Assembly: GCF_900618535.1 (NCBI RefSeq) | Contig: NZ_UYJA01000004.1 | Location: forward strand, 372,001-436,000 | Direction of reading: 5' to 3' | From: Pseudomonas bubulae | GTDB taxonomy: Bacteria; Pseudomonadota; Gammaproteobacteria; Pseudomonadales; Pseudomonadaceae | DNA length: 64,000 nt | Shown here: piece after piece, positions 1 through 64,000 of the stretch | Layout of the letters: every line of letters starts with the position of its first letter | How positions within the stretch are numbered: position 1 is the first letter of the stretch | Notes under the pieces: model-generated | Told to the model about the DNA's origin: nothing | The model's input: the letters and a program-made list of their open reading frames with translations, nothing else | Databases searched by the model: none | Made by a program: the position numbers and the translations under genes

Positions 1-297
1 GCCAACAAAAGCGTTGAGTGAGGAAATGCGGTGCACCAGGCCATTGTCGAGCAGGAAGTCCAAAGCCCGATAAACGGTAGGCGGCGCAGCGCGACGGCCA
101 TCCTGCTCGCTCAGTACTGCAAGAATGTCGTAGGCACCCAGCGGCTTGTGGCTTTGCCACACCAGCTCAAGCACCCGTCGACGCAAGGCGGTCAGGCGCA
201 GGCCCTTTTGCGCACACAAGGCATCGGCCTCGGTCAGGGCGCTATGGACACAATGAGAGTGGTCGTGGGGACGGCTGGCAAGCGGTGTTATAGGCAT
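1..297 (-). CDS. zur: Zinc uptake regulator Zur, partial (3' end outside window)
   Basis: This is a Fur-family, zinc-responsive repressor. Only the first 99 codons are inside the window; reading leftward from the ATG at 297 gives MPITPLASRPHDHSHCVHS, then the winged-helix part with VYRALDFLLDNGLVHRI, the usual Fur/Zur recognition-helix region. The N terminus is rich in His and Cys. It is divergent from znuA, the standard pseudomonad arrangement, in which znuC and znuB normally follow zur (outside this window). The C-terminal dimerisation and metal-site domain cannot be seen. The choice of Zur over Fur rests on the znuA neighbour and the partial sequence. Confidence 0.9.
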   Translation of the reverse strand, partial: MPITPLASRPHDHSHCVHSALTEADALCAQKGLRLTALRRRVLELVWQSHKPLGAYDILAVLSEQDGRRAAPPTVYRALDFLLDNGLVHRISSLNAFVG

Positions 298-323
298 GGG
301 CGGCGACGATTATTGAGAGAGAC

Positions 324-336
324 GTTATTATGTTAC
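324..336. promoter_or_regulatory. Possible Zur operator in the zur-znuA intergenic region
   Basis: The 57-base gap between the divergent zur and znuA starts contains the AT-rich element GTTATTATGTTAC. It resembles half-sites of proteobacterial Zur boxes (GTTAT...ATAAC), but the dyad is imperfect. The position suits a repressor of both genes. This is inference from pattern and context only. Confidence 0.35.
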
Positions 337-354
337 CTGTTTCAGCCATCATGA

Positions 355-1284
355 GTGCTTATCGTGCCCCGTCTTTTTTCCCTTTTTCTTGCTCTAAGCG
401 CCAGTTTGCTTGTGATCAGCCCGGCCCGGGCCGAGGTCAACGTGCTGACCAGCATCAAGCCCCTGCAACTGATTGCCGCTGCCGTGCAGGACGGCGTGGG
501 GCATCCGGAGGTGCTTTTACCGCCCAATGCCTCACCGCATAACTATGCGCTGCGCCCATCCGACGTACGGCGCGTGCAGTCAGCAGACCTTCTCTACTGG
601 ATCGGTCCGGACATGGAAGGGTTTCTGCCACGAGTGATCAAGGGCCGCACCCTGCCATCGGTTACGGTACAAACCCTGCCGGGCTTGAAATTGCGTCATT
701 TCGCCGAAGATAGCCATTCGCACGAAGAAGATGCCGCCGAACATGATCACGATCATCGTCCCGGCACCCTGGATGCACACTTGTGGCTGGCTCCGGACAA
801 TGCGCGGGTGATCGCCGCGAAAATGGCGGCGGACCTGAGTGAAAAAGACCCTGCCAATGCGACCAGGTATCAAAGCAATCTCAAGGCCTTCAATGAACGC
901 CTGGATGCGTTGAATGCGCGCCTCAAAACGCGACTGGCCGGGATTGCCGACAAACCGTTCTTCGTCTTCCACGAAGGCTACGACTATTTTGAAAGCGCTT
1001 ACGGCATCAAGCACACGGGAACCTTCAGTGTGGCTTCGGAAGTTCAGCCGGGCGCCCAGCACGTAGCCGCCATGCGTAAGCGTCTGCAGGAAGTGGGCAA
1101 GACCTGTGTATTCAGCGATCCGCCGCTGCGTCCGCGCCTGGCGGACACCCTGACAGCCGGGTTGCCGGTCAAGTTGGCGGAGCTGGATGCCCTGGGCGGC
1201 TACACCCCTGCGACGGCGCAGGGGTATGAGCAGTTGCTGGAAAAACTCGGCAATGACCTGGCGGGGTGTCTGGAAAGCTTGTAA
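355..1284 (+). CDS. znuA: Zinc ABC transporter periplasmic-binding protein ZnuA
   Basis: This is the high-affinity zinc-capturing component that delivers Zn(II) to the ZnuBC permease. The 309-residue reading has a signal peptide (LFSLFLALSASLLVISPARA) and the cluster A-1 family core (VLTSIKPLQLIAAAV, NASPHNYALRPSD). A short His/Glu/Asp-rich loop (HSHEEDAAEHDHDH) lies near residues 120-135, typical of ZnuA, and conserved histidines follow in HLWLAPDN and FVFHEGYDYF. The start is uncertain: GTG at 355 and GTG at 364 are in frame, whereas the ATGs at 330 and 351 are in another frame. It is divergent from zur and probably Zur-repressed. Confidence 0.93.
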   Translation: MLIVPRLFSLFLALSASLLVISPARAEVNVLTSIKPLQLIAAAVQDGVGHPEVLLPPNASPHNYALRPSDVRRVQSADLLYWIGPDMEGFLPRVIKGRTLPSVTVQTLPGLKLRHFAEDSHSHEEDAAEHDHDHRPGTLDAHLWLAPDNARVIAAKMAADLSEKDPANATRYQSNLKAFNERLDALNARLKTRLAGIADKPFFVFHEGYDYFESAYGIKHTGTFSVASEVQPGAQHVAAMRKRLQEVGKTCVFSDPPLRPRLADTLTAGLPVKLAELDALGGYTPATAQGYEQLLEKLGNDLAGCLESL

Positions 1285-1339
1285 GCCGACTCCCACAGAT
1301 TGTGTGACATTCACAAAAGTTGCGGCTTGCCAGAACCTC

Positions 1340-1426
1340 TGTGGGAGCGGGCTTGCTCGCGATTGGATCGACGCGGTTGTTCAGATACACCGCGTCGCTA
1401 CAATCGCGAACAAGCCCGCTCCCACA
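1340..1426. repeat. REPIN-type inverted repeat, copy 1
   Basis: Two inverted REP arms (TGTGGGAGCGGGCTTGCTCG and its complement, with one mismatch, at the right end) flank a spacer containing an internal dyad around ACGCGG...CCGCGT. It lies between the convergent ends of znuA and thrB. The same arm recurs elsewhere in the window. Confidence 0.9.
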
Positions 1427-1443
1427 ATTGATTTCAGTGTTTG

Positions 1444-2394
1444 TTACAACGCGAACGGCAGCTGTACGGTCACCGTCTGACGCAAAGCCAGGCGTTTTTC
1501 AAACTCGCCCGGATCATGAATCAGCACGTCCTGACCGGCAAAGGTCTGGGCTGCGATCAGGCGCGACAGCCAGAACCGCACGCAAGCAACGCGCAACAGG
1601 GTTGGCCACAACTCGGCCTCGGCGGCAGTGAACGGACGCAGGGCGGCATAGGCGCCCAGCAGCGCACGGGCGCGGGGAGCATCGATCTGACCGTCTTCGT
1701 CTGCACACCAGTCATTCAGGGCAATGGCCACGTCGTACAGCATCGGGCCCGAGCAGGCGTTGTAAAAATCGATCAGCCCGGTCAGATGAGTGCCTTCAAA
1801 CATCGCGTTATCACGAAACAGGTCGCCATGCAGGTTCGCCCGGGGCAGTGCCAGAATCTGCGCCTTGCGCTCAGTAATTTCCTGCAGCGCCTTTTGCAGC
1901 AAATCTGCTGAATCAGGCGACAAACCAGCCATCAAGGCAGGACCTTCAGCCAGCATCCAGTCCAGGCCGCGGTCTGTCTTGCGTTCCAGTACGTTGTTGC
2001 GGGTCGCGGTATGCAAGTGGCCGAGCAGTTCCCCAACCTGGGCGCAATGCTGGGCGTTGGCCTCACGAATATGCTTGCCCGCCAGGCGCGGCTGCAGCAG
2101 CGCCGGCTTGCCCTTGAGTTCGCGCAGGGCCTGGCCGTCAACGGTGCGCAAGGCGAATGGCACCGGCAGGTCGGCGTCATGCAGCACATCCAGCAGCTCG
2201 ATAAAGAACGGCATCTCTTTGACCGGCCCACGCTCAACCAGGGTCAGGACAAATTCACCGCGCTCCAGGCTGATGAAGTAGTTGGTATTTTCGCTGCCCG
2301 CAGCAATCCCCTGGAAATCGAGCAAACGGCCGAGTTCATAAGGCGCAAGGAAGGTTTCCAACTCGCTGCGAGTCAGTGGGGTGAATACAGACAT
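1444..2394 (-). CDS. thrB: Homoserine kinase (ThrB, choline-kinase-like type)
   Basis: The enzyme phosphorylates homoserine in threonine biosynthesis. The 316-residue product belongs to the APH/choline-kinase fold form of homoserine kinase used by Pseudomonas, not the GHMP-kinase form of E. coli. Visible motifs are the N terminus MSVFTPLTRSELETFLAPY, the catalytic loop ANLHGDLFRDN (kinase HGDxxxxN), and the metal-binding LTGLIDFYNAC. It lies 56 bases downstream of the DUF2782 gene on the same strand, a conserved pseudomonad pair, so the two are probably cotranscribed. Confidence 0.93.
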   Translation of the reverse strand: MSVFTPLTRSELETFLAPYELGRLLDFQGIAAGSENTNYFISLERGEFVLTLVERGPVKEMPFFIELLDVLHDADLPVPFALRTVDGQALRELKGKPALLQPRLAGKHIREANAQHCAQVGELLGHLHTATRNNVLERKTDRGLDWMLAEGPALMAGLSPDSADLLQKALQEITERKAQILALPRANLHGDLFRDNAMFEGTHLTGLIDFYNACSGPMLYDVAIALNDWCADEDGQIDAPRARALLGAYAALRPFTAAEAELWPTLLRVACVRFWLSRLIAAQTFAGQDVLIHDPGEFEKRLALRQTVTVQLPFAL

Positions 2395-2450
2395 GATTTA
2401 AATTGCCAGTACGGGCGCCGCGCAAGGCGGCGCCAATTAAAGTTAAGACG

Positions 2451-2741
2451 CTACTTCCATTCGAAGATTTTCCACGAAGGAATCAGCATATCCGGCTGGT
2501 CGGAACGGATGTAATTGGCATCAGTACCATCAGCCCGTACCAGGAAGTACGGTTTGCCCCCTTTTGGGGTGACCTTGATGGCGTACAGGAAACCGTTTTG
2601 ACGGTACTCCTGAATGGTTTTATCGCCTTCCGTGCGAATGGTTACATCTGGATCGGCGGTGACTGCTTCATCTGCTGCGAAGGTTACCAGCGGAGTGAAT
2701 GCAAACAAACCGGTCAGCAACAGGCGATTGAGTGTGCGCAT
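2451..2741 (-). CDS. DUF2782 family small exported protein
   Basis: This 96-residue protein has a cleavable signal peptide (MRTLNRLLLTGLFAFTPLVTFA) followed by a short beta-rich domain with DKTIQEYRQNGFLYAIKVTPKGG and a C-terminal IPSWKIFEWK. This is the pattern of the DUF2782 family, whose function is unknown. It is divergent from polA and upstream of thrB. The start ATG at 2741 follows an AAGG-type ribosome-binding site. Family membership is from recall of the motif; no biochemical role can be assigned. Confidence 0.85.
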   Translation of the reverse strand: MRTLNRLLLTGLFAFTPLVTFAADEAVTADPDVTIRTEGDKTIQEYRQNGFLYAIKVTPKGGKPYFLVRADGTDANYIRSDQPDMLIPSWKIFEWK

Positions 2742-2815
2742 GATAACCTTGTCCCTTTGTCGTCATTGGTCCGGACATTCTAGCGCCGGACTCGCCGAAA
2801 AGGTTGATCCTGCTC

Positions 2816-5584
2816 ATGAGCCAAGCTCCCCTCGTCCTGGTGGACGGTTCTTCATATCTGTACCGCGCCTTCCACGCGCTGCCGCCGCTGACTACGTCCA
2901 AAGGGCTGCCGACAGGCGCCGTGAAGGGCGTATTGAACATGCTCAAAAGCCTGCGCAAGCAGTATCCGGACAGCCCGTTCGCGGTGGTTTTCGATGCCAA
3001 GGGCGGGACATTTCGCGATGACATGTACGCCGAGTACAAGGCCAACCGCCCGAGCATGCCCGATGACATGCGGGTGCAAATCGAGCCATTGCACGCCAGT
3101 GTGATTGCGCTGGGTTTCCCCTTGCTGTGCGTTGAAGGCGTGGAGGCCGATGATGTCATCGGCACGCTGGCCCGCAGCAGCGCCGCGGCAGACCGACCAG
3201 TGGTCATCTCCACCGGTGACAAGGACATGGCCCAGCTGGTTGATGGCCACATCACGCTGGTTAACACCATGACCGGCAGCGTGATGGACATTGAGGGCGT
3301 TAAAGAGAAATTTGGCGTATCGCCCGAGCAGATCATCGACTACCTCGCGCTGATGGGCGATTCGTCTGACAACATTCCAGGCGTACCTGGTATTGGTCCC
3401 AAGACAGCGTCCGGCTTGCTGGTGGGTGTAGGCGGTGGTTTGGTCGATCTGTACGAAAAGCTCGATATCGTGCCGACCCTGCCCATTCGCGGCGCCAAAA
3501 ACTTGCCTGCCAAACTCGAAGAACATCGCGAAATGGCGTTTTTGTCCTATCAATTGGCGACGATCAAGATCGATGTGCCGCTGGATATCGGCCTGGAAGA
3601 CTTGCACCTCAAGGCGCCTGACTGCGAAAAGTTGATTGAGCTGTACACCGAACTTGAGTTCAAAAGCTGGATTGCCGAAGTTGAGCGCGAGGCCAAGCGT
3701 GCCGGGCAGGTGATTGTGCATGAGGCTCCTGAAGCGCCCGCCGAAGCGGAGCAACAGTACGAGACCATCCTCGATCAGGCTCGCTTTGATGTATGGCTAA
3801 AAAAACTCAACGACGCCAAATTGATTGCCTTTGATACCGAAACCACCGGCCTGGACGCGCAGCAAGCGCAGCTGGTGGGCCTGTCGTTCGCGGTCAAGCC
3901 TGGCGAAGCGGCTTACATTCCATTGACCCATTCCTACATGGGCGTACCCGAGCAACTGGATCGCGACACGGTATTGCGTGCCCTCAAGCCGCTGCTGGAA
4001 GACCCGAGCAAAGCCAAGGTCGGACAACACGCCAAGTACGACATGAATATTCTGGCCAACTGCGCCATCGGTGGCGATCAATCCTGCGGGATCATGGTTC
4101 AGGGCGTTGCCTTCGACACCATGCTTGAGTCCTATGTGCTCGACTCCACGGGCAGCCGCCACGATATGGACAGCCTGGCCCTCAAGTACCTGGGCCACAC
4201 CACCACCAGCTTCCAGGACATTGCCGGCAAGGGCGTCAAGCAACTGACCTTCGACCAGATTTCCCTGGAGCAGGCCGGCCCGTATGCGGCCGAAGATGCC
4301 GACGTGACCTTGCGTTTGCACCATGTACTGCACGAAAAACTCGCAGCGATCCCTAGCCTCAACAGCGTATTGACGGACATCGAGATGCCGCTGGTGCCGG
4401 TACTGGCGCGTATTGAACGTCAGGGCGCGCTGGTGGATGCCAACCTGCTGGGTATCCAGAGTGTTGAGCTGGGTGACAAGCTGGTTGCGCTTGAGCGTGA
4501 GGCTTTTGCCATTGCCGGTGAGGAGTTCAACCTGAGCTCACCCAAGCAACTGGGTGTGATCCTGTATGAAAAACTCGGTCTGCCAATCATCAGCAAAACG
4601 GCCAAAGGCCAGCCTTCGACTGCCGAAGCCGTGCTGGCGGAACTGGCCGAGCAGGACTTCCCGCTACCCAAGGTGCTGATGCAGTACCGCTCCATGAGCA
4701 AGCTGAAAAGCACCTACACCGATCGCCTGCCTGAGCAGATCAACCCGCGTACGGGCCGTATCCACACCTCCTACCACCAGGCCGTCACGGCGACCGGTCG
4801 TTTGTCTTCAAGTGATCCAAACTTGCAGAACATTCCGATCCGTACCGCCGAAGGTCGTCGGATCCGTCAGGCCTTTGTGGCCCCTAAAGGCTACAAACTG
4901 CTGGCGGCCGACTACTCGCAAATCGAGCTGCGGATCATGGCCCACCTGGCCAAGGACGAAGGTTTGCTGCATGCCTTCCGCAACAATCTGGACGTGCACA
5001 GCGCCACCGCTGCCGAGGTGTTCGGGGTTGATCTGGCGGACGTCACCACCGACCAGCGCCGCAGTGCCAAGGCCATCAACTTCGGCCTGATCTACGGCAT
5101 GAGCGCCTTTGGCCTGGCCAAACAGATCGGCGTCGACCGCAAACAGTCGCAAGCCTATATCGACCGTTATTTCGCACGTTACCCGGGCGTGCTGGACTAC
5201 ATGGAGCGCACGCGCACCCAGGCTGCCGAGCAAGGCTATGTCGAGACCATTTTCGGTCGTCGCTTGTACCTGCCGGAAATCAACGCGAAAAACCCGGCGC
5301 TGCGCAAAGGCGCCGAACGCACGGCAATCAACGCACCGATGCAGGGCACGGCAGCCGATATCATCAAAAAAGCCATGGTGTCTGTGGATAACTGGCTCAG
5401 CGCCTCAGGCCTCGATGCCCGCGTCATCCTGCAGGTACACGATGAACTGGTGCTAGAAGTGCGCGAAGACCTGGTGGACCAGGTGCGTGATGAAGTGCGG
5501 ATACACATGAGCGAAGCGGCGAAGCTGGATGTGCCGCTAGTGGTTGAAGTAGGCGTGGGCAACAACTGGGATGAAGCGCATTAA
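2816..5584 (+). CDS. polA: DNA polymerase I
   Basis: This is the repair and Okazaki-fragment-processing polymerase. The 922 residues contain all three domains. The N-terminal 5'-3' exonuclease includes [19 protein letters not shown] and [12 protein letters not shown]. The 3'-5' proofreading domain keeps its catalytic DTETTGLD and [12 protein letters not shown] motifs, so proofreading looks intact. The family A polymerase domain has [30 protein letters not shown] and [12 protein letters not shown] at 2816 matches the family N terminus ([13 protein letters not shown]). A REPIN and then the ersA sRNA gene follow, the same order as spf behind polA in enterobacteria. Confidence 0.98.
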
Positions 5585-5592
5585 TGAGGGAA

Positions 5593-5679
5593 TGTGGGAG
5601 CGGGCTTGCTCGCGATGCAGGCGACGCGGTCTGTCGCAATGACCGCGTTGATGCCATCGCGAGCAAGCCCGCTCCCACA
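5593..5679. repeat. REPIN-type inverted repeat, copy 2
   Basis: The element starts nine bases after the polA stop. The arms TGTGGGAGCGGGCTTGCTCG and complement are perfect, and the spacer has an internal GACGCGGT...ACCGCGTT dyad. It probably forms a long hairpin at the 3' end of the polA transcript and separates polA from the ersA promoter. Confidence 0.92.
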
Positions 5680-5738
5680 CTAAAAATTTATTGCTGCTGC
5701 AGAGACCGGGCTTATTCCAAAGAGTTTTTAAGCTCCCG

Positions 5739-5766
5739 GAACTAAATCTGCCAACACCACTCAGAT
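5739..5766 (+). promoter_or_regulatory. Sigma-22 (AlgU/RpoE-type) promoter of ersA
   Basis: GAACTA (5739-5744), then 16 bases, then TCAGAT (5761-5766) matches the AlgU consensus GAACTT-N16/17-TCTGA closely. It sits just upstream of the sRNA body. P. aeruginosa ErsA is known to be AlgU-dependent, so this is the expected promoter. Confidence 0.8.
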
Positions 5767-5771
5767 TTATT

Positions 5772-5903
5772 GAATGGGTGGTGAAGCCCTTCAAAGCTCC
5801 TAATGTTGTGTTAAGTGTTGGCAGATACCTGAACCCCGCCCTAGCGGTTCAGTACTTGAACCCCGGACCTCCTTCCCCCCATGCGAAGTCCGGGTTTTTT
5901 TTT
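5772..5903 (+). ncRNA. ersA: ErsA small regulatory RNA (Spot 42-like locus)
   Basis: The polA-engB interval in pseudomonads carries ErsA, a Hfq-dependent sRNA of about 132 nt that acts by base pairing on envelope and exopolysaccharide targets such as algC. From about six bases after the sigma-22 -10 box to the end of the T run is 132 nt. The body contains a C/U-rich single-stranded stretch near 5869-5880 (CTCCTTCCCCCC-type) within the terminator loop, and a strong Rho-independent terminator. The start base is estimated from the promoter, not measured. Assignment rests on synteny, promoter type and length. Confidence 0.85.
5862..5903 (+). terminator. Rho-independent terminator of ersA
   Basis: The stem CCCGGAC (5862-5868) pairs with GTCCGGG (5888-5894) and is followed by nine T. 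It lies 12 bases before the convergent engB stop. Confidence 0.92.
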
Positions 5904-5915
5904 GCCTGCGATTTG

Positions 5916-6566
5916 TTACTCGTCAGCTTCAACCAGTTCTTCGCCTTTGTTCGGCAATTCCATCCAGCGTGCCAGCACGGTGTACGCCTCTTCCAGGCCC
6001 ATGCGCTTTGGCGTGGAGAACAACTGGATGGTGACGGCATCGCCCCATTGCTTGCGAATGTCCGACTGGATTTTAAGCAGCGTATTTTTTGCAGCGCCGT
6101 ACGTCAGTTTGTCGGCTTTGGTCAGCAAAATGTGCATAGGCATGCCGCTGGACACGGTCCAATCAAGCATCAAAAGGTCGAAATCGGTCATTGGATGACG
6201 GATATCCATCATCAAGATCACACCCTTGAGGCTTTCACGGCTGCCGAAATATGCTTCAAGGTGGCGCTGCCAGTGCAATTTCAGCGGGATCGGCACCTTG
6301 GCATAACCGTAACCTGGCAAGTCGACCAGGCGACGTTCTTCGTCCAGTTGGAAGAAGTTCAGCAACTGAGTGCGGCCCGGAGTTTTCGACGTGCGCGCCA
6401 GGCTGGCGTGGGTCAAAGTGTTGAGTGCACTGGACTTGCCGGCGTTGGAGCGCCCGGCAAACGCGACTTCGTAGCCTTCGTCATCGGGGCATTGATCGAC
6501 TTTGGCAGCGCTGAGCATGAAGGTGGCCTGTTGGCACAGACCGAGAATGGGGTTCTTGAGTTGCAT
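5916..6566 (-). CDS. engB: Ribosome biogenesis GTPase EngB (YihA/YsxC)
   Basis: This is an essential GTPase implicated in 50S subunit assembly. The 216 residues show the G1 P-loop GRSNAGKSS (38-46), the G3 motif [12 protein letters not shown] and the G4 motif LLTKADKL, matching the TRAFAC EngB family. The length is normal. It is convergent with polA/ersA. The upstream side faces the degraded cytochrome gene and the c4 cytochrome gene, the order known from P. aeruginosa. Confidence 0.95.
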
Positions 6567-6756
6567 GGGATTTCCGATGTGAGCGGCGTCAGGAATGGAC
6601 GCGGCGAGCGTGTCGTTTCCGTTTCAGTGACGCCAGTATATAATGCCGCAGATTTTGTGTGCGCTTTGTCCCAGCGTAGGATGAAGAACACGGGAGCAAA
6701 AAACCCAGGTTGCGCATTAGAACGCAGCAGGCTCCCAACCCTGAAAAGGTCGTTTT

Positions 6757-7004
6757 ATGACTGCTGGTGACGGTGTCTTGATGCCACGTTACAGCATTCA
6801 GGCTACACAGGATCCGGAAGCCGTGTACAACCGCGTTTGTATTGTCTGCCATGCTGGTCAGCTAATAGGCCAAGGTAAGAGCAAGGTATGTAGGCGCTGG
6901 TACGACATGTGACCCAGGGTTTCAAGGCGATGCCGCCGCGTGGTTTGTGCATGGACTGCAGTGTCGAGGATTACCGAACTGTCCTACAGTGGATAAGCGA
7001 GTGA
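6757..7004 (+). pseudogene. Degraded c5-type monohaem cytochrome gene
   Basis: The ATG at 6757 opens a frame reading QDPEAVYNRVCIVCHAGQL, a clear CxxCH haem site, but it stops at a TGA near 6909. The missing end is found in another frame: from about 6892 to the TGA at 7004 the sequence encodes RHVTQGFKAMPPRGLCMDC and then SVEDYRTVLQWISE, the expected C terminus with its Met ligand region and Cys pair. The join lacks the segment normally between them, and the signal peptide also looks eroded (MTAGDGVLMPRYSIQA, not a hydrophobic leader). Intact relatives encode about 95-100 residues and sit in the same place before the c4 gene. I infer an inactivated gene. Confidence 0.8.
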
Positions 7005-7050
7005 GCCCGGCCCATAACTCTTTAACCCTTAGCCGTAGTTGGATTAGCTG

Positions 7051-7671
7051 ATGAACAAATTACTCGTGAGTCTGCTGTTGACCTTGGGCGTCAGCGGTAT
7101 TGCCCAGGCTGCTAGCACCGCTGTGGTAGGTGATGCTGCTGCAGGTCAGGCAAAAACCGCTGTATGTGGCGCTTGTCACGGTCCGGACGGCAATAGCATG
7201 GCCCCAAACTTCCCCAAGCTGGCCGGGCAAGGTGATCGCTACCTGCTCAAGCAGTTGCATGAAATCAAGGACGGCAAGCGTCAGGTGCTGGAAATGACCG
7301 GCCTGCTGGCGAACCTGAACGATCAGGACCTTGCCGACATCGCGGCCTACTACTCAAGCCAGAAAGGTTCGGTTGGCGCTGCTGACCCGGCCCTGGTAGC
7401 CCAGGGTGAGGCCCTGTTCCGTGGTGGCAACCTTGAGAAAGGCATGCCAGCGTGCATCGGCTGCCACTCGCCAGACGGCCAGGGCCTTGCCGCTGCCGGT
7501 TTCCCGCACCTGGGCGGCCAGCACGCCAGCTATATCGAGAAACAGCTGACAGACTTCCGTGAAGGCGACCGCACCAACGATGGTGACTCGATGATCATGC
7601 GCGGCATCGCGGCCAAAATGAGCAACAAGGACATCAAGGCGCTGGCCAGCTATATTCAAGGCCTGCACTAA
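7051..7671 (+). CDS. cc4: Dihaem cytochrome c4
   Basis: This is a periplasmic two-haem electron carrier that donates to terminal oxidases. The 206-residue precursor has the signal MNKLLVSLLLTLGVSGIAQA and two CxxCH haem sites, CGACH (39-43) and CIGCH (135-139), in duplicated domains each with the GPDGNS/SPDGQG signature and a downstream Met region (ILEMTGLL-like, MIMRGIA). The length is normal for c4. It follows the broken c5-type gene and ends before a strong terminator, so it is probably now expressed alone. Confidence 0.95.
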   Translation: MNKLLVSLLLTLGVSGIAQAASTAVVGDAAAGQAKTAVCGACHGPDGNSMAPNFPKLAGQGDRYLLKQLHEIKDGKRQVLEMTGLLANLNDQDLADIAAYYSSQKGSVGAADPALVAQGEALFRGGNLEKGMPACIGCHSPDGQGLAAAGFPHLGGQHASYIEKQLTDFREGDRTNDGDSMIMRGIAAKMSNKDIKALASYIQGLH

Positions 7672-7749
7672 GGTCTGTACGGTCGGCGGGGCCAGGTCTT
7701 GAAACCAGAGGTCACGTTAACGATCGTTTAATCCTTGAATGTGAACCTC

Positions 7750-7774
7750 AAAGGGCAGCTTCGGCTGCCCTTTT
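7750..7774 (+). terminator. Rho-independent terminator after cytochrome c4
   Basis: AAAGGGCAGC (7750-7759) and GCTGCCCTTTT pair around a TTCG tetraloop and end in four T. It lies about 80 bases after the c4 stop and 100 bases before dsbA. Confidence 0.9.
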
Positions 7775-7871
7775 GCATCGCGTCTACAGTTACACTATCG
7801 AACTCAAGCCAGCATGGACCTGTCTGAATACAGGTCACGTTGATATGACCTTATCTGTCCAGGAGTAAAGC

Positions 7872-8510
7872 ATGCGTAATCTGATTCTCAGCGCCGCTCT
7901 CGTCAGTGCCAGCCTGTTTGGCATGACCGCTCAAGCTGCCGAGCCGCTTGAAGCGGGCAAACAATATGTAGAGCTGAGCAGCGCCGTTCCGGTTGCCGTG
8001 CCTGGCAAGATCGAAGTGGTCGAGCTGTTCTGGTATGGCTGCCCGCATTGCTTTGCATTCGAGCCAACCATCAATCCCTGGGTAGAAAAACTGCCCGCCG
8101 ACGTGAGCTTCGTGCGTATCCCTGCCATGTTTGGCGGGATCTGGAATGTTCATGGCCAATTGTTCATCACCCTTGAAGCCATGGGCGTTGAAAACAAGGT
8201 TCACAAAGCCGTGTTCCAGGCCATCCACGACGGCAAGAAGCTGGCAACCCCAGAAGAAATGGCTGATTTCCTGGCCGGTGAAGGCATCGATAAAGACAAG
8301 TTCCTGAGCACTTACAACTCGTTCGCCGTCAAAGGCAAAGTTGAAGACGCCAAGAAGAAGGCACAGGCCTATCAAATCTCCGGCGTACCGACCATGGTCG
8401 TCAACGGCAAGTACCGCTTCGACCTGGGCACTGCCGGTGGCCCTGAAGGCGCTTTGAGCGTGGCTGACCAGCTGATCGCCAAAGAGCGCGCAGCGGGCGC
8501 AAAAAACTAA
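7872..8510 (+). CDS. dsbA: Thiol:disulfide interchange protein DsbA
   Basis: This is the periplasmic oxidant that introduces disulfides into exported proteins and is recycled by DsbB. The 212 residues carry a signal peptide (LILSAALVSASLFGMTAQA), the thioredoxin-fold active site CPHC (57-60) in FWYGCPHCFAF, and the cis-proline loop ISGVPTMVVNGKYR. A good AGGAG site precedes the ATG (CCAGGAGTAAAGCATG). Its position between cytochrome c4 and the endonuclease/phosphatase-family gene is conserved in Pseudomonas. Confidence 0.97.
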   Translation: MRNLILSAALVSASLFGMTAQAAEPLEAGKQYVELSSAVPVAVPGKIEVVELFWYGCPHCFAFEPTINPWVEKLPADVSFVRIPAMFGGIWNVHGQLFITLEAMGVENKVHKAVFQAIHDGKKLATPEEMADFLAGEGIDKDKFLSTYNSFAVKGKVEDAKKKAQAYQISGVPTMVVNGKYRFDLGTAGGPEGALSVADQLIAKERAAGAKN

Positions 8511-8525
8511 GCGGCGCCCTCGCCC

Positions 8526-9404
8526 ATGCTCCGCTGGAAAGGCGAGCGAAGTGTTGGTCTGCATGAGCCGCAGATCAACGAAGATCATCTGGCGTCCTGC
8601 GGGATGCCGGATGATCGACGTTTACGACTGCTCAGTTTCAATATTCAGGTGGGTAACAGCACCCAGGGTTACCGGCATTACCTGACCCGCAGTTGGCAGC
8701 ATGTGCTCCCCCATAAGGGGCGGGCCGGTAACCTGGAGCGTATTGGTGACCTGCTCGGCGACTTCGACCTGGTCGCCCTGCAAGAGGCCGACGGTGGTAG
8801 CCATCGTTCTGGCTACATCAATCAGGTCAAGTATCTTGCCCAGCAGGGCGAATTTCCCTACTGGTATCAACAACTCAATCGCAATCTCGGGCGTCTGGCC
8901 CAGCACAGTAATGGTGTGCTCAGCCGGTTGCGCCCTGCCGCGATTGAAGATCATCCCTTGCCCGGCCCTGAGGGGCGTGGTGCGATTCTGGTGCGCTTTG
9001 GTGAAGGCCCCGACGCTTTGGTGGTCGTGGTCATGCACCTGGCGCTGGGAACCAAAACCCGTACCCGGCAGCTGGCCTATATTCGCGAGTTGATTGGCGA
9101 CTATCAGCACCAGGTGTTGATGGGCGACATGAACACCCATGCCAACGACCTGCTGCACACCTCGCCACTGCGGGACCTCGGGCTGCTGGCGCCGCAAATG
9201 GAGGCCACCTTCCCCAGTTGGCGCCCGCAACGTTGCCTGGATCATATTTTGCTCAGCCCAAGCCTGACCCTTGAGCGCGTCCAGGTACTGGATCAGCCTA
9301 TCTCGGACCATCTGCCGGTAGCCGTCGATATCCGTCTGCCAGGCTCTGTCGGCGTCGACTCCCAGATCGCGCTGCGCCCGCCTGACAACGGGGCGAAGGC
9401 ATGA
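8526..9404 (+). CDS. Endonuclease/exonuclease/phosphatase family protein
   Basis: This is a cytosolic metal-dependent phosphodiesterase-fold protein whose substrate is unknown. The 292 residues show the family motifs in order: LLSFNIQVG (metal Asn), LVALQEADGG (catalytic Glu), MGDMNTHANDL (GDxN) and CLDHILLSP with PISDHLPVAVDI (SDHxP). It starts 15 bases after dsbA, and its TGA overlaps the ATG of the diguanylate cyclase gene (ATGA), so the two are translationally coupled. Coupling to a cyclase might mean a role in nucleotide or lipid signalling, but nothing in the sequence proves that. Confidence 0.88.
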   Translation: MLRWKGERSVGLHEPQINEDHLASCGMPDDRRLRLLSFNIQVGNSTQGYRHYLTRSWQHVLPHKGRAGNLERIGDLLGDFDLVALQEADGGSHRSGYINQVKYLAQQGEFPYWYQQLNRNLGRLAQHSNGVLSRLRPAAIEDHPLPGPEGRGAILVRFGEGPDALVVVVMHLALGTKTRTRQLAYIRELIGDYQHQVLMGDMNTHANDLLHTSPLRDLGLLAPQMEATFPSWRPQRCLDHILLSPSLTLERVQVLDQPISDHLPVAVDIRLPGSVGVDSQIALRPPDNGAKA

Positions 9405-11389
9405 GGGACGAGGCCGCGCGCTGGAAAGAGAAATACCTTAAAAGCGTGGAGCTGCAAGACAAGCTTGAGCGCCGCTGGAATGCCCGCCTCGACTTGCTGC
9501 GCCGTGGCCTGGTGCGTAGCACCCTGGCCGCTGAGGGCACGGACCGCACGGTCGACCAATGCATGAAAGAAATGCGCGAAGCGGTGCGCACCAATGAGAT
9601 GGACGCCGCCCTTGCCGCCTTGCTCCCGCGCCTTGAAAAAGCCGTGCTCGACTCCGAGCAGCGACGTGAAACCCGGGTTGAGCAAGTCAGCGCAGCGCTC
9701 AATACGCTGGTCACCCAACTGCAGGCCCTGCCACTGCCCCGTGAGGTCAGCAAGCCGCTCAAGGCCTATGCCAAACAGCTCGAAAACCGGGTGACGCACG
9801 CCCGAGAAATACCGCTGCTGCTTGGTGAGCTGAGTCACTTGCAAGGGCAGGCACTGGCGCCGCAACTCAATGACGCCCAGCCGCCCAAGCCGGGCTTGTT
9901 ACAGCGATTATTTGGTGCACAAGACGCTGAAAAGGCACTTGGCGAAGCGACTGTGGTTCCGATTCCGGTTGAGACTCAGGCGCCGCGACCGGCTGCGCCG
10001 AACAGCGTGGTCCCAGCGCATGTTGCCGAGCCGCCGGCAGTACCCACGCCTCAGCCTGAACCGGTAATTGTTGAAGCCGAACCACAGCCCTTGCCGCCCG
10101 TTGCTACGGCTGACGATGACGCCCAGGCGCTTGCCGAGCCGCCCCCTTCGGTACCTCTAGAGGCTCAAGAGCATGCATCCAGCGGTGCACTTGAGTCAGT
10201 GGTCGCGATGGTTGAGGCCGAAAATGATCAAGCCCGGGATTTCGTTGAGCAGTCGCCGCTCGACGAACAGACTGAGCTGGCCGAAGTCGATGCTGTCTAT
10301 GCCTTGCCTGATGCCCCCGAGCCAACCTACAGCAGCGTGGCCGAGCACATTGAGTCCACACTGCTCGGGTTGTTGAGCGGCCTGTCGCTGCCTGAACACC
10401 ACAGGCCACAGGCCGAGGCCATGTGCCGGCGTCTGGAAAAAGGGCTCAACTGGTACGAATTACTGCCGATCCTCGACGATCTTGCGGTTTTGATGCTGGC
10501 CATCACTGACAGCGGCCAGCATGAGTTCGAGGCTTACCTCAAACAGCTCAATGAACGCCTGGAGTCATTTCAGAACAACCTCCAGGCGGCCAGCGAGGGT
10601 CATGCCGAGGGTCGATCCGCCGCCGACGACTTGCACAGCCAGCTGCGCGAACATGTGGACGGTTTGCAAAACAGCGTGCAGGACGCCGTTGACCTTAACA
10701 GCCTCAAGCACCTGCTGGAAAATCGTCTCGAAGGACTGCTGGGCACGATGGACCAGCACCAGCAGCAGCGCATCGCCCGTGAACAGGAGGTCTCGGCCCA
10801 CCTCCAGGGGCTGGCCGAGCGTATCGCGAGCATGGAACAGCAGGCCCAGGGCTATCGCGAGCATCTTGAAGAACAGCGCCAAAAAGCACTGATAGACCCC
10901 CTGACCGATCTGCCTAACCGGGCGGCATGGGGCGAACGCCTGCAATATGAAGTCGATCAGTGGCAAAAAAACGGTAATCCTCTACTGATTGCCATGCTCG
11001 ACCTCGATCATTTCAAGCGTATCAATGATGGTTACGGCCACCTGGCGGGCGACAAGGTGCTCAAGATCATTGCCACCCAGTTGCGCAAGCATCTGCGGCC
11101 GATCGACTTTATTGCCCGCTTTGGTGGCGAAGAGTTTGTGCTACTGATGCCCGATACTCCGTTGAGCGCAGGTTTGCATCTGATCGAGAAGCTGCGGGCA
11201 GCAATCCAGGCCTGCCCGTTCCACTTCAAGGGCGAACCCGTGACCATCACCACGTCTATCGGTGTATCCGCGTTCAGGCCGGGTGATCGCAGTGACCATG
11301 TGCTTAAACGGGCTGATGAAGCACTGTATCGGGCCAAACGGCGTGGACGTAACTGCGTGGAGCCTCAAGCAGCGACTATTGAAACTTGA
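9401..11389 (+). CDS. Diguanylate cyclase with long coiled N-terminal region
   Basis: The protein synthesises cyclic di-GMP. It has 662 residues and no obvious membrane segment. The first 180 or so are helical and charged, followed by a Pro/Glu/Ala-rich low-complexity linker (about 185-300), then helical segments, then a GGDEF domain from about residue 490. The catalytic GGEEF is at 575-579, and RPID just upstream fits the RxxD product-inhibition I-site with the usual five-residue spacing, so the enzyme looks active and feedback controlled. NPLLIAMLDLDHFKRIND is the metal/substrate region. The start overlaps the preceding gene by four bases. The orthologous position in P. aeruginosa also holds a cyclase. 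Confidence 0.93.
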   Translation: MRDEAARWKEKYLKSVELQDKLERRWNARLDLLRRGLVRSTLAAEGTDRTVDQCMKEMREAVRTNEMDAALAALLPRLEKAVLDSEQRRETRVEQVSAALNTLVTQLQALPLPREVSKPLKAYAKQLENRVTHAREIPLLLGELSHLQGQALAPQLNDAQPPKPGLLQRLFGAQDAEKALGEATVVPIPVETQAPRPAAPNSVVPAHVAEPPAVPTPQPEPVIVEAEPQPLPPVATADDDAQALAEPPPSVPLEAQEHASSGALESVVAMVEAENDQARDFVEQSPLDEQTELAEVDAVYALPDAPEPTYSSVAEHIESTLLGLLSGLSLPEHHRPQAEAMCRRLEKGLNWYELLPILDDLAVLMLAITDSGQHEFEAYLKQLNERLESFQNNLQAASEGHAEGRSAADDLHSQLREHVDGLQNSVQDAVDLNSLKHLLENRLEGLLGTMDQHQQQRIAREQEVSAHLQGLAERIASMEQQAQGYREHLEEQRQKALIDPLTDLPNRAAWGERLQYEVDQWQKNGNPLLIAMLDLDHFKRINDGYGHLAGDKVLKIIATQLRKHLRPIDFIARFGGEEFVLLMPDTPLSAGLHLIEKLRAAIQACPFHFKGEPVTITTSIGVSAFRPGDRSDHVLKRADEALYRAKRRGRNCVEPQAATIET

Positions 11390-11660
11390 TATTTATTTGT
11401 CGCTTTATGTAGTTACTTTCTAGACAGCAAGTAGTCCCTGTCGGTATTTAAAATTAATTAACGGATTTCCTCGCGGCTTTCTTGACGGGTTGTGAGTGGG
11501 CGACTTATATAAAATAACAGACCGGCTTGGTTACCCGACAAGTAACGACGGCACTGTAGACATCTCATTATCAAACCCCCATCGACAATGCCGCCGGGCA
11601 CTGCAGGCTCTAGCCCGGTGGTATAAAGCCAGTACGGTGTACGGCCGTAAAAGGTAGTGT
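11390..11660. other. Intergenic region before the orphan secreted gene, no gene seen
   Basis: These 271 bases are AT-rich compared with their neighbours and contain TTAAAATTAATTAA-like stretches. No ORF with a credible start, tRNA or obvious terminator was found. The AT-rich part may hold the promoter of the gene at 11661. Confidence 0.5.
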
Positions 11661-12062
11661 ATGAAAATATTGATTTACTTGTTATCTGTGTTCTTTTTGA
11701 TCACGGACTCTGTTTCGGTAAGTGCAGCCACTAAAACCCCGATCTATTCGGCCTCCATTAACAAGGATGGAACACTGGCCGCACAATCGCCGCACTGGAT
11801 TGAAAGTATTGAATACTCCAGCCAACCCGATTATGCAGCCAGTTATAAAGTTAATCTGATGCCCGATGCCTTTCAAAAGGAGCCAAAATTTTGTGTGGCA
11901 TCGACTTACGACAATTCAAGCTATGAACATACCCTTTATGGCATCGCCAAATTGTCGAGCAAACCGACCCGATCCGAAGTGAATGTTATAGGCTTGATGC
12001 TAGGTGCCAACGGGCCATCCGGGGATTCATCGATGAGTTTTTACCTGGTGTGCGGCAAATAA
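11661..12062 (+). CDS. Hypothetical small secreted protein
   Basis: I do not recognise the family. The 133 residues begin with a clear signal peptide (MKILIYLLSVFFLITDSVSVSAA). The mature part, about 110 residues, is rich in Ser, Tyr and Asn and has only two cysteines (C78 and C131), which could form one disulfide. The pattern of short strands looks like a small beta domain. The base composition is more AT-rich than the flanking genes, and the AT-rich upstream gap fits horizontal acquisition. It is a single-gene unit followed by a perfect ten-base-pair hairpin. Confidence 0.7.
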   Translation: MKILIYLLSVFFLITDSVSVSAATKTPIYSASINKDGTLAAQSPHWIESIEYSSQPDYAASYKVNLMPDAFQKEPKFCVASTYDNSSYEHTLYGIAKLSSKPTRSEVNVIGLMLGANGPSGDSSMSFYLVCGK

Positions 12063-12075
12063 ATCACCTTACGAA

Positions 12076-12111
12076 GGCTGCGACCCTGTTGGTGTTTACA
12101 AGGTCGCAGCC
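12076..12111 (+). terminator. Hairpin downstream of the secreted orphan gene
   Basis: GGCTGCGACC (12076-12085) and GGTCGCAGCC (12102-12111) form a perfect ten-base-pair stem with a 16-base loop. It is followed by CTTGTCTTC, a weak T tract, so termination is likely but not certain. Confidence 0.65.
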
Positions 12112-12194
12112 CTTGTCTTCATCCGGTACAGCTGCACGACACGGGCGGTAAGGTATGCTTGCCTATTAATTGCTCAGTCGTGTTGTTCTCGCCC

Positions 12195-12974
12195 ATGAAA
12201 TTCTCCGCCCTGATCTTGTCCCTTGCCCTGCTGGCCGGTTGCAGCAACGGTCTGCGCATGGACACCAGTCATCCTTCGATCAACCACGACAGCCGCGTGC
12301 AGTTTGTGGTGCTTCACTACACCTCAACCTCGCTGGAGCGCTCCCTGGAGCTGTTAACCCGCGGTCCGGTCAGCAGCCATTACCTGGTCGGGGATACTCC
12401 GCCGACCATTTACAAACTGGTGGATGAAAACCAGCGCGCCTGGCACGCCGGTGAAAGCCAGTGGAAGGGCCGCACCTGGCTGAACTCCAGCTCCATCGGC
12501 ATTGAAATCGTCAACAAGGGTTTTCGCGATACGCCCGAAGGTCGAGTCTGGTACCCCTATACAGAGGGTCAGGTCCAGTCGGTTATCGCACTGCTCAAAG
12601 ATATTTCAACCCGCTATCAGATCGACCCGCGCAACATCATTGGCCACAGCGATATCGCGCCCTTGCGCAAGCTGGATCCGGGCCCGCTGTTTCCCTGGAA
12701 GCGCCTGGCCGACGCTGGCTTTGGCATCTGGCCAAACGCCCGGGCCGTAGCCCGGGAGCAAGCACTGTACGCCAGCAACTTGCCAAGCATCACCTGGTTC
12801 CAGCAGCAACTGGCGCTTCTGGGCTACGAAACCCCGCAAACTGGAGAGCTGGATGTCGCCACTCGTCACGTTCTGGCCGCCTTCCAGATGCATTTTAGGC
12901 CTTCGCGATACGATGGCACTCCGGATGCTGAAAGTGCGGCCATTTTGAAAGTGCTGAACACGCAAAAGGACTGA
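12195..12974 (+). CDS. amiD: N-acetylmuramoyl-L-alanine amidase lipoprotein (AmiD/AmpDh2 type)
   Basis: This is a periplasmic, probably outer-membrane-anchored amidase that cleaves anhydro-muropeptides. The 259 residues start with a lipobox (LALLAGCS, Cys at 16). The amidase_2 zinc site is visible as H41 (VVLHYTS), H151 (IIGHSDIAP) and D161 (KLDPGPLFPW), with catalytic Glu at 104 in IGIEIVNKG. A C-terminal peptidoglycan-binding-like segment ends in FQMHFRPSRYDG. ATG at 12195 is chosen because it gives the lipoprotein signal; an upstream TTG in the same frame does not. It is convergent with kinB, as in P. aeruginosa. Confidence 0.92.
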   Translation: MKFSALILSLALLAGCSNGLRMDTSHPSINHDSRVQFVVLHYTSTSLERSLELLTRGPVSSHYLVGDTPPTIYKLVDENQRAWHAGESQWKGRTWLNSSSIGIEIVNKGFRDTPEGRVWYPYTEGQVQSVIALLKDISTRYQIDPRNIIGHSDIAPLRKLDPGPLFPWKRLADAGFGIWPNARAVAREQALYASNLPSITWFQQQLALLGYETPQTGELDVATRHVLAAFQMHFRPSRYDGTPDAESAAILKVLNTQKD

Positions 12975-12978
12975 TGAG

Positions 12979-14769
12979 CTAGAGCAATGGCAGGGCCATG
13001 TAAAATTGTGTGCCTTGCCCTGGACGCGAATACACCCCAATGCGCCCGCCATGCAGTTGCACAATCTCTTTGCACAGTGCCAGCCCAAGGCCGGCGCCAC
13101 CCTTTTTGCGCCCCACTTGCACAAAGGGCTCAAAAATCCGCCCTTGTTGGCTATAGGCAATGCCTTCGCCATTGTCTTCGATGCTGATAATCACCCGTTC
13201 CCCATGGCGCCTGGCCTGCAGGCAGATCTGCCCGCCACTGGCGGTGTGGCGCAAGGCGTTGTCCAGCAGGTTGTCCAGCACCCGCTCCAACTGGGCCTGA
13301 TCGGCCCGCAACTCAGGTAGCGGTTGTTGCAGCTGCACCAGCAGCTCGACATTTTTTACCCGCGCACGGTCGGCGAAACGGACACGGGCGTCCTCGAGCA
13401 TGTGTTCGACACTGCAGGGGGCCAGCGTCAGCTTCTGCATGCCGTTTTGATAGCGGGAGAAGTTCAGCAGGTCATTGATCAACTGCATCAGGCGCTGCAT
13501 TTCTTCGTTGACGGTGTTGAGCAGGTCGGTTTCCCGTGACTGGGGATCAAAGCGTGAACGCTCCAGAAACAACCCGAACGCCATATGCATGCCGGTGACG
13601 GGGGTGCGCAACTCATGGGAGGCCCGCAACACGAACTCGCTGCGTACCCGCTCAAAGGCACGCTGCTCGGTGACGTCGTGCAGCACCATGACGGCGCCGA
13701 GGATAGGCCCCTTGGGCTGGCTCACCGGGGTCAAGCTGTAGGTCAGGAGTCGGGTTTCGCCTTCAATGTCGACGCTCAAGTCTTCCGGCAAGCGCTCAAG
13801 ACTGCCTCCGCGCAGTACTGTTTGCAGTTGCTGGTCGAGTTCCGGACGTTGCAAGGCCTCACCCAGCGACTGCCCCAATCGCCCTTCATCCCAACCCAGC
13901 TGGCGCTGTGCGACGGGGTTCAAGTGCTCCAGCCGGCCTTGCTGATCGATCATCAACAACCCGTCATCGATACTGTCGAGTACCGCTTGCAGCCGCTGCT
14001 GGCCCGCCAGCAGCTCGTCGATGTTGGTTGCCTGATGCTGGCGCAATGCCTCGGCCATAATCCCAAAGCGCCGCGTCAGCAGGTTCATCTCTGTGGCCGA
14101 GGAGAGCGGCAACACCACTTCGAAATTGCCTTTGCCAATGTTATCCGCGGCCTTGGCCAGTGCCTCGATCGGGGCACCAAAACGCCTGGCAATACCGTGG
14201 GCAGTGATAAAGCCGATGATCAGCACGGCAATGCCGACCAGGCCGAGCAAGGCGGCGACAACCAAGGCGCGATCCCGGGCTGCGGCCTGGGCAGCATATA
14301 TGGTGTCGAGCGCACGACGGTGTTCGGTAATCAGACCGTTGCGCAGTTGATTGAAGCGGCTGGTCAGATCCTTGTCATTGCTCAGGTTCAGTTGCGCGTC
14401 GCTGGCCTTGTTGAAGGCCAGCAAAAAACTGCTGTAATCCTCCCGGGCCTGGGCAAAACCGCTATGCAGATTGTTTTTACGCTCATGCTCGATGCCCTCG
14501 TCGAGCAGCTTCAAATACTCCCGGGCTGATGACTTCAGCGCTTCAGGATCTGGCTGGTTGTGCAGCATCATCACCAACTGATCGCCCAGCGACTGACGCA
14601 GTTTCAGGCCCAGATCGAGGGTAATGAAGTTGTTACGAATCAGCGCTTCCTGGGTTTTCGCCATTTGCATCACGCTGACGACGCCAAGCAACAGGCCAAG
14701 CAGCGCCACCGTGATTAACGCGGAAATGCTCAGGAACAGGCGGGTGCGCAGCTTGATCGCAAGTTTCAT
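12979..14769 (-). CDS. kinB: Sensor histidine kinase/phosphatase KinB
   Basis: This is an inner-membrane sensor partnered with AlgB. It has 596 residues. Two transmembrane helices (about 12-33 and 168-190) flank a periplasmic helical sensor; a HAMP domain follows, then a PAS domain (about 255-370), a HisKA domain with H385 in RASHELRTPVTG, and an HATPase_c domain with DNLLDNALRH (N box), IEDNGEGI (G1) and KGGAGLGLALC (G2). The start ATG at 14769 lies seven bases past the algB stop, so the two are cotranscribed. In P. aeruginosa KinB mainly dephosphorylates AlgB. All catalytic boxes look intact. Confidence 0.96.
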   Translation of the reverse strand: MKLAIKLRTRLFLSISALITVALLGLLLGVVSVMQMAKTQEALIRNNFITLDLGLKLRQSLGDQLVMMLHNQPDPEALKSSAREYLKLLDEGIEHERKNNLHSGFAQAREDYSSFLLAFNKASDAQLNLSNDKDLTSRFNQLRNGLITEHRRALDTIYAAQAAARDRALVVAALLGLVGIAVLIIGFITAHGIARRFGAPIEALAKAADNIGKGNFEVVLPLSSATEMNLLTRRFGIMAEALRQHQATNIDELLAGQQRLQAVLDSIDDGLLMIDQQGRLEHLNPVAQRQLGWDEGRLGQSLGEALQRPELDQQLQTVLRGGSLERLPEDLSVDIEGETRLLTYSLTPVSQPKGPILGAVMVLHDVTEQRAFERVRSEFVLRASHELRTPVTGMHMAFGLFLERSRFDPQSRETDLLNTVNEEMQRLMQLINDLLNFSRYQNGMQKLTLAPCSVEHMLEDARVRFADRARVKNVELLVQLQQPLPELRADQAQLERVLDNLLDNALRHTASGGQICLQARRHGERVIISIEDNGEGIAYSQQGRIFEPFVQVGRKKGGAGLGLALCKEIVQLHGGRIGVYSRPGQGTQFYMALPLL

Positions 14770-14776
14770 CGCGGGC

Positions 14777-16123
14777 TCACAGGTTGTACTGCTTACGTTT
14801 GCGGTACAGCGTCGAGGCATCGATACCCAGGGTTTTTGCTGCCTGATCCAGGGTTTCACTGGTGGCCAGGACGGCGCCGATATGGGCTTTCTCCAGTTGA
14901 TCGAGGCTCAGAGCAGCACCAATGCGCGGGGCGTTGGGTACCGTTTGTTCCGCCATGCCCAGATGGCTGACTTCAACCACTTCCTGCGGGCAAATAATAC
15001 TCGCGCGCTCAACCACATTGCGCAACTCGCGGATATTGCCCGGCCAACGGTAATTGGCCAGGGCCCGGCGGGCTTCCTCACTGAAGCCGCGGGCAGGGCG
15101 AGCATATTCCTTGACGAAACGGGCCAGGAAACGGTCGGCCAGGGTCAGGATATCCTCACTGCGCTCGCGCAGCGGCGGCAAATGCAGGGTGATCACGTTG
15201 AGACGGTAGAGCAGGTCTTCACGGAAGCGGCCATCGCGCACCATGTCCTCAAGGTGGAGGTTGGTGGCGGCCAGAATCCGTACATCGGCGCGGCGGGTAA
15301 CGGGGTCGCCGACGCGCTCGTATTCTTTGTCCTGAATAAAGCGCAGCAGTTTTGGCTGTAGGGCCAGCGGGAAATCGCCGATTTCATCGAGGAACAAGGT
15401 ACCGCCATCGGCCTGATTCACCCGGCCCAGGGTGCTTTCGCTGGCACCGGTAAAGGCTCCACGGGTATGGCCAAACAGTTCGCTTTCCATCAGCTCGGCC
15501 GTCAGTGACGGACAATTGATCGTGACACAGGACTTTTTCGCCCGTTTGCTCCAGCCGTGGATTGCGCGTGCCAGTTCCCCCTTACCGGTACCCGACTCGC
15601 CCAGAATAAGAATATTGGCATCCGTACCGGCCACCTGGCGGGCGGTTTCGAGCACCGCCATCATGGCCGGGCTATGGGAGTCGAGGCCTTCTTTGGGCTT
15701 GCGTACTTCACCCTCCAGGGCTTCAAGCCGGGCCGCCAACTGGCGCACTTCCAGTTGCTTGGCCGTGGCCAGCCTTAGCTGGTCGGGGCTGCACGGCTTG
15801 ACCAGATAATCGGCGGCACCTGCCTGGATCGCATCAACGGCTGTATCGACGGCCGAGTGGGCAGTGACTATCACAACACGCATCCACGGCGCCTGGATAC
15901 GCATTTGAGCCAGCACATCCAGACCGTTGTCTTCGCCCAGGCGCAGATCGAGAAAACACAGATCAAACACCTGTCGTTGCAGCAGTGCGTCGGCCTGCGC
16001 TGCGCTGTTGGCGGTGGCGACAGTGTAGCCCTCGTCTTCGAGGCAATAGCGGAATGTACGCAGGATGGCGGACTCATCGTCGACCAGCAGAATGCGGCCC
16101 TGTTGCTCTTTGGCTGAATCCAT
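14777..16123 (-). CDS. algB: NtrC-family response regulator AlgB
   Basis: AlgB controls alginate, quorum and virulence-type genes in pseudomonads. The 448 residues comprise a receiver domain with phosphoacceptor D59 (LCFLDLRLGEDNG), an AAA+ domain with Walker A GESGTGKGEL, the sigma-54 contact loop GAFTGA and Walker B GGTLFLDEIGDF, and a Fis-type HTH ending DASTLYRKRKQYNL. Because GAFTGA is preserved, it can in principle activate sigma-54 RNA polymerase, and a strong sigma-54 promoter lies 450 bases upstream, facing away. It is first in the algB-kinB operon. Confidence 0.96.
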   Translation of the reverse strand: MDSAKEQQGRILLVDDESAILRTFRYCLEDEGYTVATANSAAQADALLQRQVFDLCFLDLRLGEDNGLDVLAQMRIQAPWMRVVIVTAHSAVDTAVDAIQAGAADYLVKPCSPDQLRLATAKQLEVRQLAARLEALEGEVRKPKEGLDSHSPAMMAVLETARQVAGTDANILILGESGTGKGELARAIHGWSKRAKKSCVTINCPSLTAELMESELFGHTRGAFTGASESTLGRVNQADGGTLFLDEIGDFPLALQPKLLRFIQDKEYERVGDPVTRRADVRILAATNLHLEDMVRDGRFREDLLYRLNVITLHLPPLRERSEDILTLADRFLARFVKEYARPARGFSEEARRALANYRWPGNIRELRNVVERASIICPQEVVEVSHLGMAEQTVPNAPRIGAALSLDQLEKAHIGAVLATSETLDQAAKTLGIDASTLYRKRKQYNL

Positions 16124-16292
16124 TTCCTACGTTCCTTTATATGTGGTCTTGGTTAGTGTCGGAATAATCGGGCAAGTTGCATGATTTTTCTGATTGATTC
16201 CGAGGCTAGCACCGAAGGCTCTGGCCTGCATAAGGTAACTGGCTGATTTTGCGGCTTTTTGCGTTGAGTCGCAGGTCGAAATTAATCCCTCT

Positions 16293-16441
16293 CGCAGCAG
16301 CTGACTCGCGGAGCAAGGCTGCGTCCGACGGCGAAGCCGTCGTAAACCCTGAAAACCGGATTTTACTGGCACACCGTGGTGTCTGATTTGCGACGGCTGT
16401 GCCGCCGCACGCAGCCTCGCTCCGCGAGTCAGCTGCTACGC
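16293..16441. repeat. REP doublet of a second class
   Basis: The left arm (16293-16323, CGCAGCAGCTGACTCGCGGA core) is matched in inverted orientation by a right arm at 16410-16441 (TCCGCGAGTCAGCTGCTACG core). Between them are a GACGGCGAAGCCGTC hairpin and a second short dyad. The arms resemble the GCAGCTGCTACA-type REP family of Pseudomonas and are unrelated to the TGTGGGAGCGGG class. The element lies in the algB upstream region. Confidence 0.85.
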
Positions 16442-16572
16442 GACGTGTGGTATCCCCTGATCGTGCAGAACGCCCGACCCGCAGGCCGGGCATCGTGCAG
16501 GTTGCGCGTCAAATCCATCCGAAAAAATAGATAACATATTGATTTATAACGGTTTTTTATTTTGCCAAAAGC

Positions 16573-16587
16573 TGGCACGGCCCCTGC
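16573..16587 (+). promoter_or_regulatory. Sigma-54 (-24/-12) promoter
   Basis: TGGCACG (16573-16579), four bases, then CTGC (16584-16587) fits TGGCACG-N4-TTGC with one mismatch and the required GG-N10-GC spacing. A start site would fall near 16599, about 60 bases before the ATG at 16661. The divergent gene encodes the NtrC-type regulator AlgB, an obvious candidate activator. Confidence 0.75.
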
Positions 16588-16660
16588 AATTACCCTTGTA
16601 CAGAGCGTCGCACAGAGCGGCTCAACCTCACATTGACCACCGGGTGGCAGGAGTTTGAAC

Positions 16661-16945
16661 ATGAATATTCACGAATTCTCCAACTTGCGTGTTTCGTCAT
16701 TGCATCTGCAACAAGGTCTGTTCGCCAGCCTTGCGTTGTCGGTGACCCTGATCGGTGGTCAGCAGTTGGGCCGGTTGGAGCAAGCACCGCAGCCGGTTGC
16801 CGCTGCACAGCACTACATCGCTCCCCAGCAGCACTTCAAGGCATTTGGCCCAGTGTCTGATACCACTGGCCGTTACGAACTCGCAGCCTCGGACGAAACC
16901 CAAATCGCCCGCTCGCAACCAGCACCTGAACGTTGGGTGTTTTAA
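16661..16945 (+). CDS. Hypothetical small membrane-anchored or exported protein
   Basis: The 94-residue protein is of unknown function. The N-terminal 20 residues are polar (MNIHEFSNLRVSSLHLQ), followed by one hydrophobic segment (GLFASLALSVTLIGG) and a Gln/Ala/Pro-rich tail (APQPVAAAQHY, QIARSQPAPERWVF), which suggests a type II membrane anchor or an uncleaved signal. The start at 16661 has a GGCAGGAG site nine bases upstream; an in-frame TTG at 16655 is less likely. It follows the sigma-54 promoter and precedes the DUF1328 gene by 82 bases on the same strand, so the two may form one transcript. Confidence 0.75.
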   Translation: MNIHEFSNLRVSSLHLQQGLFASLALSVTLIGGQQLGRLEQAPQPVAAAQHYIAPQQHFKAFGPVSDTTGRYELAASDETQIARSQPAPERWVF

Positions 16946-16961
16946 GTGTTCACAACCTTGA

Positions 16962-17192
<231 letters not shown>

Positions 17193-17284
17193 AGATGACC
17201 GCCCCCTCCTTTAAGGCTACGGTCGCTGTCCTGGTAACGGGCGGCGGCCGAGGGGCATGAAACCGGTTACATGGATGCAGGCAG

Positions 17285-17308
17285 CCAAGGTTCTACCTTG
17301 GTTTTTTT
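17285..17308 (+). terminator. Rho-independent terminator after the DUF1328 gene
   Basis: CCAAGG (17285-17290), a five-base TTCTA loop, CCTTGG (17296-17301), then seven T. Confidence 0.88.
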
Positions 17309-17802
17309 GTGCCCGGAGAAAATCTTTCGGCGGCTGTAATGCCTTATCAGGGTTCATTTTTTTGAAAACAAATGTGGCCTGAACAGCACTTCGAAACGTC
17401 GACCGTATATCGACTTGTAGAAAAATAGCCCGGACTTATATCTGATTTGTGTTGTCGGATATTTCTTGGATATAAGCGGCTTAATGCCACCCCCTCCTTA
17501 GCCAAAAAGACCTTGAAACAGCCGGTCTACGGCACTTATGTCGTCTATTCTGTGGATTCTCAGGAGGGGCGATTTGAGGTCTTGTCGGACAAAACCCATG
17601 CCGATTCGGCATAGGGTAGGCGTTTACGGCATTAGACGGCCACCTCATGCATGGGAATAGTTGCGCCTTTTTTCGCCTGCCAAAGAGCCTTTCTGGCTCG
17701 GTTTGGGCGACCTTCTACGGGGGTGGCGGTTTCTGCTTTTTGCGCTTTCAAGCGCTCTATTCAGAGCCTCTGCCCGAGTCCACTTGAAGTAAGGGTAATG
17801 AC
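17309..17802. other. Long gene-free region before gltP
   Basis: These 494 bases hold no ORF with coding character. Short dyads are present, including ATGCCGATTCGGCAT at 17598-17612 and a GAGCC...GGCTC hairpin near 17685-17703. The region probably carries the gltP promoter and a long leader; a small RNA cannot be excluded. Confidence 0.5.
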
Positions 17803-19122
17803 ATGAAGAAGGCAAAACTTAGCCTCGCCTGGCAGATCCTGATTGGTCTGGTCCTCGGGATTGCAATCGGCGCGCTGCTTAACCATTTCAGTGCTGAAAA
17901 GACCTGGTGGATCAGTAACGTTCTGCAACCTGCCGGCGATATCTTTATCCGTCTGATCAAGATGATCGTAATCCCAATCGTGATTTCTTCACTGGTTGTC
18001 GGGATTGCAGGCGTGGGAGATGCGAAGAAACTCGGTCGTATCGGTTTTAAAACCATCATTTACTTCGAGGTGGTCACCACCATCGCGATCCTGGTCGGCC
18101 TGGTGCTGGCCAACGTGTTCCAACCCGGTGCCGGTATCGACATGAGCACCCTGGGCACGGTCGATATTTCCAAGTACGCAGCCACGGCAGCTGAAGTCAC
18201 GCATGAACATGCGTTTATCGAGACCATCCTCAACCTGATTCCATCGAACATCTTCGCGGCCATGGCTCGCGGTGAGATGTTGCCGATCATCTTCTTCTCG
18301 GTGCTCTTCGGTCTCGGTTTGTCGAGCCTGAACGCCGAACTGCGCGACCCGCTGGTGAAAACCTTCCAGGGCGTGTCCGAGTCGATGTTCAAAGTCACTC
18401 ACATGATCATGAACTACGCGCCAATCGGTGTGTTCGCCCTGATCGCCGTGACCGTCGCCAACTTCGGTTTCGCCTCGCTGGTGCCTCTGGCCAAGCTGGT
18501 GCTGCTGGTTTACGGCGCCATCCTGTTCTTCGCCGTTGCGGTGCTGGGCCTGATTGCCAAGCTGTTCGGCTTCTCGGTGTTCAAGCTGATCCGTATCTTC
18601 AAGGATGAACTGGTTCTGGCTTACTCCACCGCCAGCTCCGAAACCGTGCTGCCACGCGTGATCGAGAAGATGGAAGCCTACGGCTGCCCGAAAGCGATCT
18701 GCAGCTTTGTGGTACCGACCGGCTACTCGTTCAACCTTGACGGCTCGACCCTGTACCAGAGCATCGCGGCAATCTTTATCGCCCAGCTGTATGGCATCGA
18801 CTTGTCGATCAGCCAGCAACTGCTGCTGGTACTGACCCTGATGGTGACCTCCAAAGGCATCGCCGGTGTACCAGGCGTATCCTTCGTGGTACTGCTGGCG
18901 ACCCTGGGCAGCGTGGGTATCCCGCTGGAAGGCCTGGCCTTTATCGCCGGTGTTGACCGTGTGATGGACATGGCCCGTACGGCCCTGAACGTGATCGGTA
19001 ACGCCCTGGCGGTACTGGTAATCTCCCGTTGGGAAGGCATGTACGACAACGCCAAGGGCGAGCGCTACTGGAACTCGCTGCCGCACTGGCGCAGCAAGGA
19101 AGCCCTGCCAAAAGGTGAGTAA
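17803..19122 (+). CDS. gltP: Glutamate/aspartate:proton symporter GltP
   Basis: This is an inner-membrane carrier of the DAACS (SLC1-like) family that imports acidic amino acids. The 439 residues have eight predicted membrane segments and two re-entrant loops. Diagnostic motifs are the serine-rich loop STASSETVLPRV near residue 275, GYSFNLDGSTLYQS with the conserved NxDG region, and the transport-domain motif GVPGVSFVVLLATL. The length fits E. coli GltP. ATG at 17803 follows AAGTAAGGG. It is a single-gene unit with its own terminator. Confidence 0.94.
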   Translation: MKKAKLSLAWQILIGLVLGIAIGALLNHFSAEKTWWISNVLQPAGDIFIRLIKMIVIPIVISSLVVGIAGVGDAKKLGRIGFKTIIYFEVVTTIAILVGLVLANVFQPGAGIDMSTLGTVDISKYAATAAEVTHEHAFIETILNLIPSNIFAAMARGEMLPIIFFSVLFGLGLSSLNAELRDPLVKTFQGVSESMFKVTHMIMNYAPIGVFALIAVTVANFGFASLVPLAKLVLLVYGAILFFAVAVLGLIAKLFGFSVFKLIRIFKDELVLAYSTASSETVLPRVIEKMEAYGCPKAICSFVVPTGYSFNLDGSTLYQSIAAIFIAQLYGIDLSISQQLLLVLTLMVTSKGIAGVPGVSFVVLLATLGSVGIPLEGLAFIAGVDRVMDMARTALNVIGNALAVLVISRWEGMYDNAKGERYWNSLPHWRSKEALPKGE

Positions 19123-19145
19123 CCTCGCCTGGTAGCGCAACTCCC

Positions 19146-19177
19146 ACAAACCCCGGCCCTGGCCGGGGTTTGTTGTT
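19146..19177 (+). terminator. Rho-independent terminator after gltP
   Basis: ACAAACCCCGGCC and GGCCGGGGTTTGT pair with a two-base loop and run into TGTTT. It begins 24 bases after the gltP stop. Confidence 0.88.
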
Positions 19178-19226
19178 TCTGGGGGTAGGCCGCTATCATT
19201 CGCATCATCTTCCAGGAGTTTTCTTG

Positions 19227-20456
19227 ATGCTCAACGGCCTATGGCTCAGCTTTTTCGTCGTCGCTACGGTGTCGGCGCTCGCCCAATGGCTGGTGGGGGG
19301 CAACGCGGGGATCTTCTCGGCGATCGTGGAAAGCATCTTCGCCATGGCCAAGTTGTCCGTCGAAGTGATGATCTTGCTCTTCGGCACCCTGACGTTATGG
19401 CTCGGCTTCCTGCGCATTGCCGAAAAAGCCGGCATCGTCGATTGGCTGGGCAGGGCCCTGGGACCTCTGTTCAAGCGCCTGATGCCGGAAGTCCCGCCTG
19501 GGCATCCGGCGCTGGGCTTTATCACCCTGAACTTCGCCGCCAACGGCCTGGGGCTGGATAACGCGGCCACGCCCATCGGCCTCAAGGCCATGCGTGCCCT
19601 GCAAGAGCTCAACCCGAGCCCGACCAGTGCGAGTAATGCACAGATCCTGTTTCTGGTGCTCAACGCCTCGTCCCTGACCCTGCTGCCGGTCACTATCTTC
19701 ATGTACCGTGCCCAGCAAGGGGCGCCGGACCCGACACTGGTATTCCTGCCGATCCTGCTGGCCACCAGCGCCTCGACCCTGGTCGGCTTGCTGTCGGTGG
19801 CCATTGTCCAGCGCCTGCGTCTGTGGGACCCGGTGGTGCTGGCGTACCTGGTGCCTGGCGCGCTGATCCTGGGCGGTTTCATGGCATTGCTGGCGACCCT
19901 GTCAGCCACGGCGCTGGCCAGCTTGTCGTCGATCCTGGGCAACCTCACGCTGTTCGGCCTGATCATGCTGTTTCTGGTGATCGGGGCGCTGCGCAAGGTC
20001 AAGGTCTACGAAGCGTTTGTGGAAGGGGCCAAGGAAGGCTTCGACGTCGCGAAAAACCTGTTGCCGTATCTGGTGGCGATGCTGTGCGCGGTGGGTGTGC
20101 TGCGTGCTTCCGGGGCACTGGATTTTGGCCTGGACGGTATTCGCCATGTGGTTGAGTGGCTGGGTTGGGATACGCGCTTTGTCGATGCGCTGCCAACGGC
20201 CATGGTCAAACCCTTTTCGGGCAGTGCGGCGCGGGCCTTGCTGATCGAGACCATGCAGACCCAGGGTGTGGACAGCTTCCCGGCGCTGGTGGCGGCCACG
20301 GTGCAGGGCAGCACGGAAACCACGTTCTATGTGCTGGCGGTGTACTTCGGCGCCGTGGGCATCCAGCGTGCCCGGCATGCGGTGGGTTGCGCCCTGCTGG
20401 CCGAGTTTGCCGGCGTGGTGGCGGCGATTGCGGTGTGCTACTGGTTCTTCGGCTAA
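19227..20456 (+). CDS. Nucleoside-recognition (Gate) domain membrane protein, SpmA-SpmB fusion type
   Basis: This 409-residue polytopic inner-membrane protein carries two Gate/nucleoside-recognition domains, corresponding to the separate SpmA and SpmB spore-maturation proteins of Bacillus; Pseudomonas does not sporulate, so the role is transport-like but undefined. Motifs include LNFAANGLGLDNAATPIGLKAM in the first half and PTAMVKPFSGSAARALLIE with QGSTETTFYVLAVYFGAVG in the second. ATG at 19227 has CCAGGAG upstream and gives a hydrophobic start (MLNGLWLSFFVVATV). A REPIN follows. Confidence 0.87.
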   Translation: MLNGLWLSFFVVATVSALAQWLVGGNAGIFSAIVESIFAMAKLSVEVMILLFGTLTLWLGFLRIAEKAGIVDWLGRALGPLFKRLMPEVPPGHPALGFITLNFAANGLGLDNAATPIGLKAMRALQELNPSPTSASNAQILFLVLNASSLTLLPVTIFMYRAQQGAPDPTLVFLPILLATSASTLVGLLSVAIVQRLRLWDPVVLAYLVPGALILGGFMALLATLSATALASLSSILGNLTLFGLIMLFLVIGALRKVKVYEAFVEGAKEGFDVAKNLLPYLVAMLCAVGVLRASGALDFGLDGIRHVVEWLGWDTRFVDALPTAMVKPFSGSAARALLIETMQTQGVDSFPALVAATVQGSTETTFYVLAVYFGAVGIQRARHAVGCALLAEFAGVVAAIAVCYWFFG

Positions 20457-20468
20457 CCCAGGCCACCT

Positions 20469-20555
20469 TGTGGGAGCGGGCTTGCTCGCGATGGCATCAC
20501 CGCGGCCACGCAGGTAAACCGTGTTGCCTGCATCGCGAGCAAGCCCGCTCCCACA
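20469..20555. repeat. REPIN-type inverted repeat, copy 3
   Basis: The arms are TGTGGGAGCGGGCTTGCTCG and its perfect complement. It occupies the convergent gap between the Gate-domain gene and the methyltransferase gene, ending four bases from the latter's stop. Confidence 0.92.
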
Positions 20556-20558
20556 GGT

Positions 20559-21188
20559 TTACAGGGTTTTACGCCACACACTCACCAGCCACGGTTGCTG
20601 GTCACGGGGCAAGCCCGCCGGGCGGTAGTAGTGCTCCAGCTCGGCAAACCCTGCAGCCGTCAGCATCGTCCGCCAGTTCTGCAGATCGTGATAAGCCCCG
20701 TAACGCTCACCGTTCCAGCCTTCGCGGTTGTCGCCGCGCGGGTTGGAACTGAGCAGTACGCCGCCGGATTTCAGGGCTGCATGCAGCTTGCCCAGCACCT
20801 GACCCAGTTCCTGGGTCGGCACATGGAACAACGAAGCATTGGCGAAGATGCCGTCGAAGCGTTCAGCGGGCAAGTCGAGCTTGAGGAAGTCCTGGTGCCA
20901 CACTTCACAGCCGCTGTCTTCGCGGGCCATTTGGGTGAAGCGTTCGGTGCCGTCCAGCCCGATTGCCACATGCCCGAGGCGGGTGAAAGCCTGCAGGTCG
21001 CGACCCGGCCCGCAGCCGAAATCCAGGACAGTGAAGGGCGCCGAACCTTGAATATGACGCAACAGGGCGTCGATGTTCTGGCTCACGTCATGGTCGCGGG
21101 TGCCTTCACGGAAGCCCTCGGCGCTCTGTTGATAGTGGCTCAGGGTCGTGGCGGCAATCTGTTCGAGAGTTTTTGCATCGAGGGTCAT
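20559..21188 (-). CDS. Class I SAM-dependent methyltransferase
   Basis: The 209-residue Rossmann-fold methyltransferase has motif I FTVLDFGCGPGRDL, motif II (AIGLDGTERF) and the post-motif FDGIFANASLFHVP, the pattern of the Methyltransf_11/25 group that acts on small molecules. The substrate is not recognisable. It is 41 bases downstream of the metI-like gene on the same strand and could share its transcript. The N terminus LEQIAATTLSHYQQSAEGFREGTRDHDVS is typical of a well-spread proteobacterial subgroup. Confidence 0.88.
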   Translation of the reverse strand: MTLDAKTLEQIAATTLSHYQQSAEGFREGTRDHDVSQNIDALLRHIQGSAPFTVLDFGCGPGRDLQAFTRLGHVAIGLDGTERFTQMAREDSGCEVWHQDFLKLDLPAERFDGIFANASLFHVPTQELGQVLGKLHAALKSGGVLLSSNPRGDNREGWNGERYGAYHDLQNWRTMLTAAGFAELEHYYRPAGLPRDQQPWLVSVWRKTL

Positions 21189-21229
21189 CGCAGGCTCGGT
21201 CGGCGGCAGGGCTGGCCGCCGACTATACC

Positions 21230-21874
21230 TCAGCGTTTGTTCAGTGCCAGGGCCAGGCGGTCACCACCCAGCTGAATCACGGCCACCAGAATCACCAGCA
21301 ATACGATCACGGTCAGCATCACCTGCGAGTCGAAGCGCTGGTAACCATAGCGGTACGCGATGTCACCCAGCCCGCCGGCACCAATCGCACCGGCCATGGC
21401 CGACGAATTGATCATCGTCACCAGGGTGATGGTAAAACCGCCGACGATGCCGGGTAAGGCTTCGGGCAGCAGTACGTGCCAGATAATGTGATGGCGCTTA
21501 CAGCCCATGGCTTGGGCGGCTTCAATCAAACCGTGATCCACCTCACGCAGGCTGACTTCAGCTATGCGTGCAAAAAACGGTGTGGCGGCGATGGTCAGCG
21601 GTACGACCGCCGCCCATACGCCGTAGGTAGTGCCCACAATCAGGCGGGTGAACGGGATCAATGCCACCATCAAAATCAGAAACGGGATTGAACGGAACAG
21701 ATTGACGAACGCACCCAGAGCCTTGTTCAGTGTGGGGGCTTGATAAATCCCGCCTTTGCCGCTGGTGACAAGGATCACCGCCAGCGGTATGCCCAGAACC
21801 AGCGCGATCAGCGACGACACACCGACCATCAGGAAGGTGTCGATCACCCCCTGCCACAAACGATCAAATCCCAT
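21230..21874 (-). CDS. metI: MetI-like ABC transporter permease
   Basis: This is the inner-membrane permease of a methionine-type (MetNIQ) importer. The 214 residues have five or six membrane segments and the EAA-type coupling loop [26 protein letters not shown]. The N terminus [21 protein letters not shown] matches MetI. Its start lies inside the end of the metN-like gene (11-base overlap), so translation is coupled. Context with two SfnB-like genes and an FMN monooxygenase suggests import of an organosulfur compound, possibly not methionine itself. Confidence 0.92.
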
Positions 21875-22985
21875 AGCCCACTACCTCGACCTGTTGTGCC
21901 CATTGCCCGGCCCGTTTGCGCAGCTCTTCGGCGCCCAGCGAAGTGCTGGTTACGCTGAGCAGCAGTTGCCCCAGGGCATGCCCCTGGATGTGTTCGACGC
22001 CGCCGTGGAGCAGCCGCACTTGCCCTCCCAGCGCGCTGAACAGCGCTCCCAGGTCGGGCTCTTGGGCCAGCCGGCCGGTAAAACGCAGGCGCAAGATCAC
22101 GCTGGCTTGTGCGGACTGTGCCTGCGCCGAAATACGGTTACGCAGCGCTTCAGGCAGGGTCGCCTGCAAGGGCGCCAGCAGGGTCTTGCTGACGTCATGC
22201 TGAGGATCGCCGAAGACCTGCCACACAGGGCCTTGCTCGACCACGCGACCTTGCTCCAGTACCACTACGCGGTGACAGATATCACGAATCACGGCCATTT
22301 CATGGGTAATGAGGATGATGGTCAGGCCCAGGCGCTGGTTGATTTCGCGCAGCAGACCGAGGATCGACTGAGTGGTTTCGGGGTCCAGGGCCGAGGTGGC
22401 TTCGTCGCACAGCAAAATCGCCGGATCGTGCACCAGCGCACGGGCAATGCCCACACGCTGTTTTTGCCCGCCCGACAGTTGCGCCGGGTAAGCCGTGTGC
22501 TTGCCTTGCAGGCCAACCAGCTCCAGCAGCTCACGCACCTTCTGCTCCCGTTGCAGCTTGGGCACGCCCGCCACCTTGAGTGGCAACTCGACGTTCTGCC
22601 ATACGGTTTTGGCCGACATCAGGTTGAAGTGCTGGAAGATCATGCCGATCTTGCGCCGCAGCGCCACCAGCTTGTCTTCGTCAAAGCTGGCGATATCGAC
22701 CTGATCGATCAGCACGCGGCCGCGGGTAGGCTGTTCGAGGCGGTTGATGGTGCGAATCAACGACGACTTGCCAGCACCGCTGCGCCCGATGATGCCGAAG
22801 ATCTCCCCGCGCTGGATTGCCAGATCAATACCCGTGAGGGCATCCACAGGGCCCTGGCGGCCGTCATAGGTTTTGCCGATACCGATAAAACGCACATGGG
22901 CGTGGCTCAACTCAGGGTGCAGCTCGGTGTGGTTGGCGCCGGGCTGCGGCTGATCGAGCCGCTCGCGAGCAATGGCCACATTCAT
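21864..22985 (-). CDS. metN: MetN-like ABC transporter ATP-binding protein
   Basis: This is the ATPase of the importer. The 373 residues show Walker [15 protein letters not shown], the Q-loop [19 protein letters not shown], the signature [15 protein letters not shown] and Walker [18 protein letters not shown], then a C-terminal ACT-like NIL domain (about 285-360) that in MetN binds methionine and inhibits transport. The N terminus has an extra 25 or so residues ([15 protein letters not shown]...) before the ATPase fold, slightly longer than E. coli MetN (343). It lies two bases after the binding-protein gene. Confidence 0.93.
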
Positions 22986-22987
22986 GG

Positions 22988-23779
22988 TCAGCCTCCCCAG
23001 CCGGGCTGGTACAGAGTGCCGTAGGTCTTATCCAGCGCAGCTTTGACTACTGGCGAGTGCTGATAGATATCGATAAATTTGGCCAGACGCGGGTCGTCTT
23101 TGTTCTTGGGCTGGATCACGAACTGAATCACATACTCGGGGTGGTCGATGCCGTCGAACAGCAAGGCCGACTCGGCATCGAAGGTTTTCGACAGGCGAAT
23201 GTAGGCTGGATAACCCTGCACCAGGTCGGCATCGTCGTAGGCGCGTACCAGTTGCACGGCCTCAACCTGCAGGATCTTGATCTTTTTCGGGTTGGCGATG
23301 ATGTCCTCTTCCGTCGCCTTGTAACCAACGCCCGGCTTGAGTGTAATCAGCCCGGCCTTGGCCAGCAGTTGCAGGCCACGCCCGCTATTGATCGGGTCAT
23401 TGGCAATGGCAACAGTTGCGCCTTCAGGCAGGGCGTCGAGGCTTTTGTATTTTTTCGAGTACAGGCCCACGTTGTTGATGATGCCTTTGGCGTAGGGTGC
23501 CAAATCGAACCCGGCGGCGGCCTTGGCGTTTTCCAGGAACGGGATGTGCTGGAAGTAATTCACATCGATATCGCCGCTGGCCAGGCTGACGTTGGGTGCG
23601 ATCCAGTCGGTGAACTCCACCAGCTCGACCTTGAGCCCTTGCTTGTCGGCCTCGGCCACTGCGGTTTCCAGGGGAATGGCGAACGCGGCGGTGGTACCGA
23701 CCTTGAGCGGCTTGTCGGCCGCGTGGAGCAAACCGCTAAACAGCCCGAGGGCCAGAACCAGTGCGTGTTTTTTGTTCAT
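22988..23779 (-). CDS. metQ: MetQ-family substrate-binding protein (non-lipoprotein form)
   Basis: This is the periplasmic receptor of the importer. It has 263 residues from the ATG at 23779, beginning [20 protein letters not shown] and then [16 protein letters not shown]. The NlpA/MetQ motifs are [26 protein letters not shown] and [19 protein letters not shown]. The signal ends in an AxA-type site with no lipobox Cys, so the mature protein should be soluble, unlike E. coli MetQ. Longer upstream frames only read into a REPIN. It is the first gene of the transporter trio, with an intergenic REPIN separating it from the monooxygenase gene. Confidence 0.9.
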
Positions 23780-23815
23780 GATAATTGCCCAGTCAAAGAG
23801 TCGGAATTCGAACCC

Positions 23816-23883
23816 TGTGGGAGCGAGCCTGCTCGCGAAAGTTTGGCAGTCCTGCAAGCTTCGCGAGCAGGCTCGCTCCCACA
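23816..23883. repeat. REPIN-type inverted repeat, copy 4 (variant arm)
   Basis: The arms are TGTGGGAGCGAGCCTGCTCG and complement, differing from copies 1-3 at two positions (CGAGCC for CGGGCT). The shorter loop contains TTTGGCAGTCCTGCAAGC. It interrupts the sulfur cluster between the binding-protein gene and the monooxygenase gene. Confidence 0.92.
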
Positions 23884-23892
23884 AAAGAACAG

Positions 23893-25254
23893 TTATGCGC
23901 TGTGCCTGAAGGCCGCACCTGTATGGCGTTGCGGCAAGTGCGCATCGCCTTCCACAAACAGCTTCTGACGCAGGCTGCCAGTGTCATAAGCGGTTTTATA
24001 AGAGCCCCGGCGCTGCAGTTCGGGGACCACCAGGTCGATAAAATCGACGTAGCTTTCAGGGGTGACGATGCGGGTCAGGTTGAACCCGTCCAGGCCGGTT
24101 TCTGCAATCCAGGATTCCAGCTCGTCGGCCACTTGCGCAGGCGAACCCACCAGCGTGATGTAACGCCCGCCCAGGGCGTGCTGTTCAAGCAGCTTGCGCC
24201 GGGTCCAGTCGTTGTTTTGCAGCACTTTGGTCGCGGACTGGATCGCGTTGCTCTTCACGTACTGGATCGGCTCGTCCAGTTCGTAATCGGCAAAGTCGAT
24301 ACCCGTGGAGCTGGAAAAGTGCGCCACGCCGGCTTCGGCACTGGCATAGCTCAGGTACTCGTCACGCTTGGCCAGGGCCTGGGCCTCGGTCGGCGCCACG
24401 ATCACGTTGATCCCCATAAACAGCTTGATGTCGTCCGGGTTGCGGCCCGCAGCCACAGCGCTGGCGCGCACCTTGTCGACCTGGGCTCTGGTCGCTGCCT
24501 TGGTCTGCCCGCTGATAAACACGCACTCGGCATGGCGACCGGCAAACACCAGGCCGCGATCCGAGCTGCCCGCCTGAAACAGCACCGGGGTGCGTTGCGG
24601 CGACGGTGCGCAAAGGTGATAACCCTCCACCTGATAGAACTCACCTTCGTGTTTGATCTTGTGCACCTTGTCGGGCCGGGCATAGATGCGCCGGGCCGGG
24701 TCATTGAGCACGGCGTCGTTTTCCCAGCTGCCTTCCCATAGCTTGTAGAGCACTTGCAGGTACTCATCGGCCTGATCGTAGCGCCGGTCATGCTCGACCT
24801 GTTCGGTCAGGCCCATGGCTTTGGCTGCACTGTCGAGGTAGCCGGTAACAATATTCCAGCCCACGCGACCGCGGGTCAGGTGGTCCAGGGTCGACATGCG
24901 ACGCGCGAATAAATACGGCGTTTCGTAGGTCAGGTTGGCGGTCAGGCCAAAACCGAGGTTCTTGGTGACGGCAGCCATCGCCGAAACCAGCAGCAGTGGA
25001 TCATTGACCGGTAGCTGGATCGCCTCTTTGAGCGGCATATCAACCGATTGTTGATAAACGTCATACACGCCCACGATATCGGCGATAAACAGCCCGTCGA
25101 ACAGCCCGCGTTCCAGCAGCTGCGCCAACTCAGTCCAGTATTCAAGGGTGTTGAAGGTGGTCGAGTTGTCCCGTGGGTGGGTCCACAGACCGTGGTTGAT
25201 ATGACCAATGCAGTTCATGTTGAAGGCATTGATCAGAATCTTCTTTTTGCTCAT
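23893..25254 (-). CDS. FMN-dependent monooxygenase of the NtaA/SnaA/DszA type
   Basis: This is a bacterial-luciferase-fold, FMNH2-dependent oxygenase, probably acting on an organosulfur or amine substrate. The 453 residues show INAFNMNCIGHINHGLW, the family loop ARRMSTLDHLTRGRVGWNIVTG with SAAKAMG, and FQAGSSDRGLVFAGRHAECVF, all typical of the NtaA/DszA group. Its ATG shares one base with the TGA of the SfnB-like gene upstream (TGATG), showing tight coupling. It needs a separate flavin reductase, which is not in this window. The substrate cannot be read from the sequence. Confidence 0.92.
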   Translation of the reverse strand: MSKKKILINAFNMNCIGHINHGLWTHPRDNSTTFNTLEYWTELAQLLERGLFDGLFIADIVGVYDVYQQSVDMPLKEAIQLPVNDPLLLVSAMAAVTKNLGFGLTANLTYETPYLFARRMSTLDHLTRGRVGWNIVTGYLDSAAKAMGLTEQVEHDRRYDQADEYLQVLYKLWEGSWENDAVLNDPARRIYARPDKVHKIKHEGEFYQVEGYHLCAPSPQRTPVLFQAGSSDRGLVFAGRHAECVFISGQTKAATRAQVDKVRASAVAAGRNPDDIKLFMGINVIVAPTEAQALAKRDEYLSYASAEAGVAHFSSSTGIDFADYELDEPIQYVKSNAIQSATKVLQNNDWTRRKLLEQHALGGRYITLVGSPAQVADELESWIAETGLDGFNLTRIVTPESYVDFIDLVVPELQRRGSYKTAYDTGSLRQKLFVEGDAHLPQRHTGAAFRHSA

Positions 25255-26450
25255 CAGATGGTCCCCCGCAATGGCGGGTTGGCATCATTTAGGTAGTAAT
25301 TGCCTACCGCGTGGTACTTCCAGCGCACCGGGTCATGCAGGGTGTGCACGCGGGCGTTGCGCCAGTGACGGTCAAGGCCGTGCTCGGCCAGCGTGGCCTG
25401 GCTGCCGGCGAGCTCGAACAGGGTGCTGCCGGCGGCCAGGGAAATTTCTGTACTCAGGGCCCGGGCTTCTGCGATGGCAATCGAGGCTGCGGCGACGGTG
25501 CTGGCGCTGGTGTTGCTCTGAGCAATATCCAGAAACGCTCCGGCACGTTCCAGCAGGGCTTCGGCGGCATGCAGACGTACGCTCAAATGGCCGAAGCTTT
25601 TGAGGGTCAGCGGGTCTTCGCTGGCGATATCCGTAGTGGCATCGATCCAGGGCCGGGTTTTGCTGCGCACAAAATGCAGGGCGTCTTCAAAGGCGGCGCG
25701 GGCGATACCGGTATCGATGGCCGCGTGAAGGATCTGCGCCAGCGGGCCAACCGGGGTCGGACGCTCGAAGGCGCTTTGAAACGGGATCACGTCTTGTGCT
25801 GCGACCAGTACGTTGTCGAAAACCACCGAACCGCTGCCCGTAGTGCGCTGGCCAAAACCGCTCCAGTCGTCGATCACGCTTAGGCCATCGCTGTCGCGGC
25901 GCACGAATGCGAGATGCTGGATGCCGTTATCGTCCACAACCGAGGTAGGTATCCGCTGTGCATACAGTGCGCCAGTGGCGTAGAACTTGCGGCCGGTGAT
26001 GCGGTAGCCGTGTTCGGCCTGGGCCAGATGGGTGGTGCGATCGTGTGCAGTCTTGGTGCCGATTTCAGCCAGGGCATTGCCGAAGCGCTCTCCGGCCAGC
26101 ACCTCGGCATAGAGCCGCTGCTTTTGCTCGTGTGTGCCATTGACCCGTAAAACTTCGAGTGCATAAAAGTGGTTTTGCGGGATTTGCCCCAGAGAGGCAT
26201 CGGCCGCAGCGATCAGCGCGATCACTTGCGCCAGGGTGACGCTGGACACGCCTGCGCCGCCGTAGGCCTTGGGCACGGTGATGCCCCACAGGCCGGTATG
26301 GGAAAACAGCTCAAGCTCATCAAACGGCAAACGCCGCTCACGGTCGCGCAGGGCACTGTCGCGTTTGAAAAACGCCGCCAGTTCACGGGCTACGCTCAGG
26401 GCCTCGGCATCGCTGTGGATAACCGGGACCTGTTTGGATATCAGTGACAT
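25254..26450 (-). CDS. sfnB: SfnB-family sulfur acquisition oxidoreductase, copy 1
   Basis: This acyl-CoA-dehydrogenase-fold flavoprotein belongs to the SfnB/DszC branch linked to organosulfur use during sulfate starvation. The 398 residues contain TVPKAYGGAGVSSVTLAQVIA, QIPQNHFYALEVLR, ITGRKFYATGALYAQRIP and a C-terminal RHWRNARVHTLHDPVRWKYH. It is 14 bases downstream of a second SfnB-like gene and overlaps the monooxygenase gene by one base. The two SfnB proteins share motifs throughout and are diverged tandem paralogues. Confidence 0.9.
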   Translation of the reverse strand: MSLISKQVPVIHSDAEALSVARELAAFFKRDSALRDRERRLPFDELELFSHTGLWGITVPKAYGGAGVSSVTLAQVIALIAAADASLGQIPQNHFYALEVLRVNGTHEQKQRLYAEVLAGERFGNALAEIGTKTAHDRTTHLAQAEHGYRITGRKFYATGALYAQRIPTSVVDDNGIQHLAFVRRDSDGLSVIDDWSGFGQRTTGSGSVVFDNVLVAAQDVIPFQSAFERPTPVGPLAQILHAAIDTGIARAAFEDALHFVRSKTRPWIDATTDIASEDPLTLKSFGHLSVRLHAAEALLERAGAFLDIAQSNTSASTVAAASIAIAEARALSTEISLAAGSTLFELAGSQATLAEHGLDRHWRNARVHTLHDPVRWKYHAVGNYYLNDANPPLRGTI

Positions 26451-26464
26451 GGGTGTCTCCAGGG

Positions 26465-27706
26465 TCAGATCCAGGAATGCCGGGCAGGCAGGGTGCCGTT
26501 GAGGCGATACGCGCCGATGGCGTGGTATTTCCAGCGCACCGGGTCGTGCAGGGTGTGCACCCGGGCGTTGCGCCAGTGGCGGTCGAGGTTGAACTCGGCA
26601 AGGCTGGCGCGGCTGCCGGCCAGTTCGAACAATTTTTCGCTGGCCAGCAGCGACAGCTCGGTGCTCAGCACCTTGGCTTCGGCCACCGCAATCGATGCGC
26701 GGGCAGCGCCAGGGGCGTCGATCGCTGCCGCGCTGACTTCGTCCAGGACGCGTCCGGCTTTGCGCAACAAGGCTTCGGCTGCGTGCAGTTCAATGTGCAG
26801 TTTGCCGATATCGGCAATCACATAAGGATCATCGCTGTTGCGTTCGACCTTGGCGTCGATCCACGGGCGTGAGCGCTCGCGGACAAAACTCAGGGTGTCG
26901 GCAATGGCACCGCGGGCAATGCCCAGGTCAATGGCGGCCTGGATCAATTGCGACACGGCGCCTTGAATGTTCGGAGCATCGTTGAGGCGCGAACTGTCGA
27001 CCACCTGTTCGGCTTCCACCCGCACGTTGTTAAGTAATACGGTGCCACTGGCGGTGGTGCGCTGACCAAAACCGGACCAGTCATCCACGACGCGCAAGCC
27101 TGGTGTACCGCGACGAACGAAGGCCATGACCTGTCTGCCTTCATCGTTGACGGCTTTTACCGCAATCCAGTGGGCGAACAGGGCGCCGGTGGAGTAAAAC
27201 TTCTGACCGTTAATGGCGAAGTCGTCGCCATCGGCGATGATCCGGGCCTTAATGTCCAAGGTGTTTTTGCTGCCGCGTTCCGGGCCCGCATTGCCGATGC
27301 GCCAGCCTTGCAGCACGCTGGAGAACAGTTGTTCTTTTTGCGCCTGGGTGGCCGTGGCAGCGATCAGGCTGAGAATGCCAACCTGATTTTGCGGGATTTG
27401 CCCCAGCGCCGGATCGGCAGCCGAGATGATCGCGAACACTTCAGCCAGGGTCACAAATGACACCTGGGGGCCGCCAAATTCGCGGGCAATGGAAATACTG
27501 CCCAGGCCGCTGCGGGTGAAGGCTTCTATGAGCGACCACGGCAGCTTGCGTTGCTGGTCGCGTTTGCCCGCGTGTTCGCGTGCACTGGCTGCCAGTGTGT
27601 GTGCGGCTTCAAGGGCTTCGTTGTCGGTGCGCAGAACCTGCGCTGCCAGCAACAGAGGCGCGACATCCTGGTCGCTTTGCAGGTGTGCATTGGCCAAGCT
27701 GGACAT
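26465..27706 (-). CDS. sfnB: SfnB-family sulfur acquisition oxidoreductase, copy 2
   Basis: This 413-residue flavoprotein is of the same DszC-like branch as its downstream neighbour. Motifs are SIAREFGGPQVSFVTLAEVFA, QIPQNQVGILSLIA, INGQKFYSTGALFAHWIA, VVDDWSGFGQRTTASGTV and the same RHWRNARVHTLHDPVRWKYH near the C terminus. It is the first full gene of the sulfur cluster. Its ATG overlaps the TAA of a 22-codon leader ORF (TAATG), which decides the start. Expected regulation is by sulfate limitation through CysB or a related LysR protein; no site was identified with confidence. Confidence 0.9.
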   Translation of the reverse strand: MSSLANAHLQSDQDVAPLLLAAQVLRTDNEALEAAHTLAASAREHAGKRDQQRKLPWSLIEAFTRSGLGSISIAREFGGPQVSFVTLAEVFAIISAADPALGQIPQNQVGILSLIAATATQAQKEQLFSSVLQGWRIGNAGPERGSKNTLDIKARIIADGDDFAINGQKFYSTGALFAHWIAVKAVNDEGRQVMAFVRRGTPGLRVVDDWSGFGQRTTASGTVLLNNVRVEAEQVVDSSRLNDAPNIQGAVSQLIQAAIDLGIARGAIADTLSFVRERSRPWIDAKVERNSDDPYVIADIGKLHIELHAAEALLRKAGRVLDEVSAAAIDAPGAARASIAVAEAKVLSTELSLLASEKLFELAGSRASLAEFNLDRHWRNARVHTLHDPVRWKYHAIGAYRLNGTLPARHSWI

Positions 27707-27774
27707 TAGTTGCGCTCCTTGGCTGCACTCAATGCCCTGGCGTTATGCACAAGGGTGATTGTGTTACGGACCAT
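27706..27774 (-). CDS. Possible 22-codon leader ORF coupled to sfnB
   Basis: ATG at 27774, with a GAGGT-type ribosome site eight bases upstream, opens MVRNTITLVHNARALSAAKE and ends RN at a TAA that overlaps the sfnB start as TAATG. An in-frame ATG at 27792 would add six residues. The peptide has no cysteine and only the start methionine, so it does not look like a classic sulfur-amino-acid attenuator. It may simply raise sfnB translation by coupling. The coding claim rests on the site, the overlap and the open frame only. Confidence 0.45.
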   Translation of the reverse strand: MVRNTITLVHNARALSAAKERN

Positions 27775-27796
27775 ACCTACCTCACGTTTCATGGGA

Positions 27797-27814
27797 GCGC
27801 CGCTCGTGCGGCGC
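27797..27814. repeat. GC-rich hairpin in the sfnB leader
   Basis: GCGCCGC and GCGGCGC form a perfect seven-base-pair stem with a TCGT loop. On the minus strand it sits just before the leader ORF ribosome site, with no T run after it, so it is a structural leader element, not a simple terminator. Confidence 0.6.
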
Positions 27815-27879
27815 GGATAAAAGCTGAGAGTCCGGTGGTCCGGTTCATATACCCTAATCGAGTATAAAAATTTTAAGAA

Positions 27880-28689
27880 CTAACTTTTAGGAATATGGAT
27901 AGACGATTCCCTGGCTCCCTGCTCCTGGTTACGCCAGTTGGAACGGGGCTCTGCGGCGTGCAGTACCTCCCTCGGGGCAGGGTTGAGATAGAGCTTGGGA
28001 GCACCTACCTTGAGCACTCGCGCCGGTGCCCAGCGCGAATTGTTGCCCACGCGGTCGATCACGCAGTAGGTGACTTCCAGCTTGGCGTCTTCGCCAGCCT
28101 CCTGGATGATGTGGGGGGGCACGAACACGCTGACGGGTTTGTCGATATCCACTTTGCGCAGTTTGGGCAAATCCAGGCGTACATCCCCCCAGAGCAGGGT
28201 GATGGCGTCATTGTTGGCCATGTTGCGATAGGGTTCGATACTCACCGGGACACCGCGTTTCATCTGGCTTGGGTTAACCCCGTAGCGCTGGATGGGCTGC
28301 GGAATTACAAGCGGGGCCAGGCCCTGGTTTTCGTCGCCAATGGCTTCGCCGCCAGGGCAGTCAAGTTTGACCAATATTTTAAGTTGCGCAGAAAGAACCG
28401 GGCTGCTGCCGATATGCATCACCCGGTAGTAAAGGCGCGCCGTACCATTTTGAATAAAACTCTCTGGCACTCTTAACATGACAGGCTGGCCAATACCGGC
28501 TTTGAAAATCTGCCGCGAGGCGACATAGCACCCATCCCAGTACAACTCGACAAGGTCACCTTCTTCCATGTTCTTGTAAGGGTTTATTGTAATAAGCAAG
28601 TGCTCGGCCGCGCGCGCGCACACAGTATGCCTTGCGGGGTTTGAAAGTACGGGCGGAGGGAGTTTGTTGAAACATGAGGTAAAGGGCAT
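27880..28689 (-). CDS. Hypothetical protein with a duplicated Ig-like domain
   Basis: I do not recognise a named family. The 269 residues contain two homologous units, about 32-109 and 148-227, each opening with a hydrophobic strand and PYxNM (INPYKNM, IEPYRNM), then an acidic turn, an LYWDG/LLWGD strand, a KxxIxxPVxxxVP segment and a closing strand before a charged linker. This is the look of tandem beta-sandwich modules of surface or toxin-associated Pseudomonas proteins. No signal peptide is visible. ATG at 28689 has AAGGA ten bases upstream. The upstream gap is AT-rich, consistent with acquisition. It is not linked to the neighbouring operons. Confidence 0.72.
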   Translation of the reverse strand: MPFTSCFNKLPPPVLSNPARHTVCARAAEHLLITINPYKNMEEGDLVELYWDGCYVASRQIFKAGIGQPVMLRVPESFIQNGTARLYYRVMHIGSSPVLSAQLKILVKLDCPGGEAIGDENQGLAPLVIPQPIQRYGVNPSQMKRGVPVSIEPYRNMANNDAITLLWGDVRLDLPKLRKVDIDKPVSVFVPPHIIQEAGEDAKLEVTYCVIDRVGNNSRWAPARVLKVGAPKLYLNPAPREVLHAAEPRSNWRNQEQGARESSIHIPKS

Positions 28690-29177
28690 ATTTAAAGATT
28701 CCTTTTCAGTATGTAAGGGAACGGTACACGTCTGCGCAGACCGGCCCTCGCTTTCAGCACCGAGTACTGGCCGCACATGGTTAACGCGATAAATATTTGC
28801 TTTTTGACAAGTGGCTGGGCTCGATTATTTTTATTAGATAAGAGTCTGTGGGTATGAGTGTCAAGGGCGAACAGAAGTAATATAAATGTCCCTGAATTAT
28901 TCAGAATGTTCCTACTGAAAGAGTACTTTAAAGTTGCATGACAAGTAGTTCTGGCGATGAGCGATGAGTCATCAGTCTAAGTTTACAGGCTGTTTAATGG
29001 TCCTCTCTCACCAGGCCTTTGCACACGCCCAATCACTCGGGACCTCAGCCAGCATGATTTTTTTGCGTTTTTGCCATTTATTTCACACTCCGTCTGCATA
29101 ATCGCCATGCACGAGGCAGCTGGTTAGCCCGCTTTGTGATATTTAGATCTGGCCCAACATTTCGGAAGCCCACTCAA
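28690..29177. other. AT-rich gene-free region between divergent genes
   Basis: These 488 bases separate the duplicated-domain gene from the SdiA-regulated-family gene. No convincing ORF or RNA gene was seen. TTATTTTTATTAG and TAATATAAATG-like stretches make it clearly more AT-rich than the window average and should hold the promoters of both genes. Confidence 0.5.
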
Positions 29178-30110
29178 ATGGCAACAAACCCACAGTTGAT
29201 ACCGCCTGTTCCCCGGTCCTCACGTTTCAGCATGCGCTGGTATTCCTGGGTATTACTGGTGGGGGTATTGGTCTACGGGCTCGCGTGGATCATGCATTGG
29301 GATGACCGCGGTGCGTTGTGGGTACTGGAGCGGTTTGAGAGCCCGTCCGAGCAGAACGAAAGCATATGGCTACCTGACTACAGGGCGGTGATTGATGCCA
29401 AGGTGTTGCCAGGAATGGAAAAGGACGAGGCATCGGACCTGGCCTATAACCCGCTGACCAAAACACTGTTCTCGGTGATGGGTAAAAACCCTTTTCTCGT
29501 GGAACTGACTCTGGATGGCGACGTACTGCGCAAAATTCCGCTGGTGGGCTGGAGCAACCCGGAGGGCCTGACAGTCATGGAGAACGGCCTGCTGGCCATT
29601 GTCGATGAGCGTGAGCATATGCTGAGCATCATCAACATCGACGCGGACACCAAGTCCCTGAATATTGCCGACTTCCCCAAGTACGACCTGGGGCCTTCGA
29701 AAAACCAGAACAAGGCCTTCGAAGCCATTGCCTGGGACCCTCGTCGCCAACAACTGCTGCTGGGTGAAGAGCGTCCGCCGCAGTTGTTTGTATGGAAGAG
29801 CGACGGTAGCCAGGTGCTAACCGGCAGCAAGCAGAAAGTGCCAAGCGATGAGCTGGATCTACGTAACCTGTCGGCCCTGAGCATCGATCCGCGTACAGGC
29901 CATACACTCGTACTGTCGGCCGATTCGCATATGCTGCTGGAGCTCGATGAGCTGGGTGAGCAGGTCAGCTTCATCACCTTGCTCGGTGGCTTCAATGACC
30001 TGAAGAACACCATTCCCCGGGCCGAAGGTGTCGCGATTGATGAACACGGCACGCTGTATATGGTGAGCGAACCGAACCTGTTTTATCGCTTCGAGAAGGT
30101 GGCCAAATAA
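29178..30110 (+). CDS. SdiA-regulated-family membrane-anchored beta-propeller protein, copy 1
   Basis: The 310-residue protein has a short cytoplasmic start, one transmembrane helix (YSWVLLVGVLVYGLAWIM) and a periplasmic domain of the SdiA-regulated (PF06977, YjiK-like) family, a six-bladed propeller fold. Blade-like repeats include DEASDLAYNPLTKTLFSVMGK, NPEGLTVMENGLLAIVDER and NKAFEAIAWDPRRQQLLLGEE, and it ends AEGVAIDEHGTLYMVSEPNLFYRF. Function is unknown; relatives have been proposed to bind DNA or small ligands without firm evidence. A GTG at 29136 would extend it by 14 residues. A paralogue lies 98 bases downstream. Confidence 0.85.
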   Translation: MATNPQLIPPVPRSSRFSMRWYSWVLLVGVLVYGLAWIMHWDDRGALWVLERFESPSEQNESIWLPDYRAVIDAKVLPGMEKDEASDLAYNPLTKTLFSVMGKNPFLVELTLDGDVLRKIPLVGWSNPEGLTVMENGLLAIVDEREHMLSIINIDADTKSLNIADFPKYDLGPSKNQNKAFEAIAWDPRRQQLLLGEERPPQLFVWKSDGSQVLTGSKQKVPSDELDLRNLSALSIDPRTGHTLVLSADSHMLLELDELGEQVSFITLLGGFNDLKNTIPRAEGVAIDEHGTLYMVSEPNLFYRFEKVAK

Positions 30111-30208
30111 ATCCCGCGCTCGCGCAAGACATGTTGCCCGTTGAGGTTTAAGGTTCAATTCAGACAGCCGTGGTATTTCATTGGCCTGATCTGTTTAGAG
30201 TTCGACCC

Positions 30209-31123
30209 ATGCGCCGTGTCAACCGCACTACCGTTTTTACTCTCTGTATAACGCTGGTGGCCTTGCTGGCCGCCGGCTTTGCCGCGCAACATTTTCGCCT
30301 GTTTGAACGGACCTGGTTCCAGATCAGCCAGATGTGGCACCCCGCCAATCCTGATGCAATCAACCTGGGAGACTACCGCGCCGTAATGCAGGGCAAGGTC
30401 ATCGAAGGGCTTGAGGATGATGTCTCGGCACTGACCTTCGATCCATTGCGTAAGAGTCTGTTTACCGTGACCAACAAGAAAGCCGAGCTGATCGAGCTGT
30501 CCCTAGATGGCCGGGTCTTGCGCCGCATTGCACTGGTCGGGTTCGGCGATGCCGAGGCAGTCGAATTTATTGGCGAGAATACCTACGTCATTACCGATGA
30601 ACGTCAACAGCGCCTGATCAAGGTCAAGGTCGATGACAACACCCGGGTTCTGGATGCCCGGGATGCTGAGCAATTGACGCTGGGGATCAATCAGTCGGGC
30701 AACAAGGGCTTTGAAGGTTTGGCCTATGACTCGGTGGGCAAGCGCCTGTTTGTAGCCAAGGAGCGCGACCCCATGCTGATTTATGAAGTGCGCGGCTTCC
30801 CTCAAGCCAACCCCCAGCAACCTTATGCCACCCATGTTGTGAGCAATCCGCGACGGGATGCACGGTTGTTTGTAAGGGACTTGTCGAGCTTGCAGTTTGA
30901 CGAACGCACCGGGCATTTGCTGGCACTGTCAGATGAGTCGAAATTGCTGCTTGAACTGGGTCTGGACGGGCAACCGATCAGCACACTGTCGCTGAAGAAG
31001 GGCAAGCACGGTCTGACCCGCTCAGTGCCACAGGCAGAAGGCGTCGCGATGGACGATGAAGGGACTGTCTATGTGGTGAGCGAGCCGAATCTGTTTTACG
31101 TGTTCAAAAAACCGGCTTTGTAG
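30209..31123 (+). CDS. SdiA-regulated-family membrane-anchored beta-propeller protein, copy 2
   Basis: This 304-residue paralogue of the preceding gene has the same plan: an N-terminal helix (TVFTLCITLVALLAAGFAA), then VSALTFDPLRKSLFTVTNK, GDAEAVEFIGENTYVITDER, NKGFEGLAYDSVGKRLFVAKE and a C terminus AEGVAMDDEGTVYVVSEPNLFYVF. The near-identical closing motif shows a tandem duplication followed by strong divergence. ATG at 30209 is preferred; a GTG at 30170 is in frame. It probably shares a transcript with copy 1. Confidence 0.85.
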   Translation: MRRVNRTTVFTLCITLVALLAAGFAAQHFRLFERTWFQISQMWHPANPDAINLGDYRAVMQGKVIEGLEDDVSALTFDPLRKSLFTVTNKKAELIELSLDGRVLRRIALVGFGDAEAVEFIGENTYVITDERQQRLIKVKVDDNTRVLDARDAEQLTLGINQSGNKGFEGLAYDSVGKRLFVAKERDPMLIYEVRGFPQANPQQPYATHVVSNPRRDARLFVRDLSSLQFDERTGHLLALSDESKLLLELGLDGQPISTLSLKKGKHGLTRSVPQAEGVAMDDEGTVYVVSEPNLFYVFKKPAL

Positions 31124-31149
31124 ATGAGAAATGGCCGATCATTTTCTCT

Positions 31150-31202
31150 TGTGGGAGCGAGCCTGCTCGCGAAGTTCGTTCGCGAGCAGGCTCGCTCCCA
31201 CA
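31150..31202. repeat. REPIN-type inverted repeat, copy 5 (variant arm, very short loop)
   Basis: The arms TGTGGGAGCGAGCCTGCTCG and complement have the same variant bases as copy 4 but almost no spacer (CGAAGTTCGTTCG), giving a near-perfect 53-base palindrome. It lies between convergent genes. Confidence 0.92.
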
Positions 31203-31226
31203 GTTGAAATTTTCCTGCTGGCGCAG

Positions 31227-31898
31227 TTACTTGCTCAGGGTTTTCACGCCCTCAGGCGTGCCCAGCAACAGCAGGTCGGCCGGGCGGGCGGCGAACAGAC
31301 CGTTGGTCACAACACCGACGATGGCGTTGATCTGACGCTCCAGCTCAACCGGGTTGGTGATCTGCATGTTGAACACGTCAATGATGATATTGCCGTTGTC
31401 CGTAACCACACCTTCGCGGTACACCGGATCGCCGCCCAGTTTTACCAGCTCGCGGGCCACGTGGCTGCGGGCCATCGGAATAACTTCAACTGGCAGCGGG
31501 AACGCGCCCAGCACCGGAACCAGCTTGCTGGCATCGGCGATGCAGATAAAGGTCTTGGCCACGGCAGCGACGATTTTTTCGCGGGTCAGGGCTGCGCCAC
31601 CGCCCTTGATCAGGTTGAGGTTTTCGTCACTTTCATCGGCGCCATCAACGTAGAACTCAAGATCACTGACCGTGTTCAGTTCGTACACCGGAATGCCGTG
31701 GCCCTTGAGACGCGCGGCGGTGGCTTCGGAGCTCGCAACCGCGCCGTCGAATGCGCCCTTGTGCTGGGCCAGGGCATCGATAAAGCAGTTGGCAGTGGAG
31801 CCGGTACCGACCCCGACGATGCTCTTGTCATCCAGTTTTGGAAGGATGAAGTCGACAGCAGCCTGGGCTACGGCCTGTTTGAGTTGATCCTGGGTCAT
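31227..31898 (-). CDS. rpiA: Ribose-5-phosphate isomerase A
   Basis: The enzyme interconverts ribose 5-phosphate and ribulose 5-phosphate in the pentose phosphate pathway. The 223 residues have [16 protein letters not shown] (phosphate loop), [30 protein letters not shown] (catalytic DGADE...KGGG) and the C-terminal [18 protein letters not shown]. The length is that of the RpiA family. It is divergent from ilvA with a 143-base gap, the same pair and orientation as in other pseudomonads. Confidence 0.97.
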
Positions 31899-32041
31899 GC
31901 GGGCTCCGGGGCGGGAAGGGGGAAAAAGAAAGGAGCTGAGTATAACCCAAGGCTTTAAAACCTTTGGATTCGTATGGTCGCCTGCGCAAACGCTGGGGTA
32001 GACTCCTTGGTCCCTGCCAACCCGCCCAGTGAAGCTTTCCG

Positions 32042-33556
32042 ATGCTCGAACAGTACGTTAAGAAGATCCTCACCTCGCGCGTTTATGACGTTGCCGTAGA
32101 AACCCCACTGCAAGCTGCCAACCAGCTTACCCAGCGGTTGGGCAACCAGATTTTGCTCAAACGCGAAGATTTGCAGCCGGTGTACTCGTTCAAGATTCGT
32201 GGCGCTTACAACAAACTGATGCACCTGACCGACGCCGAGCGCGCGTGCGGCGTGGTGACGGCGTCAGCGGGCAATCACGCCCAGGGCCTGGCCCTGGCGG
32301 CCAAGGTGCTGGGGGTCAAAGCGACCATCGTGATGCCCAAGACCACCCCCGAGATCAAGGTCGAAGGCGTGCGCTCCCGTGGTGGCATTGTGGTGCTGCA
32401 TGGCGACACGTTCCCCGAGGCGCTGGCCTACTCGCTGCAACTGGTCGAAAAAGAAGGCTACGTCTACGTTCACCCCTACGATGACCCGCACACCATTGCC
32501 GGGCAGGGCACCGTGGCGATGGAAATTCTGCGCCAGCACCCGGCGCCGCTGGATGCGATCTTCGTACCTGTGGGCGGCGGCGGGCTGATTGCCGGTATTG
32601 CGGCGTATGTGAAGTACCTGCGCCCGGACATCAAGATCATTGGTGTCGAGCCCGATGACTCCAACTGCCTGCAAGCCGCGATGGCGGCGGGTGAGCGCGT
32701 GGTGCTGCCAACCGTGGGGATTTTCGCCGACGGCGTGGCCGTGGCGCAGATTGGCCAGCACACGTTCGATATCTGCAAGGACTATGTGGATGAAGTGATC
32801 ACCGTCAGCACTGACGAGATCTGCGCAGCCATCAAGGATATCTTCGACGATACCCGCTCGATCACCGAACCTGCCGGTGCGCTGGGCGTGGCCGGAATCA
32901 AGAAGTACGTCGAGCAGCGCGGCGTGCGCGGCCAGACCCTGGTGGCAATCGACTCCGGTGCCAACGTCAACTTTGACCGACTGCGTCATGTGGCCGAGCG
33001 GGCCGAGCTGGGTGAAGGCCGTGAAGCCATCATTGCGGTGACCATTCCTGAGGTGCCGGGTAGCTTCAAGGCGTTCTGTCAGGCCGTGGGCAAGCGTCAG
33101 ATCACCGAGTTCAACTACCGCTACCACACTGGCAGCGAAGCGCACATTTTCGTTGGCGTGCAGACCCACCCCGAGAACGATCCCCGCAGCGCGCTGCTGG
33201 CCAGTCTGACTGAGCAGGGCTTCCCGGTGGTCGACCTGACCGAGAACGAGCTGGCCAAGTTGCATATCCGTCATATGGTTGGCGGCCATGCTGCGAAGGT
33301 CAGCGATGAGTTGCTGTTCCGTTTCGAGTTCCCGGAGCGGCCGGGGGCGCTGTTCAACTTCCTCAACAAGCTGGGCGGGCGCTGGAACATCTCGATGTTC
33401 CATTACCGCAACCACGGCGCGGCGGATGGCCGGGTCATGGCCGGCCTGCAGGTACCGGCGGACGAGCGCCACCTGGTGCCGGCGGCGCTGGAAGAAATCG
33501 GCTACCCGTACTGGGATGAGAGCGATAACCCTGCCTACCAGCTGTTTCTTGGCTGA
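32042..33556 (+). CDS. ilvA: Threonine dehydratase (deaminase), biosynthetic
   Basis: The enzyme makes 2-oxobutanoate from threonine, the first step to isoleucine. The 504 residues have a PLP-dependent catalytic domain with the Schiff-base lysine K51 in [23 protein letters not shown] and the phosphate-binding [15 protein letters not shown]. Two C-terminal ACT-like regulatory domains (about 325-500, for instance [20 protein letters not shown] and [21 protein letters not shown]) indicate the allosteric, isoleucine-inhibited form. The start at 32042 matches family members. No attenuator peptide was seen in the short leader. Confidence 0.96.
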
Positions 33557-33596
33557 TAGGCGCTACGCTGATTGAACGGCTCAAGGGATTAATCAA

Positions 33597-34025
33597 ATGG
33601 AAACGTTCACAGCGTTAAAACTGCTGCATGGCGTGTCGACACTGCTGCTGTTTGTCAGCGCCATTGCCTTGCTGGTTGTGGTAATTCGCCGCTGGCGGGC
33701 AGGGGATAAAAACCTGTCAGGCGGAGTGGTGCAGCGGCCCTGGAGTTATGTTTGGGCGCTGATGGGCCTGTGTCTGCTGGCGTTGCCCGTCAGTGGCTGG
33801 TTTCTGGTGCATCTGGCCGGTTGGCCGTTGAGCCAGATATGGCTGCTGGCGGGCAGCTGCCTGTATCTGCTGGGCAGCCTGAGCTGGCTGTGGCTGGTGG
33901 TGCGCCTTAACCGTCTGCGCTTGGGGCGAATGGCCAGATACCCGTGGTTTACCCTGGTGCTGGCCATTTTTTGTGCAGTCTGCTTTATCGCCATCGCGGG
34001 ATTGATGGGCGCCAAGCCGGTTTAA
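33597..34025 (+). CDS. Predicted integral membrane protein (DUF2269-like)
   Basis: The 142-residue protein has four hydrophobic helices (about 12-28, 48-68, 75-98 and 116-136) with short loops. The first helix carries KLLHGVSTLLLFVSA, similar to the DUF2269 family of small membrane proteins. No catalytic residues can be assigned. It lies 40 bases after ilvA on the same strand, so read-through is likely. A REPIN follows. Confidence 0.75.
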   Translation: METFTALKLLHGVSTLLLFVSAIALLVVVIRRWRAGDKNLSGGVVQRPWSYVWALMGLCLLALPVSGWFLVHLAGWPLSQIWLLAGSCLYLLGSLSWLWLVVRLNRLRLGRMARYPWFTLVLAIFCAVCFIAIAGLMGAKPV

Positions 34026-34038
34026 GCACACGTGCTTG

Positions 34039-34125
34039 TGTGGGAGCGGGCTTGCTCGCGATGGCATCACTGCGGTCTTGCAGAAAAACCGCGGCGATCT
34101 TATCGCGAGCAAGCCCGCTCCCACA
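34039..34125. repeat. REPIN-type inverted repeat, copy 6
   Basis: The arms are TGTGGGAGCGGGCTTGCTCG and its perfect complement, with spacer ATGGCATCACTGCGGTCTTG. It lies between the convergent membrane-protein and HAD-phosphatase genes. Confidence 0.92.
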
Positions 34126-34134
34126 GGTTGTGTG

Positions 34135-34791
34135 TCAGTCGCGCAGCGAGATGACTTCCCAGCCACGCTTGATGGCCTCCGCCCGCAAGTTCGGATCCGG
34201 GTCTACCGCCACCGGATGATCAACCTGCTCCAGCAGCGGCAAGTCGTTCATCGAGTCGCTGTAGAAGTAGCTGTCTTCCAGGCTGTAGCCGTTTTCTTCG
34301 ATCCAGCGGTTCAGGCGTGTCACCTTGCCTTCACGGAAGCACGGTACGTCTGTGCTGCGACCGGTGTAACGGCCATCGATGATTTCGCATTCGGTGGCAA
34401 TCAAATGTTCCACGCCGAGTTTTTCGGCAATGGGGGCCGTGATCACGCGGTTGGTGGCAGTGATGATCACCAGGGTGTCGCCGGCTTCACGGTGTTTGGC
34501 CAGCAGGGCATGGGCCTTGGGCAGCATCAGGCCATCAATGCAGTCGCGCATGAATTCGCGGTGCCATTGATCCAGTTGCGCCATGTCATGGCGGCCAAAG
34601 ATTTCCATGCTGAAATTAAGGTAGGCGGCGTTGTCCAGCTTGCCGGCCAGGTAGTCCTGATAGAACGCGTCGTTGCGCGCCTTGTAGGCGTCGCCGTCGA
34701 GAATGCCCCGGCGGCACAGGTAATCGCCCCAGGCGTGATCGCTGTCACCGCCCAGGAGGGTGTTGTCCAAGTCGAATAAAGCCAGACGCAT
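34135..34791 (-). CDS. HAD-IB family phosphatase (SerB-like)
   Basis: The 218-residue HAD hydrolase has motif [15 protein letters not shown] (nucleophile Asp in DLDNT), motif II VIITATN, a motif III Lys in [15 protein letters not shown] and motif [15 protein letters not shown]. The small cap and length place it in subfamily IB with SerB and sugar-phosphate phosphatases; the P. aeruginosa relative at the same locus was annotated as a histidinol- or phosphoserine-phosphatase-like enzyme. ATG at 34791 starts directly at motif I; a longer frame is non-homologous. It is divergent from rppH. Confidence 0.9.
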
Positions 34792-34934
34792 TGAGGTTAC
34801 CCGTTGAGTTGCCTGAGAAATGGCCACAAGAATACGGTCTTTTAACAAGAGTGCACATAAGGCAGGAAGGCGCGTTGCTGCTTTCACAACCTTTGTGGAA
34901 CAATGCGGCGACATGCGTTTGCGAGGTTGTTGCC

Positions 34935-35414
34935 GTGATCGACCCCGATGGTTTCCGCCCTAATGTCGGGATTATTCTGACAAATGACGCTGGTCAGGTA
35001 CTTTGGGCTCGCCGTATCAATCAAGACGCCTGGCAGTTTCCACAGGGTGGCATCAACCCTGACGAAACGCCGGAAGACGCCTTGTACCGTGAGCTGAACG
35101 AAGAAGTTGGCCTTGAACGCGAAGATGTAGAAATACTCGCCTGCACGCGAGGCTGGTTGCGTTATCGTTTGCCGCAACGCCTGGTACGTACCCACAGCCA
35201 ACCGCTGTGCATCGGCCAGAAGCAAAAGTGGTTTTTGCTGCGCCTGGTCTCCAACGAGCAACGGGTGCGGATGGATTTGACCGGTAAACCGGAGTTCGAT
35301 GGCTGGCGTTGGGTCAGTTATTGGTACCCGTTGGGCCAGGTGGTGACATTCAAGCGCGAGGTCTACCGTCGCGCTCTCAAAGAGCTTGCCCCGCGCCTTT
35401 TAACGCGCGCCTGA
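34935..35414 (+). CDS. rppH: RNA pyrophosphohydrolase RppH (NudH)
   Basis: The enzyme removes pyrophosphate from the 5' end of primary transcripts and so starts mRNA decay. The 159 residues carry a complete Nudix box at 38-60 ([20 protein letters not shown] with VGL after it). GTG at 34935 is chosen because [15 protein letters not shown] is the conserved RppH N terminus; the frame stays open further upstream but without homology. It is 21 bases upstream of ptsP, a conserved gene pair in gammaproteobacteria. Confidence 0.95.
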
Positions 35415-35435
35415 CACGGAGTTCGACCCCGAGCC

Positions 35436-37715
35436 ATGCTCAATACGCTGCGCAAGATCGTCCAGGAAGTTAACTCCGCCAAGGATCTCAAGGCGGCGTT
35501 GGGGATTATTGTGTTGCGCGTCAAAGAGGCCATGAGCAGCCAGGTCTGCTCGGTCTATTTGCTTGATCCAGAGACCAACCGCTTTGTCCTGATGGCCACC
35601 GAGGGCTTGAACAAGCGCTCGATCGGCAAAGTCAGCATGGCGCCCAACGAAGGCCTTGTCGGCCTTGTGGGCACCCGTGAAGAGCCTCTGAACCTCGAAA
35701 ACGCCGCCGATCACCCGCGCTATCGCTACTTTGCCGAAACCGGAGAGGAGCGTTATGCCTCTTTCCTGGGCGCGCCGATCATCCACCACCGGCGCGTGGT
35801 CGGGGTCCTGGTCATTCAGCAAAAGGAGCGCCGTCAGTTCGACGAAGGTGAAGAAGCCTTCCTGGTGACCATGAGCGCCCAGTTGGCCGGGGTTATTGCC
35901 CACGCCGAAGCCACGGGTTCGATTCGTGGCCTGGGCCGTCAGGGCAAGGGCATCCAGGAAGCCAAGTTCGTCGGCGTACCGGGTTCGCCGGGCGCTGCCG
36001 TGGGTACCGCCGTGGTGATGCTGCCACCCGCGGATCTGGATGTGGTGCCCGACAAGACCATCACCGATATCCCCGCCGAAATTGCGTTGTTCAAGACCGC
36101 CCTGGAAGGCGTGCGCAACGATATGCGCGCGGTGTCCAAGAAACTCGCCACCCAGTTGCGCCCCGAAGAACAGGCATTGTTCGACGTGTACCTGATGATG
36201 CTCGACGATGCGTCGCTGGGCAGCGAAGTCAAAAATGTCATCAAGACCGGTCAATGGGCCCAGGGCGCGCTGCGCCAGGTCGTGACCGATCACGTCAACC
36301 GTTTCGAACTGATGGACGACGACTACCTGCGTGAGCGGGCGTCGGATGTGCGTGACCTTGGCCGTCGTCTGCTGGCCTATTTGCAGCATGATCGCCAGCA
36401 AACCATGGTCTACCCGGACAACACCATTCTGGTCAGCGAAGAGCTGACGGCCACCATGCTCGGTGAAGTGCCCGAAGGCAAGCTGGCAGGCCTGGTGTCG
36501 GTACTGGGTTCGGGCAACTCCCACGTTGCCATCCTGGCCCGCGCCATGGGTATCCCGACGGCGATGGGCGTGGTCGACCTGCCGTACTCCAGGGTCGACG
36601 GCATCCAGATGATCGTCGACGGCTACCACGGCGAGGTCTATACCAACCCCAGCGAAGTGCTGCGCAAGCAATACGCCGAGGTGGTCGAGGAAGAGCGCCA
36701 GCTGTCCCTGGGGCTTGATGCCCTGCGCGAGCTACCCTGCATCACCCCTGACGGGCATCGCATGCCGCTGTGGGTCAATACCGGCCTGCTGGCCGATGTG
36801 GCGCGAGCACAACAGCGTGGCGCTGAAGGCGTAGGTCTGTACCGCACCGAAGTGCCGTTCATGATCAACCAGCGCTTTCCCAGCGAAAAGGAGCAGCTGG
36901 CGATTTATCGCGAGCAATTATCTGCCTTCCATCCGCAACCGGTGACCATGCGCAGCCTGGACATCGGCGGCGACAAGTCACTGTCTTACTTCCCGATCAA
37001 GGAAGAAAACCCGTTCCTGGGCTGGCGCGGGATTCGCGTGACCCTCGACCACCCTGAAATCTTTCTGGTGCAGGCCCGGGCCATGCTCAAGGCCAGTGAA
37101 GGCCTGAACAACCTGCGTATCTTGCTGCCGATGATCTCGGGCACCCACGAACTCGAAGAAGCCCTGCACCTGCTGCACCGCGCCTGGGGTGAAGTGCGCG
37201 ACGAAGGCACCGACGTGCCGATGCCGCCTATTGGGGTGATGATCGAAATCCCGGCTGCGGTTTATCAGACCAAGGAGCTGGCCCGTCAGGTCGACTTTCT
37301 GTCGGTGGGTTCCAACGATTTGACCCAGTATCTGCTCGCTGTGGACCGCAACAACCCACGCGTGGCGGACTTGTACGACTATCTGCACCCGGCGGTGCTG
37401 CAGGCCCTGCAGTCGGTGGTGCGTGACGCCCATGCCGAAGGCAAGCCGGCGAGCATCTGTGGAGAAATGGCCGGTGACCCGGCGGCGGCGATCTTGTTGA
37501 TGGCGATGGGCTTTGACAGCCTGTCGATGAACGCCACCAACTTGCCGAAAGTGAAATGGATGCTGCGTCAGGTCAGCCTGAGTCGCGCCAAGGAACTGCT
37601 GGCCGAAGTGATGACCATCGACAACCCGCAGGTCATTCGCAGCACCATTCAACTGGCGCTGAAAAACATGGGCCTGACCCGCATGATGAACCCGGCGGCG
37701 ATCAAGCCTTACTGA
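35436..37715 (+). CDS. ptsP: Phosphoenolpyruvate-protein phosphotransferase PtsP (EI-Ntr)
   Basis: This is the first enzyme of the nitrogen PTS, passing phosphate from PEP to NPr. The 759 residues comprise an N-terminal GAF domain (about 5-160) that senses glutamine/2-oxoglutarate in homologues, a PEP-utiliser N domain, the phospho-His domain with H363 in GSGNSHVAILARAMG, and the PEP-binding TIM barrel with GLYRTEVPFM, MRSLDIGGDKSL, DFLSVGSNDLTQYLLAVDRNN and a Cys in ASICGEMAGDP. All catalytic positions are present. It is probably cotranscribed with rppH. Confidence 0.96.
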   Translation: MLNTLRKIVQEVNSAKDLKAALGIIVLRVKEAMSSQVCSVYLLDPETNRFVLMATEGLNKRSIGKVSMAPNEGLVGLVGTREEPLNLENAADHPRYRYFAETGEERYASFLGAPIIHHRRVVGVLVIQQKERRQFDEGEEAFLVTMSAQLAGVIAHAEATGSIRGLGRQGKGIQEAKFVGVPGSPGAAVGTAVVMLPPADLDVVPDKTITDIPAEIALFKTALEGVRNDMRAVSKKLATQLRPEEQALFDVYLMMLDDASLGSEVKNVIKTGQWAQGALRQVVTDHVNRFELMDDDYLRERASDVRDLGRRLLAYLQHDRQQTMVYPDNTILVSEELTATMLGEVPEGKLAGLVSVLGSGNSHVAILARAMGIPTAMGVVDLPYSRVDGIQMIVDGYHGEVYTNPSEVLRKQYAEVVEEERQLSLGLDALRELPCITPDGHRMPLWVNTGLLADVARAQQRGAEGVGLYRTEVPFMINQRFPSEKEQLAIYREQLSAFHPQPVTMRSLDIGGDKSLSYFPIKEENPFLGWRGIRVTLDHPEIFLVQARAMLKASEGLNNLRILLPMISGTHELEEALHLLHRAWGEVRDEGTDVPMPPIGVMIEIPAAVYQTKELARQVDFLSVGSNDLTQYLLAVDRNNPRVADLYDYLHPAVLQALQSVVRDAHAEGKPASICGEMAGDPAAAILLMAMGFDSLSMNATNLPKVKWMLRQVSLSRAKELLAEVMTIDNPQVIRSTIQLALKNMGLTRMMNPAAIKPY

Positions 37716-37722
37716 AAAGCGT

Positions 37723-37765
37723 CCTCACCCTAACCCTCTCCCGGAGGGAGAGGGTTGGGGTGAGG
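37723..37765. repeat. Long palindrome, CCTCACCC...GGGTGAGG type
   Basis: CCTCACCCTAACCCTCTCC is followed at once by its near-perfect reverse complement, making a 43-base palindrome eight bases after the ptsP stop. The core CCCTCTCCCGGAGGGAGAGG recurs at 60862-60884. It could act as a bidirectional terminator hairpin, but there is no T run, and the sequence looks like an interspersed repeat. Confidence 0.85.
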
Positions 37766-37772
37766 GCTAGCG

Positions 37773-38519
37773 TCACACCGCCAGCCTTACCTCTCCCAAC
37801 CGCCCCCCATGCGGCCCGAAGCTGTGCTCCACCATCACCCTTGACCCGTCTGCATTCACAATAAGCGCGGTGCTGGCACGGGTGCCATAGCTGGGGCTGG
37901 TGATAAACACACTCGACAGCAGACTCTCCGTGGCCAGACCTACGCCGGTGTCCGGCAGTTCGCTGAACGGGGCCGTCTGCGGGTCCTTGAGCAACGCCAG
38001 CAGCGCTTGTGGCTGCGGGTTGTCCAGCACCTCGGCCAGCGCGGCCTTGGCTTTGAGCAGTTTGGGCCACGGCGTATCCAGCCCGCCGTTGGACAAACCA
38101 TAAATCCCCGCGCTCAGCGGTTGCGGCGCCAGTTCCCCGGAATTGAAATGCCAGAGCTGATCTGCGGTGCCCAACAGCAGATTAAAACCGGCATAGTCGA
38201 CAGAACGTCGGCCTACCTGGGTGAAATACTCGGCAATTGACTGGTGGCCGGTGAGAAAGTCTGCCACCAGCTCGCCCCGTGAGCGCCGTGAAGGCGGCTT
38301 GTGCGGTTCGCGGATATTGGTCAGGGCCGCAAAGCGTCCATCGGCGCCGATGCCCAGCCAGGTTCCTCCCGCTTCAAGGTCGCGCCCGGCATATACCTGT
38401 GGCGCATTGGCCCACTGCGCCAGGGGTTTGGCGGGGCGGGCATAGAATTCATCGCGGTTGGCCGCAACGACCAAAGGCTGTGCATGGCCGGGGCGCCAGG
38501 CGAAGACAATCAGACACAT
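37773..38519 (-). CDS. NRDE/TANGO2 family protein
   Basis: The 248-residue protein begins MCLIVFAWRPGHAQPLVVAANRDEF, containing the NRDE motif and the N-terminal cysteine that mark the family (DUF833, eukaryotic TANGO2). Internal motifs are GGTWLGIGADGRFAALTNIRE and GLSNGGLDTPWPK. The Cys at position 2 resembles an N-terminal nucleophile hydrolase arrangement, but no reaction is established; haem trafficking has been proposed for some relatives. It is convergent with ptsP. Confidence 0.88.
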   Translation of the reverse strand: MCLIVFAWRPGHAQPLVVAANRDEFYARPAKPLAQWANAPQVYAGRDLEAGGTWLGIGADGRFAALTNIREPHKPPSRRSRGELVADFLTGHQSIAEYFTQVGRRSVDYAGFNLLLGTADQLWHFNSGELAPQPLSAGIYGLSNGGLDTPWPKLLKAKAALAEVLDNPQPQALLALLKDPQTAPFSELPDTGVGLATESLLSSVFITSPSYGTRASTALIVNADGSRVMVEHSFGPHGGRLGEVRLAV

Positions 38520-38649
38520 GGGCAGTCCTTAATGTTTTTTTAACCACACTACTTATAGATTGCTCGGGCGGCTCGCGCCATACCGTGCAGCGCAGTGGAG
38601 CCAAAGCCCTTGCTCCGTTACCATGCGGATCAAATTTGGGGGGGGCGTC

Positions 38650-39432
38650 ATGGAATTTCTGCTCTATCTGGTACTGGGAGGTTTTGCGGGGGTGCTGGCC
38701 GGGCTGTTCGGGGTCGGCGGCGGGTTGATCATCGTGCCGGTGCTGGTGTTCAGCTTCACCTTGCAGGGTTTTGACAGCGAGGTGCTGACCCATCTGGCCG
38801 TTGGCACGTCACTGGCCACGATCATTTTTACCTCGATCAACTCGATTCGCGAGCACCATCGAAAAGGCGCCGTGCGCTGGCCTCTGGTGCTCTGGATGAC
38901 GCTGGGCATCCTGATCGGTGCGGGCATCGGTGCGTTAACCGCAGAAGCCATTGCCGGCCCCCACTTGCAGAAAATCATCGGTGTGTTCGCCGTGGTGATC
39001 GCCATTCAGATGGCCCTGGGCTTGCAACCCAAGGCCACTGGCACGGTACCTGGCAAGGTCGGGCTGACCCTGGCCGGTACGGTGATTGGCTGGGCTTCGG
39101 CGATTTTCGGCATCGGCGGCGGCTCGCTGACCGTGCCATTTCTGAGCTGGCGTAGCGTGCCGATGCAGCAGGCCGTGGCCACGTCGTCAGCCTGCGGGCT
39201 GCCGATTGCACTGGCAGGTGCAGCAAGTTTCATGATCATTGGCTGGCACAACCCCGACCTGCCCGCGCATAGTCTCGGTTTTGTCTACCTGCCCGCGCTG
39301 CTCGGGATCGCCCTGACCAGCATGTTTTTCGCCCGTTTCGGTGCGCGACTGGCCCACAAGCTCTCGCCACGCCTGCTGAAACGGCTGTTTGCCGCACTGT
39401 TGTTCTGTGTCGGCTTGAGTTTCCTGATCTAA
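38650..39432 (+). CDS. TauE/SafE family membrane transporter (sulfite exporter-like)
   Basis: This 260-residue inner-membrane protein has seven or eight hydrophobic segments and the duplicated family motif G-x-GGG: GLFGVGGGLIIVP near the N terminus and IFGIGGGSLTVPFL in the second half. Members export sulfite, sulfoacetate or related anions, but the substrate here is unknown. ATG at 38650 has a run of G just upstream as the ribosome site. It is 12 bases before lgt on the same strand, an arrangement also found in P. aeruginosa. Confidence 0.9.
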   Translation: MEFLLYLVLGGFAGVLAGLFGVGGGLIIVPVLVFSFTLQGFDSEVLTHLAVGTSLATIIFTSINSIREHHRKGAVRWPLVLWMTLGILIGAGIGALTAEAIAGPHLQKIIGVFAVVIAIQMALGLQPKATGTVPGKVGLTLAGTVIGWASAIFGIGGGSLTVPFLSWRSVPMQQAVATSSACGLPIALAGAASFMIIGWHNPDLPAHSLGFVYLPALLGIALTSMFFARFGARLAHKLSPRLLKRLFAALLFCVGLSFLI

Positions 39433-39444
39433 CAAGGAGTCGCA

Positions 39445-40248
39445 ATGCTGCCTTACCCGCAGATTGATCCGGTGGCACTGGCCATCGGCCCGCTGAAAAT
39501 CCATTGGTACGGCTTGATGTACCTGATCGGCATTGGCGCTGCCTGGCTGATCCTGTCACGCCGCCTCAACCGCTTCGACCCGACCTGGACCAAGGAGAAA
39601 CTCTCCGACCTGGTGTTCTGGGTGGCCATGGGCGTGATTGTCGGCGGGCGCCTGGGCTATGTGCTGTTTTACGACCTGAGCGCCTATATCGCCAACCCGC
39701 TGCTGATTTTTGAAGTGTGGAAAGGCGGCATGGCATTTCATGGCGGCTTGATCGGCGTGATGCTGGCGGTGTGGGGTTTTGGCAAGCGCAACGGCAAGTC
39801 ATTCTTCCAGATCATGGACTTTATCGCCCCTGTAGTGCCCATTGGCCTGGGTGCAGGGCGCATCGGCAACTTTATCAACGCCGAACTGTGGGGCAAGGCC
39901 AGCGATGTGCCGTGGGCGATGATCTTCCCTACCGACCCACAACAACTGGCGCGTCATCCGTCGCAGCTTTACCAGTTCGCCCTCGAAGGTGTGGCACTCT
40001 TCCTGATTCTTTGGCTGTACTCGCGCAAACCCCGTCCAACCATGGCGGTTTCCGGGATGTTCGCCCTGTTCTACGGCATCTTCCGCTTTATCGTCGAATT
40101 CGTCCGTGTGCCGGATGCCCAATTGGGTTATCTCGCGTTCGGCTGGGTGACGATGGGGCAAATTCTCTGTATCCCGATGATCGCGGGCGGCCTGTTCCTG
40201 ATCTGGTGGGCTTACCACCGCGATCCAGCGGCTCAAAAAGCTGCGTAA
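39445..40248 (+). CDS. lgt: Prolipoprotein diacylglyceryl transferase
   Basis: This integral membrane enzyme transfers a diacylglyceryl group to the lipobox cysteine, the first step in lipoprotein maturation. The 267 residues have seven membrane segments, [29 protein letters not shown] and the signature [22 protein letters not shown] precedes the ATG. It lies between the TauE-like gene and thyA, all on the plus strand, the conserved lgt-thyA pair of gammaproteobacteria. Confidence 0.97.
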
Positions 40249-40260
40249 TACATTCGGATG

Positions 40261-40281
40261 GCGGGGCTTATAAAGCCCCGC
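40261..40281. repeat. Hairpin between lgt and thyA
   Basis: GCGGGGCTT and AAGCCCCGC flank a three-base loop (ATA with partial pairing), forming a perfect stem 20 bases before the thyA start. No T run follows, so it is more likely a transcript-processing or attenuating structure than a full terminator. Confidence 0.6.
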
Positions 40282-40301
40282 ATTCAAACGGTAGGAAAAC
40301 C

Positions 40302-41273
40302 ATGAAGCAATATCTCGACCTCGTTGCCAACGTCATTAAAAACGGCACCCTGCAAGCCAACCGTACCGGCGTAAAAACCATCAGCCTGCCCGGCGCCATG
40401 CTGCGCTATGACCTCAAGGAAGGCTTCCCGGCCATCACCACCCGGCGCATGGCGTTCAAATCGGCTATTGGCGAGATGTGCGGTTTCTTGCGCCCGGTCA
40501 ATAGCGCTGCAGACTTCCGCGCACTGGGTTGCAAGGTGTGGGACCAGAACGCCAACGAAAACGCCCAGTGGCTGGCCAACCCGTTCCGTCAGGGCGAAGA
40601 CGACCTTGGCGAGATCTACGGTGTGCAATGGCGCAAATGGCCGGCCTACAAGCAAGTTGATCGCAGCAATGTGGCCGCTATCGAGTTGTGCCTGAGCCAG
40701 GGTTATCGCCAGATTGCCGAAGGCGAAGAAGACGGCCAGGCCTATGTGGTGCTGTACAAGGCCATCGACCAGGTACGCCAGTGCGTCGACACCATCATCA
40801 ATGACCCGGGCAGCCGCCGTATCCTGTTCCACGGCTGGAACTGCGCCCAGCTCGACGAAATGGCCCTGCCACCGTGCCACCTGCTGTACCAGTTCCACCC
40901 GAATGTCGAGACCAGGGAGATTTCCCTGACCCTCTACATCCGCTCCAACGATCTGGGCCTGGGGACACCGTTCAACCTGACCGAAGGCGCTGCGCTGCTG
41001 AGCCTGATCGGCCGCCTGACCGGCTATACACCACGCTGGTTCACCTACTTTATCGGCGATGCCCACGTGTACGAAAACCACTTGGACATGCTTAACGAGC
41101 AGCTCACCCGCGAACCGTTCCCGATGCCCAAACTGGTAATCTCGGACCGCGTACCGGAATTCGCCAAGACCGGCGTGTACCAGCCGGAGTGGCTGGGCAT
41201 GATCGAGCCGGGCGACTTCAGCCTCGAAGGCTACCAGCACCACGCGCCAATGACCGCGCCAATGGCGGTGTAA
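40302..41273 (+). CDS. thyA: Thymidylate synthase (long form)
   Basis: The enzyme methylates dUMP to dTMP using methylene-THF. It has 323 residues, against 264 in E. coli. The start [23 protein letters not shown], the paired arginines in [13 protein letters not shown], catalytic C192 in [12 protein letters not shown] and the folate-site C terminus [11 protein letters not shown] are present. The extra length lies mainly around residues 85-160 ([33 protein letters not shown]). The nucleotide-loop Cys-Asp of E. coli (RSCD) reads RSND here. ATG at 40302 has TAGGAAAA upstream; the long open frame before it overlaps lgt out of frame. Confidence 0.95.
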
Positions 41274-41280
41274 TGCCAAA

Positions 41281-41307
41281 GCCTGTGGCCGTTGCCACAG
41301 GCTGTTT
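41281..41307 (+). terminator. Terminator-like hairpin after thyA
   Basis: GCCTGTGGC (41281-41289) and GCCACAGGC (41294-41302) form a nine-base-pair stem with a CGTT loop, followed by TGTTTC. It lies between the convergent thyA and fumarylacetoacetate-hydrolase-family genes and may serve both. Confidence 0.75.
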
Positions 41308-41324
41308 CAATTGCCAGGCCCGGA

Positions 41325-41990
41325 CTAACGAACGCGGCTCTCGAAGCGGCTAACGCCCGTCAGCTCCAGCACCAGCTCATCGCCCACATTCAGTGGGCCG
41401 ACGCCCACCGGTGTGCCAGTCATGATCACATCACCGGCTTGTAGCGAGAAGCACGCAGCCATGTGCTGGATCATCGGTACGATCGGGTTGAGCATCAGGG
41501 CGCTATTACCGTCCTGACGCACTTCGCCATTGATGGTCAAACGAATGCCGATATCGGCCAGGTCAGCAAAAGTGCTGCTCTGTACGAAAGGAGCCAGCAC
41601 ACAGGCGCCATCGAACGACTTGGCAATTTCCCACGGCAGGCCTTTGCCTTTGAGCTCGGCCTGTTTGTCGCGCAGGGTCAGGTCCAGGCCAGGGGCAAAA
41701 CCGGAGATCGCATCCAGCACTTCTTCGGCGCTCGGGTTGTTCGACAGGGGCTTGCCGATCAGTACCGAAATTTCGGCTTCGTAATGCACCGAACCGCGCT
41801 CGGTGGGGATCGCAAAGCCGCCTTCCAGTGGCACGACACAACTGCCCGGTTTGATGAAGAGCAGGGGCTCGGTCGGGATCGGGTTGTCCAGCTCTTTGGC
41901 GTGCTCGGCATAGTTGCGGCCGATGCACACCACTTTACCGATGGGAAAGTGGATCCGGGTACCGTCGACATACTGGTGCTGATAGCTCAT
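41325..41990 (-). CDS. Fumarylacetoacetate hydrolase family protein (acylpyruvase/FAHD1-like)
   Basis: The 221-residue metal-dependent enzyme cleaves or decarboxylates acylpyruvates or oxaloacetate in characterised relatives (YcgM, FAHD1). Motifs are KVVCIGRNYAEHAKEL, PLLFIKPGSCVV, the metal ligands in VHYEAEISVLIG with a later Asp in GLDLTLRD, and GDVIMTGTPVGVGPL at the C terminus. It follows the FAD-linked dehydrogenase gene by 31 bases on the same strand, so a 2-oxo or 2-hydroxy acid clean-up operon is plausible. Confidence 0.9.
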   Translation of the reverse strand: MSYQHQYVDGTRIHFPIGKVVCIGRNYAEHAKELDNPIPTEPLLFIKPGSCVVPLEGGFAIPTERGSVHYEAEISVLIGKPLSNNPSAEEVLDAISGFAPGLDLTLRDKQAELKGKGLPWEIAKSFDGACVLAPFVQSSTFADLADIGIRLTINGEVRQDGNSALMLNPIVPMIQHMAACFSLQAGDVIMTGTPVGVGPLNVGDELVLELTGVSRFESRVR

Positions 41991-42021
41991 GGACAGACTC
42001 CGCTATTGAATACCGTTAACT

Positions 42022-43416
42022 TTAAACCGCAAAAATCTTGCCGGGGTTCATGATGCCTTTAGGGTCGAACACGGCCTTGAGCGCTTTCATGTACTCGATC
42101 TCAACCGGCGAACGGCTGTAGGTCAGGTAGTCACGCTTGGTCATGCCCACGCCATGCTCGGCAGAGATCGAGCCGTTGTATTTCTCAACGGTTTCAAACA
42201 CCCACTTGTTCACCGTCGCGCACTTGGCGAAGAACTCATCCTTGCTCAGGTTTTCGGGCTTGAGGATGTTTAGATGCAGGTTGCCGTCGCCAATGTGGCC
42301 GAACCAGACAATTTCGAAATCCGGGTAGTGTTCGCCGACGATCGCGTCAATTTCTTTCAAAAAGGCCGGGACTTTTGACACGGTGACCGAAATGTCGTTT
42401 TTGTATGGCGTCCAGTGGGAAATGGTCTCCGAGATGTACTCGCGCAGTTTCCACAGGTTCTGCAGTTGGGTTTCGCTCTGGCTCATCACGCCATCAAGTA
42501 CCCAGCCTTCTTCCATGCAGTGCTCGAAGGTTTCCAGGGCCGCATTGGCAACCTCTTCAGTGGTCGCCTCGAATTCCAGCAGCGCATAGAACGGACAGTC
42601 GGTTTCAAACGGGGAAGGCACGTCGCCACGCCCCATGACCTTGGCCAGCGCCTTGTCGGAGAAGAACTCGAAAGCCGTCAGATCGAGCTTGTTCTGGAAG
42701 GCGTGCAGCACCGGCATGATCGAATCGAAATCTGCCGTGCCCAACACCATCGCCGTCAGATTTTTCGGCGCACGGTCCAGGCGCATGGTGGCTTCCACCA
42801 CAAAGCCCAGGGTGCCTTCGGCACCGATAAACAGCTGGCGCATGTCATAGCCGGTGGCGTTCTTGATCAGGTCCTTGTTGAGCTCCAGCACATCGCCCTT
42901 GCCGGTGACCACTTTCATGCCGGCCACCCAGTTACGGGTCATGCCGTAGCGAATCACCTTGATGCCGCCGGCATTGGTGCCGATATTGCCGCCAATCTGG
43001 CTGGAGCCAGCCGAAGCGAAGTCCACCGGATAGTACAGGCCGTTTTCTTCGGCCAGGTTCTGCAGATGCTCGGTGACCACCCCAGGCTGGCAGACCACAG
43101 TACGGTCGGTCAGGTTGATGTCCAGCACCTGATTCATGTAGTCGAACGACACCACTACTTCGCCATTGGCGGCCACGGCAGCAGCGGACAGGCCGGTACG
43201 GCCACCCGACGGTACCAGTGCCACGTCATGGGCGTTGGCCCACAGCACGATGGCCTGCACCTGCTCGGTGGTTTTCGGGAACACAATGGCCAACGGGGCG
43301 GGAGCGAAATGCTTGGTCCAGTCCTTGCCGTAAGCATTAAGGGAGTCAGCGTCGGTCAAAACCTTGCCAGGCTCTACCAGGGTCTTCAGCTCATCAATCA
43401 AGGCAGGATGGGTCAT
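42022..43416 (-). CDS. FAD-binding 2-hydroxyacid dehydrogenase, probably D-2-hydroxyglutarate dehydrogenase
   Basis: The 464-residue flavoprotein has an N-terminal PCMH/VAO FAD domain (AIVFPKTTEQVQAIVLWANA, VALVPSGGRTGLSAAAV, GGNIGTNAGGIKVIRYGMTRN) and a GlcD-type C-terminal domain (WFGHIGDGNLHLNI, SAEHGVGMTKRDYL). It oxidises a D-2-hydroxy acid and passes electrons to a carrier. Being divergent from serA points to D-2-hydroxyglutarate dehydrogenase: in P. stutzeri the neighbouring pair was shown to couple SerA's 2-oxoglutarate reduction to recycling of D-2-hydroxyglutarate. D-lactate or glycolate dehydrogenase are alternatives. ATG at 43416 matches homologues. Confidence 0.88.
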   Translation of the reverse strand: MTHPALIDELKTLVEPGKVLTDADSLNAYGKDWTKHFAPAPLAIVFPKTTEQVQAIVLWANAHDVALVPSGGRTGLSAAAVAANGEVVVSFDYMNQVLDINLTDRTVVCQPGVVTEHLQNLAEENGLYYPVDFASAGSSQIGGNIGTNAGGIKVIRYGMTRNWVAGMKVVTGKGDVLELNKDLIKNATGYDMRQLFIGAEGTLGFVVEATMRLDRAPKNLTAMVLGTADFDSIMPVLHAFQNKLDLTAFEFFSDKALAKVMGRGDVPSPFETDCPFYALLEFEATTEEVANAALETFEHCMEEGWVLDGVMSQSETQLQNLWKLREYISETISHWTPYKNDISVTVSKVPAFLKEIDAIVGEHYPDFEIVWFGHIGDGNLHLNILKPENLSKDEFFAKCATVNKWVFETVEKYNGSISAEHGVGMTKRDYLTYSRSPVEIEYMKALKAVFDPKGIMNPGKIFAV

Positions 43417-43492
43417 CAACAGAACTCTCGAACAATTCATGGTCATCCTGAGAACGCTTCACGTCGCAGGAATGGGTGTTTAGCGGGGCGCT

Positions 43493-43504
43493 TATGCTAG
43501 CATA
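43493..43504. promoter_or_regulatory. Perfect palindrome in the serA divergent promoter region
   Basis: TATGCTAGCATA is a 12-base perfect dyad centred between the D-2-hydroxyacid dehydrogenase and serA starts. It overlaps a plausible -10 (TATGCT) on either strand. Whether it is an operator or just a promoter element cannot be decided from sequence. Confidence 0.4.
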
Positions 43505-43622
43505 CGACCCCCCCGCAGAATCGAGCCACAGGACGATTCTCGGGGCCGGTTTTCACGCCGGCCAGGTCAGCTCGCGCTGTCCATTCCCTGCCATTTTTTC
43601 TCTGGGACACAGGTTTACGCAG

Positions 43623-44852
43623 ATGAGCAAGACTTCTCTCGATAAGAGCAAGATCAAGTTCCTTCTTTTGGAAGGCGTCCACCAATCCGCTGTTGAAGTG
43701 CTCAAATCCGCCGGGTACACCAGCATTGAGTACATCACCAGTTCCTTGCCTGAAGCCCAGCTGAAGGAAAAGATCGCTGATGCCCACTTTATCGGCATCC
43801 GTTCTCGTACCCAGCTGACCGAAGAAGTGTTCGATTGCGCCAAGAAACTGGTCGCCGTTGGTTGTTTCTGCATCGGCACCAACCAGGTCGACCTCAACGC
43901 TGCTCGCGAACGCGGTATCGCTGTTTTCAACGCCCCTTACTCCAACACCCGTTCGGTGGCCGAGTTGGTGCTGGCTGAAGCGATCCTGTTGTTGCGTGGC
44001 ATCCCTGAGAAAAACGCTTCCTGCCACCGTGGCGGCTGGATCAAAAGCGCAGCCAACTCCTTCGAAATCCGCGGCAAAAAGCTGGGTATCGTGGGTTACG
44101 GCTCGATCGGTACTCAGCTGTCGGTTCTGGCTGAAGGTCTGGGCATGCAGGTGTTCTTCTACGACACCGTGACCAAGCTGCCATTGGGCAACGCCACCCA
44201 GGTCGGCAATCTGCACGAACTGTTGGGCATGTCCGACATCGTCACCTTGCACGTACCGGAAACCGCAGCCACCCAGTGGATGATCGGCGAGAAAGAAATC
44301 CGTGCCATTAAAAAGGGCGGCATTCTGATCAACGCCGCTCGCGGCACCGTGGTTGAGCTGGACGCCCTGGCTGACGCAATCAAGGACAAGCACCTGATCG
44401 GCGCCGCCATCGACGTGTTCCCGGTTGAGCCGCGCTCCAACGACGACGTGTTCGAAAGCCCGCTGCGTGGCCTGGACAACGTGATCCTGACCCCGCACAT
44501 CGGCGGTTCTACCGCTGAAGCGCAAGCCAACATCGGTCTGGAAGTGGCAGAAAAACTGGTCAAGTACAGCGACAACGGTACCTCGGTATCGTCCGTGAAC
44601 TTCCCGGAAGTGGCCCTGCCGGCCCACCCTGGCAAGCACCGTCTGCTGCACATCCACCAGAACATCCCGGGCGTGATGAGCGAGATCAACAAGATCTTCG
44701 CCGAAAACGGGATCAACATCTCCGGCCAATTCCTGCAAACCAACGAGAAAGTTGGCTATGTAGTGATCGACGTCGACGCCGAGTCTTCGGACCTGGCGCA
44801 AGAGAAGCTGCAGACCATCAACGGCACTATTCGCTGCCGCGTGTTGTTCTAA
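43623..44852 (+). CDS. serA: D-3-phosphoglycerate dehydrogenase
   Basis: This is the first enzyme of serine synthesis. The 409 residues (E. coli 410) have FIGIRSRTQLTEEV, the NAD-binding KKLGIVGYGSIGTQLSVLAEGLG, catalytic Arg in NAARGTVVELDAL, a His in LTPHIGGSTAEAQ and a C-terminal ACT domain (GVMSEINKIFAENGINISGQFL) that binds serine for feedback inhibition. ATG at 43623 gives the family N terminus MSKTSLDKSKIKFLLLEGVH; the longer upstream frame is non-homologous. The divergent partner may re-oxidise the D-2-hydroxyglutarate SerA can produce. Confidence 0.97.
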   Translation: MSKTSLDKSKIKFLLLEGVHQSAVEVLKSAGYTSIEYITSSLPEAQLKEKIADAHFIGIRSRTQLTEEVFDCAKKLVAVGCFCIGTNQVDLNAARERGIAVFNAPYSNTRSVAELVLAEAILLLRGIPEKNASCHRGGWIKSAANSFEIRGKKLGIVGYGSIGTQLSVLAEGLGMQVFFYDTVTKLPLGNATQVGNLHELLGMSDIVTLHVPETAATQWMIGEKEIRAIKKGGILINAARGTVVELDALADAIKDKHLIGAAIDVFPVEPRSNDDVFESPLRGLDNVILTPHIGGSTAEAQANIGLEVAEKLVKYSDNGTSVSSVNFPEVALPAHPGKHRLLHIHQNIPGVMSEINKIFAENGINISGQFLQTNEKVGYVVIDVDAESSDLAQEKLQTINGTIRCRVLF

Positions 44853-44864
44853 ACGCCTCTCACT

Positions 44865-44895
44865 AAAAAGGGAGACCCTCGGGTCTCCCTTTTTT
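44865..44895. terminator. Bidirectional Rho-independent terminator after serA
   Basis: AAAAAGGGAGACCC and GGGTCTCCCTTTTT pair with a TC-centred loop and have A and T runs on the two sides, so the hairpin can end both serA and the convergent DUF4399 gene. Confidence 0.93.
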
Positions 44896-44910
44896 ATGCG
44901 TCGAAAAAGC

Positions 44911-45348
44911 TTATTTCACATTAACCGTGATTTTTTCCGACACGATGCTTGGCTTGAACGGCACATGAACCTGGTTACCCAGCACCAGTTGCAGGGTGTG
45001 CTTGCCAGGTGGCAGGGTGACCTGGGTTTCGGTCTGGGCCTTGCCGAAATGGATATGGTTGGCATCGGCCGGGATCGGTGCGTTCTCGGCCGGCAACTGG
45101 TCGACATCGATCAGCAGGTGGTGATGGCCCGCATGCGGCGTGGCCTCGGTGATAGGCGCCAGAGGCATGCCTTCAATACCGAATTTAACGGTGAAAGTTT
45201 GATCAACTGTGGCACCGTCTTTAGGTTCGACGATAAACACTTTGGCGCCTTTTGGTGCAGGCTCCGATTCCAGGCCAGCCGCTGTGGCCATGACCGAAGC
45301 GCCCATCAATACAGAAGCCAGCGCAACACGAGACAGTAGAGCTTTCAT
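44911..45348 (-). CDS. DUF4399 family periplasmic protein
   Basis: The 145-residue precursor has the signal peptide KALLSRVALASVLMGASVMATAA and a mature beta domain with KVFIVEPKDGATVDQTFTVKFG, HAGHHHLLID and LPPGKHTLQLVLGNQ, the DUF4399 signature. The conserved HHHLLID cluster and later HIHFG could bind a metal, but no function is known. ATG at 45348 has GGAGAAAAAA upstream. It is divergent from the solute-binding protein gene. Confidence 0.88.
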   Translation of the reverse strand: MKALLSRVALASVLMGASVMATAAGLESEPAPKGAKVFIVEPKDGATVDQTFTVKFGIEGMPLAPITEATPHAGHHHLLIDVDQLPAENAPIPADANHIHFGKAQTETQVTLPPGKHTLQLVLGNQVHVPFKPSIVSEKITVNVK

Positions 45349-45487
45349 TTTTTTCTCCGGTTTTTTGCAAAATTCTTCGGTGCCTGACAACTTAGAGCCA
45401 AACCGTTGTCCAACCCCGCAAGTGACCAACATAAAGCAAAGCGAACGTTAAATGCGATTCGCTTGCATCCCAACCAAAGGAGTGACC

Positions 45488-46129
45488 ATGCGTTTATTGC
45501 CGGGCCTGATGCTTTTACTGCCACTGGCGAGCCCTTTTGCTCAGGCCGAACTGATCGACGACATCAACGACCGTGGTGAACTGCGCATAGCCCTGGAAGC
45601 CGACATGGCACCGTTCAGCTTCAAGCAGGACGGGCGTCTGACCGGCTTTGACGTTGAACTGGCCGAGTTGCTGGCTCAGGAACTGGAAGTACATTCCTCC
45701 ATTCTGGTCACCGATAACGCTGACTTGCTGTCAGGGGTTGAGAGCGGCAAATACGATGTCGCGATCAATCATGTGGCTTTGACCCAGGAACTCCAGGATC
45801 GGTTCGATTTCAGCGAACCTTACAGCCATCTGCCAGCGCAGACGATTGCCCGGCAAGAGCAGCCGCGCTCACTCAACAGCCTTGCAATGTTTCAAGGCCA
45901 GACTTTAGGCGTAGCTCAGGGCAATGGGTTTGTCGAACGTGGGCCATTGGTCACGGTGGCGCAGAAAACGCCGGTCACAGATGAGGAAGTTGCCCTGGTA
46001 ATCCCCTTCCAGAAAGGCAACCCGGCGTTCCAGGCCAGCCTGGACAAGGCCTTGCAGCGGATCAAGGCAGACGGGAGGCTGGAGGCGTTGTCGCAGAAGT
46101 GGTTCGGGATGTCTGCAAGACAGCCCTGA
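45488..46129 (+). CDS. Periplasmic solute-binding protein (family 3, amino-acid type)
   Basis: The 213-residue protein has a signal peptide (LLPGLMLLLPLASPFAQA) and the SBP_bac_3 core: GELRIALEADMAPFSFKQDGRLTGFDVELAELLA, DNADLLSGVESGKYDVAINHVALT and a C-terminal ALQRIKADGRLEALSQKWFG. It is shorter than typical family members (about 250) because the second-domain loops are trimmed. No permease or ATPase gene is next to it, so it is an orphan binding protein or signalling protein. AAAGGAGTGACC decides the start at 45488. Confidence 0.87.
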   Translation: MRLLPGLMLLLPLASPFAQAELIDDINDRGELRIALEADMAPFSFKQDGRLTGFDVELAELLAQELEVHSSILVTDNADLLSGVESGKYDVAINHVALTQELQDRFDFSEPYSHLPAQTIARQEQPRSLNSLAMFQGQTLGVAQGNGFVERGPLVTVAQKTPVTDEEVALVIPFQKGNPAFQASLDKALQRIKADGRLEALSQKWFGMSARQP

Positions 46130-46137
46130 AGACCCAA

Positions 46138-46223
46138 TGTGGGAGCAGGCTTGCCCGCGATGGGAGCGACTCGGTAAGTCAGGCATACCGAGTTGTCTGC
46201 ATCGCGAGCAAGCCCGCTCCCAC
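46138..46223. repeat. REPIN-type inverted repeat, copy 7 (imperfect left arm)
   Basis: The left arm TGTGGGAGCAGGCTTGCCCG differs from the right arm complement (GTGGGAGCGGGCTTGCTCGC) at two positions, so the two ends are no longer perfect partners. The spacer has an ACTCGGTA...TACCGAGT dyad. It lies between convergent genes. Confidence 0.85.
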
Positions 46224-46236
46224 CGAATACTCAGGG

Positions 46237-47493
46237 TTAACGAATCGCCTTCACATCCCCGGCCTTCACCTCAGCCGCCTGGTTGCCCCAACTGGTGCGG
46301 ATGAAATTGACCACATCGGCCACTTCCTGATCCGACAAACGCCAGTCGAAAGCGGGCATGGTGAACGTCGATGGCGCTGTATGCGTTGCAGGCAACGTCC
46401 CTCCCTTAAGCACGATATGTATCAACGACGTCGGGTCGGCCGACTGCAATACCGGATTGCCCGCCAGGGCAGGGAACACACGGGTATAGCCGTGACCGTC
46501 GGTACGATGGCAAGCCGCACAGTTGTCGATGTACACCGCAGCGCCACGCTTGCTGTCATCACCGTTCCACAGGGCATCCGCCACTGCCGGGTTGTACTGA
46601 TGCGGTTTGTCAGCCGGATTCACCGCTGGCAACGACTTCAGGTAACGGGCAATGGCCGTCAGATCAGCGTCGGACATGTACTGCATGCTGTGCACGATCA
46701 CATCGCTCATGCCGCCAAATACCGCACTGCGATCACTGCGACCGGTCTTGAGGAACTGCACCAGCTGGTCTTCGCTCCAGCTGCCCAGACCGTCCTTGTG
46801 ATCACCGCGCAGGTTCTTCGCGATCCAGCCTTCCAGCGGGGCACTGCCTGACAGAAATGCCGGGCTATCACTGGCACTCAAGGCTTTTTCCTGCATGGTC
46901 AAGGCACGTGGTGTATGGCATGCACCGCAATGGCCCAAGCCTTCCACCAGATACGCCCCACGGCTGACTACCGCGTCCTGCCCGGCTTGCGGCTTGAAAT
47001 CTTCAACCGCAGGGGCAAACAGCCAGCGCCAGATCGCCAGCGGCCAGCGCATGCTCAACGGCCACGGGATATCGGCTTCCTGGTTCGCTTGCTCGACAGG
47101 TTTAACGCCCTTCATGAAGTAGGCATACAACGCCCGCATATCGGCCTCGTTGACCCGTGCATAGGACGGATACGGCATGGCCGGGTACAACGTGCTGCCG
47201 TTCTGCGCAACACCGTGACGCACGGCTTTGTCGAAATCTTCAAAGCTGTAAGTGCCAATGCCGTTTTTGTCTGGCGTGATGTTAGTCGAATAAATGGTGC
47301 CGATCGGCGTCTCCATCGCCAGGCCACCGGCGAACGGCTTGCCGCCCTTGGCCGTATGGCACGCCACGCAGTCACCGGCACGGGCGAGATATTCACCTTG
47401 TTTGATCAACGCCTGCGGGTCGCTTTCAGCGGCCACCGCCGAAAAGCTGGCGAGCAGGCTCAGGGTCGCGATAACAAGTGCTTTCATGGTCAT
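46237..47493 (-). CDS. Triple-haem cytochrome c subunit of a gluconate dehydrogenase-type complex
   Basis: This membrane-associated cytochrome subunit passes electrons from the flavoprotein to ubiquinone. The 418 residues have a signal peptide (ALVIATLSLLASFSAVAA) and three CxxCH sites: CVACHTAKGG, CGACHTPRAL and CAACHRTDGHG. This three-haem layout is that of the gluconate, sorbitol and aldehyde dehydrogenase cytochrome subunits. It is last of three tightly packed genes (six bases after the GMC gene, AGGAGCGATGACC before the ATG). Confidence 0.92.
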   Translation of the reverse strand: MTMKALVIATLSLLASFSAVAAESDPQALIKQGEYLARAGDCVACHTAKGGKPFAGGLAMETPIGTIYSTNITPDKNGIGTYSFEDFDKAVRHGVAQNGSTLYPAMPYPSYARVNEADMRALYAYFMKGVKPVEQANQEADIPWPLSMRWPLAIWRWLFAPAVEDFKPQAGQDAVVSRGAYLVEGLGHCGACHTPRALTMQEKALSASDSPAFLSGSAPLEGWIAKNLRGDHKDGLGSWSEDQLVQFLKTGRSDRSAVFGGMSDVIVHSMQYMSDADLTAIARYLKSLPAVNPADKPHQYNPAVADALWNGDDSKRGAAVYIDNCAACHRTDGHGYTRVFPALAGNPVLQSADPTSLIHIVLKGGTLPATHTAPSTFTMPAFDWRLSDQEVADVVNFIRTSWGNQAAEVKAGDVKAIR

Positions 47494-47499
47494 CGCTCC

Positions 47500-49284
47500 T
47501 TATGCCTGAACCAGTGGGCCGGGGTTCTTCAGATACTGCTCGCGGATCGCCCGCGCCGACCAATAGGTCAATGCAGCCACCAGCCCCGTAGGGTTGTAGC
47601 CCAAACCTTGTGGGAAAGCCGATGCACCCGGCACAAACACGTTGTGCACGTCCCAGCTTTGCAGGTAACGGTTCAGTGCACTGGTTTTCGGGTTGGTCCC
47701 CATGATCGCTCCACCGTTAAGGTGGGTGGTCTGGTACGACGACGTATTGAAGTGGTCACCCACTTGTTTGCCGATACGCGCAATGGCCTTGGGGTTCATC
47801 GCTTCGGCGATCTTGCCCATTTTTTCCATCATGAAACGGTTCATCTTGATGTCGTTTTCTTGCCAGTCGAACGTCATGCGTAGCAACGGCTGGCCGTAGG
47901 CATCGCGATACACCGGGTCCAGATCGAGGTAGTTGCCACGGTAGGACTGATGCGCACCGTGGGCGTCCATGGACACTTGGTGAGTGTAGTAATCGGCGGT
48001 TGCACGCTTCCACGCGCTGCCCCAGGCCGGCGTACCCGGCGGGTTGGACGTGCCTGCAATCGGCCGGCTACCGGCCTGGTTGACCCACATCGGCGAGCCA
48101 CCGACAAAACCGTGCGGCCCGTGGTCGAAGTTGTCGGCGTTGAAATCATCAATTGCCACGCCATTGCCGCCTGCACCGATAAAGTTATTGGTGTGCACGT
48201 CTTTGTCGAAGTAGGCCTTGATGGTGCCCATGTTCTGGTAAGCAAAGTTTTTACCGACAACACCTTCGCCGGTTTTCGGGTCATACGGCTTGCCAATGCC
48301 CGACAACAACATCAGACGCACATTGTGGAACTGGAACGCGCCCAGGATCACCAGATCGGCCTGCTGCTCGATTTCTCGGCCCAGGGCATCGATATAGGTC
48401 ACGCCGGTAGCCTTGGTTTTGCTGCTGTCCAGGTTGACCCGGATCACATGGGCATTCGGGCGCAGCTCGAAGTTCGGCAACGGCTTCAGGGCAGGAAGAA
48501 TGTTTACGTTGGGCGATGCCTTGGAATACATGTAGCAGACATAACCGCTGCAAAAACCGCAGAAGTTGCACGGCCCCATCTGCGCGCCATAGGGGTTGGT
48601 GTATGGCCCGGAGGTGTTTGCCGACGGCAGGTTATAAGGCTTGTAGCCAACCTCATTGGCCGCTTTCTGAAACAGCTGTGCGGAGTAGGTGTTCTTCTGC
48701 GACACCAACGGAAAGTGGTCCGAACGGTCCGGCGCATAAGGGTTGCCGCCCTTGCCTTCACCGACCCGTTGGCCATTGACGGTCCAGGCCTGACCCGACG
48801 TACCAAAAACCTTTTCGGCATAGTCGAAGAACGGCTCCAGCTCTTCGTAGCTGACGCCGAAGTCCTGAATGGTCATGTCCTTGGGGATAAAGTTCTTGCC
48901 GTAACGCTCTTCGTAATGGCTGCGCATGCGCAGTTCGATCGGGTCGACCCGAAAGTGCACCCCCGACCAGTGCAAGCCTGCACCGCCCACACCGTTACCC
49001 GGCAGGAAAGCACCCAACTGGCGGTTGGGCAGGGCCACGTCATTGACGCTATGGCGAATGGTGACGGTTTCTTTGGAGACGTCCTGGAACAGCTTTTTGC
49101 GCACGCTGTAGGTAAGTTCGTCGATGACCTGTGGATAGTTGCCGTCTGGATAGGTGTCCTGCATCGGACCGCGCTCCAGGGCCACAACATTCAGGCCGGC
49201 TTCGGTCAGCTCTTTGGCCATGATCGCGCCGGTCCAACCGAAACCAACGATTACTGCATCAACTTTTTTCATAACGGTCGACAT
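47500..49284 (-). CDS. GMC-family FAD dehydrogenase large subunit, gluconate 2-dehydrogenase type
   Basis: This is the catalytic flavoprotein on the periplasmic face. It has 594 residues with an ADP-binding DAVIVGFGWTGAIMAKELTEA, GNGVGGAGLHWSGVHFR, a cysteine-rich stretch GPCNFCGFCSGYVCYM and the GMC C-terminal signature GGAIMGTNPKTSALNRYLQ with VFVPGASAFPQGLGYNPTG. It lacks its own export signal and is presumably carried by the Tat-signal small subunit. ATG at 49284 follows the small-subunit TGA by two bases (TGAGCATG). The substrate is probably gluconate (to 2-ketogluconate); other polyols are possible. Confidence 0.9.
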   Translation of the reverse strand: MSTVMKKVDAVIVGFGWTGAIMAKELTEAGLNVVALERGPMQDTYPDGNYPQVIDELTYSVRKKLFQDVSKETVTIRHSVNDVALPNRQLGAFLPGNGVGGAGLHWSGVHFRVDPIELRMRSHYEERYGKNFIPKDMTIQDFGVSYEELEPFFDYAEKVFGTSGQAWTVNGQRVGEGKGGNPYAPDRSDHFPLVSQKNTYSAQLFQKAANEVGYKPYNLPSANTSGPYTNPYGAQMGPCNFCGFCSGYVCYMYSKASPNVNILPALKPLPNFELRPNAHVIRVNLDSSKTKATGVTYIDALGREIEQQADLVILGAFQFHNVRLMLLSGIGKPYDPKTGEGVVGKNFAYQNMGTIKAYFDKDVHTNNFIGAGGNGVAIDDFNADNFDHGPHGFVGGSPMWVNQAGSRPIAGTSNPPGTPAWGSAWKRATADYYTHQVSMDAHGAHQSYRGNYLDLDPVYRDAYGQPLLRMTFDWQENDIKMNRFMMEKMGKIAEAMNPKAIARIGKQVGDHFNTSSYQTTHLNGGAIMGTNPKTSALNRYLQSWDVHNVFVPGASAFPQGLGYNPTGLVAALTYWSARAIREQYLKNPGPLVQA

Positions 49285-49286
49285 GC

Positions 49287-50027
49287 TCAAGCCCTCTCGC
49301 CGCGAATGGAAACTGCCGGGAAGGGGTATTGCTCGTTGCGTTCTACCCAGTCCATGAAATCAGCGCGCGCGCCGGGGAAGCCGATCATGGTCCAGCCGAT
49401 CATGCCTTTGTTGCCACCGTGAATAGGGTCGCAAAAGAAGCCTTCCTTGGTGTTTTGCAGCAAAAAGCTGAAAAACATCTTGGCCGGGACGCTATCGAAT
49501 TTAGGCGTGCCGGCTTCCAGCTGTTTGAGCACTTCGTCTCGGGTAGCGCTGTCTAGCCCAGCAAATGTTGAGTTATAGGCTTTTTTGCAGAGCTCCTCCG
49601 TGGCAGCAATGCCCAGGCGATAGATCTGTTTTGGCACCAGTTTGCTCTGCCAGCCCATTTCCGGCGCAGCGTCGGCATTGAACGGCCCCTGCATAAACCA
49701 CAGCGCGCCGCTGGCGTAAGGCGTGTTCATCTGACGGTCGATATATTCCGGAACGCCAGCTTCGAGCGCCCCCGGGCCTTGCTCGTCAGCCGGGATCAGA
49801 CGCGCGACGGCGGCGTTAACGAACGCCCACTCTTCAGCCGTGAAGTACGTTGGTTCATAGGCCGGGCCTGATGCGGCAACGGGCGGCGCAGCGACCGGTG
49901 CGGCTTGAGCGTCTGGCGTAGCCATCAGAACGGAACCACCCAGGCCCGTGCTCGCAACAGTGACCACTGGAATCAGGGTCAGGGTTTTGCGCAAAAACTC
50001 ACGCCGGGGGTTGTCTTGCTCAGACAT
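49287..50027 (-). CDS. Gluconate 2-dehydrogenase subunit 3 family, Tat-exported small subunit
   Basis: The 246-residue small subunit has a twin-arginine leader, RREFLRKTLTLIPVVTVASTG, that likely exports the complex with its bound flavoprotein. The mature part carries the family motifs YFTAEEWAFVNAAVARLIPAD, ALEAGVPEYIDRQMNTPYASG and EGFFCDPIHGGNKGMIGWTMIGFPG. ATG at 50027 has a GAGGT site upstream; an in-frame ATG at 50048 is less likely because it precedes that site. It is the first gene of the operon. Confidence 0.9.
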   Translation of the reverse strand: MSEQDNPRREFLRKTLTLIPVVTVASTGLGGSVLMATPDAQAAPVAAPPVAASGPAYEPTYFTAEEWAFVNAAVARLIPADEQGPGALEAGVPEYIDRQMNTPYASGALWFMQGPFNADAAPEMGWQSKLVPKQIYRLGIAATEELCKKAYNSTFAGLDSATRDEVLKQLEAGTPKFDSVPAKMFFSFLLQNTKEGFFCDPIHGGNKGMIGWTMIGFPGARADFMDWVERNEQYPFPAVSIRGERA

Positions 50028-50327
50028 GCGGGGCACCTCATCAGGCATTCACGGATTACAGCCGCTCATGGGCAGCTTTTCGTTTTGGCAGCGATACGGG
50101 TCGAAATCGACCTGAGAAAAAAAACGCAGGCAAAGTTTGGTTACAAATACTAACAGGCCAGGCGACCAGATGAATCGTTTCATGCGTAAATTTGCCGCAC
50201 CAATAGCATCAGGCCATCACTGGCTGCGCCCTCACGCTTTTTTGACAAATGCCTGACACAGTTTTGATAAGTCATCCCTCAATCTAGCGTTTCAACTTCC
50301 AAATTCTTTGTTAATGGTCGAACTGAT
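50028..50327. other. Divergent promoter region, no gene seen
   Basis: These 300 bases between the dehydrogenase operon and the phosphatase gene hold no credible ORF. There is an A-rich stretch (GAGAAAAAAAAC) near 50107 and a T run near 50238. Both promoters should lie here. Confidence 0.5.
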
Positions 50328-50960
50328 ATGCCCAAAGCCCGGTTTTTTCCTGCTCTGTGCCTGACCTTGCTGGCAGCGTTTTCTGTGCCTCAGGCCCTGG
50401 CCGACGAAACAGTCCAGGCCCGGCCTGTACAGTGGGCACAGCCCATTGCCACGCAATACAACCTCTATCAAATGTCCCCGACCCTGTACCGCAGCGCACT
50501 GCCTGACAGTGCCGCGCAGCCGCTGCTGGAAAAATTACAGATAACCACCGTCATCAACTTCTTGCCTGATGCCGACAGTTCCTGGCTCAAGACTCCAGGC
50601 GTCGCTCAAGTCCAACTGCCTTATCGCACCAACCATGTAGATGACACCGATGTGCTGGCCGCGCTGCGTGCCATCCAGACGGCACAAGCACAGGGCCCTG
50701 TATTGATGCACTGCAAGCACGGTTCGGACCGTACCGGGCTGATGGCGGCGATGTACCGCGTGGTCGTGCAGGACTGGAGCAAGGAAGACGCCCTGAAAGA
50801 AATGACCCAGGGCGGCTTTGGCGAAAACTCGCACCACAAAGATGGCGAGAGCTACATGATGAAGGCGGATATCCCACAGTTGCGCGCAGCCCTAAGCAGC
50901 GGCGCATGCAGTACCAGCCCTTTTGCTTCATGCGTGGTGAAGAACTGGCTCAAGTCCTGA
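50328..50960 (+). CDS. Periplasmic dual-specificity/tyrosine phosphatase-like protein
   Basis: The 210-residue precursor has a signal peptide (FFPALCLTLLAAFSVPQALA) and a cysteine-phosphatase domain with the P-loop HCKHGSDRTG, where C129 and R135 form the CX5R catalytic pair. Upstream YRSALPD and ITTVINFLPD are typical of the bacterial DSP/PTP group that includes proteins acting on phosphoinositides or phosphotyrosine. An Asp general acid may be in VDDTDVLAAL. Export is unusual for signalling phosphatases and suggests an extracytoplasmic or surface target. It is convergent with the M3-like gene. Confidence 0.87.
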   Translation: MPKARFFPALCLTLLAAFSVPQALADETVQARPVQWAQPIATQYNLYQMSPTLYRSALPDSAAQPLLEKLQITTVINFLPDADSSWLKTPGVAQVQLPYRTNHVDDTDVLAALRAIQTAQAQGPVLMHCKHGSDRTGLMAAMYRVVVQDWSKEDALKEMTQGGFGENSHHKDGESYMMKADIPQLRAALSSGACSTSPFASCVVKNWLKS

Positions 50961-50966
50961 AGATAC

Positions 50967-52973
50967 CTACACGCTCGCGGGCGGCTGGCCCATAAACTCC
51001 TCGAAAGACTCATGCAGCGGGCGTTCGATGCCCGGTGCATGGAAGGCTTCGCGATAGGCCAAGCCCGTTTGCGGGTTAAACACACCTTGCTGTTCAAACC
51101 TTGCAAAAACCTGCTCAGCCATCGCTTCGGCCCATTCATTGACGAAATAAGCGCCATCATGGCCCGAGACGATCGCATCGAAAGTGTTGGCAGATCGGTC
51201 GTTCTGCGCCAACGGTAACGGCTGGAGTTCATTGTGTGCACTGCGCCAGATCTCTTCCACGCTGCGGCCATCGCCCCAGGTGCGGTGCAGTTCAAAATCA
51301 AACAGCGCAAGCCCAAGCTCGCGGGCCGTTTCAAGCCAACGCTCGGCACTGCGCGCTTCAAGTACTTGGTCTATCTGCTCATAGGTCAGCTCACTGTCAT
51401 GCTGGGCATGCCTGGCCAACCAGCGCAGACCGTCCCGTGACCAGCACCACTTTTCAGCGCATTTGCCTGAAAACCCGGACGCCTCAGCATTCAGTACATC
51501 CACGCGGGAAAATGCACCGTAGGGACTGCGGGTCAGCAGTTGCTTCATGCAACAACCCAACTCATGGAAAAGCAGGGTTAACTGCTGCGGCGTCAGCAGT
51601 GATGGGGAGCCAGGGGATTCGGGTGAGAAGTTGCCATAGAGAATGGCCACCGGGGTGGTCAGGCCCCCTTGCTGATTGATTCTGCGGTTACGTGCCGACT
51701 GCATCCAGCACATATTCGGCTTGGATTCACGAAGGTAAGGGTCGAGATAAAGATGCCCCACCCGAACACCTGACTCGACCACCTCAAACAAACGAACGTC
51801 CGGGTGCCAGGTATCAAACGATACCTGTTCGACCAGATCGACCGCGAAGAGGCGCTTGACGAGTAACACGATGCCTTCAAAAACACGTGTGAACGCAAAA
51901 TATGATTTCAATTGATCGCCCGCCAGCGGGCTTAGTTGCAGAGCGCGTTTTTGCGCCAGAAACAACAGATCCCATGGTTTGAGTCCGTCGTATTGCATAG
52001 CCGACGCCAGGGCATGCAGCTCTGCGGTTTGAGTTGAAAAAAATGCCGACTTGCGTTCAATTCGAGTGCGCAGAAAACTCAGCACCTCATCAACCGAGGT
52101 TGCCGTCTTGCCCTGCAGGCTCAGCTCGGCATGGCTGTCATACCCCAGCAGGCGCGCCTTCTGCTGACGCAGCCTGAGCAGATCATGGAGCACCGGGCCA
52201 TTGCCATATTGCCCGCCTGCGGGGCCCTGCTCGGAAGCCCGCGTGTTGTAGGCCGTGAACAACTCCTCGCGCAGCGCCCTGTTTTCGCATGAGCGCATGA
52301 TCGCGGTGTAGGTAGCGCGCTCCTGAAGAGTTATCAGCCAGCCTTGCAGGTCGGCGTCCGTGGCAATGTCTGCCAACTGCCCCTTGAGTTCACTCGCAAG
52401 CCCCGCAAGCAAGGACTCATCGGTAACCAGCTTGCTCCAGGACTTTCTGGATTGTCGTGCGTTTTCGTAAAAAACCCATTCCTGTCGGGATATCTCGTGG
52501 TTGAGCTCGATGAGTTCGCCTCTGCCAGAGGCTGACAGCTCACTCCCAGCCAACCGGTAGTCGCGCAGTATCTTGCCCAATAGAGCCTGCTGCGAGCGAT
52601 CAAATTGCATGGCTTCAGGGCTTTCTGCCAAAGCCTTGCAGGCCAGATAAAGCTCGCGATTTTGCAAGACTTGCGCCTTGTAATTGTAGGCAGCCAGAAA
52701 GCATTGGCCGATGTCTGTTTCCCATGACACTTCTCTTGGTACCTGCCCCAGTGTCGTGATGACGGCAATGGCTTCATCCAGCCGCGCCGTCAGGGCTTCC
52801 ATCGGCAACACCAGGCCCGACCATGTGGGTTGGGACTGGGCACTGACGATTCGGCTGATTGACTGCAGGTTGTCGGCAACAATGTGTTCGATTGCCGGCT
52901 TGAGATGTTCTAGACGTACCTTGCTGTAAAGGGGCAGAAGGGTCGCGCTCAACAGCGGGTTGGTTGGCTCCAT
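50967..52973 (-). CDS. M3 family oligopeptidase-like protein with an altered zinc motif
   Basis: The 668 residues align by eye with oligopeptidase A/PrlC over the full length: N terminus MEPTNPLLSATLLPLYSKV, EWVFYENARQSRKSWSKLV, KARLLGYDSHAELSL and FDFELHRTW near the end. The zinc motif, normally FHEFGH, reads FHELGC at 469-474, so H470 and E471 remain but the second histidine is Cys474. The later Glu region (AEKWCWSRDGL) is kept but its surroundings have changed. The whole gene is unusually divergent. It may be a pseudo-peptidase or bind metal through Cys. The open frame is intact, which argues against recent decay. Confidence 0.85.
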   Translation of the reverse strand: MEPTNPLLSATLLPLYSKVRLEHLKPAIEHIVADNLQSISRIVSAQSQPTWSGLVLPMEALTARLDEAIAVITTLGQVPREVSWETDIGQCFLAAYNYKAQVLQNRELYLACKALAESPEAMQFDRSQQALLGKILRDYRLAGSELSASGRGELIELNHEISRQEWVFYENARQSRKSWSKLVTDESLLAGLASELKGQLADIATDADLQGWLITLQERATYTAIMRSCENRALREELFTAYNTRASEQGPAGGQYGNGPVLHDLLRLRQQKARLLGYDSHAELSLQGKTATSVDEVLSFLRTRIERKSAFFSTQTAELHALASAMQYDGLKPWDLLFLAQKRALQLSPLAGDQLKSYFAFTRVFEGIVLLVKRLFAVDLVEQVSFDTWHPDVRLFEVVESGVRVGHLYLDPYLRESKPNMCWMQSARNRRINQQGGLTTPVAILYGNFSPESPGSPSLLTPQQLTLLFHELGCCMKQLLTRSPYGAFSRVDVLNAEASGFSGKCAEKWCWSRDGLRWLARHAQHDSELTYEQIDQVLEARSAERWLETARELGLALFDFELHRTWGDGRSVEEIWRSAHNELQPLPLAQNDRSANTFDAIVSGHDGAYFVNEWAEAMAEQVFARFEQQGVFNPQTGLAYREAFHAPGIERPLHESFEEFMGQPPASV

Positions 52974-53085
52974 GGCAGCATTCCTTGAAAGTTCTGCTTC
53001 ATTTCGGGCTGAGTATCGGTGGGTTCTCAGCCTATTGAGACAGGGATTTCAGGGGGGCTATCTATGTAGTGCAGCCTCAAAAAGC

Positions 53086-54132
53086 TCAGCGTTCTGCCCA
53101 TTTATACAAGGCAGCCTTGCGCTGTTCGGGGGGCAATTTACCCAGCTGTTCAACTTCGGCATAAAAACTCGGCCAGTCGCCGCCCACGTGCTTGAACAGG
53201 GCTGAGAAGGCAGGCACCCATTGATCGTAAAGACCGAAGGGCAACAATTTGGCGTTATTGAGAGGGCCATTGACCCACGCGTCATAGCGCGGATTTCCCG
53301 CCCATTGCTCATCCCGTAACTGACGATAATCACGGCGCATTCGTTCGAATGCAGCGGTTTTACGCTGCTGCATTTCGGCTGCAGGCAACGGCTGTGCATA
53401 AAGGGTCTTCAAGCGCTGGCGAGTGTCGAGCACCAGGGTGATAAATTGTTCACGTTGCTGCACATGGCTGCCGTCGGAGGGTGGCAAGCCTTGTTCGACG
53501 CGCCATTGGCGGGTGCCTTCCTGTTCCACGAAACTGGCAAAAGACTCATTGAATTCAGTGTCGTCCTTCACATAAAACTGCTGATGGGCCAGCTCGTGAA
53601 AGATCAGTGTGGCCAAGCGCTCATCACCCCAATTGAGCATGCCATTGAGGATCGGGTCATCAAACCATCCCAGGGTGGAATAGGCTTCAACGCCGCTGAC
53701 AAACACGTCCATGCCCTGCTGGTGTTGCAGGGCCGCCTCGCCTCGCGCCGCTCCCTGGCTGTAATAACCCCGGTAGGCCACGCACCCGGCTATGGGAAAG
53801 CAATGGGTGACGGGGTCGAGGGAATACGCCGGGGTGGCAAAGACATTCCACACCACGTACTGCCGTTTCAGGTCGGCATACAGACGATAGCTCTGGTTGT
53901 CCGGCAGGTGTAAATGCTCGCTGGCGAAGGAGCGCGCAGCCTGGGCTTTTGCCAATTGCTCACGCAACGCTGTCGGGCGCCGGGGATCAACAATCACCTT
54001 GCTCACGGGTTCACGGGCCTGCAATAAATTCCATTGGCCGGTGGCCAATTGCGAGTAGTAGCCCGCACTGGAGCAACCGCTGAGAAGAAGCGGCAAGGCA
54101 AGGACCAACAAGCCGCGAACACGCGAGGTCAT
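53086..54132 (-). CDS. Putative aminopeptidase-like zinc lipoprotein
   Basis: The 348-residue protein has a lipobox signal (LVLALPLLLSGCSSAG) and a gluzincin-type site ATLIFHELAHQQFYVKDDTEFNESFASFVE: HExxH plus a downstream Glu. This is the family annotated as predicted aminopeptidase (DUF2265-like). FATPAYSLDPVTHCFPIAGCVAYRGYY is another conserved segment. ATG at 54132 gives the signal; the longer frame reads non-homologous sequence. It lies 113 bases upstream of the M3-like gene on the same strand and is divergent from a small lipoprotein gene. Confidence 0.88.
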   Translation of the reverse strand: MTSRVRGLLVLALPLLLSGCSSAGYYSQLATGQWNLLQAREPVSKVIVDPRRPTALREQLAKAQAARSFASEHLHLPDNQSYRLYADLKRQYVVWNVFATPAYSLDPVTHCFPIAGCVAYRGYYSQGAARGEAALQHQQGMDVFVSGVEAYSTLGWFDDPILNGMLNWGDERLATLIFHELAHQQFYVKDDTEFNESFASFVEQEGTRQWRVEQGLPPSDGSHVQQREQFITLVLDTRQRLKTLYAQPLPAAEMQQRKTAAFERMRRDYRQLRDEQWAGNPRYDAWVNGPLNNAKLLPFGLYDQWVPAFSALFKHVGGDWPSFYAEVEQLGKLPPEQRKAALYKWAER

Positions 54133-54206
54133 AAAGCGATCCAGTAGGCGAGTGATGTGACCATAATGCACGCTATGCTTGCGTAACACTTTTTTTGGAC
54201 ATCATC

Positions 54207-54623
54207 ATGCCCACGCTTTTGTGGTTGCTGGCTGCTTGTCTGCTCAGCGCCTGTACCAGCACGCCAATCCCCCCGGCTGATCCCGCCATGGCCTGGGTCG
54301 ACCTTGAAACCCAAACCGGCAAGCTGGTAATGGCCGAGCGTCTGGATAACAAGCGACAGGCCGATGGCCGCTATTTTCAAGTAACGCCAGGTAGCCACGA
54401 GTTGATGGTGCGCTTCGATTTCGAGGTGTTTGTCGGCGGCATGGGTATGTTCAGTGACCCACAGGAACGCCTGTGTTACGTCACCGTCGATTACGACAAC
54501 TTCCAGCCCGGCCAGCGTTACCGGCTACAGGCCCGCTCACTGGGCTTCAACGCCTACGCCCGGCTGTACGACGCAACGGGCAAGGTGGTCGCCGAGGAGC
54601 GGCTGGTCAACTGCTTACCTTGA
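54207..54623 (+). CDS. Hypothetical small lipoprotein
   Basis: The 138-residue protein has a lipobox (LLAACLLSAC) and a mature domain that reads like a small beta protein: KLVMAERLDNKRQADGRYFQV, TPGSHELMVRFDFEVF and RYRLQARSLGFNAYARLYD. A conserved Cys in LCYVTVDYD is notable. Such proteins are widespread in Pseudomonas without known function. ATG at 54207 is preferred over a TTG at 54195. Its stop overlaps the convergent DUF1161 gene by nine bases. Confidence 0.78.
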   Translation: MPTLLWLLAACLLSACTSTPIPPADPAMAWVDLETQTGKLVMAERLDNKRQADGRYFQVTPGSHELMVRFDFEVFVGGMGMFSDPQERLCYVTVDYDNFQPGQRYRLQARSLGFNAYARLYDATGKVVAEERLVNCLP

Positions 54624-54860
54624 AGGCTGACGGTCGTTGTTCTGGTAGATGATTTTCTTGGTGCCGCTTTCACACGAACCAACCACCATGTTCTCGTCAT
54701 GAACTTCTTCATTGCTCACGATTTCGAGGGTGTAGGACGACACATTGTTCGCCTGGATCTTGGCTTCGATTTCGGCTTTCAGTTCTTCGCACGGCTTGGG
54801 CGCCGCCAGAGCCGAGGTGGCCAAGGCGCAGCAAACTACAGCTAGAGCAAAACGTTTCAT
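54615..54860 (-). CDS. DUF1161 family small exported protein, copy 1
   Basis: The 81-residue precursor has the signal MKRFALAVVCCALATSALAA and a short domain KPCEELKAEIEAKIQANNVS with VGSCESGTKKIIY, the DUF1161 pattern with two conserved cysteines likely joined by a disulfide. A second member lies at 56780-57004. Function is unknown. ATG at 54860 follows AGGGAGTC. Confidence 0.87.
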   Translation of the reverse strand: MKRFALAVVCCALATSALAAPKPCEELKAEIEAKIQANNVSSYTLEIVSNEEVHDENMVVGSCESGTKKIIYQNNDRQPSR

Positions 54861-55007
54861 GGTGAGACTCCCTTGAGGCAGAACGCAAAGTCATGATCTG
54901 ACGCGAGTAACGACCATTCGATCACATATCGCACAGCGCAGGACTGATCTGTCGCAGCCGGGTATCGATTGTGCCCCGCTAGCGGTTAGCGGGGCACACA
55001 GGTGGTG

Positions 55008-55439
55008 TCAGCTCACCAACGTCGCGTCGAGGGTGATTTTGGCGTTCAGTACCTTGGACACCGGGCAGCCCTCTTTGGCTTTGGTGGTCAGTTCGTCGAA
55101 TTGCGCCTGGGTGGCGCCGGGCACCTTGGCCTTGAGCACCAGATGCACGGCCGTAATTGCAAAGCCGCCGTCCACTTGATCCAGGGTTACTTCAGCAGTG
55201 GTATCGATACTGTCGGCCTTGAGGCCGGCATCACCGAGAATCATCGACAAGGCCATCGAGAAACAGCCTGCATGGGCTGCGCCGATCAGCTCTTCGGGGT
55301 TGGTGCCCTTACCGCCTTCGAACCTCGCCTTGAAGCCATAAGGCGCTTCGCGCAGCACGCCGGTTTCTGTGGAGATGGAGCCAATGCCGGTTTTAAGGTC
55401 GCCTGCCCAATGAGCCGATGCTTTCTTTTTAATACTCAT
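55008..55439 (-). CDS. osmC: OsmC family peroxiredoxin
   Basis: The 143-residue cytoplasmic protein reduces organic and inorganic hydroperoxides. Motifs are KASAHWAGDLKTGIGSIST, NPEELIGAAHAGCFSMALSMIL with the peroxidatic Cys, and KEGCPVSKVLNAKITLD with the second Cys. The length fits E. coli OsmC (143). AGGAGGC precedes the ATG. In related bacteria it is induced by osmotic or stationary-phase stress; no clear sigma-factor site was read here. Confidence 0.93.
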   Translation of the reverse strand: MSIKKKASAHWAGDLKTGIGSISTETGVLREAPYGFKARFEGGKGTNPEELIGAAHAGCFSMALSMILGDAGLKADSIDTTAEVTLDQVDGGFAITAVHLVLKAKVPGATQAQFDELTTKAKEGCPVSKVLNAKITLDATLVS

Positions 55440-55654
55440 GCGTGCCTCCTGAAGAACGGCGCGAAGGTTTCACGCCTTGAATGAACTAGTGAGGGTAGTT
55501 CGCCCCACAAAGTTCACCCTGTCGGACCAATCTTCATTTTTAGTAGCTCAATTCCCAGTCGACCATTGAAACTCGGGTATATGCCCATATTGCTGTAAGT
55601 ACTGGCAGGTTATGCGAGCACCCTGACCTGCATCCCACCTGGAGTAGCCGGCTG

Positions 55655-56659
55655 ATGAAACGACTGTCTGACATCAAATTCTCGACCCTCGACCTGGTCC
55701 CTGTCCGCGAAAACGGCAGTGCAGCCCAGTCGTTGCGTAATTCGCTGGATCTGGCACAGCATGTGGAAAAATTCGGCTACAACCGTTTCTGGGTAGCGGA
55801 ACACCACAACATGGATGGGATTGCCAGTTCGGCGACCTCGGTGTTGATCGGTTATCTCGCCGGCGGTACGTCAACCATCCGTGTCGGCTCGGGCGGCGTG
55901 ATGCTGCCCAACCATGCGCCGCTGGTTATCGCCGAGCAGTTCGGCACCCTCGAAAGCCTGTACCCGGGACGCATTGACCTGGGCCTTGGCCGCGCGCCCG
56001 GCTCGGATCAGATGACCGCCCGCGCCCTGCGTCGTGAGCGTTCGGGCAGTGCCGATGATTTCCCGCAGGATGTGGCCGAGCTGATGCGCTATCTGGGCCC
56101 ACGTACTCCCGACCAACGGATCATCGCCATGCCGGGCACTGGCACCAATGTGCCGGTCTGGCTGCTGGGCTCCAGTCTGTTCAGTGCACAATTGGCCGGT
56201 GAACTGGGTTTGCCTTACGCCTTTGCATCACATTTCGCACCACGGTTGATGCATGAAGCGATTCGCGTTTATCGCAACCACTTCAAGCCTTCTGCCGTGC
56301 TGGACAAGCCCTACGTGATGTTGGGCGTGCCGCTGGTGGCTGCTGATACCGACGAGCAGGCCGAGTACCTGGCCACCTCGGTGTACCAGCGAATCCTGGC
56401 GCTGATGCGCGGGCAGAGTCTGGTGCAGCGCGCGCCGGTGGCGACGATGGACGGTTTGTGGCTGCCCCACGAAAAAGAGGCGGTGATGAGTTTCCTGGGC
56501 CTGGCGATGGTCGGCAGCCCGCAGAAGATCAAGGCCAAGCTGGACGTGCTGGTCGAGCAGACCCAGGCCGATGAGTTGATTTTTACCTGTGATCTGTACG
56601 AACACGCAGACCGCATTCACTCGTATGAATTGCTGTCGCAGGTGATGAAAGGGGCCTGA
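55655..56659 (+). CDS. Luciferase-like (LLM) flavin-dependent oxidoreductase
   Basis: The 334-residue TIM-barrel flavoprotein is of the YhbW/alkanal-monooxygenase-like group. Motifs are [64 protein letters not shown] and [20 protein letters not shown]. It lacks the sulfonate- or F420-specific signatures, so the substrate is unknown. GGAGTAGCC lies before the ATG at 55655. It is a single gene ending at a REPIN. Confidence 0.9.
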
Positions 56660-56671
56660 CGCAAAGGGAAG

Positions 56672-56758
56672 TGTGGGAGCGGGCTTGCTCGCGATGGTAT
56701 CGACGCGACTGATCTGAAACACCGCAGCGTGCGCATCGCGAGCAAGCCCGCTCCCACA
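56672..56758. repeat. REPIN-type inverted repeat, copy 8
   Basis: The arms TGTGGGAGCGGGCTTGCTCG and complement are perfect. The spacer is ATGGTATCGACGCGACTGAT-like. It sits 13 bases after the LLM gene stop and before the convergent DUF1161 gene. Confidence 0.92.
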
Positions 56759-56779
56759 AGATCTACTACTGCGCTGGAC

Positions 56780-57004
56780 TTACCCGCGCTTGTAGACAAT
56801 TTCTTTGGTGCCGGCTTCGCAAGAGCCCACTACCTTGCCGTCAGCGGCAGCACCTTTTTCCACAACCGTCAGCGAATAATGTCTGGCGCCGTTAGCTTCA
56901 ATCTTCGCCGCGATTTCGCTTTTCAGTTCTTCGCACGGCTTGCCCGCCGCGAACGCCGTTCCTGCCAGACTCAGCAAACCTACAGCCAATAAAAGCTTTT
57001 TCAT
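56780..57004 (-). CDS. DUF1161 family small exported protein, copy 2
   Basis: The 74-residue precursor has the signal KKLLLAVGLLSLAGTAFAA, then GKPCEELKSEIAAKIEANG and VVGSCEAGTKEIVYKRG. It is clearly homologous to the gene at 54615 and keeps the same two cysteines. The two copies lie 2 kb apart in the same orientation, suggesting an old local duplication with insertion of other genes between them. Confidence 0.87.
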   Translation of the reverse strand: MKKLLLAVGLLSLAGTAFAAGKPCEELKSEIAAKIEANGARHYSLTVVEKGAAADGKVVGSCEAGTKEIVYKRG

Positions 57005-57123
57005 CGGTCACATTCCCCGGTCAAAACAAAAAGGGTGCAATGCGAACATGCCGCATTGCACCCAGACTGTGTAGCGGACTTTATGGCAAACGGCCAGTCC
57101 ACGGGGCAAAACCTTGCCTCAAA

Positions 57124-57339
57124 TCAACTGCTGGCAATCCTGAAGCCGATTTTGAGCGTTACCTGATAGTGCGCCACCTTGCCGTCCTTGATATGGCCGC
57201 GGGTGTCGATCACCTCGAACCATTCAAGGTGCTTGATGCTTTTGTTGGCTTCGGCCAGTGCATTACCGATGGCGTCTTCTATGCTGGTCGGGGACGAGCC
57301 TACCAATTCGACTTTCTTGTAGGTGTGATGGTCAGACAT
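57124..57339 (-). CDS. Dodecin family flavin-binding protein
   Basis: This 71-residue protein forms a dodecameric shell that stores riboflavin/FMN or CoA in known members. The sequence [20 protein letters not shown], then [21 protein letters not shown] and [21 protein letters not shown], is the complete dodecin fold with the flavin-contacting Trp. AGGAGAACG precedes the ATG. It is a single-gene unit. Confidence 0.93.
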
Positions 57340-57493
57340 AACGTTCTCCTTTGTCGTAAATCAAAGCCTAGCAGCGAATGTGCTAAATACTTTGTAGGCA
57401 ATCTAAAAGGAAAAGTTCAGGTTAACTGCACTTTCTCACGCCCCTGTAGTCCGACTTAACAAGCACCTCACTCATCAATGCAGGAGAGCCCTA

Positions 57494-57820
57494 ATGGCTA
57501 GCAACTCTTTACGTAAAGCCTCATTGCAAAGCATGGAAGCAGAGATCGAGAGCCTGCTCAAGTCTCTTGAAAGCCTCAAGCACGACGCTTCGGACGAGTC
57601 CAAAAAGACCCTTGGCATCCTCAAAAACAACGCCGAGAACGCGCTCAAGCATTCACGTCATCTGCTCAGCGATGCGCTGGAAGAAGTGAAGGACAAAACC
57701 CGCGAAACCGCGATCGCTACCCGTGAATACGCCCAAGAGCATCCGTATGCCACCGCTGGCGTTGCCATCGGCGCACTGGGTCTGCTGGCAGCCTTCCTGT
57801 TGTGCAAGCGCGGCAATTAA
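57494..57820 (+). CDS. DUF883 (ElaB/YqjD-type) membrane-anchored protein
   Basis: The 108-residue protein has a long amphipathic, coiled-coil-prone helix with many Lys/Glu (residues 10-80) and one C-terminal transmembrane helix ([18 protein letters not shown]) ending in CKRGN. This is the tail-anchored ElaB/YqjD/DUF883 plan; E. coli relatives bind ribosomes in stationary phase. GGAGAG precedes the ATG. Its stop overlaps the convergent trpI stop by four bases. Confidence 0.9.
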
Positions 57821-58713
57821 TCTGCGCTGCGCGCAAGCTCTGCCTTGAGCCATTGCGCAAGTTGCCTGGCGCGCCCGTCTGCGGCGCGCTTGGGCAACCA
57901 TAACGTCAGTTGCCCCGGGGTTTCATTGAAGCCCCAGGGCGCAGCCAGCCGTCCTGCTTGCAGGTCCTGGGCCACCAGCGGCTCGGGAGCAATCGCTACA
58001 CCCAGCCCCGCAACGGCGGCTTCCAGCAAGTAATACAAGTGTTCAAACCCCTGCCCGTATTGCAAATCCTTCGTCTCAATTGCGTTTTTTTGCGCCCAGC
58101 TCGGCCATGCCTGCGGCCGCGAAGTGGTGTGCAGCAACGGTTCGTCGAGCAAGGCGCTGGCCGGGGCATGGCGCAGTTGTTCGTACCGCGCATAACGGGG
58201 ACTGACCACCGGGCCAATGCGCTCGCTGGCTAATTCGTAAACCTGCATGTCTGCTGGCCAGGGTGGCTCGGCAAACACCAGCAATGCATCCAGCCCGGGG
58301 CGACGCGGGTCCAGATCGCCTTCACCGGCCGACAGGTGCAGGCGCAAGTCAGGCAAGTCGGCATTCAATCGGCCCAGGCGCGGAATAAACCAGCGCGCCA
58401 GCAAACTGCCTGAACAGCCGAGCACGAACGGAGCGTCAACCTGGCTTTGCGTGAGTTCAGCGCATACATTTATCAAGCGCTCAAAGGCTTCGCTACTGGC
58501 ATCCCGCAAGCGGATACCGGCTTCGGTCAGCTTTAGCCCGCGCCCTTCCTTGACGAACAGGCTCACCCCCAGGTGCTCTTCCAGCACTTTCAATTGCCGA
58601 CTGACGGCACCGTGGGTGACGTGTAGCTGCTCAGCCGCCTGGCTGACGCTGCTCAGGCGGGCGGTGGCTTCAAAGGCACGCAGGGCATTAAGAGGGGGGA
58701 GATCGCGGCTCAT
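57817..58713 (-). CDS. trpI: LysR-family activator TrpI
   Basis: TrpI activates trpBA in response to indoleglycerol phosphate. The 298 residues have an N-terminal HTH ([42 protein letters not shown]) and a LysR effector domain ([36 protein letters not shown]). It is divergent from trpB with a 113-base gap, the arrangement known in P. aeruginosa and P. putida. Confidence 0.94.
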
Positions 58714-58826
58714 GGTATCTGTGAGTTTTCCTGACAGGTTACGGCGATCTTATCGGTTTTCATCCCGGGCTGTCACGGGTACAGTCAGGCCCATAGACCT
58801 TCGCCATTTTTTATCTGGAGCGTCAC
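58714..58826. promoter_or_regulatory. trpI-trpB divergent control region
   Basis: In P. aeruginosa TrpI binds two sites in the trpI-trpB gap overlapping the trpI promoter and the trpBA -35 region. The corresponding 113 bases are here, with the trpB ribosome site CTGGAG at about 58817. I could not place the TrpI boxes exactly. Confidence 0.55.
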
Positions 58827-60046
<1,220 letters not shown>

Positions 60047-60047
<1 letters not shown>

Positions 60048-60853
60048 TGAGCCGCCTGCAAACGCGCTTTACCGCTCTCAAGGAACAAAACCGCGCGGCG
60101 CTGGTGACCTTTGTCACCGCCGGTGACCCGGATTACGACACCTCGCTGGCCATCCTCAAAGGCTTGCCGGCAGCAGGCGCCGATGTGATCGAACTGGGCA
60201 TGCCCTTCACCGATCCGATGGCCGACGGCCCGGCGATCCAGCTGGCCAACATCCGTGCATTGGGCGCCAAGCAGAACCTGGCAAAAACCCTGCAGATGGT
60301 TCGTGAATTTCGTACCGGTAACAACGACACTCCGCTGGTGCTGATGGGCTATTTCAACCCGATCCACCACTATGGCGTGGCGCGTTTTATCGCCGAAGCC
60401 AAAGAGGCGGGCGTAGACGGCCTGATCGTGGTCGACATGCCACCCGAGCACAACAGCGAGCTGTGCGACCCGGCACAGGCTGCTGGCCTGGACTTTATCC
60501 GCCTGACCACGCCAACCACAGACGACGTGCGCCTGCCGACCGTATTGGCCGGCAGCTCGGGCTTTGTGTACTACGTTTCGGTGGCGGGCGTGACCGGTGC
60601 CGGTTCGGCCACCACGGAACAGGTGAGCGCGGCTATCGAGCGTCTGCGTCGGCATACTGATTTGCCGATCAGCGTGGGCTTTGGTATCCGTACCCCTGAA
60701 CAGGCTGCGGCAATTGCCCGCCTGGCCGATGGCGTGGTGGTGGGCTCGGCCCTGATCGACAAGATCGAGAATGCAGCGACGCCTGAACAGGCGGTGGATG
60801 GTGTGCTGAGTTTGTGTGCTGCGCTGGCTGAAGGTGTACGTAGCGCCCGCTAG
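60047..60853 (+). CDS. trpA: Tryptophan synthase alpha subunit
   Basis: The enzyme cleaves indoleglycerol phosphate to indole, which is channelled to TrpB. The 268 residues show catalytic E49 and D60 ([19 protein letters not shown]), the loop [23 protein letters not shown] and [12 protein letters not shown] with [12 protein letters not shown] at the phosphate site. Start and stop match the family. A repeat rather than a clear T-run terminator follows. Confidence 0.98.
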
Positions 60854-60861
60854 ATCAAGAG

Positions 60862-60947
60862 CCCCTCTCCCGGAGGGAGAGGGGACTGATTGGGGGATGT
60901 CACCACACATCGGCTCCCTCTCCCCCGGGAGAGGGCTGGGGTGAGGG
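60862..60947. repeat. Inverted repeat pair, CCCTCTCC...GGAGAGGG type
   Basis: CCCCTCTCCC-GGAGGGAGAGGGG (60862-60884) is a palindrome sharing its core with 37723-37765. A second palindrome follows at 60916-60947, ending CTGGGGTGAGGG, and matches the right end of the first locus. Thirty-one bases separate them. It lies just past trpA, between convergent genes. Confidence 0.8.
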
Positions 60948-60965
60948 CAAGAGGCTTACACAGTA

Positions 60966-61892
60966 TTACTTCTGCGTCCCGTCATCATGCAGCAGGTTGG
61001 CCTGGGTCAAGTTGCTGCCTGCCGGTACGCTGCGGGTCAACCATACGTTGCCACCAATGGTCGAACCCTGACCAATGGTGATACGCCCCAAAATCGTCGC
61101 TCCCGCATAAATCACCACATCATCCTCAACGATCGGATGGCGTGGATGGCCTTTTTGCAGCTGGCCCGACTCATCCGCCGGGAACCGCTTGGCCCCCAAC
61201 GTCACCGCCTGATAAATCCGCACACGCTCGCCGATAATCGCGGTTTCACCAATCACCACACCCGTACCGTGATCGATAAAGAAACTGCGGCCAATCTGCG
61301 CGCCGGGGTGAATGTCGATCCCCGTGGCCGAATGGGCGATTTCTGCGCTGATCCGCGCCAGCAACGGTAGCCCGGCACGGTACAGGTGGTGCGCCAACCG
61401 GTGATGAATCACCGCCAGAATTCCCGGGTAGCACAGCAGCACTTCATCGACGCTGCGCGCCGCCGGGTCACCGTGGTAAGCGGCCAGCACGTCAGTATCG
61501 AGAATGCTGCGCAAACCCGGCAATGCCAGGGCGAAGTCCTGAATCAGCAAGGTCGCCGTCGCATCCACTCCCTCATCCGGCAACCCGCCCTGACGCGCGA
61601 CATAACGCAACTCCAGCCGGGCCTGGGTCAGCAACGCATTGAGGGCTACGTCCAGGGTGTGGCCCACGTAGAAATCTTCGCTCTCTTCACGCAGGTCCAC
61701 CGGGCCCAAACGCATCGGAAACAAAGCACCGCAAAGAGCTTCAAGAATATCGGCCATTGCAGCACGCGACGGCAGCTCGCGACCGCCCTGTTCGCCACTG
61801 ACGCGGCCGTTTTGCGTACGCCACTGGTTTCGCGCCGCGCGCAGTTGGCAGACGATGGCCTGCAATTGCCAAGGATTGGAACGATCACTCAC
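60966..61892 (-). CDS. epsC: Serine O-acetyltransferase (EpsC-type, long N terminus)
   Basis: The enzyme acetylates serine to O-acetylserine for cysteine synthesis. The 308 residues have a helical N domain (about 1-180) and a left-handed beta-helix of hexapeptide repeats (SATGIDIHPGAQIGRSFFID, HGTGVVIGETAIIGERVRIYQ, IVEDDVVIYAGATILGRI) with the catalytic His-Asp in FFIDHGTGV. It is longer than E. coli CysE (273), matching the EpsC form. The GTG start at 61892 has GGAG nine bases upstream; the open frame upstream is unrelated. It could use serine made by serA. Confidence 0.92.
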   Translation of the reverse strand: MSDRSNPWQLQAIVCQLRAARNQWRTQNGRVSGEQGGRELPSRAAMADILEALCGALFPMRLGPVDLREESEDFYVGHTLDVALNALLTQARLELRYVARQGGLPDEGVDATATLLIQDFALALPGLRSILDTDVLAAYHGDPAARSVDEVLLCYPGILAVIHHRLAHHLYRAGLPLLARISAEIAHSATGIDIHPGAQIGRSFFIDHGTGVVIGETAIIGERVRIYQAVTLGAKRFPADESGQLQKGHPRHPIVEDDVVIYAGATILGRITIGQGSTIGGNVWLTRSVPAGSNLTQANLLHDDGTQK

Positions 61893-61987
61893 GATGAATA
61901 CTCCGCACGCTGGCGGCTGGATCAACCAGCCGCGAATAGGCAATGATTTTACGGTATCAAAACGTTTGCGACTCCGGCAATCAAGCC

Positions 61988-63364
61988 TTAACGCCGGCGC
62001 CAGAGGCGCCAACCCACCGCGGCGCTGATCAACAGTAGCAACCCGCCCAAAATGGCCATGCTCAAGCCGTGATAGCTGAATAGCGGCTTTTCGATGCGAA
62101 TGTACCCGGGCTCGGCAAATAACTCGCGCAGTGCGGCATTTGCCTGCTCCAGGTTAATGGCCTGCAACTGCCGGGCAGGGTCGGCAAAACGGCCTTCATC
62201 GTAGTCTCCCAGCGAGGCCCAGTAGTAATCAGCCAGCGCACTGCTGCCTTGCACCGTCCACGCCTGACGGGAAATGGCCGTTTGCTTGAGTCGGGCAAAC
62301 ACCTGCGGATCCAGCCCGTCCTTGAGCAGCCGTGACGTGAGTTGCTGCATCACCTCACGGGCCCTGGGCACGTTCTCGCGTTCAAGATCCGCATTCAGAC
62401 TCAGAAAACTCACGCCGCCAAACACCTCGCGCTCAGCCCAGGGGCCGTAAGACAAGCCGTGGTTGAGCCGCAGTTCGCTGTACAGCGCCCACTCCAGATA
62501 ATCGCGCAGCAGGGTCCAGGTTTCATCGGATTGCCCTTCGATAACCGGTTCGGGCAGCAACCAGTGCAGGGTTGCCGTATCGCCCACCACACCGCGCACC
62601 AGCTCGCGCTCTGCGTCGGCCTTGGCATCGATGGCGGCCAGGGGACGGTGCTCGCTGGGGTCAACCGGCTCGAGGGCACCGTAGGCTCGCTCGAGATAAG
62701 CTGGCAAGAAACGGTCAAGGTCGCCGACGATAATCAGCGTCATGTTGTTGGGCGCGTACCACTTCTGGCGTACAGCCTCTAGTTGCTGGCGGGTAAGGTC
62801 ATGCACTTCGGCCCGCTCGGCGCACTTCAGGCCCAATTCGACAGCCAGCTGGTTGCTGGCGCTGTGGCCCAGATCCTGACGGTCCAGCCAGCGCTGCAAG
62901 TGCGAATAATGGCCGCCGTCTTCGCGCTCGACCACCTGTTTGGCGTCGCTGATACGTTGTTCGGTCAGCTGGGTGCGGGTCAGCAACCCCAGCAGCAGGT
63001 CGAGAATCTTGCGCTGATTTTTTGCCGGGGCCTCGATCACAAAGGTGGTATCGGCGCTGCTGGTAAAAGCGTTCCATTCGCCCCCCAACGCTTGCATGCG
63101 CTCCTCCAGCCCCCCTTCACCGGTGTCGTCGATGCCGCTGAAGAGCAAATGTTCCAGCAGATGGGGCAATTGCTGATCGGCGCAGGAAAAGTCATCCATA
63201 CCCACCCCCACCACCAGCCGAATAGCCACATGATCGCGATCGTTGTTGGGTTTGAGGATCAGTTGCAGACCATTGGGCAGTTGATAGCCCTCAACGCTGT
63301 AGCGATCCAGGGCAAAGCCTTGGGCAGCGCCAAGCAGCAAGCAGATAAACAGCAGGCAACGCAT
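61988..63364 (-). CDS. M16 family (insulinase-like) metallopeptidase with C-terminal membrane anchor
   Basis: The 458-residue precursor has a signal (CLLFICLLLGAAQGFA), the inverted zinc motif HLLEH at 68-72 in LPHLLEHLLFSG, a downstream metal Glu region (AKQVVEREDGGHY), and one C-terminal membrane helix (SMAILGGLLLLISAAVGW) capped by RRR. It is therefore an inner-membrane-anchored periplasmic protease, about the size of a single M16 chain that usually pairs with a partner. No partner gene is adjacent. It is convergent with nothing; the serine acetyltransferase gene follows by 95 bases. Confidence 0.9.
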   Translation of the reverse strand: MRCLLFICLLLGAAQGFALDRYSVEGYQLPNGLQLILKPNNDRDHVAIRLVVGVGMDDFSCADQQLPHLLEHLLFSGIDDTGEGGLEERMQALGGEWNAFTSSADTTFVIEAPAKNQRKILDLLLGLLTRTQLTEQRISDAKQVVEREDGGHYSHLQRWLDRQDLGHSASNQLAVELGLKCAERAEVHDLTRQQLEAVRQKWYAPNNMTLIIVGDLDRFLPAYLERAYGALEPVDPSEHRPLAAIDAKADAERELVRGVVGDTATLHWLLPEPVIEGQSDETWTLLRDYLEWALYSELRLNHGLSYGPWAEREVFGGVSFLSLNADLERENVPRAREVMQQLTSRLLKDGLDPQVFARLKQTAISRQAWTVQGSSALADYYWASLGDYDEGRFADPARQLQAINLEQANAALRELFAEPGYIRIEKPLFSYHGLSMAILGGLLLLISAAVGWRLWRRR

Positions 63365-63447
63365 AAAAAATCCCTGAATTCTCGAATCCTTGAGCCCGTG
63401 CAGCTTAGTCGCTGCATAACGGCTGACAACAGCCCGACGTACAACGT

Positions 63448-64000
63448 TCAAGGCGAATGTTGCGTGTCGGCTGCGTCATCCAGCTCCAGGGCCCCGGTTT
63501 CAGAGGTCTCCAGCACCACGTAGGCGCTGCCGCAAAACAACGAGTTAAGGCGTTTCATGTCCGCGATCAGCTCCAGATGCATAGAACTGGTCTCGATACT
63601 TTGTGTGACTTTACGCTGCAAGCGACTTACGTGAGCGTGGGCCAAACGCCGCTCCTGGGCGCGAAAGCGGCGTTTTTCACGCAGCAATTGGCGGGCGTTC
63701 TGCGGGTCGGAATTGAGAAACACCGTCAGCCCAAGACGCAAATTATCGATCAACTGGGTTTGCAGGCCCACCAGCTCCTCCAGCCCTGTTTCTGAAAATG
63801 ACCGGCGCTGGGAGGTTTTCTGCTGCTGGACTTTGCGCAGCATGCGTTCGATTACATCACTGGCAAGTTTGAGGTTGATCGCCAGTTCGATGATTTCAGC
63901 CCAGCGCCGACTGTCCTGCTCGCTTAAATCCTCCCGAGGCATTTGTGCCAGATAGAGTTTTACCGCGCTGTAGAGCACTTCGACTTCATCGCTCAACGTG
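63448..64000 (-). CDS. Na/Pi-cotransporter family protein, C-terminal part (5' end outside window)
   Basis: Only the last 184 codons are visible. They are helical and PhoU-like (YSAVKLYLAQMPREDLSEQD, EIIELAINLKLASDVIERML, REKRRFRAQERRLAHAHVSRL), which fits the cytoplasmic regulatory tail of the NptA/YjbB-type Na/Pi symporters. The frame is open to the window edge; the apparent TTG start near 63996 is not real. The membrane domain should lie to the right of 64000. A stand-alone PhoU-like protein is the alternative. Confidence 0.75.
   Translation of the reverse strand, partial: TLSDEVEVLYSAVKLYLAQMPREDLSEQDSRRWAEIIELAINLKLASDVIERMLRKVQQQKTSQRRSFSETGLEELVGLQTQLIDNLRLGLTVFLNSDPQNARQLLREKRRFRAQERRLAHAHVSRLQRKVTQSIETSSMHLELIADMKRLNSLFCGSAYVVLETSETGALELDDAADTQHSP

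Follow-up and report, generated by a model that had tools for sequence, protein, structure and literature searches.

The window, a stretch of 64,000 nucleotides from Pseudomonas bubulae, carries a peptidase M3-like gene (here, window M3) flanked by a putative aminopeptidase gene and a phosphatase-like gene. Our detailed inspection covered positions 47500-55000 of the window, where we placed the following features.

50328..50960, plus strand: DSP/tyrosine-phosphatase-like gene, convergent neighbour, bounding the insertion site on the 3' side
50967..52973, minus strand: probable M3 pseudopeptidase gene, an intact frame of 668 codons that begins with ATG
51138..51140, minus strand: Asn612 in place of the second conserved loop Tyr (genome G256 has Arg), placed by alignment
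51159..51161, minus strand: His605 in place of the conserved loop Tyr (Tyr605 of thimet oligopeptidase), placed by alignment
51474..51476, minus strand: Gly500 where the third zinc ligand (Glu) would be, placed by alignment
51552..51566, minus strand: HELGC replacing HExxH, codons 470-474 (second zinc His is Cys474), coordinates worked out by hand from the start of the reading frame
52982..52986, minus strand: AAGGA resembling a ribosome-binding site, 8 bases ahead of the ATG, common to F1801, G399, and G256 (7 bases in G256)
53086..54189, minus strand: PF10023 putative aminopeptidase gene, upstream neighbour, bounding the insertion site on the 5' side

Window M3 reads from 52973 to 50967 on the minus strand as 668 amino acids with zero internal stops, and the plus-strand reading of 50967-52973 is interrupted by many stops; the first-pass annotation of this DNA, which had described an intact, full-length frame of 668 codons, was therefore right, with the strand being minus. 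The protein is a full-length peptidase M3, with M3 homology evident from a match to Pfam PF01432 (E=6.7e-82, residues 225-665) and a match to TOP_N (E=2.8e-9, residues 43-147), and its best solved chains (4put, 4ka8, and 4ka7) are all oligopeptidase A (PrlC/OpdA, M3A), which it resembles in full-length homology and in size. Against the oligopeptidase A equivalog NF008159, it scored 374.4 bits, below the curated cut-off of 927. The host genome (G000, 5.03 Mb) has two M3 matches at E <= 0.001. Its canonical PrlC (C4:275826-277817), with HEFGH and ELPSQFMENWCW, is 39% identical to window M3 and lies ∼145 kb from it, so that the description of window M3 as far from ordinary PrlC held, and the canonical prlC whose presence had been left to check is there. 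A scan of 50900-54400 turned up no sigma-70-like promoter (shuffles averaged 1.6).

The residues at the motif are F469, H470, E471, L472, G473, C474, and C475: HExxH is absent and HELGC stands in its place. Reading FHELGC at residues 469-474, with Cys474 for a zinc histidine, had been the starting observation, and it proved exact when the residues were re-read. In thimet oligopeptidase, the zinc ligands are the two histidines of HExxH plus a further glutamate (PMC7565970). Three more lesions, none of them in the first-pass annotation, came from the alignment: the downstream Glu ligand is missing, with Gly500 in its place (the alignment there is ungapped as far as a conserved WCW), and the two loop tyrosines are His605 and Asn612. 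Position 605 is, on the alignment, probably the equivalent of OpdA Tyr607, and position 612 presumably corresponds to thimet oligopeptidase Tyr612, a loop tyrosine with a functional role. OpdA Tyr607, in a flexible loop, has been described as key to substrate recognition (PMC5124237). Window M3 retains His470 and the general base Glu471. When near-invariant positions were defined on 86 other M3 proteins, window M3 kept 57 of 67, and the ten that changed include Cys474, Gly500, His605, and Asn612. The position of thimet oligopeptidase His600, a residue that matters for activity (PMC9266445), is Ala in window M3; this is not diagnostic, because Tyr occupies it in 48 of the 70 second M3 copies listed from Pseudomonas (see below). 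Unlike oligopeptidase A, then, window M3 lacks two of the three zinc ligands (the second His and the Glu) and both loop Tyr. Judged by its residues, it is homologous to M3 but would stand outside the family as an active peptidase, because HExxH, the downstream Glu, and Tyr605/612 were each looked for and none was found, and an annotation as active oligopeptidase A would probably be wrong.

Cys474 was found in all three genomes read from the Pseudomonas fragi lineage: the window, G399 (the window's species; 99% identity, HELGCC, Gly500), and P. fragi F1801 (88% identity, HELGCC, Lys500), the last being the only named-genome relative returned for the protein. All three share the His605/Asn612 loop. 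A sequencing error, which had been thought unlikely but possible, is excluded by the Cys common to these relatives, as is a fresh mutation. The next two homologues carry His: G256 (72% identity) reads HELGHC with Arg500, His605, and Arg612, and G244 (49% identity) reads HEFGHC with Glu500, Tyr605, and Tyr612, a complete site. His in all close homologues had been named beforehand as evidence against a genuine change; the nearest two have Cys, and it is the next two that have His. In a quick tree built from 39 second copies plus 12 of the 51 PrlC-like rows, in which G244 (L005) and others were flagged as long branches, these five genes formed a clade (SH-aLRT 100), within which the four other than G244 were nested as a clade of their own (SH-aLRT 100). 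As read from these sequences, Glu500 and the loop Tyr were lost first and His474 became Cys later, because G256 still has His474. Position 500, which differs among three close relatives (Gly, Lys, and Arg), resembles a functionless site. A simple exchange of one ligand, His for Cys, is ruled out as the main story, since the Glu and Tyr losses are earlier. The first-pass annotation had offered either a pseudo-peptidase or a Cys-ligated metal site; the former is well supported by the further ligand and Tyr losses, by the variable position 500, and by the purifying selection described below, and the latter is unsupported because Glu and Tyr were already gone before the Cys appeared (G256 has HELGHC and Arg500). 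Among the other 66 second copies listed, 60 carry Cys475 too.

Our survey of the genus merged 182 hits into 142 distinct proteins (70 second copies and 72 PrlC-like), a sample consisting of the listed matches; the alignment of relatives merged 100 hits into 90. Among the matches listed, HExxH and the downstream Glu were kept in 72/72 PrlC-like proteins and in 66/70 second copies, G244 included, and the four exceptions were the window, G399, F1801, and G256, which rules out frequent ligand loss in Pseudomonas second copies. These other second copies belong to the same family as window M3, are about 29-43% identical to it, and are also diverging fast; unlike window M3, they keep the zinc site. 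One of them, L053, was counted as a second copy though it is closer to PrlC (57%), and L151 and L152 are short frames, the latter stopping before the loop Tyr. In 24 fetched loci, mostly selected for this arrangement, the second copy and prlC are immediate neighbours on the same strand; at least six further second copies (G188, G099, G238, G236, G168, and G040) are located away from prlC, as is window M3. Two second copies beside prlC, L060 (G070) and L061 (G037), have Thr at 605 with all zinc ligands kept and sit on a very long branch (1.07), possibly an independent change of chemistry. At G034:C1:1070284-1073946, the M3 matches come in pieces: the second copy stays open for 566 codons and a shortened match to PrlC for 569, which suggests frame errors or decay.

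We defined close relatives as the ten genomes, from 398 searched, whose PrlC is 94-100% identical to the window's. A second M3 is present in three of them (G399, G256, and G244) and absent from the other seven. In these three and in F1801, it lies between the PF10023 aminopeptidase and phosphatase genes, and in six of the seven relatives without it, both neighbours are there, their matches 8 to 50 bases apart. A tblastn search (E up to 1e-3) of the stretches fetched from the seven genomes found no M3 relics at the empty sites. The seventh genome, G198 (L124), lacks the phosphatase match at the locus and has an aminopeptidase interrupted by a frame change and by a stop near codon 295 of the match. 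It is the only relative of three suspected in which this gene is broken, the stops in G443 and G106 being the natural end or preceding the start; a broken prlC in G198 was ruled out as well, the TAA being its natural end. Aminopeptidase identity to the window falls from F1801 (89%) and G256 (87%) through G244 (81%) to G196 and G132 (78%) and the rest (72-75%), an order that a single arrival (or relocation) in the common ancestor of the leading group would explain, although losses in other relatives may have occurred. The source of the gene was probably among the genus's other second copies, but the tree joins the M3 clade to them weakly (73). Carriage by a plasmid or phage was rejected, since matches among the best 10 of 85 plasmid and 5 of 26 phage records were only 30-32% identical; several of the listed matches carry annotations of oligopeptidase A or of peptidase family M3.

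Between species, window M3 is held by purifying selection near the level of the adjacent aminopeptidase. For the window-F1801 pair, M3 gave a dN of 0.058, a dS of 0.405, and a dN/dS of 0.143 (NG86) or 0.226 (YN00), and the aminopeptidase gave a dN/dS of 0.145 (NG86) or 0.240 (YN00); the phosphatase (0.060 by NG86, 0.148 by YN00) and a neighbouring dehydrogenase (0.006) are far more constrained than M3. The dN/dS for the window-G256 pair was 0.192 (NG86), and dS was saturated in pairs with G244. No stop codon is present in any of the four M3 genes of the nested clade. Neutral simulations that started from the F1801 gene and allowed point changes only (kappa 2, 500 runs) produced a mean of 16.4 stops with a minimum of 6 at 0.3 events/site, and a mean of 19.5 with a minimum of 8 at 0.4 events/site. 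Within the species, the window and G399 differ by 11 codons (6 replacement and 5 silent), with a dN/dS of 0.37 (NG86) or 0.50 (YN00), values that come from too few changes for a verdict and give no sign of strong constraint. The ratio of M3 to aminopeptidase distance was 3.7 for G244, 2.39 for G256, 1.08 for F1801, and 1.8 for G399, the last on very few changes. The gene probably changed in a burst at about the time catalysis was lost and settled afterwards; such an early burst could also come from replacement by a diverged allele.

These data bear on the possibility that the gene is simply on its way out, a functionless inactive copy sampled before stops build up. The fast earlier change (ratios of 3.7 and 2.39), the several catalytic losses, the patchy presence in 3/10 close relatives, and the 6 replacement against 5 silent changes within the species could all reflect decay. 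We nonetheless regard decay as unlikely: dN/dS between species is 0.14-0.19 in the nested clade, all four members are free of stops, the distance ratio to F1801 is 1.08, and the ribosome-binding-site-like sequence and the 5' flank are conserved.

Conservation also moved within the protein. Active second copies compared at 62-82% identity (45 pairs, L043 and L053 left out) were best conserved in the segments holding HExxH and the Glu (441-515) and the Tyr loop (591-625), with relative identities of 1.14 (sd 0.06) and 1.24 (sd 0.08), respectively. In two pairs from the nested clade, which both include G256 and are thus not independent, 441-515 stood at 0.96 and 0.90 and 591-625 at 0.85 and 0.92, and residues 1-130 and 131-260, at 0.95 and 0.92 in the active pairs, stood at 1.06-1.12; the window-F1801 pair lies above the identity band and was not compared. 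For that pair, dN/dS was 0.159 in 441-515 and 0.188 in 591-625 versus 0.143 overall. The active-site segments in the P. fragi lineage are still constrained but are no longer special.

An enzyme with an altered metal site, for example, one using His470 and Cys474 with His605 or another third ligand, would give a meaning to the His605 that replaces Tyr605 in all four members of the nested clade, to the Cys474 and Cys475 fixed in all three of the P. fragi lineage, and to the retention of His470 and Glu471. Such an enzyme seems improbable to us: Gly, Lys, or Arg occupies the usual place of the third ligand, the second loop Tyr is gone, and the active-site segments have lost their special conservation. 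More doubtful still is a rebuilt centre, in which Tyr605 becoming His in the common ancestor, together with the loss of Glu500, would have shifted the third ligand to the mobile loop (His470, His/Cys474, and His605). If that were true, a metal or thiol centre would form only when the clamshell closed round a peptide, and the protein would represent new M3-fold chemistry or a sensor. M3A enzymes are generally monomeric, the two genes are ∼145 kb apart, and seven of the ten close relatives carry prlC alone, all of which speak against window M3 as an inactive chain pairing with active PrlC. We consider this the least probable reading, even with a canonical prlC in the same genome and a precedent in alpha-MPP/beta-MPP (PMC11266112).

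We therefore favour, as the probable explanation, that window M3 is a maintained M3 pseudopeptidase, disarmed stepwise and kept by selection for a role without cleavage, a reading consistent with the observed ligand losses and their order on the tree, the intact frame, the constraint, and the common location. Two marks of a pseudopeptidase were found: catalytic residues are missing, and the gene is kept by selection, in this case between species. A second oligopeptidase A-type copy would have arrived between the aminopeptidase-like and phosphatase-like genes in an ancestor shared by part of the P. fragi group, at first as a complete zinc enzyme, which the G244 protein still appears to be. The third zinc Glu and the two loop Tyr would next have been lost during fast change, and in P. 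fragi the second zinc His would then have become Cys, with purifying selection since that time about equal to that on the adjacent aminopeptidase gene. Window M3 very probably no longer holds a catalytic zinc or performs ordinary M3 cleavage, and the gene, intact despite the loss of its zinc site, probably does a non-cutting job. An inactive thimet oligopeptidase captured peptides, so the M3 clamshell can bind without cutting (PMC7565970). Window M3 could conceivably act in this manner, binding a peptide or a partner protein through its M3 shell and leaving it uncut, perhaps as a sink, competitor, or regulator alongside canonical PrlC. Conservation has fallen at the catalytic centre and risen in the N-terminal half, however, a pattern that favours an interaction surface away from the former active site. 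Set against the pseudopeptidase reading are the patchy presence (seven of ten close relatives are without the gene), the retention of His470 and Glu471, the far stronger constraint on the phosphatase and dehydrogenase neighbours, the negative promoter scan, and the few within-species changes, which do not signal strong constraint. The shift of conservation away from the active site, moreover, comes from the two G256 pairs, the active-site segments in P. fragi being about as constrained as the remainder of the protein.

Pseudo-metallopeptidases are already known as a kind, and M1 Tma108, M12 ADAMs, M13 Goe, M14 AEBP1, M16 alpha-MPP, and M41 FtsHi are likewise kept without zinc or catalytic residues. 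A review tabulates inactive cases in M1, M12, M13, M14, M15, M16, M24, and M41; its Tables 1 and 2 and its section on other families hold no M3 case, and the pseudo-metallopeptidases it covers there are eukaryotic save for a mention of prokaryotic MPP homologues (PMC11266112). Among the matches listed from the open-licence literature, no title or opening of an abstract named an M3 pseudopeptidase. One genus offers here, at one locus, a graded series (the empty site, the complete G244 gene, the G256 gene without Glu and Tyr, and the disarmed, constrained P. fragi gene), so that the birth of a bacterial pseudopeptidase becomes testable stepwise.

Two further observations concern the surroundings of the gene. 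At 47500-50048 of the window, a GMC-type dehydrogenase and the gene preceding it are 99.8-100% identical to those of F1801, with a dS of 0.12, beside M3, aminopeptidase, and phosphatase genes whose dS to F1801 is 0.34-0.48; this could reflect either recent recombination or strong codon bias. A gene for a small DUF1161 protein lies at 54615-54860 of the window and at 1970-2206 and 4114-4356 of locus L003, and F1801 has a second DUF1161 copy, 50% identical and ∼2 kb off.
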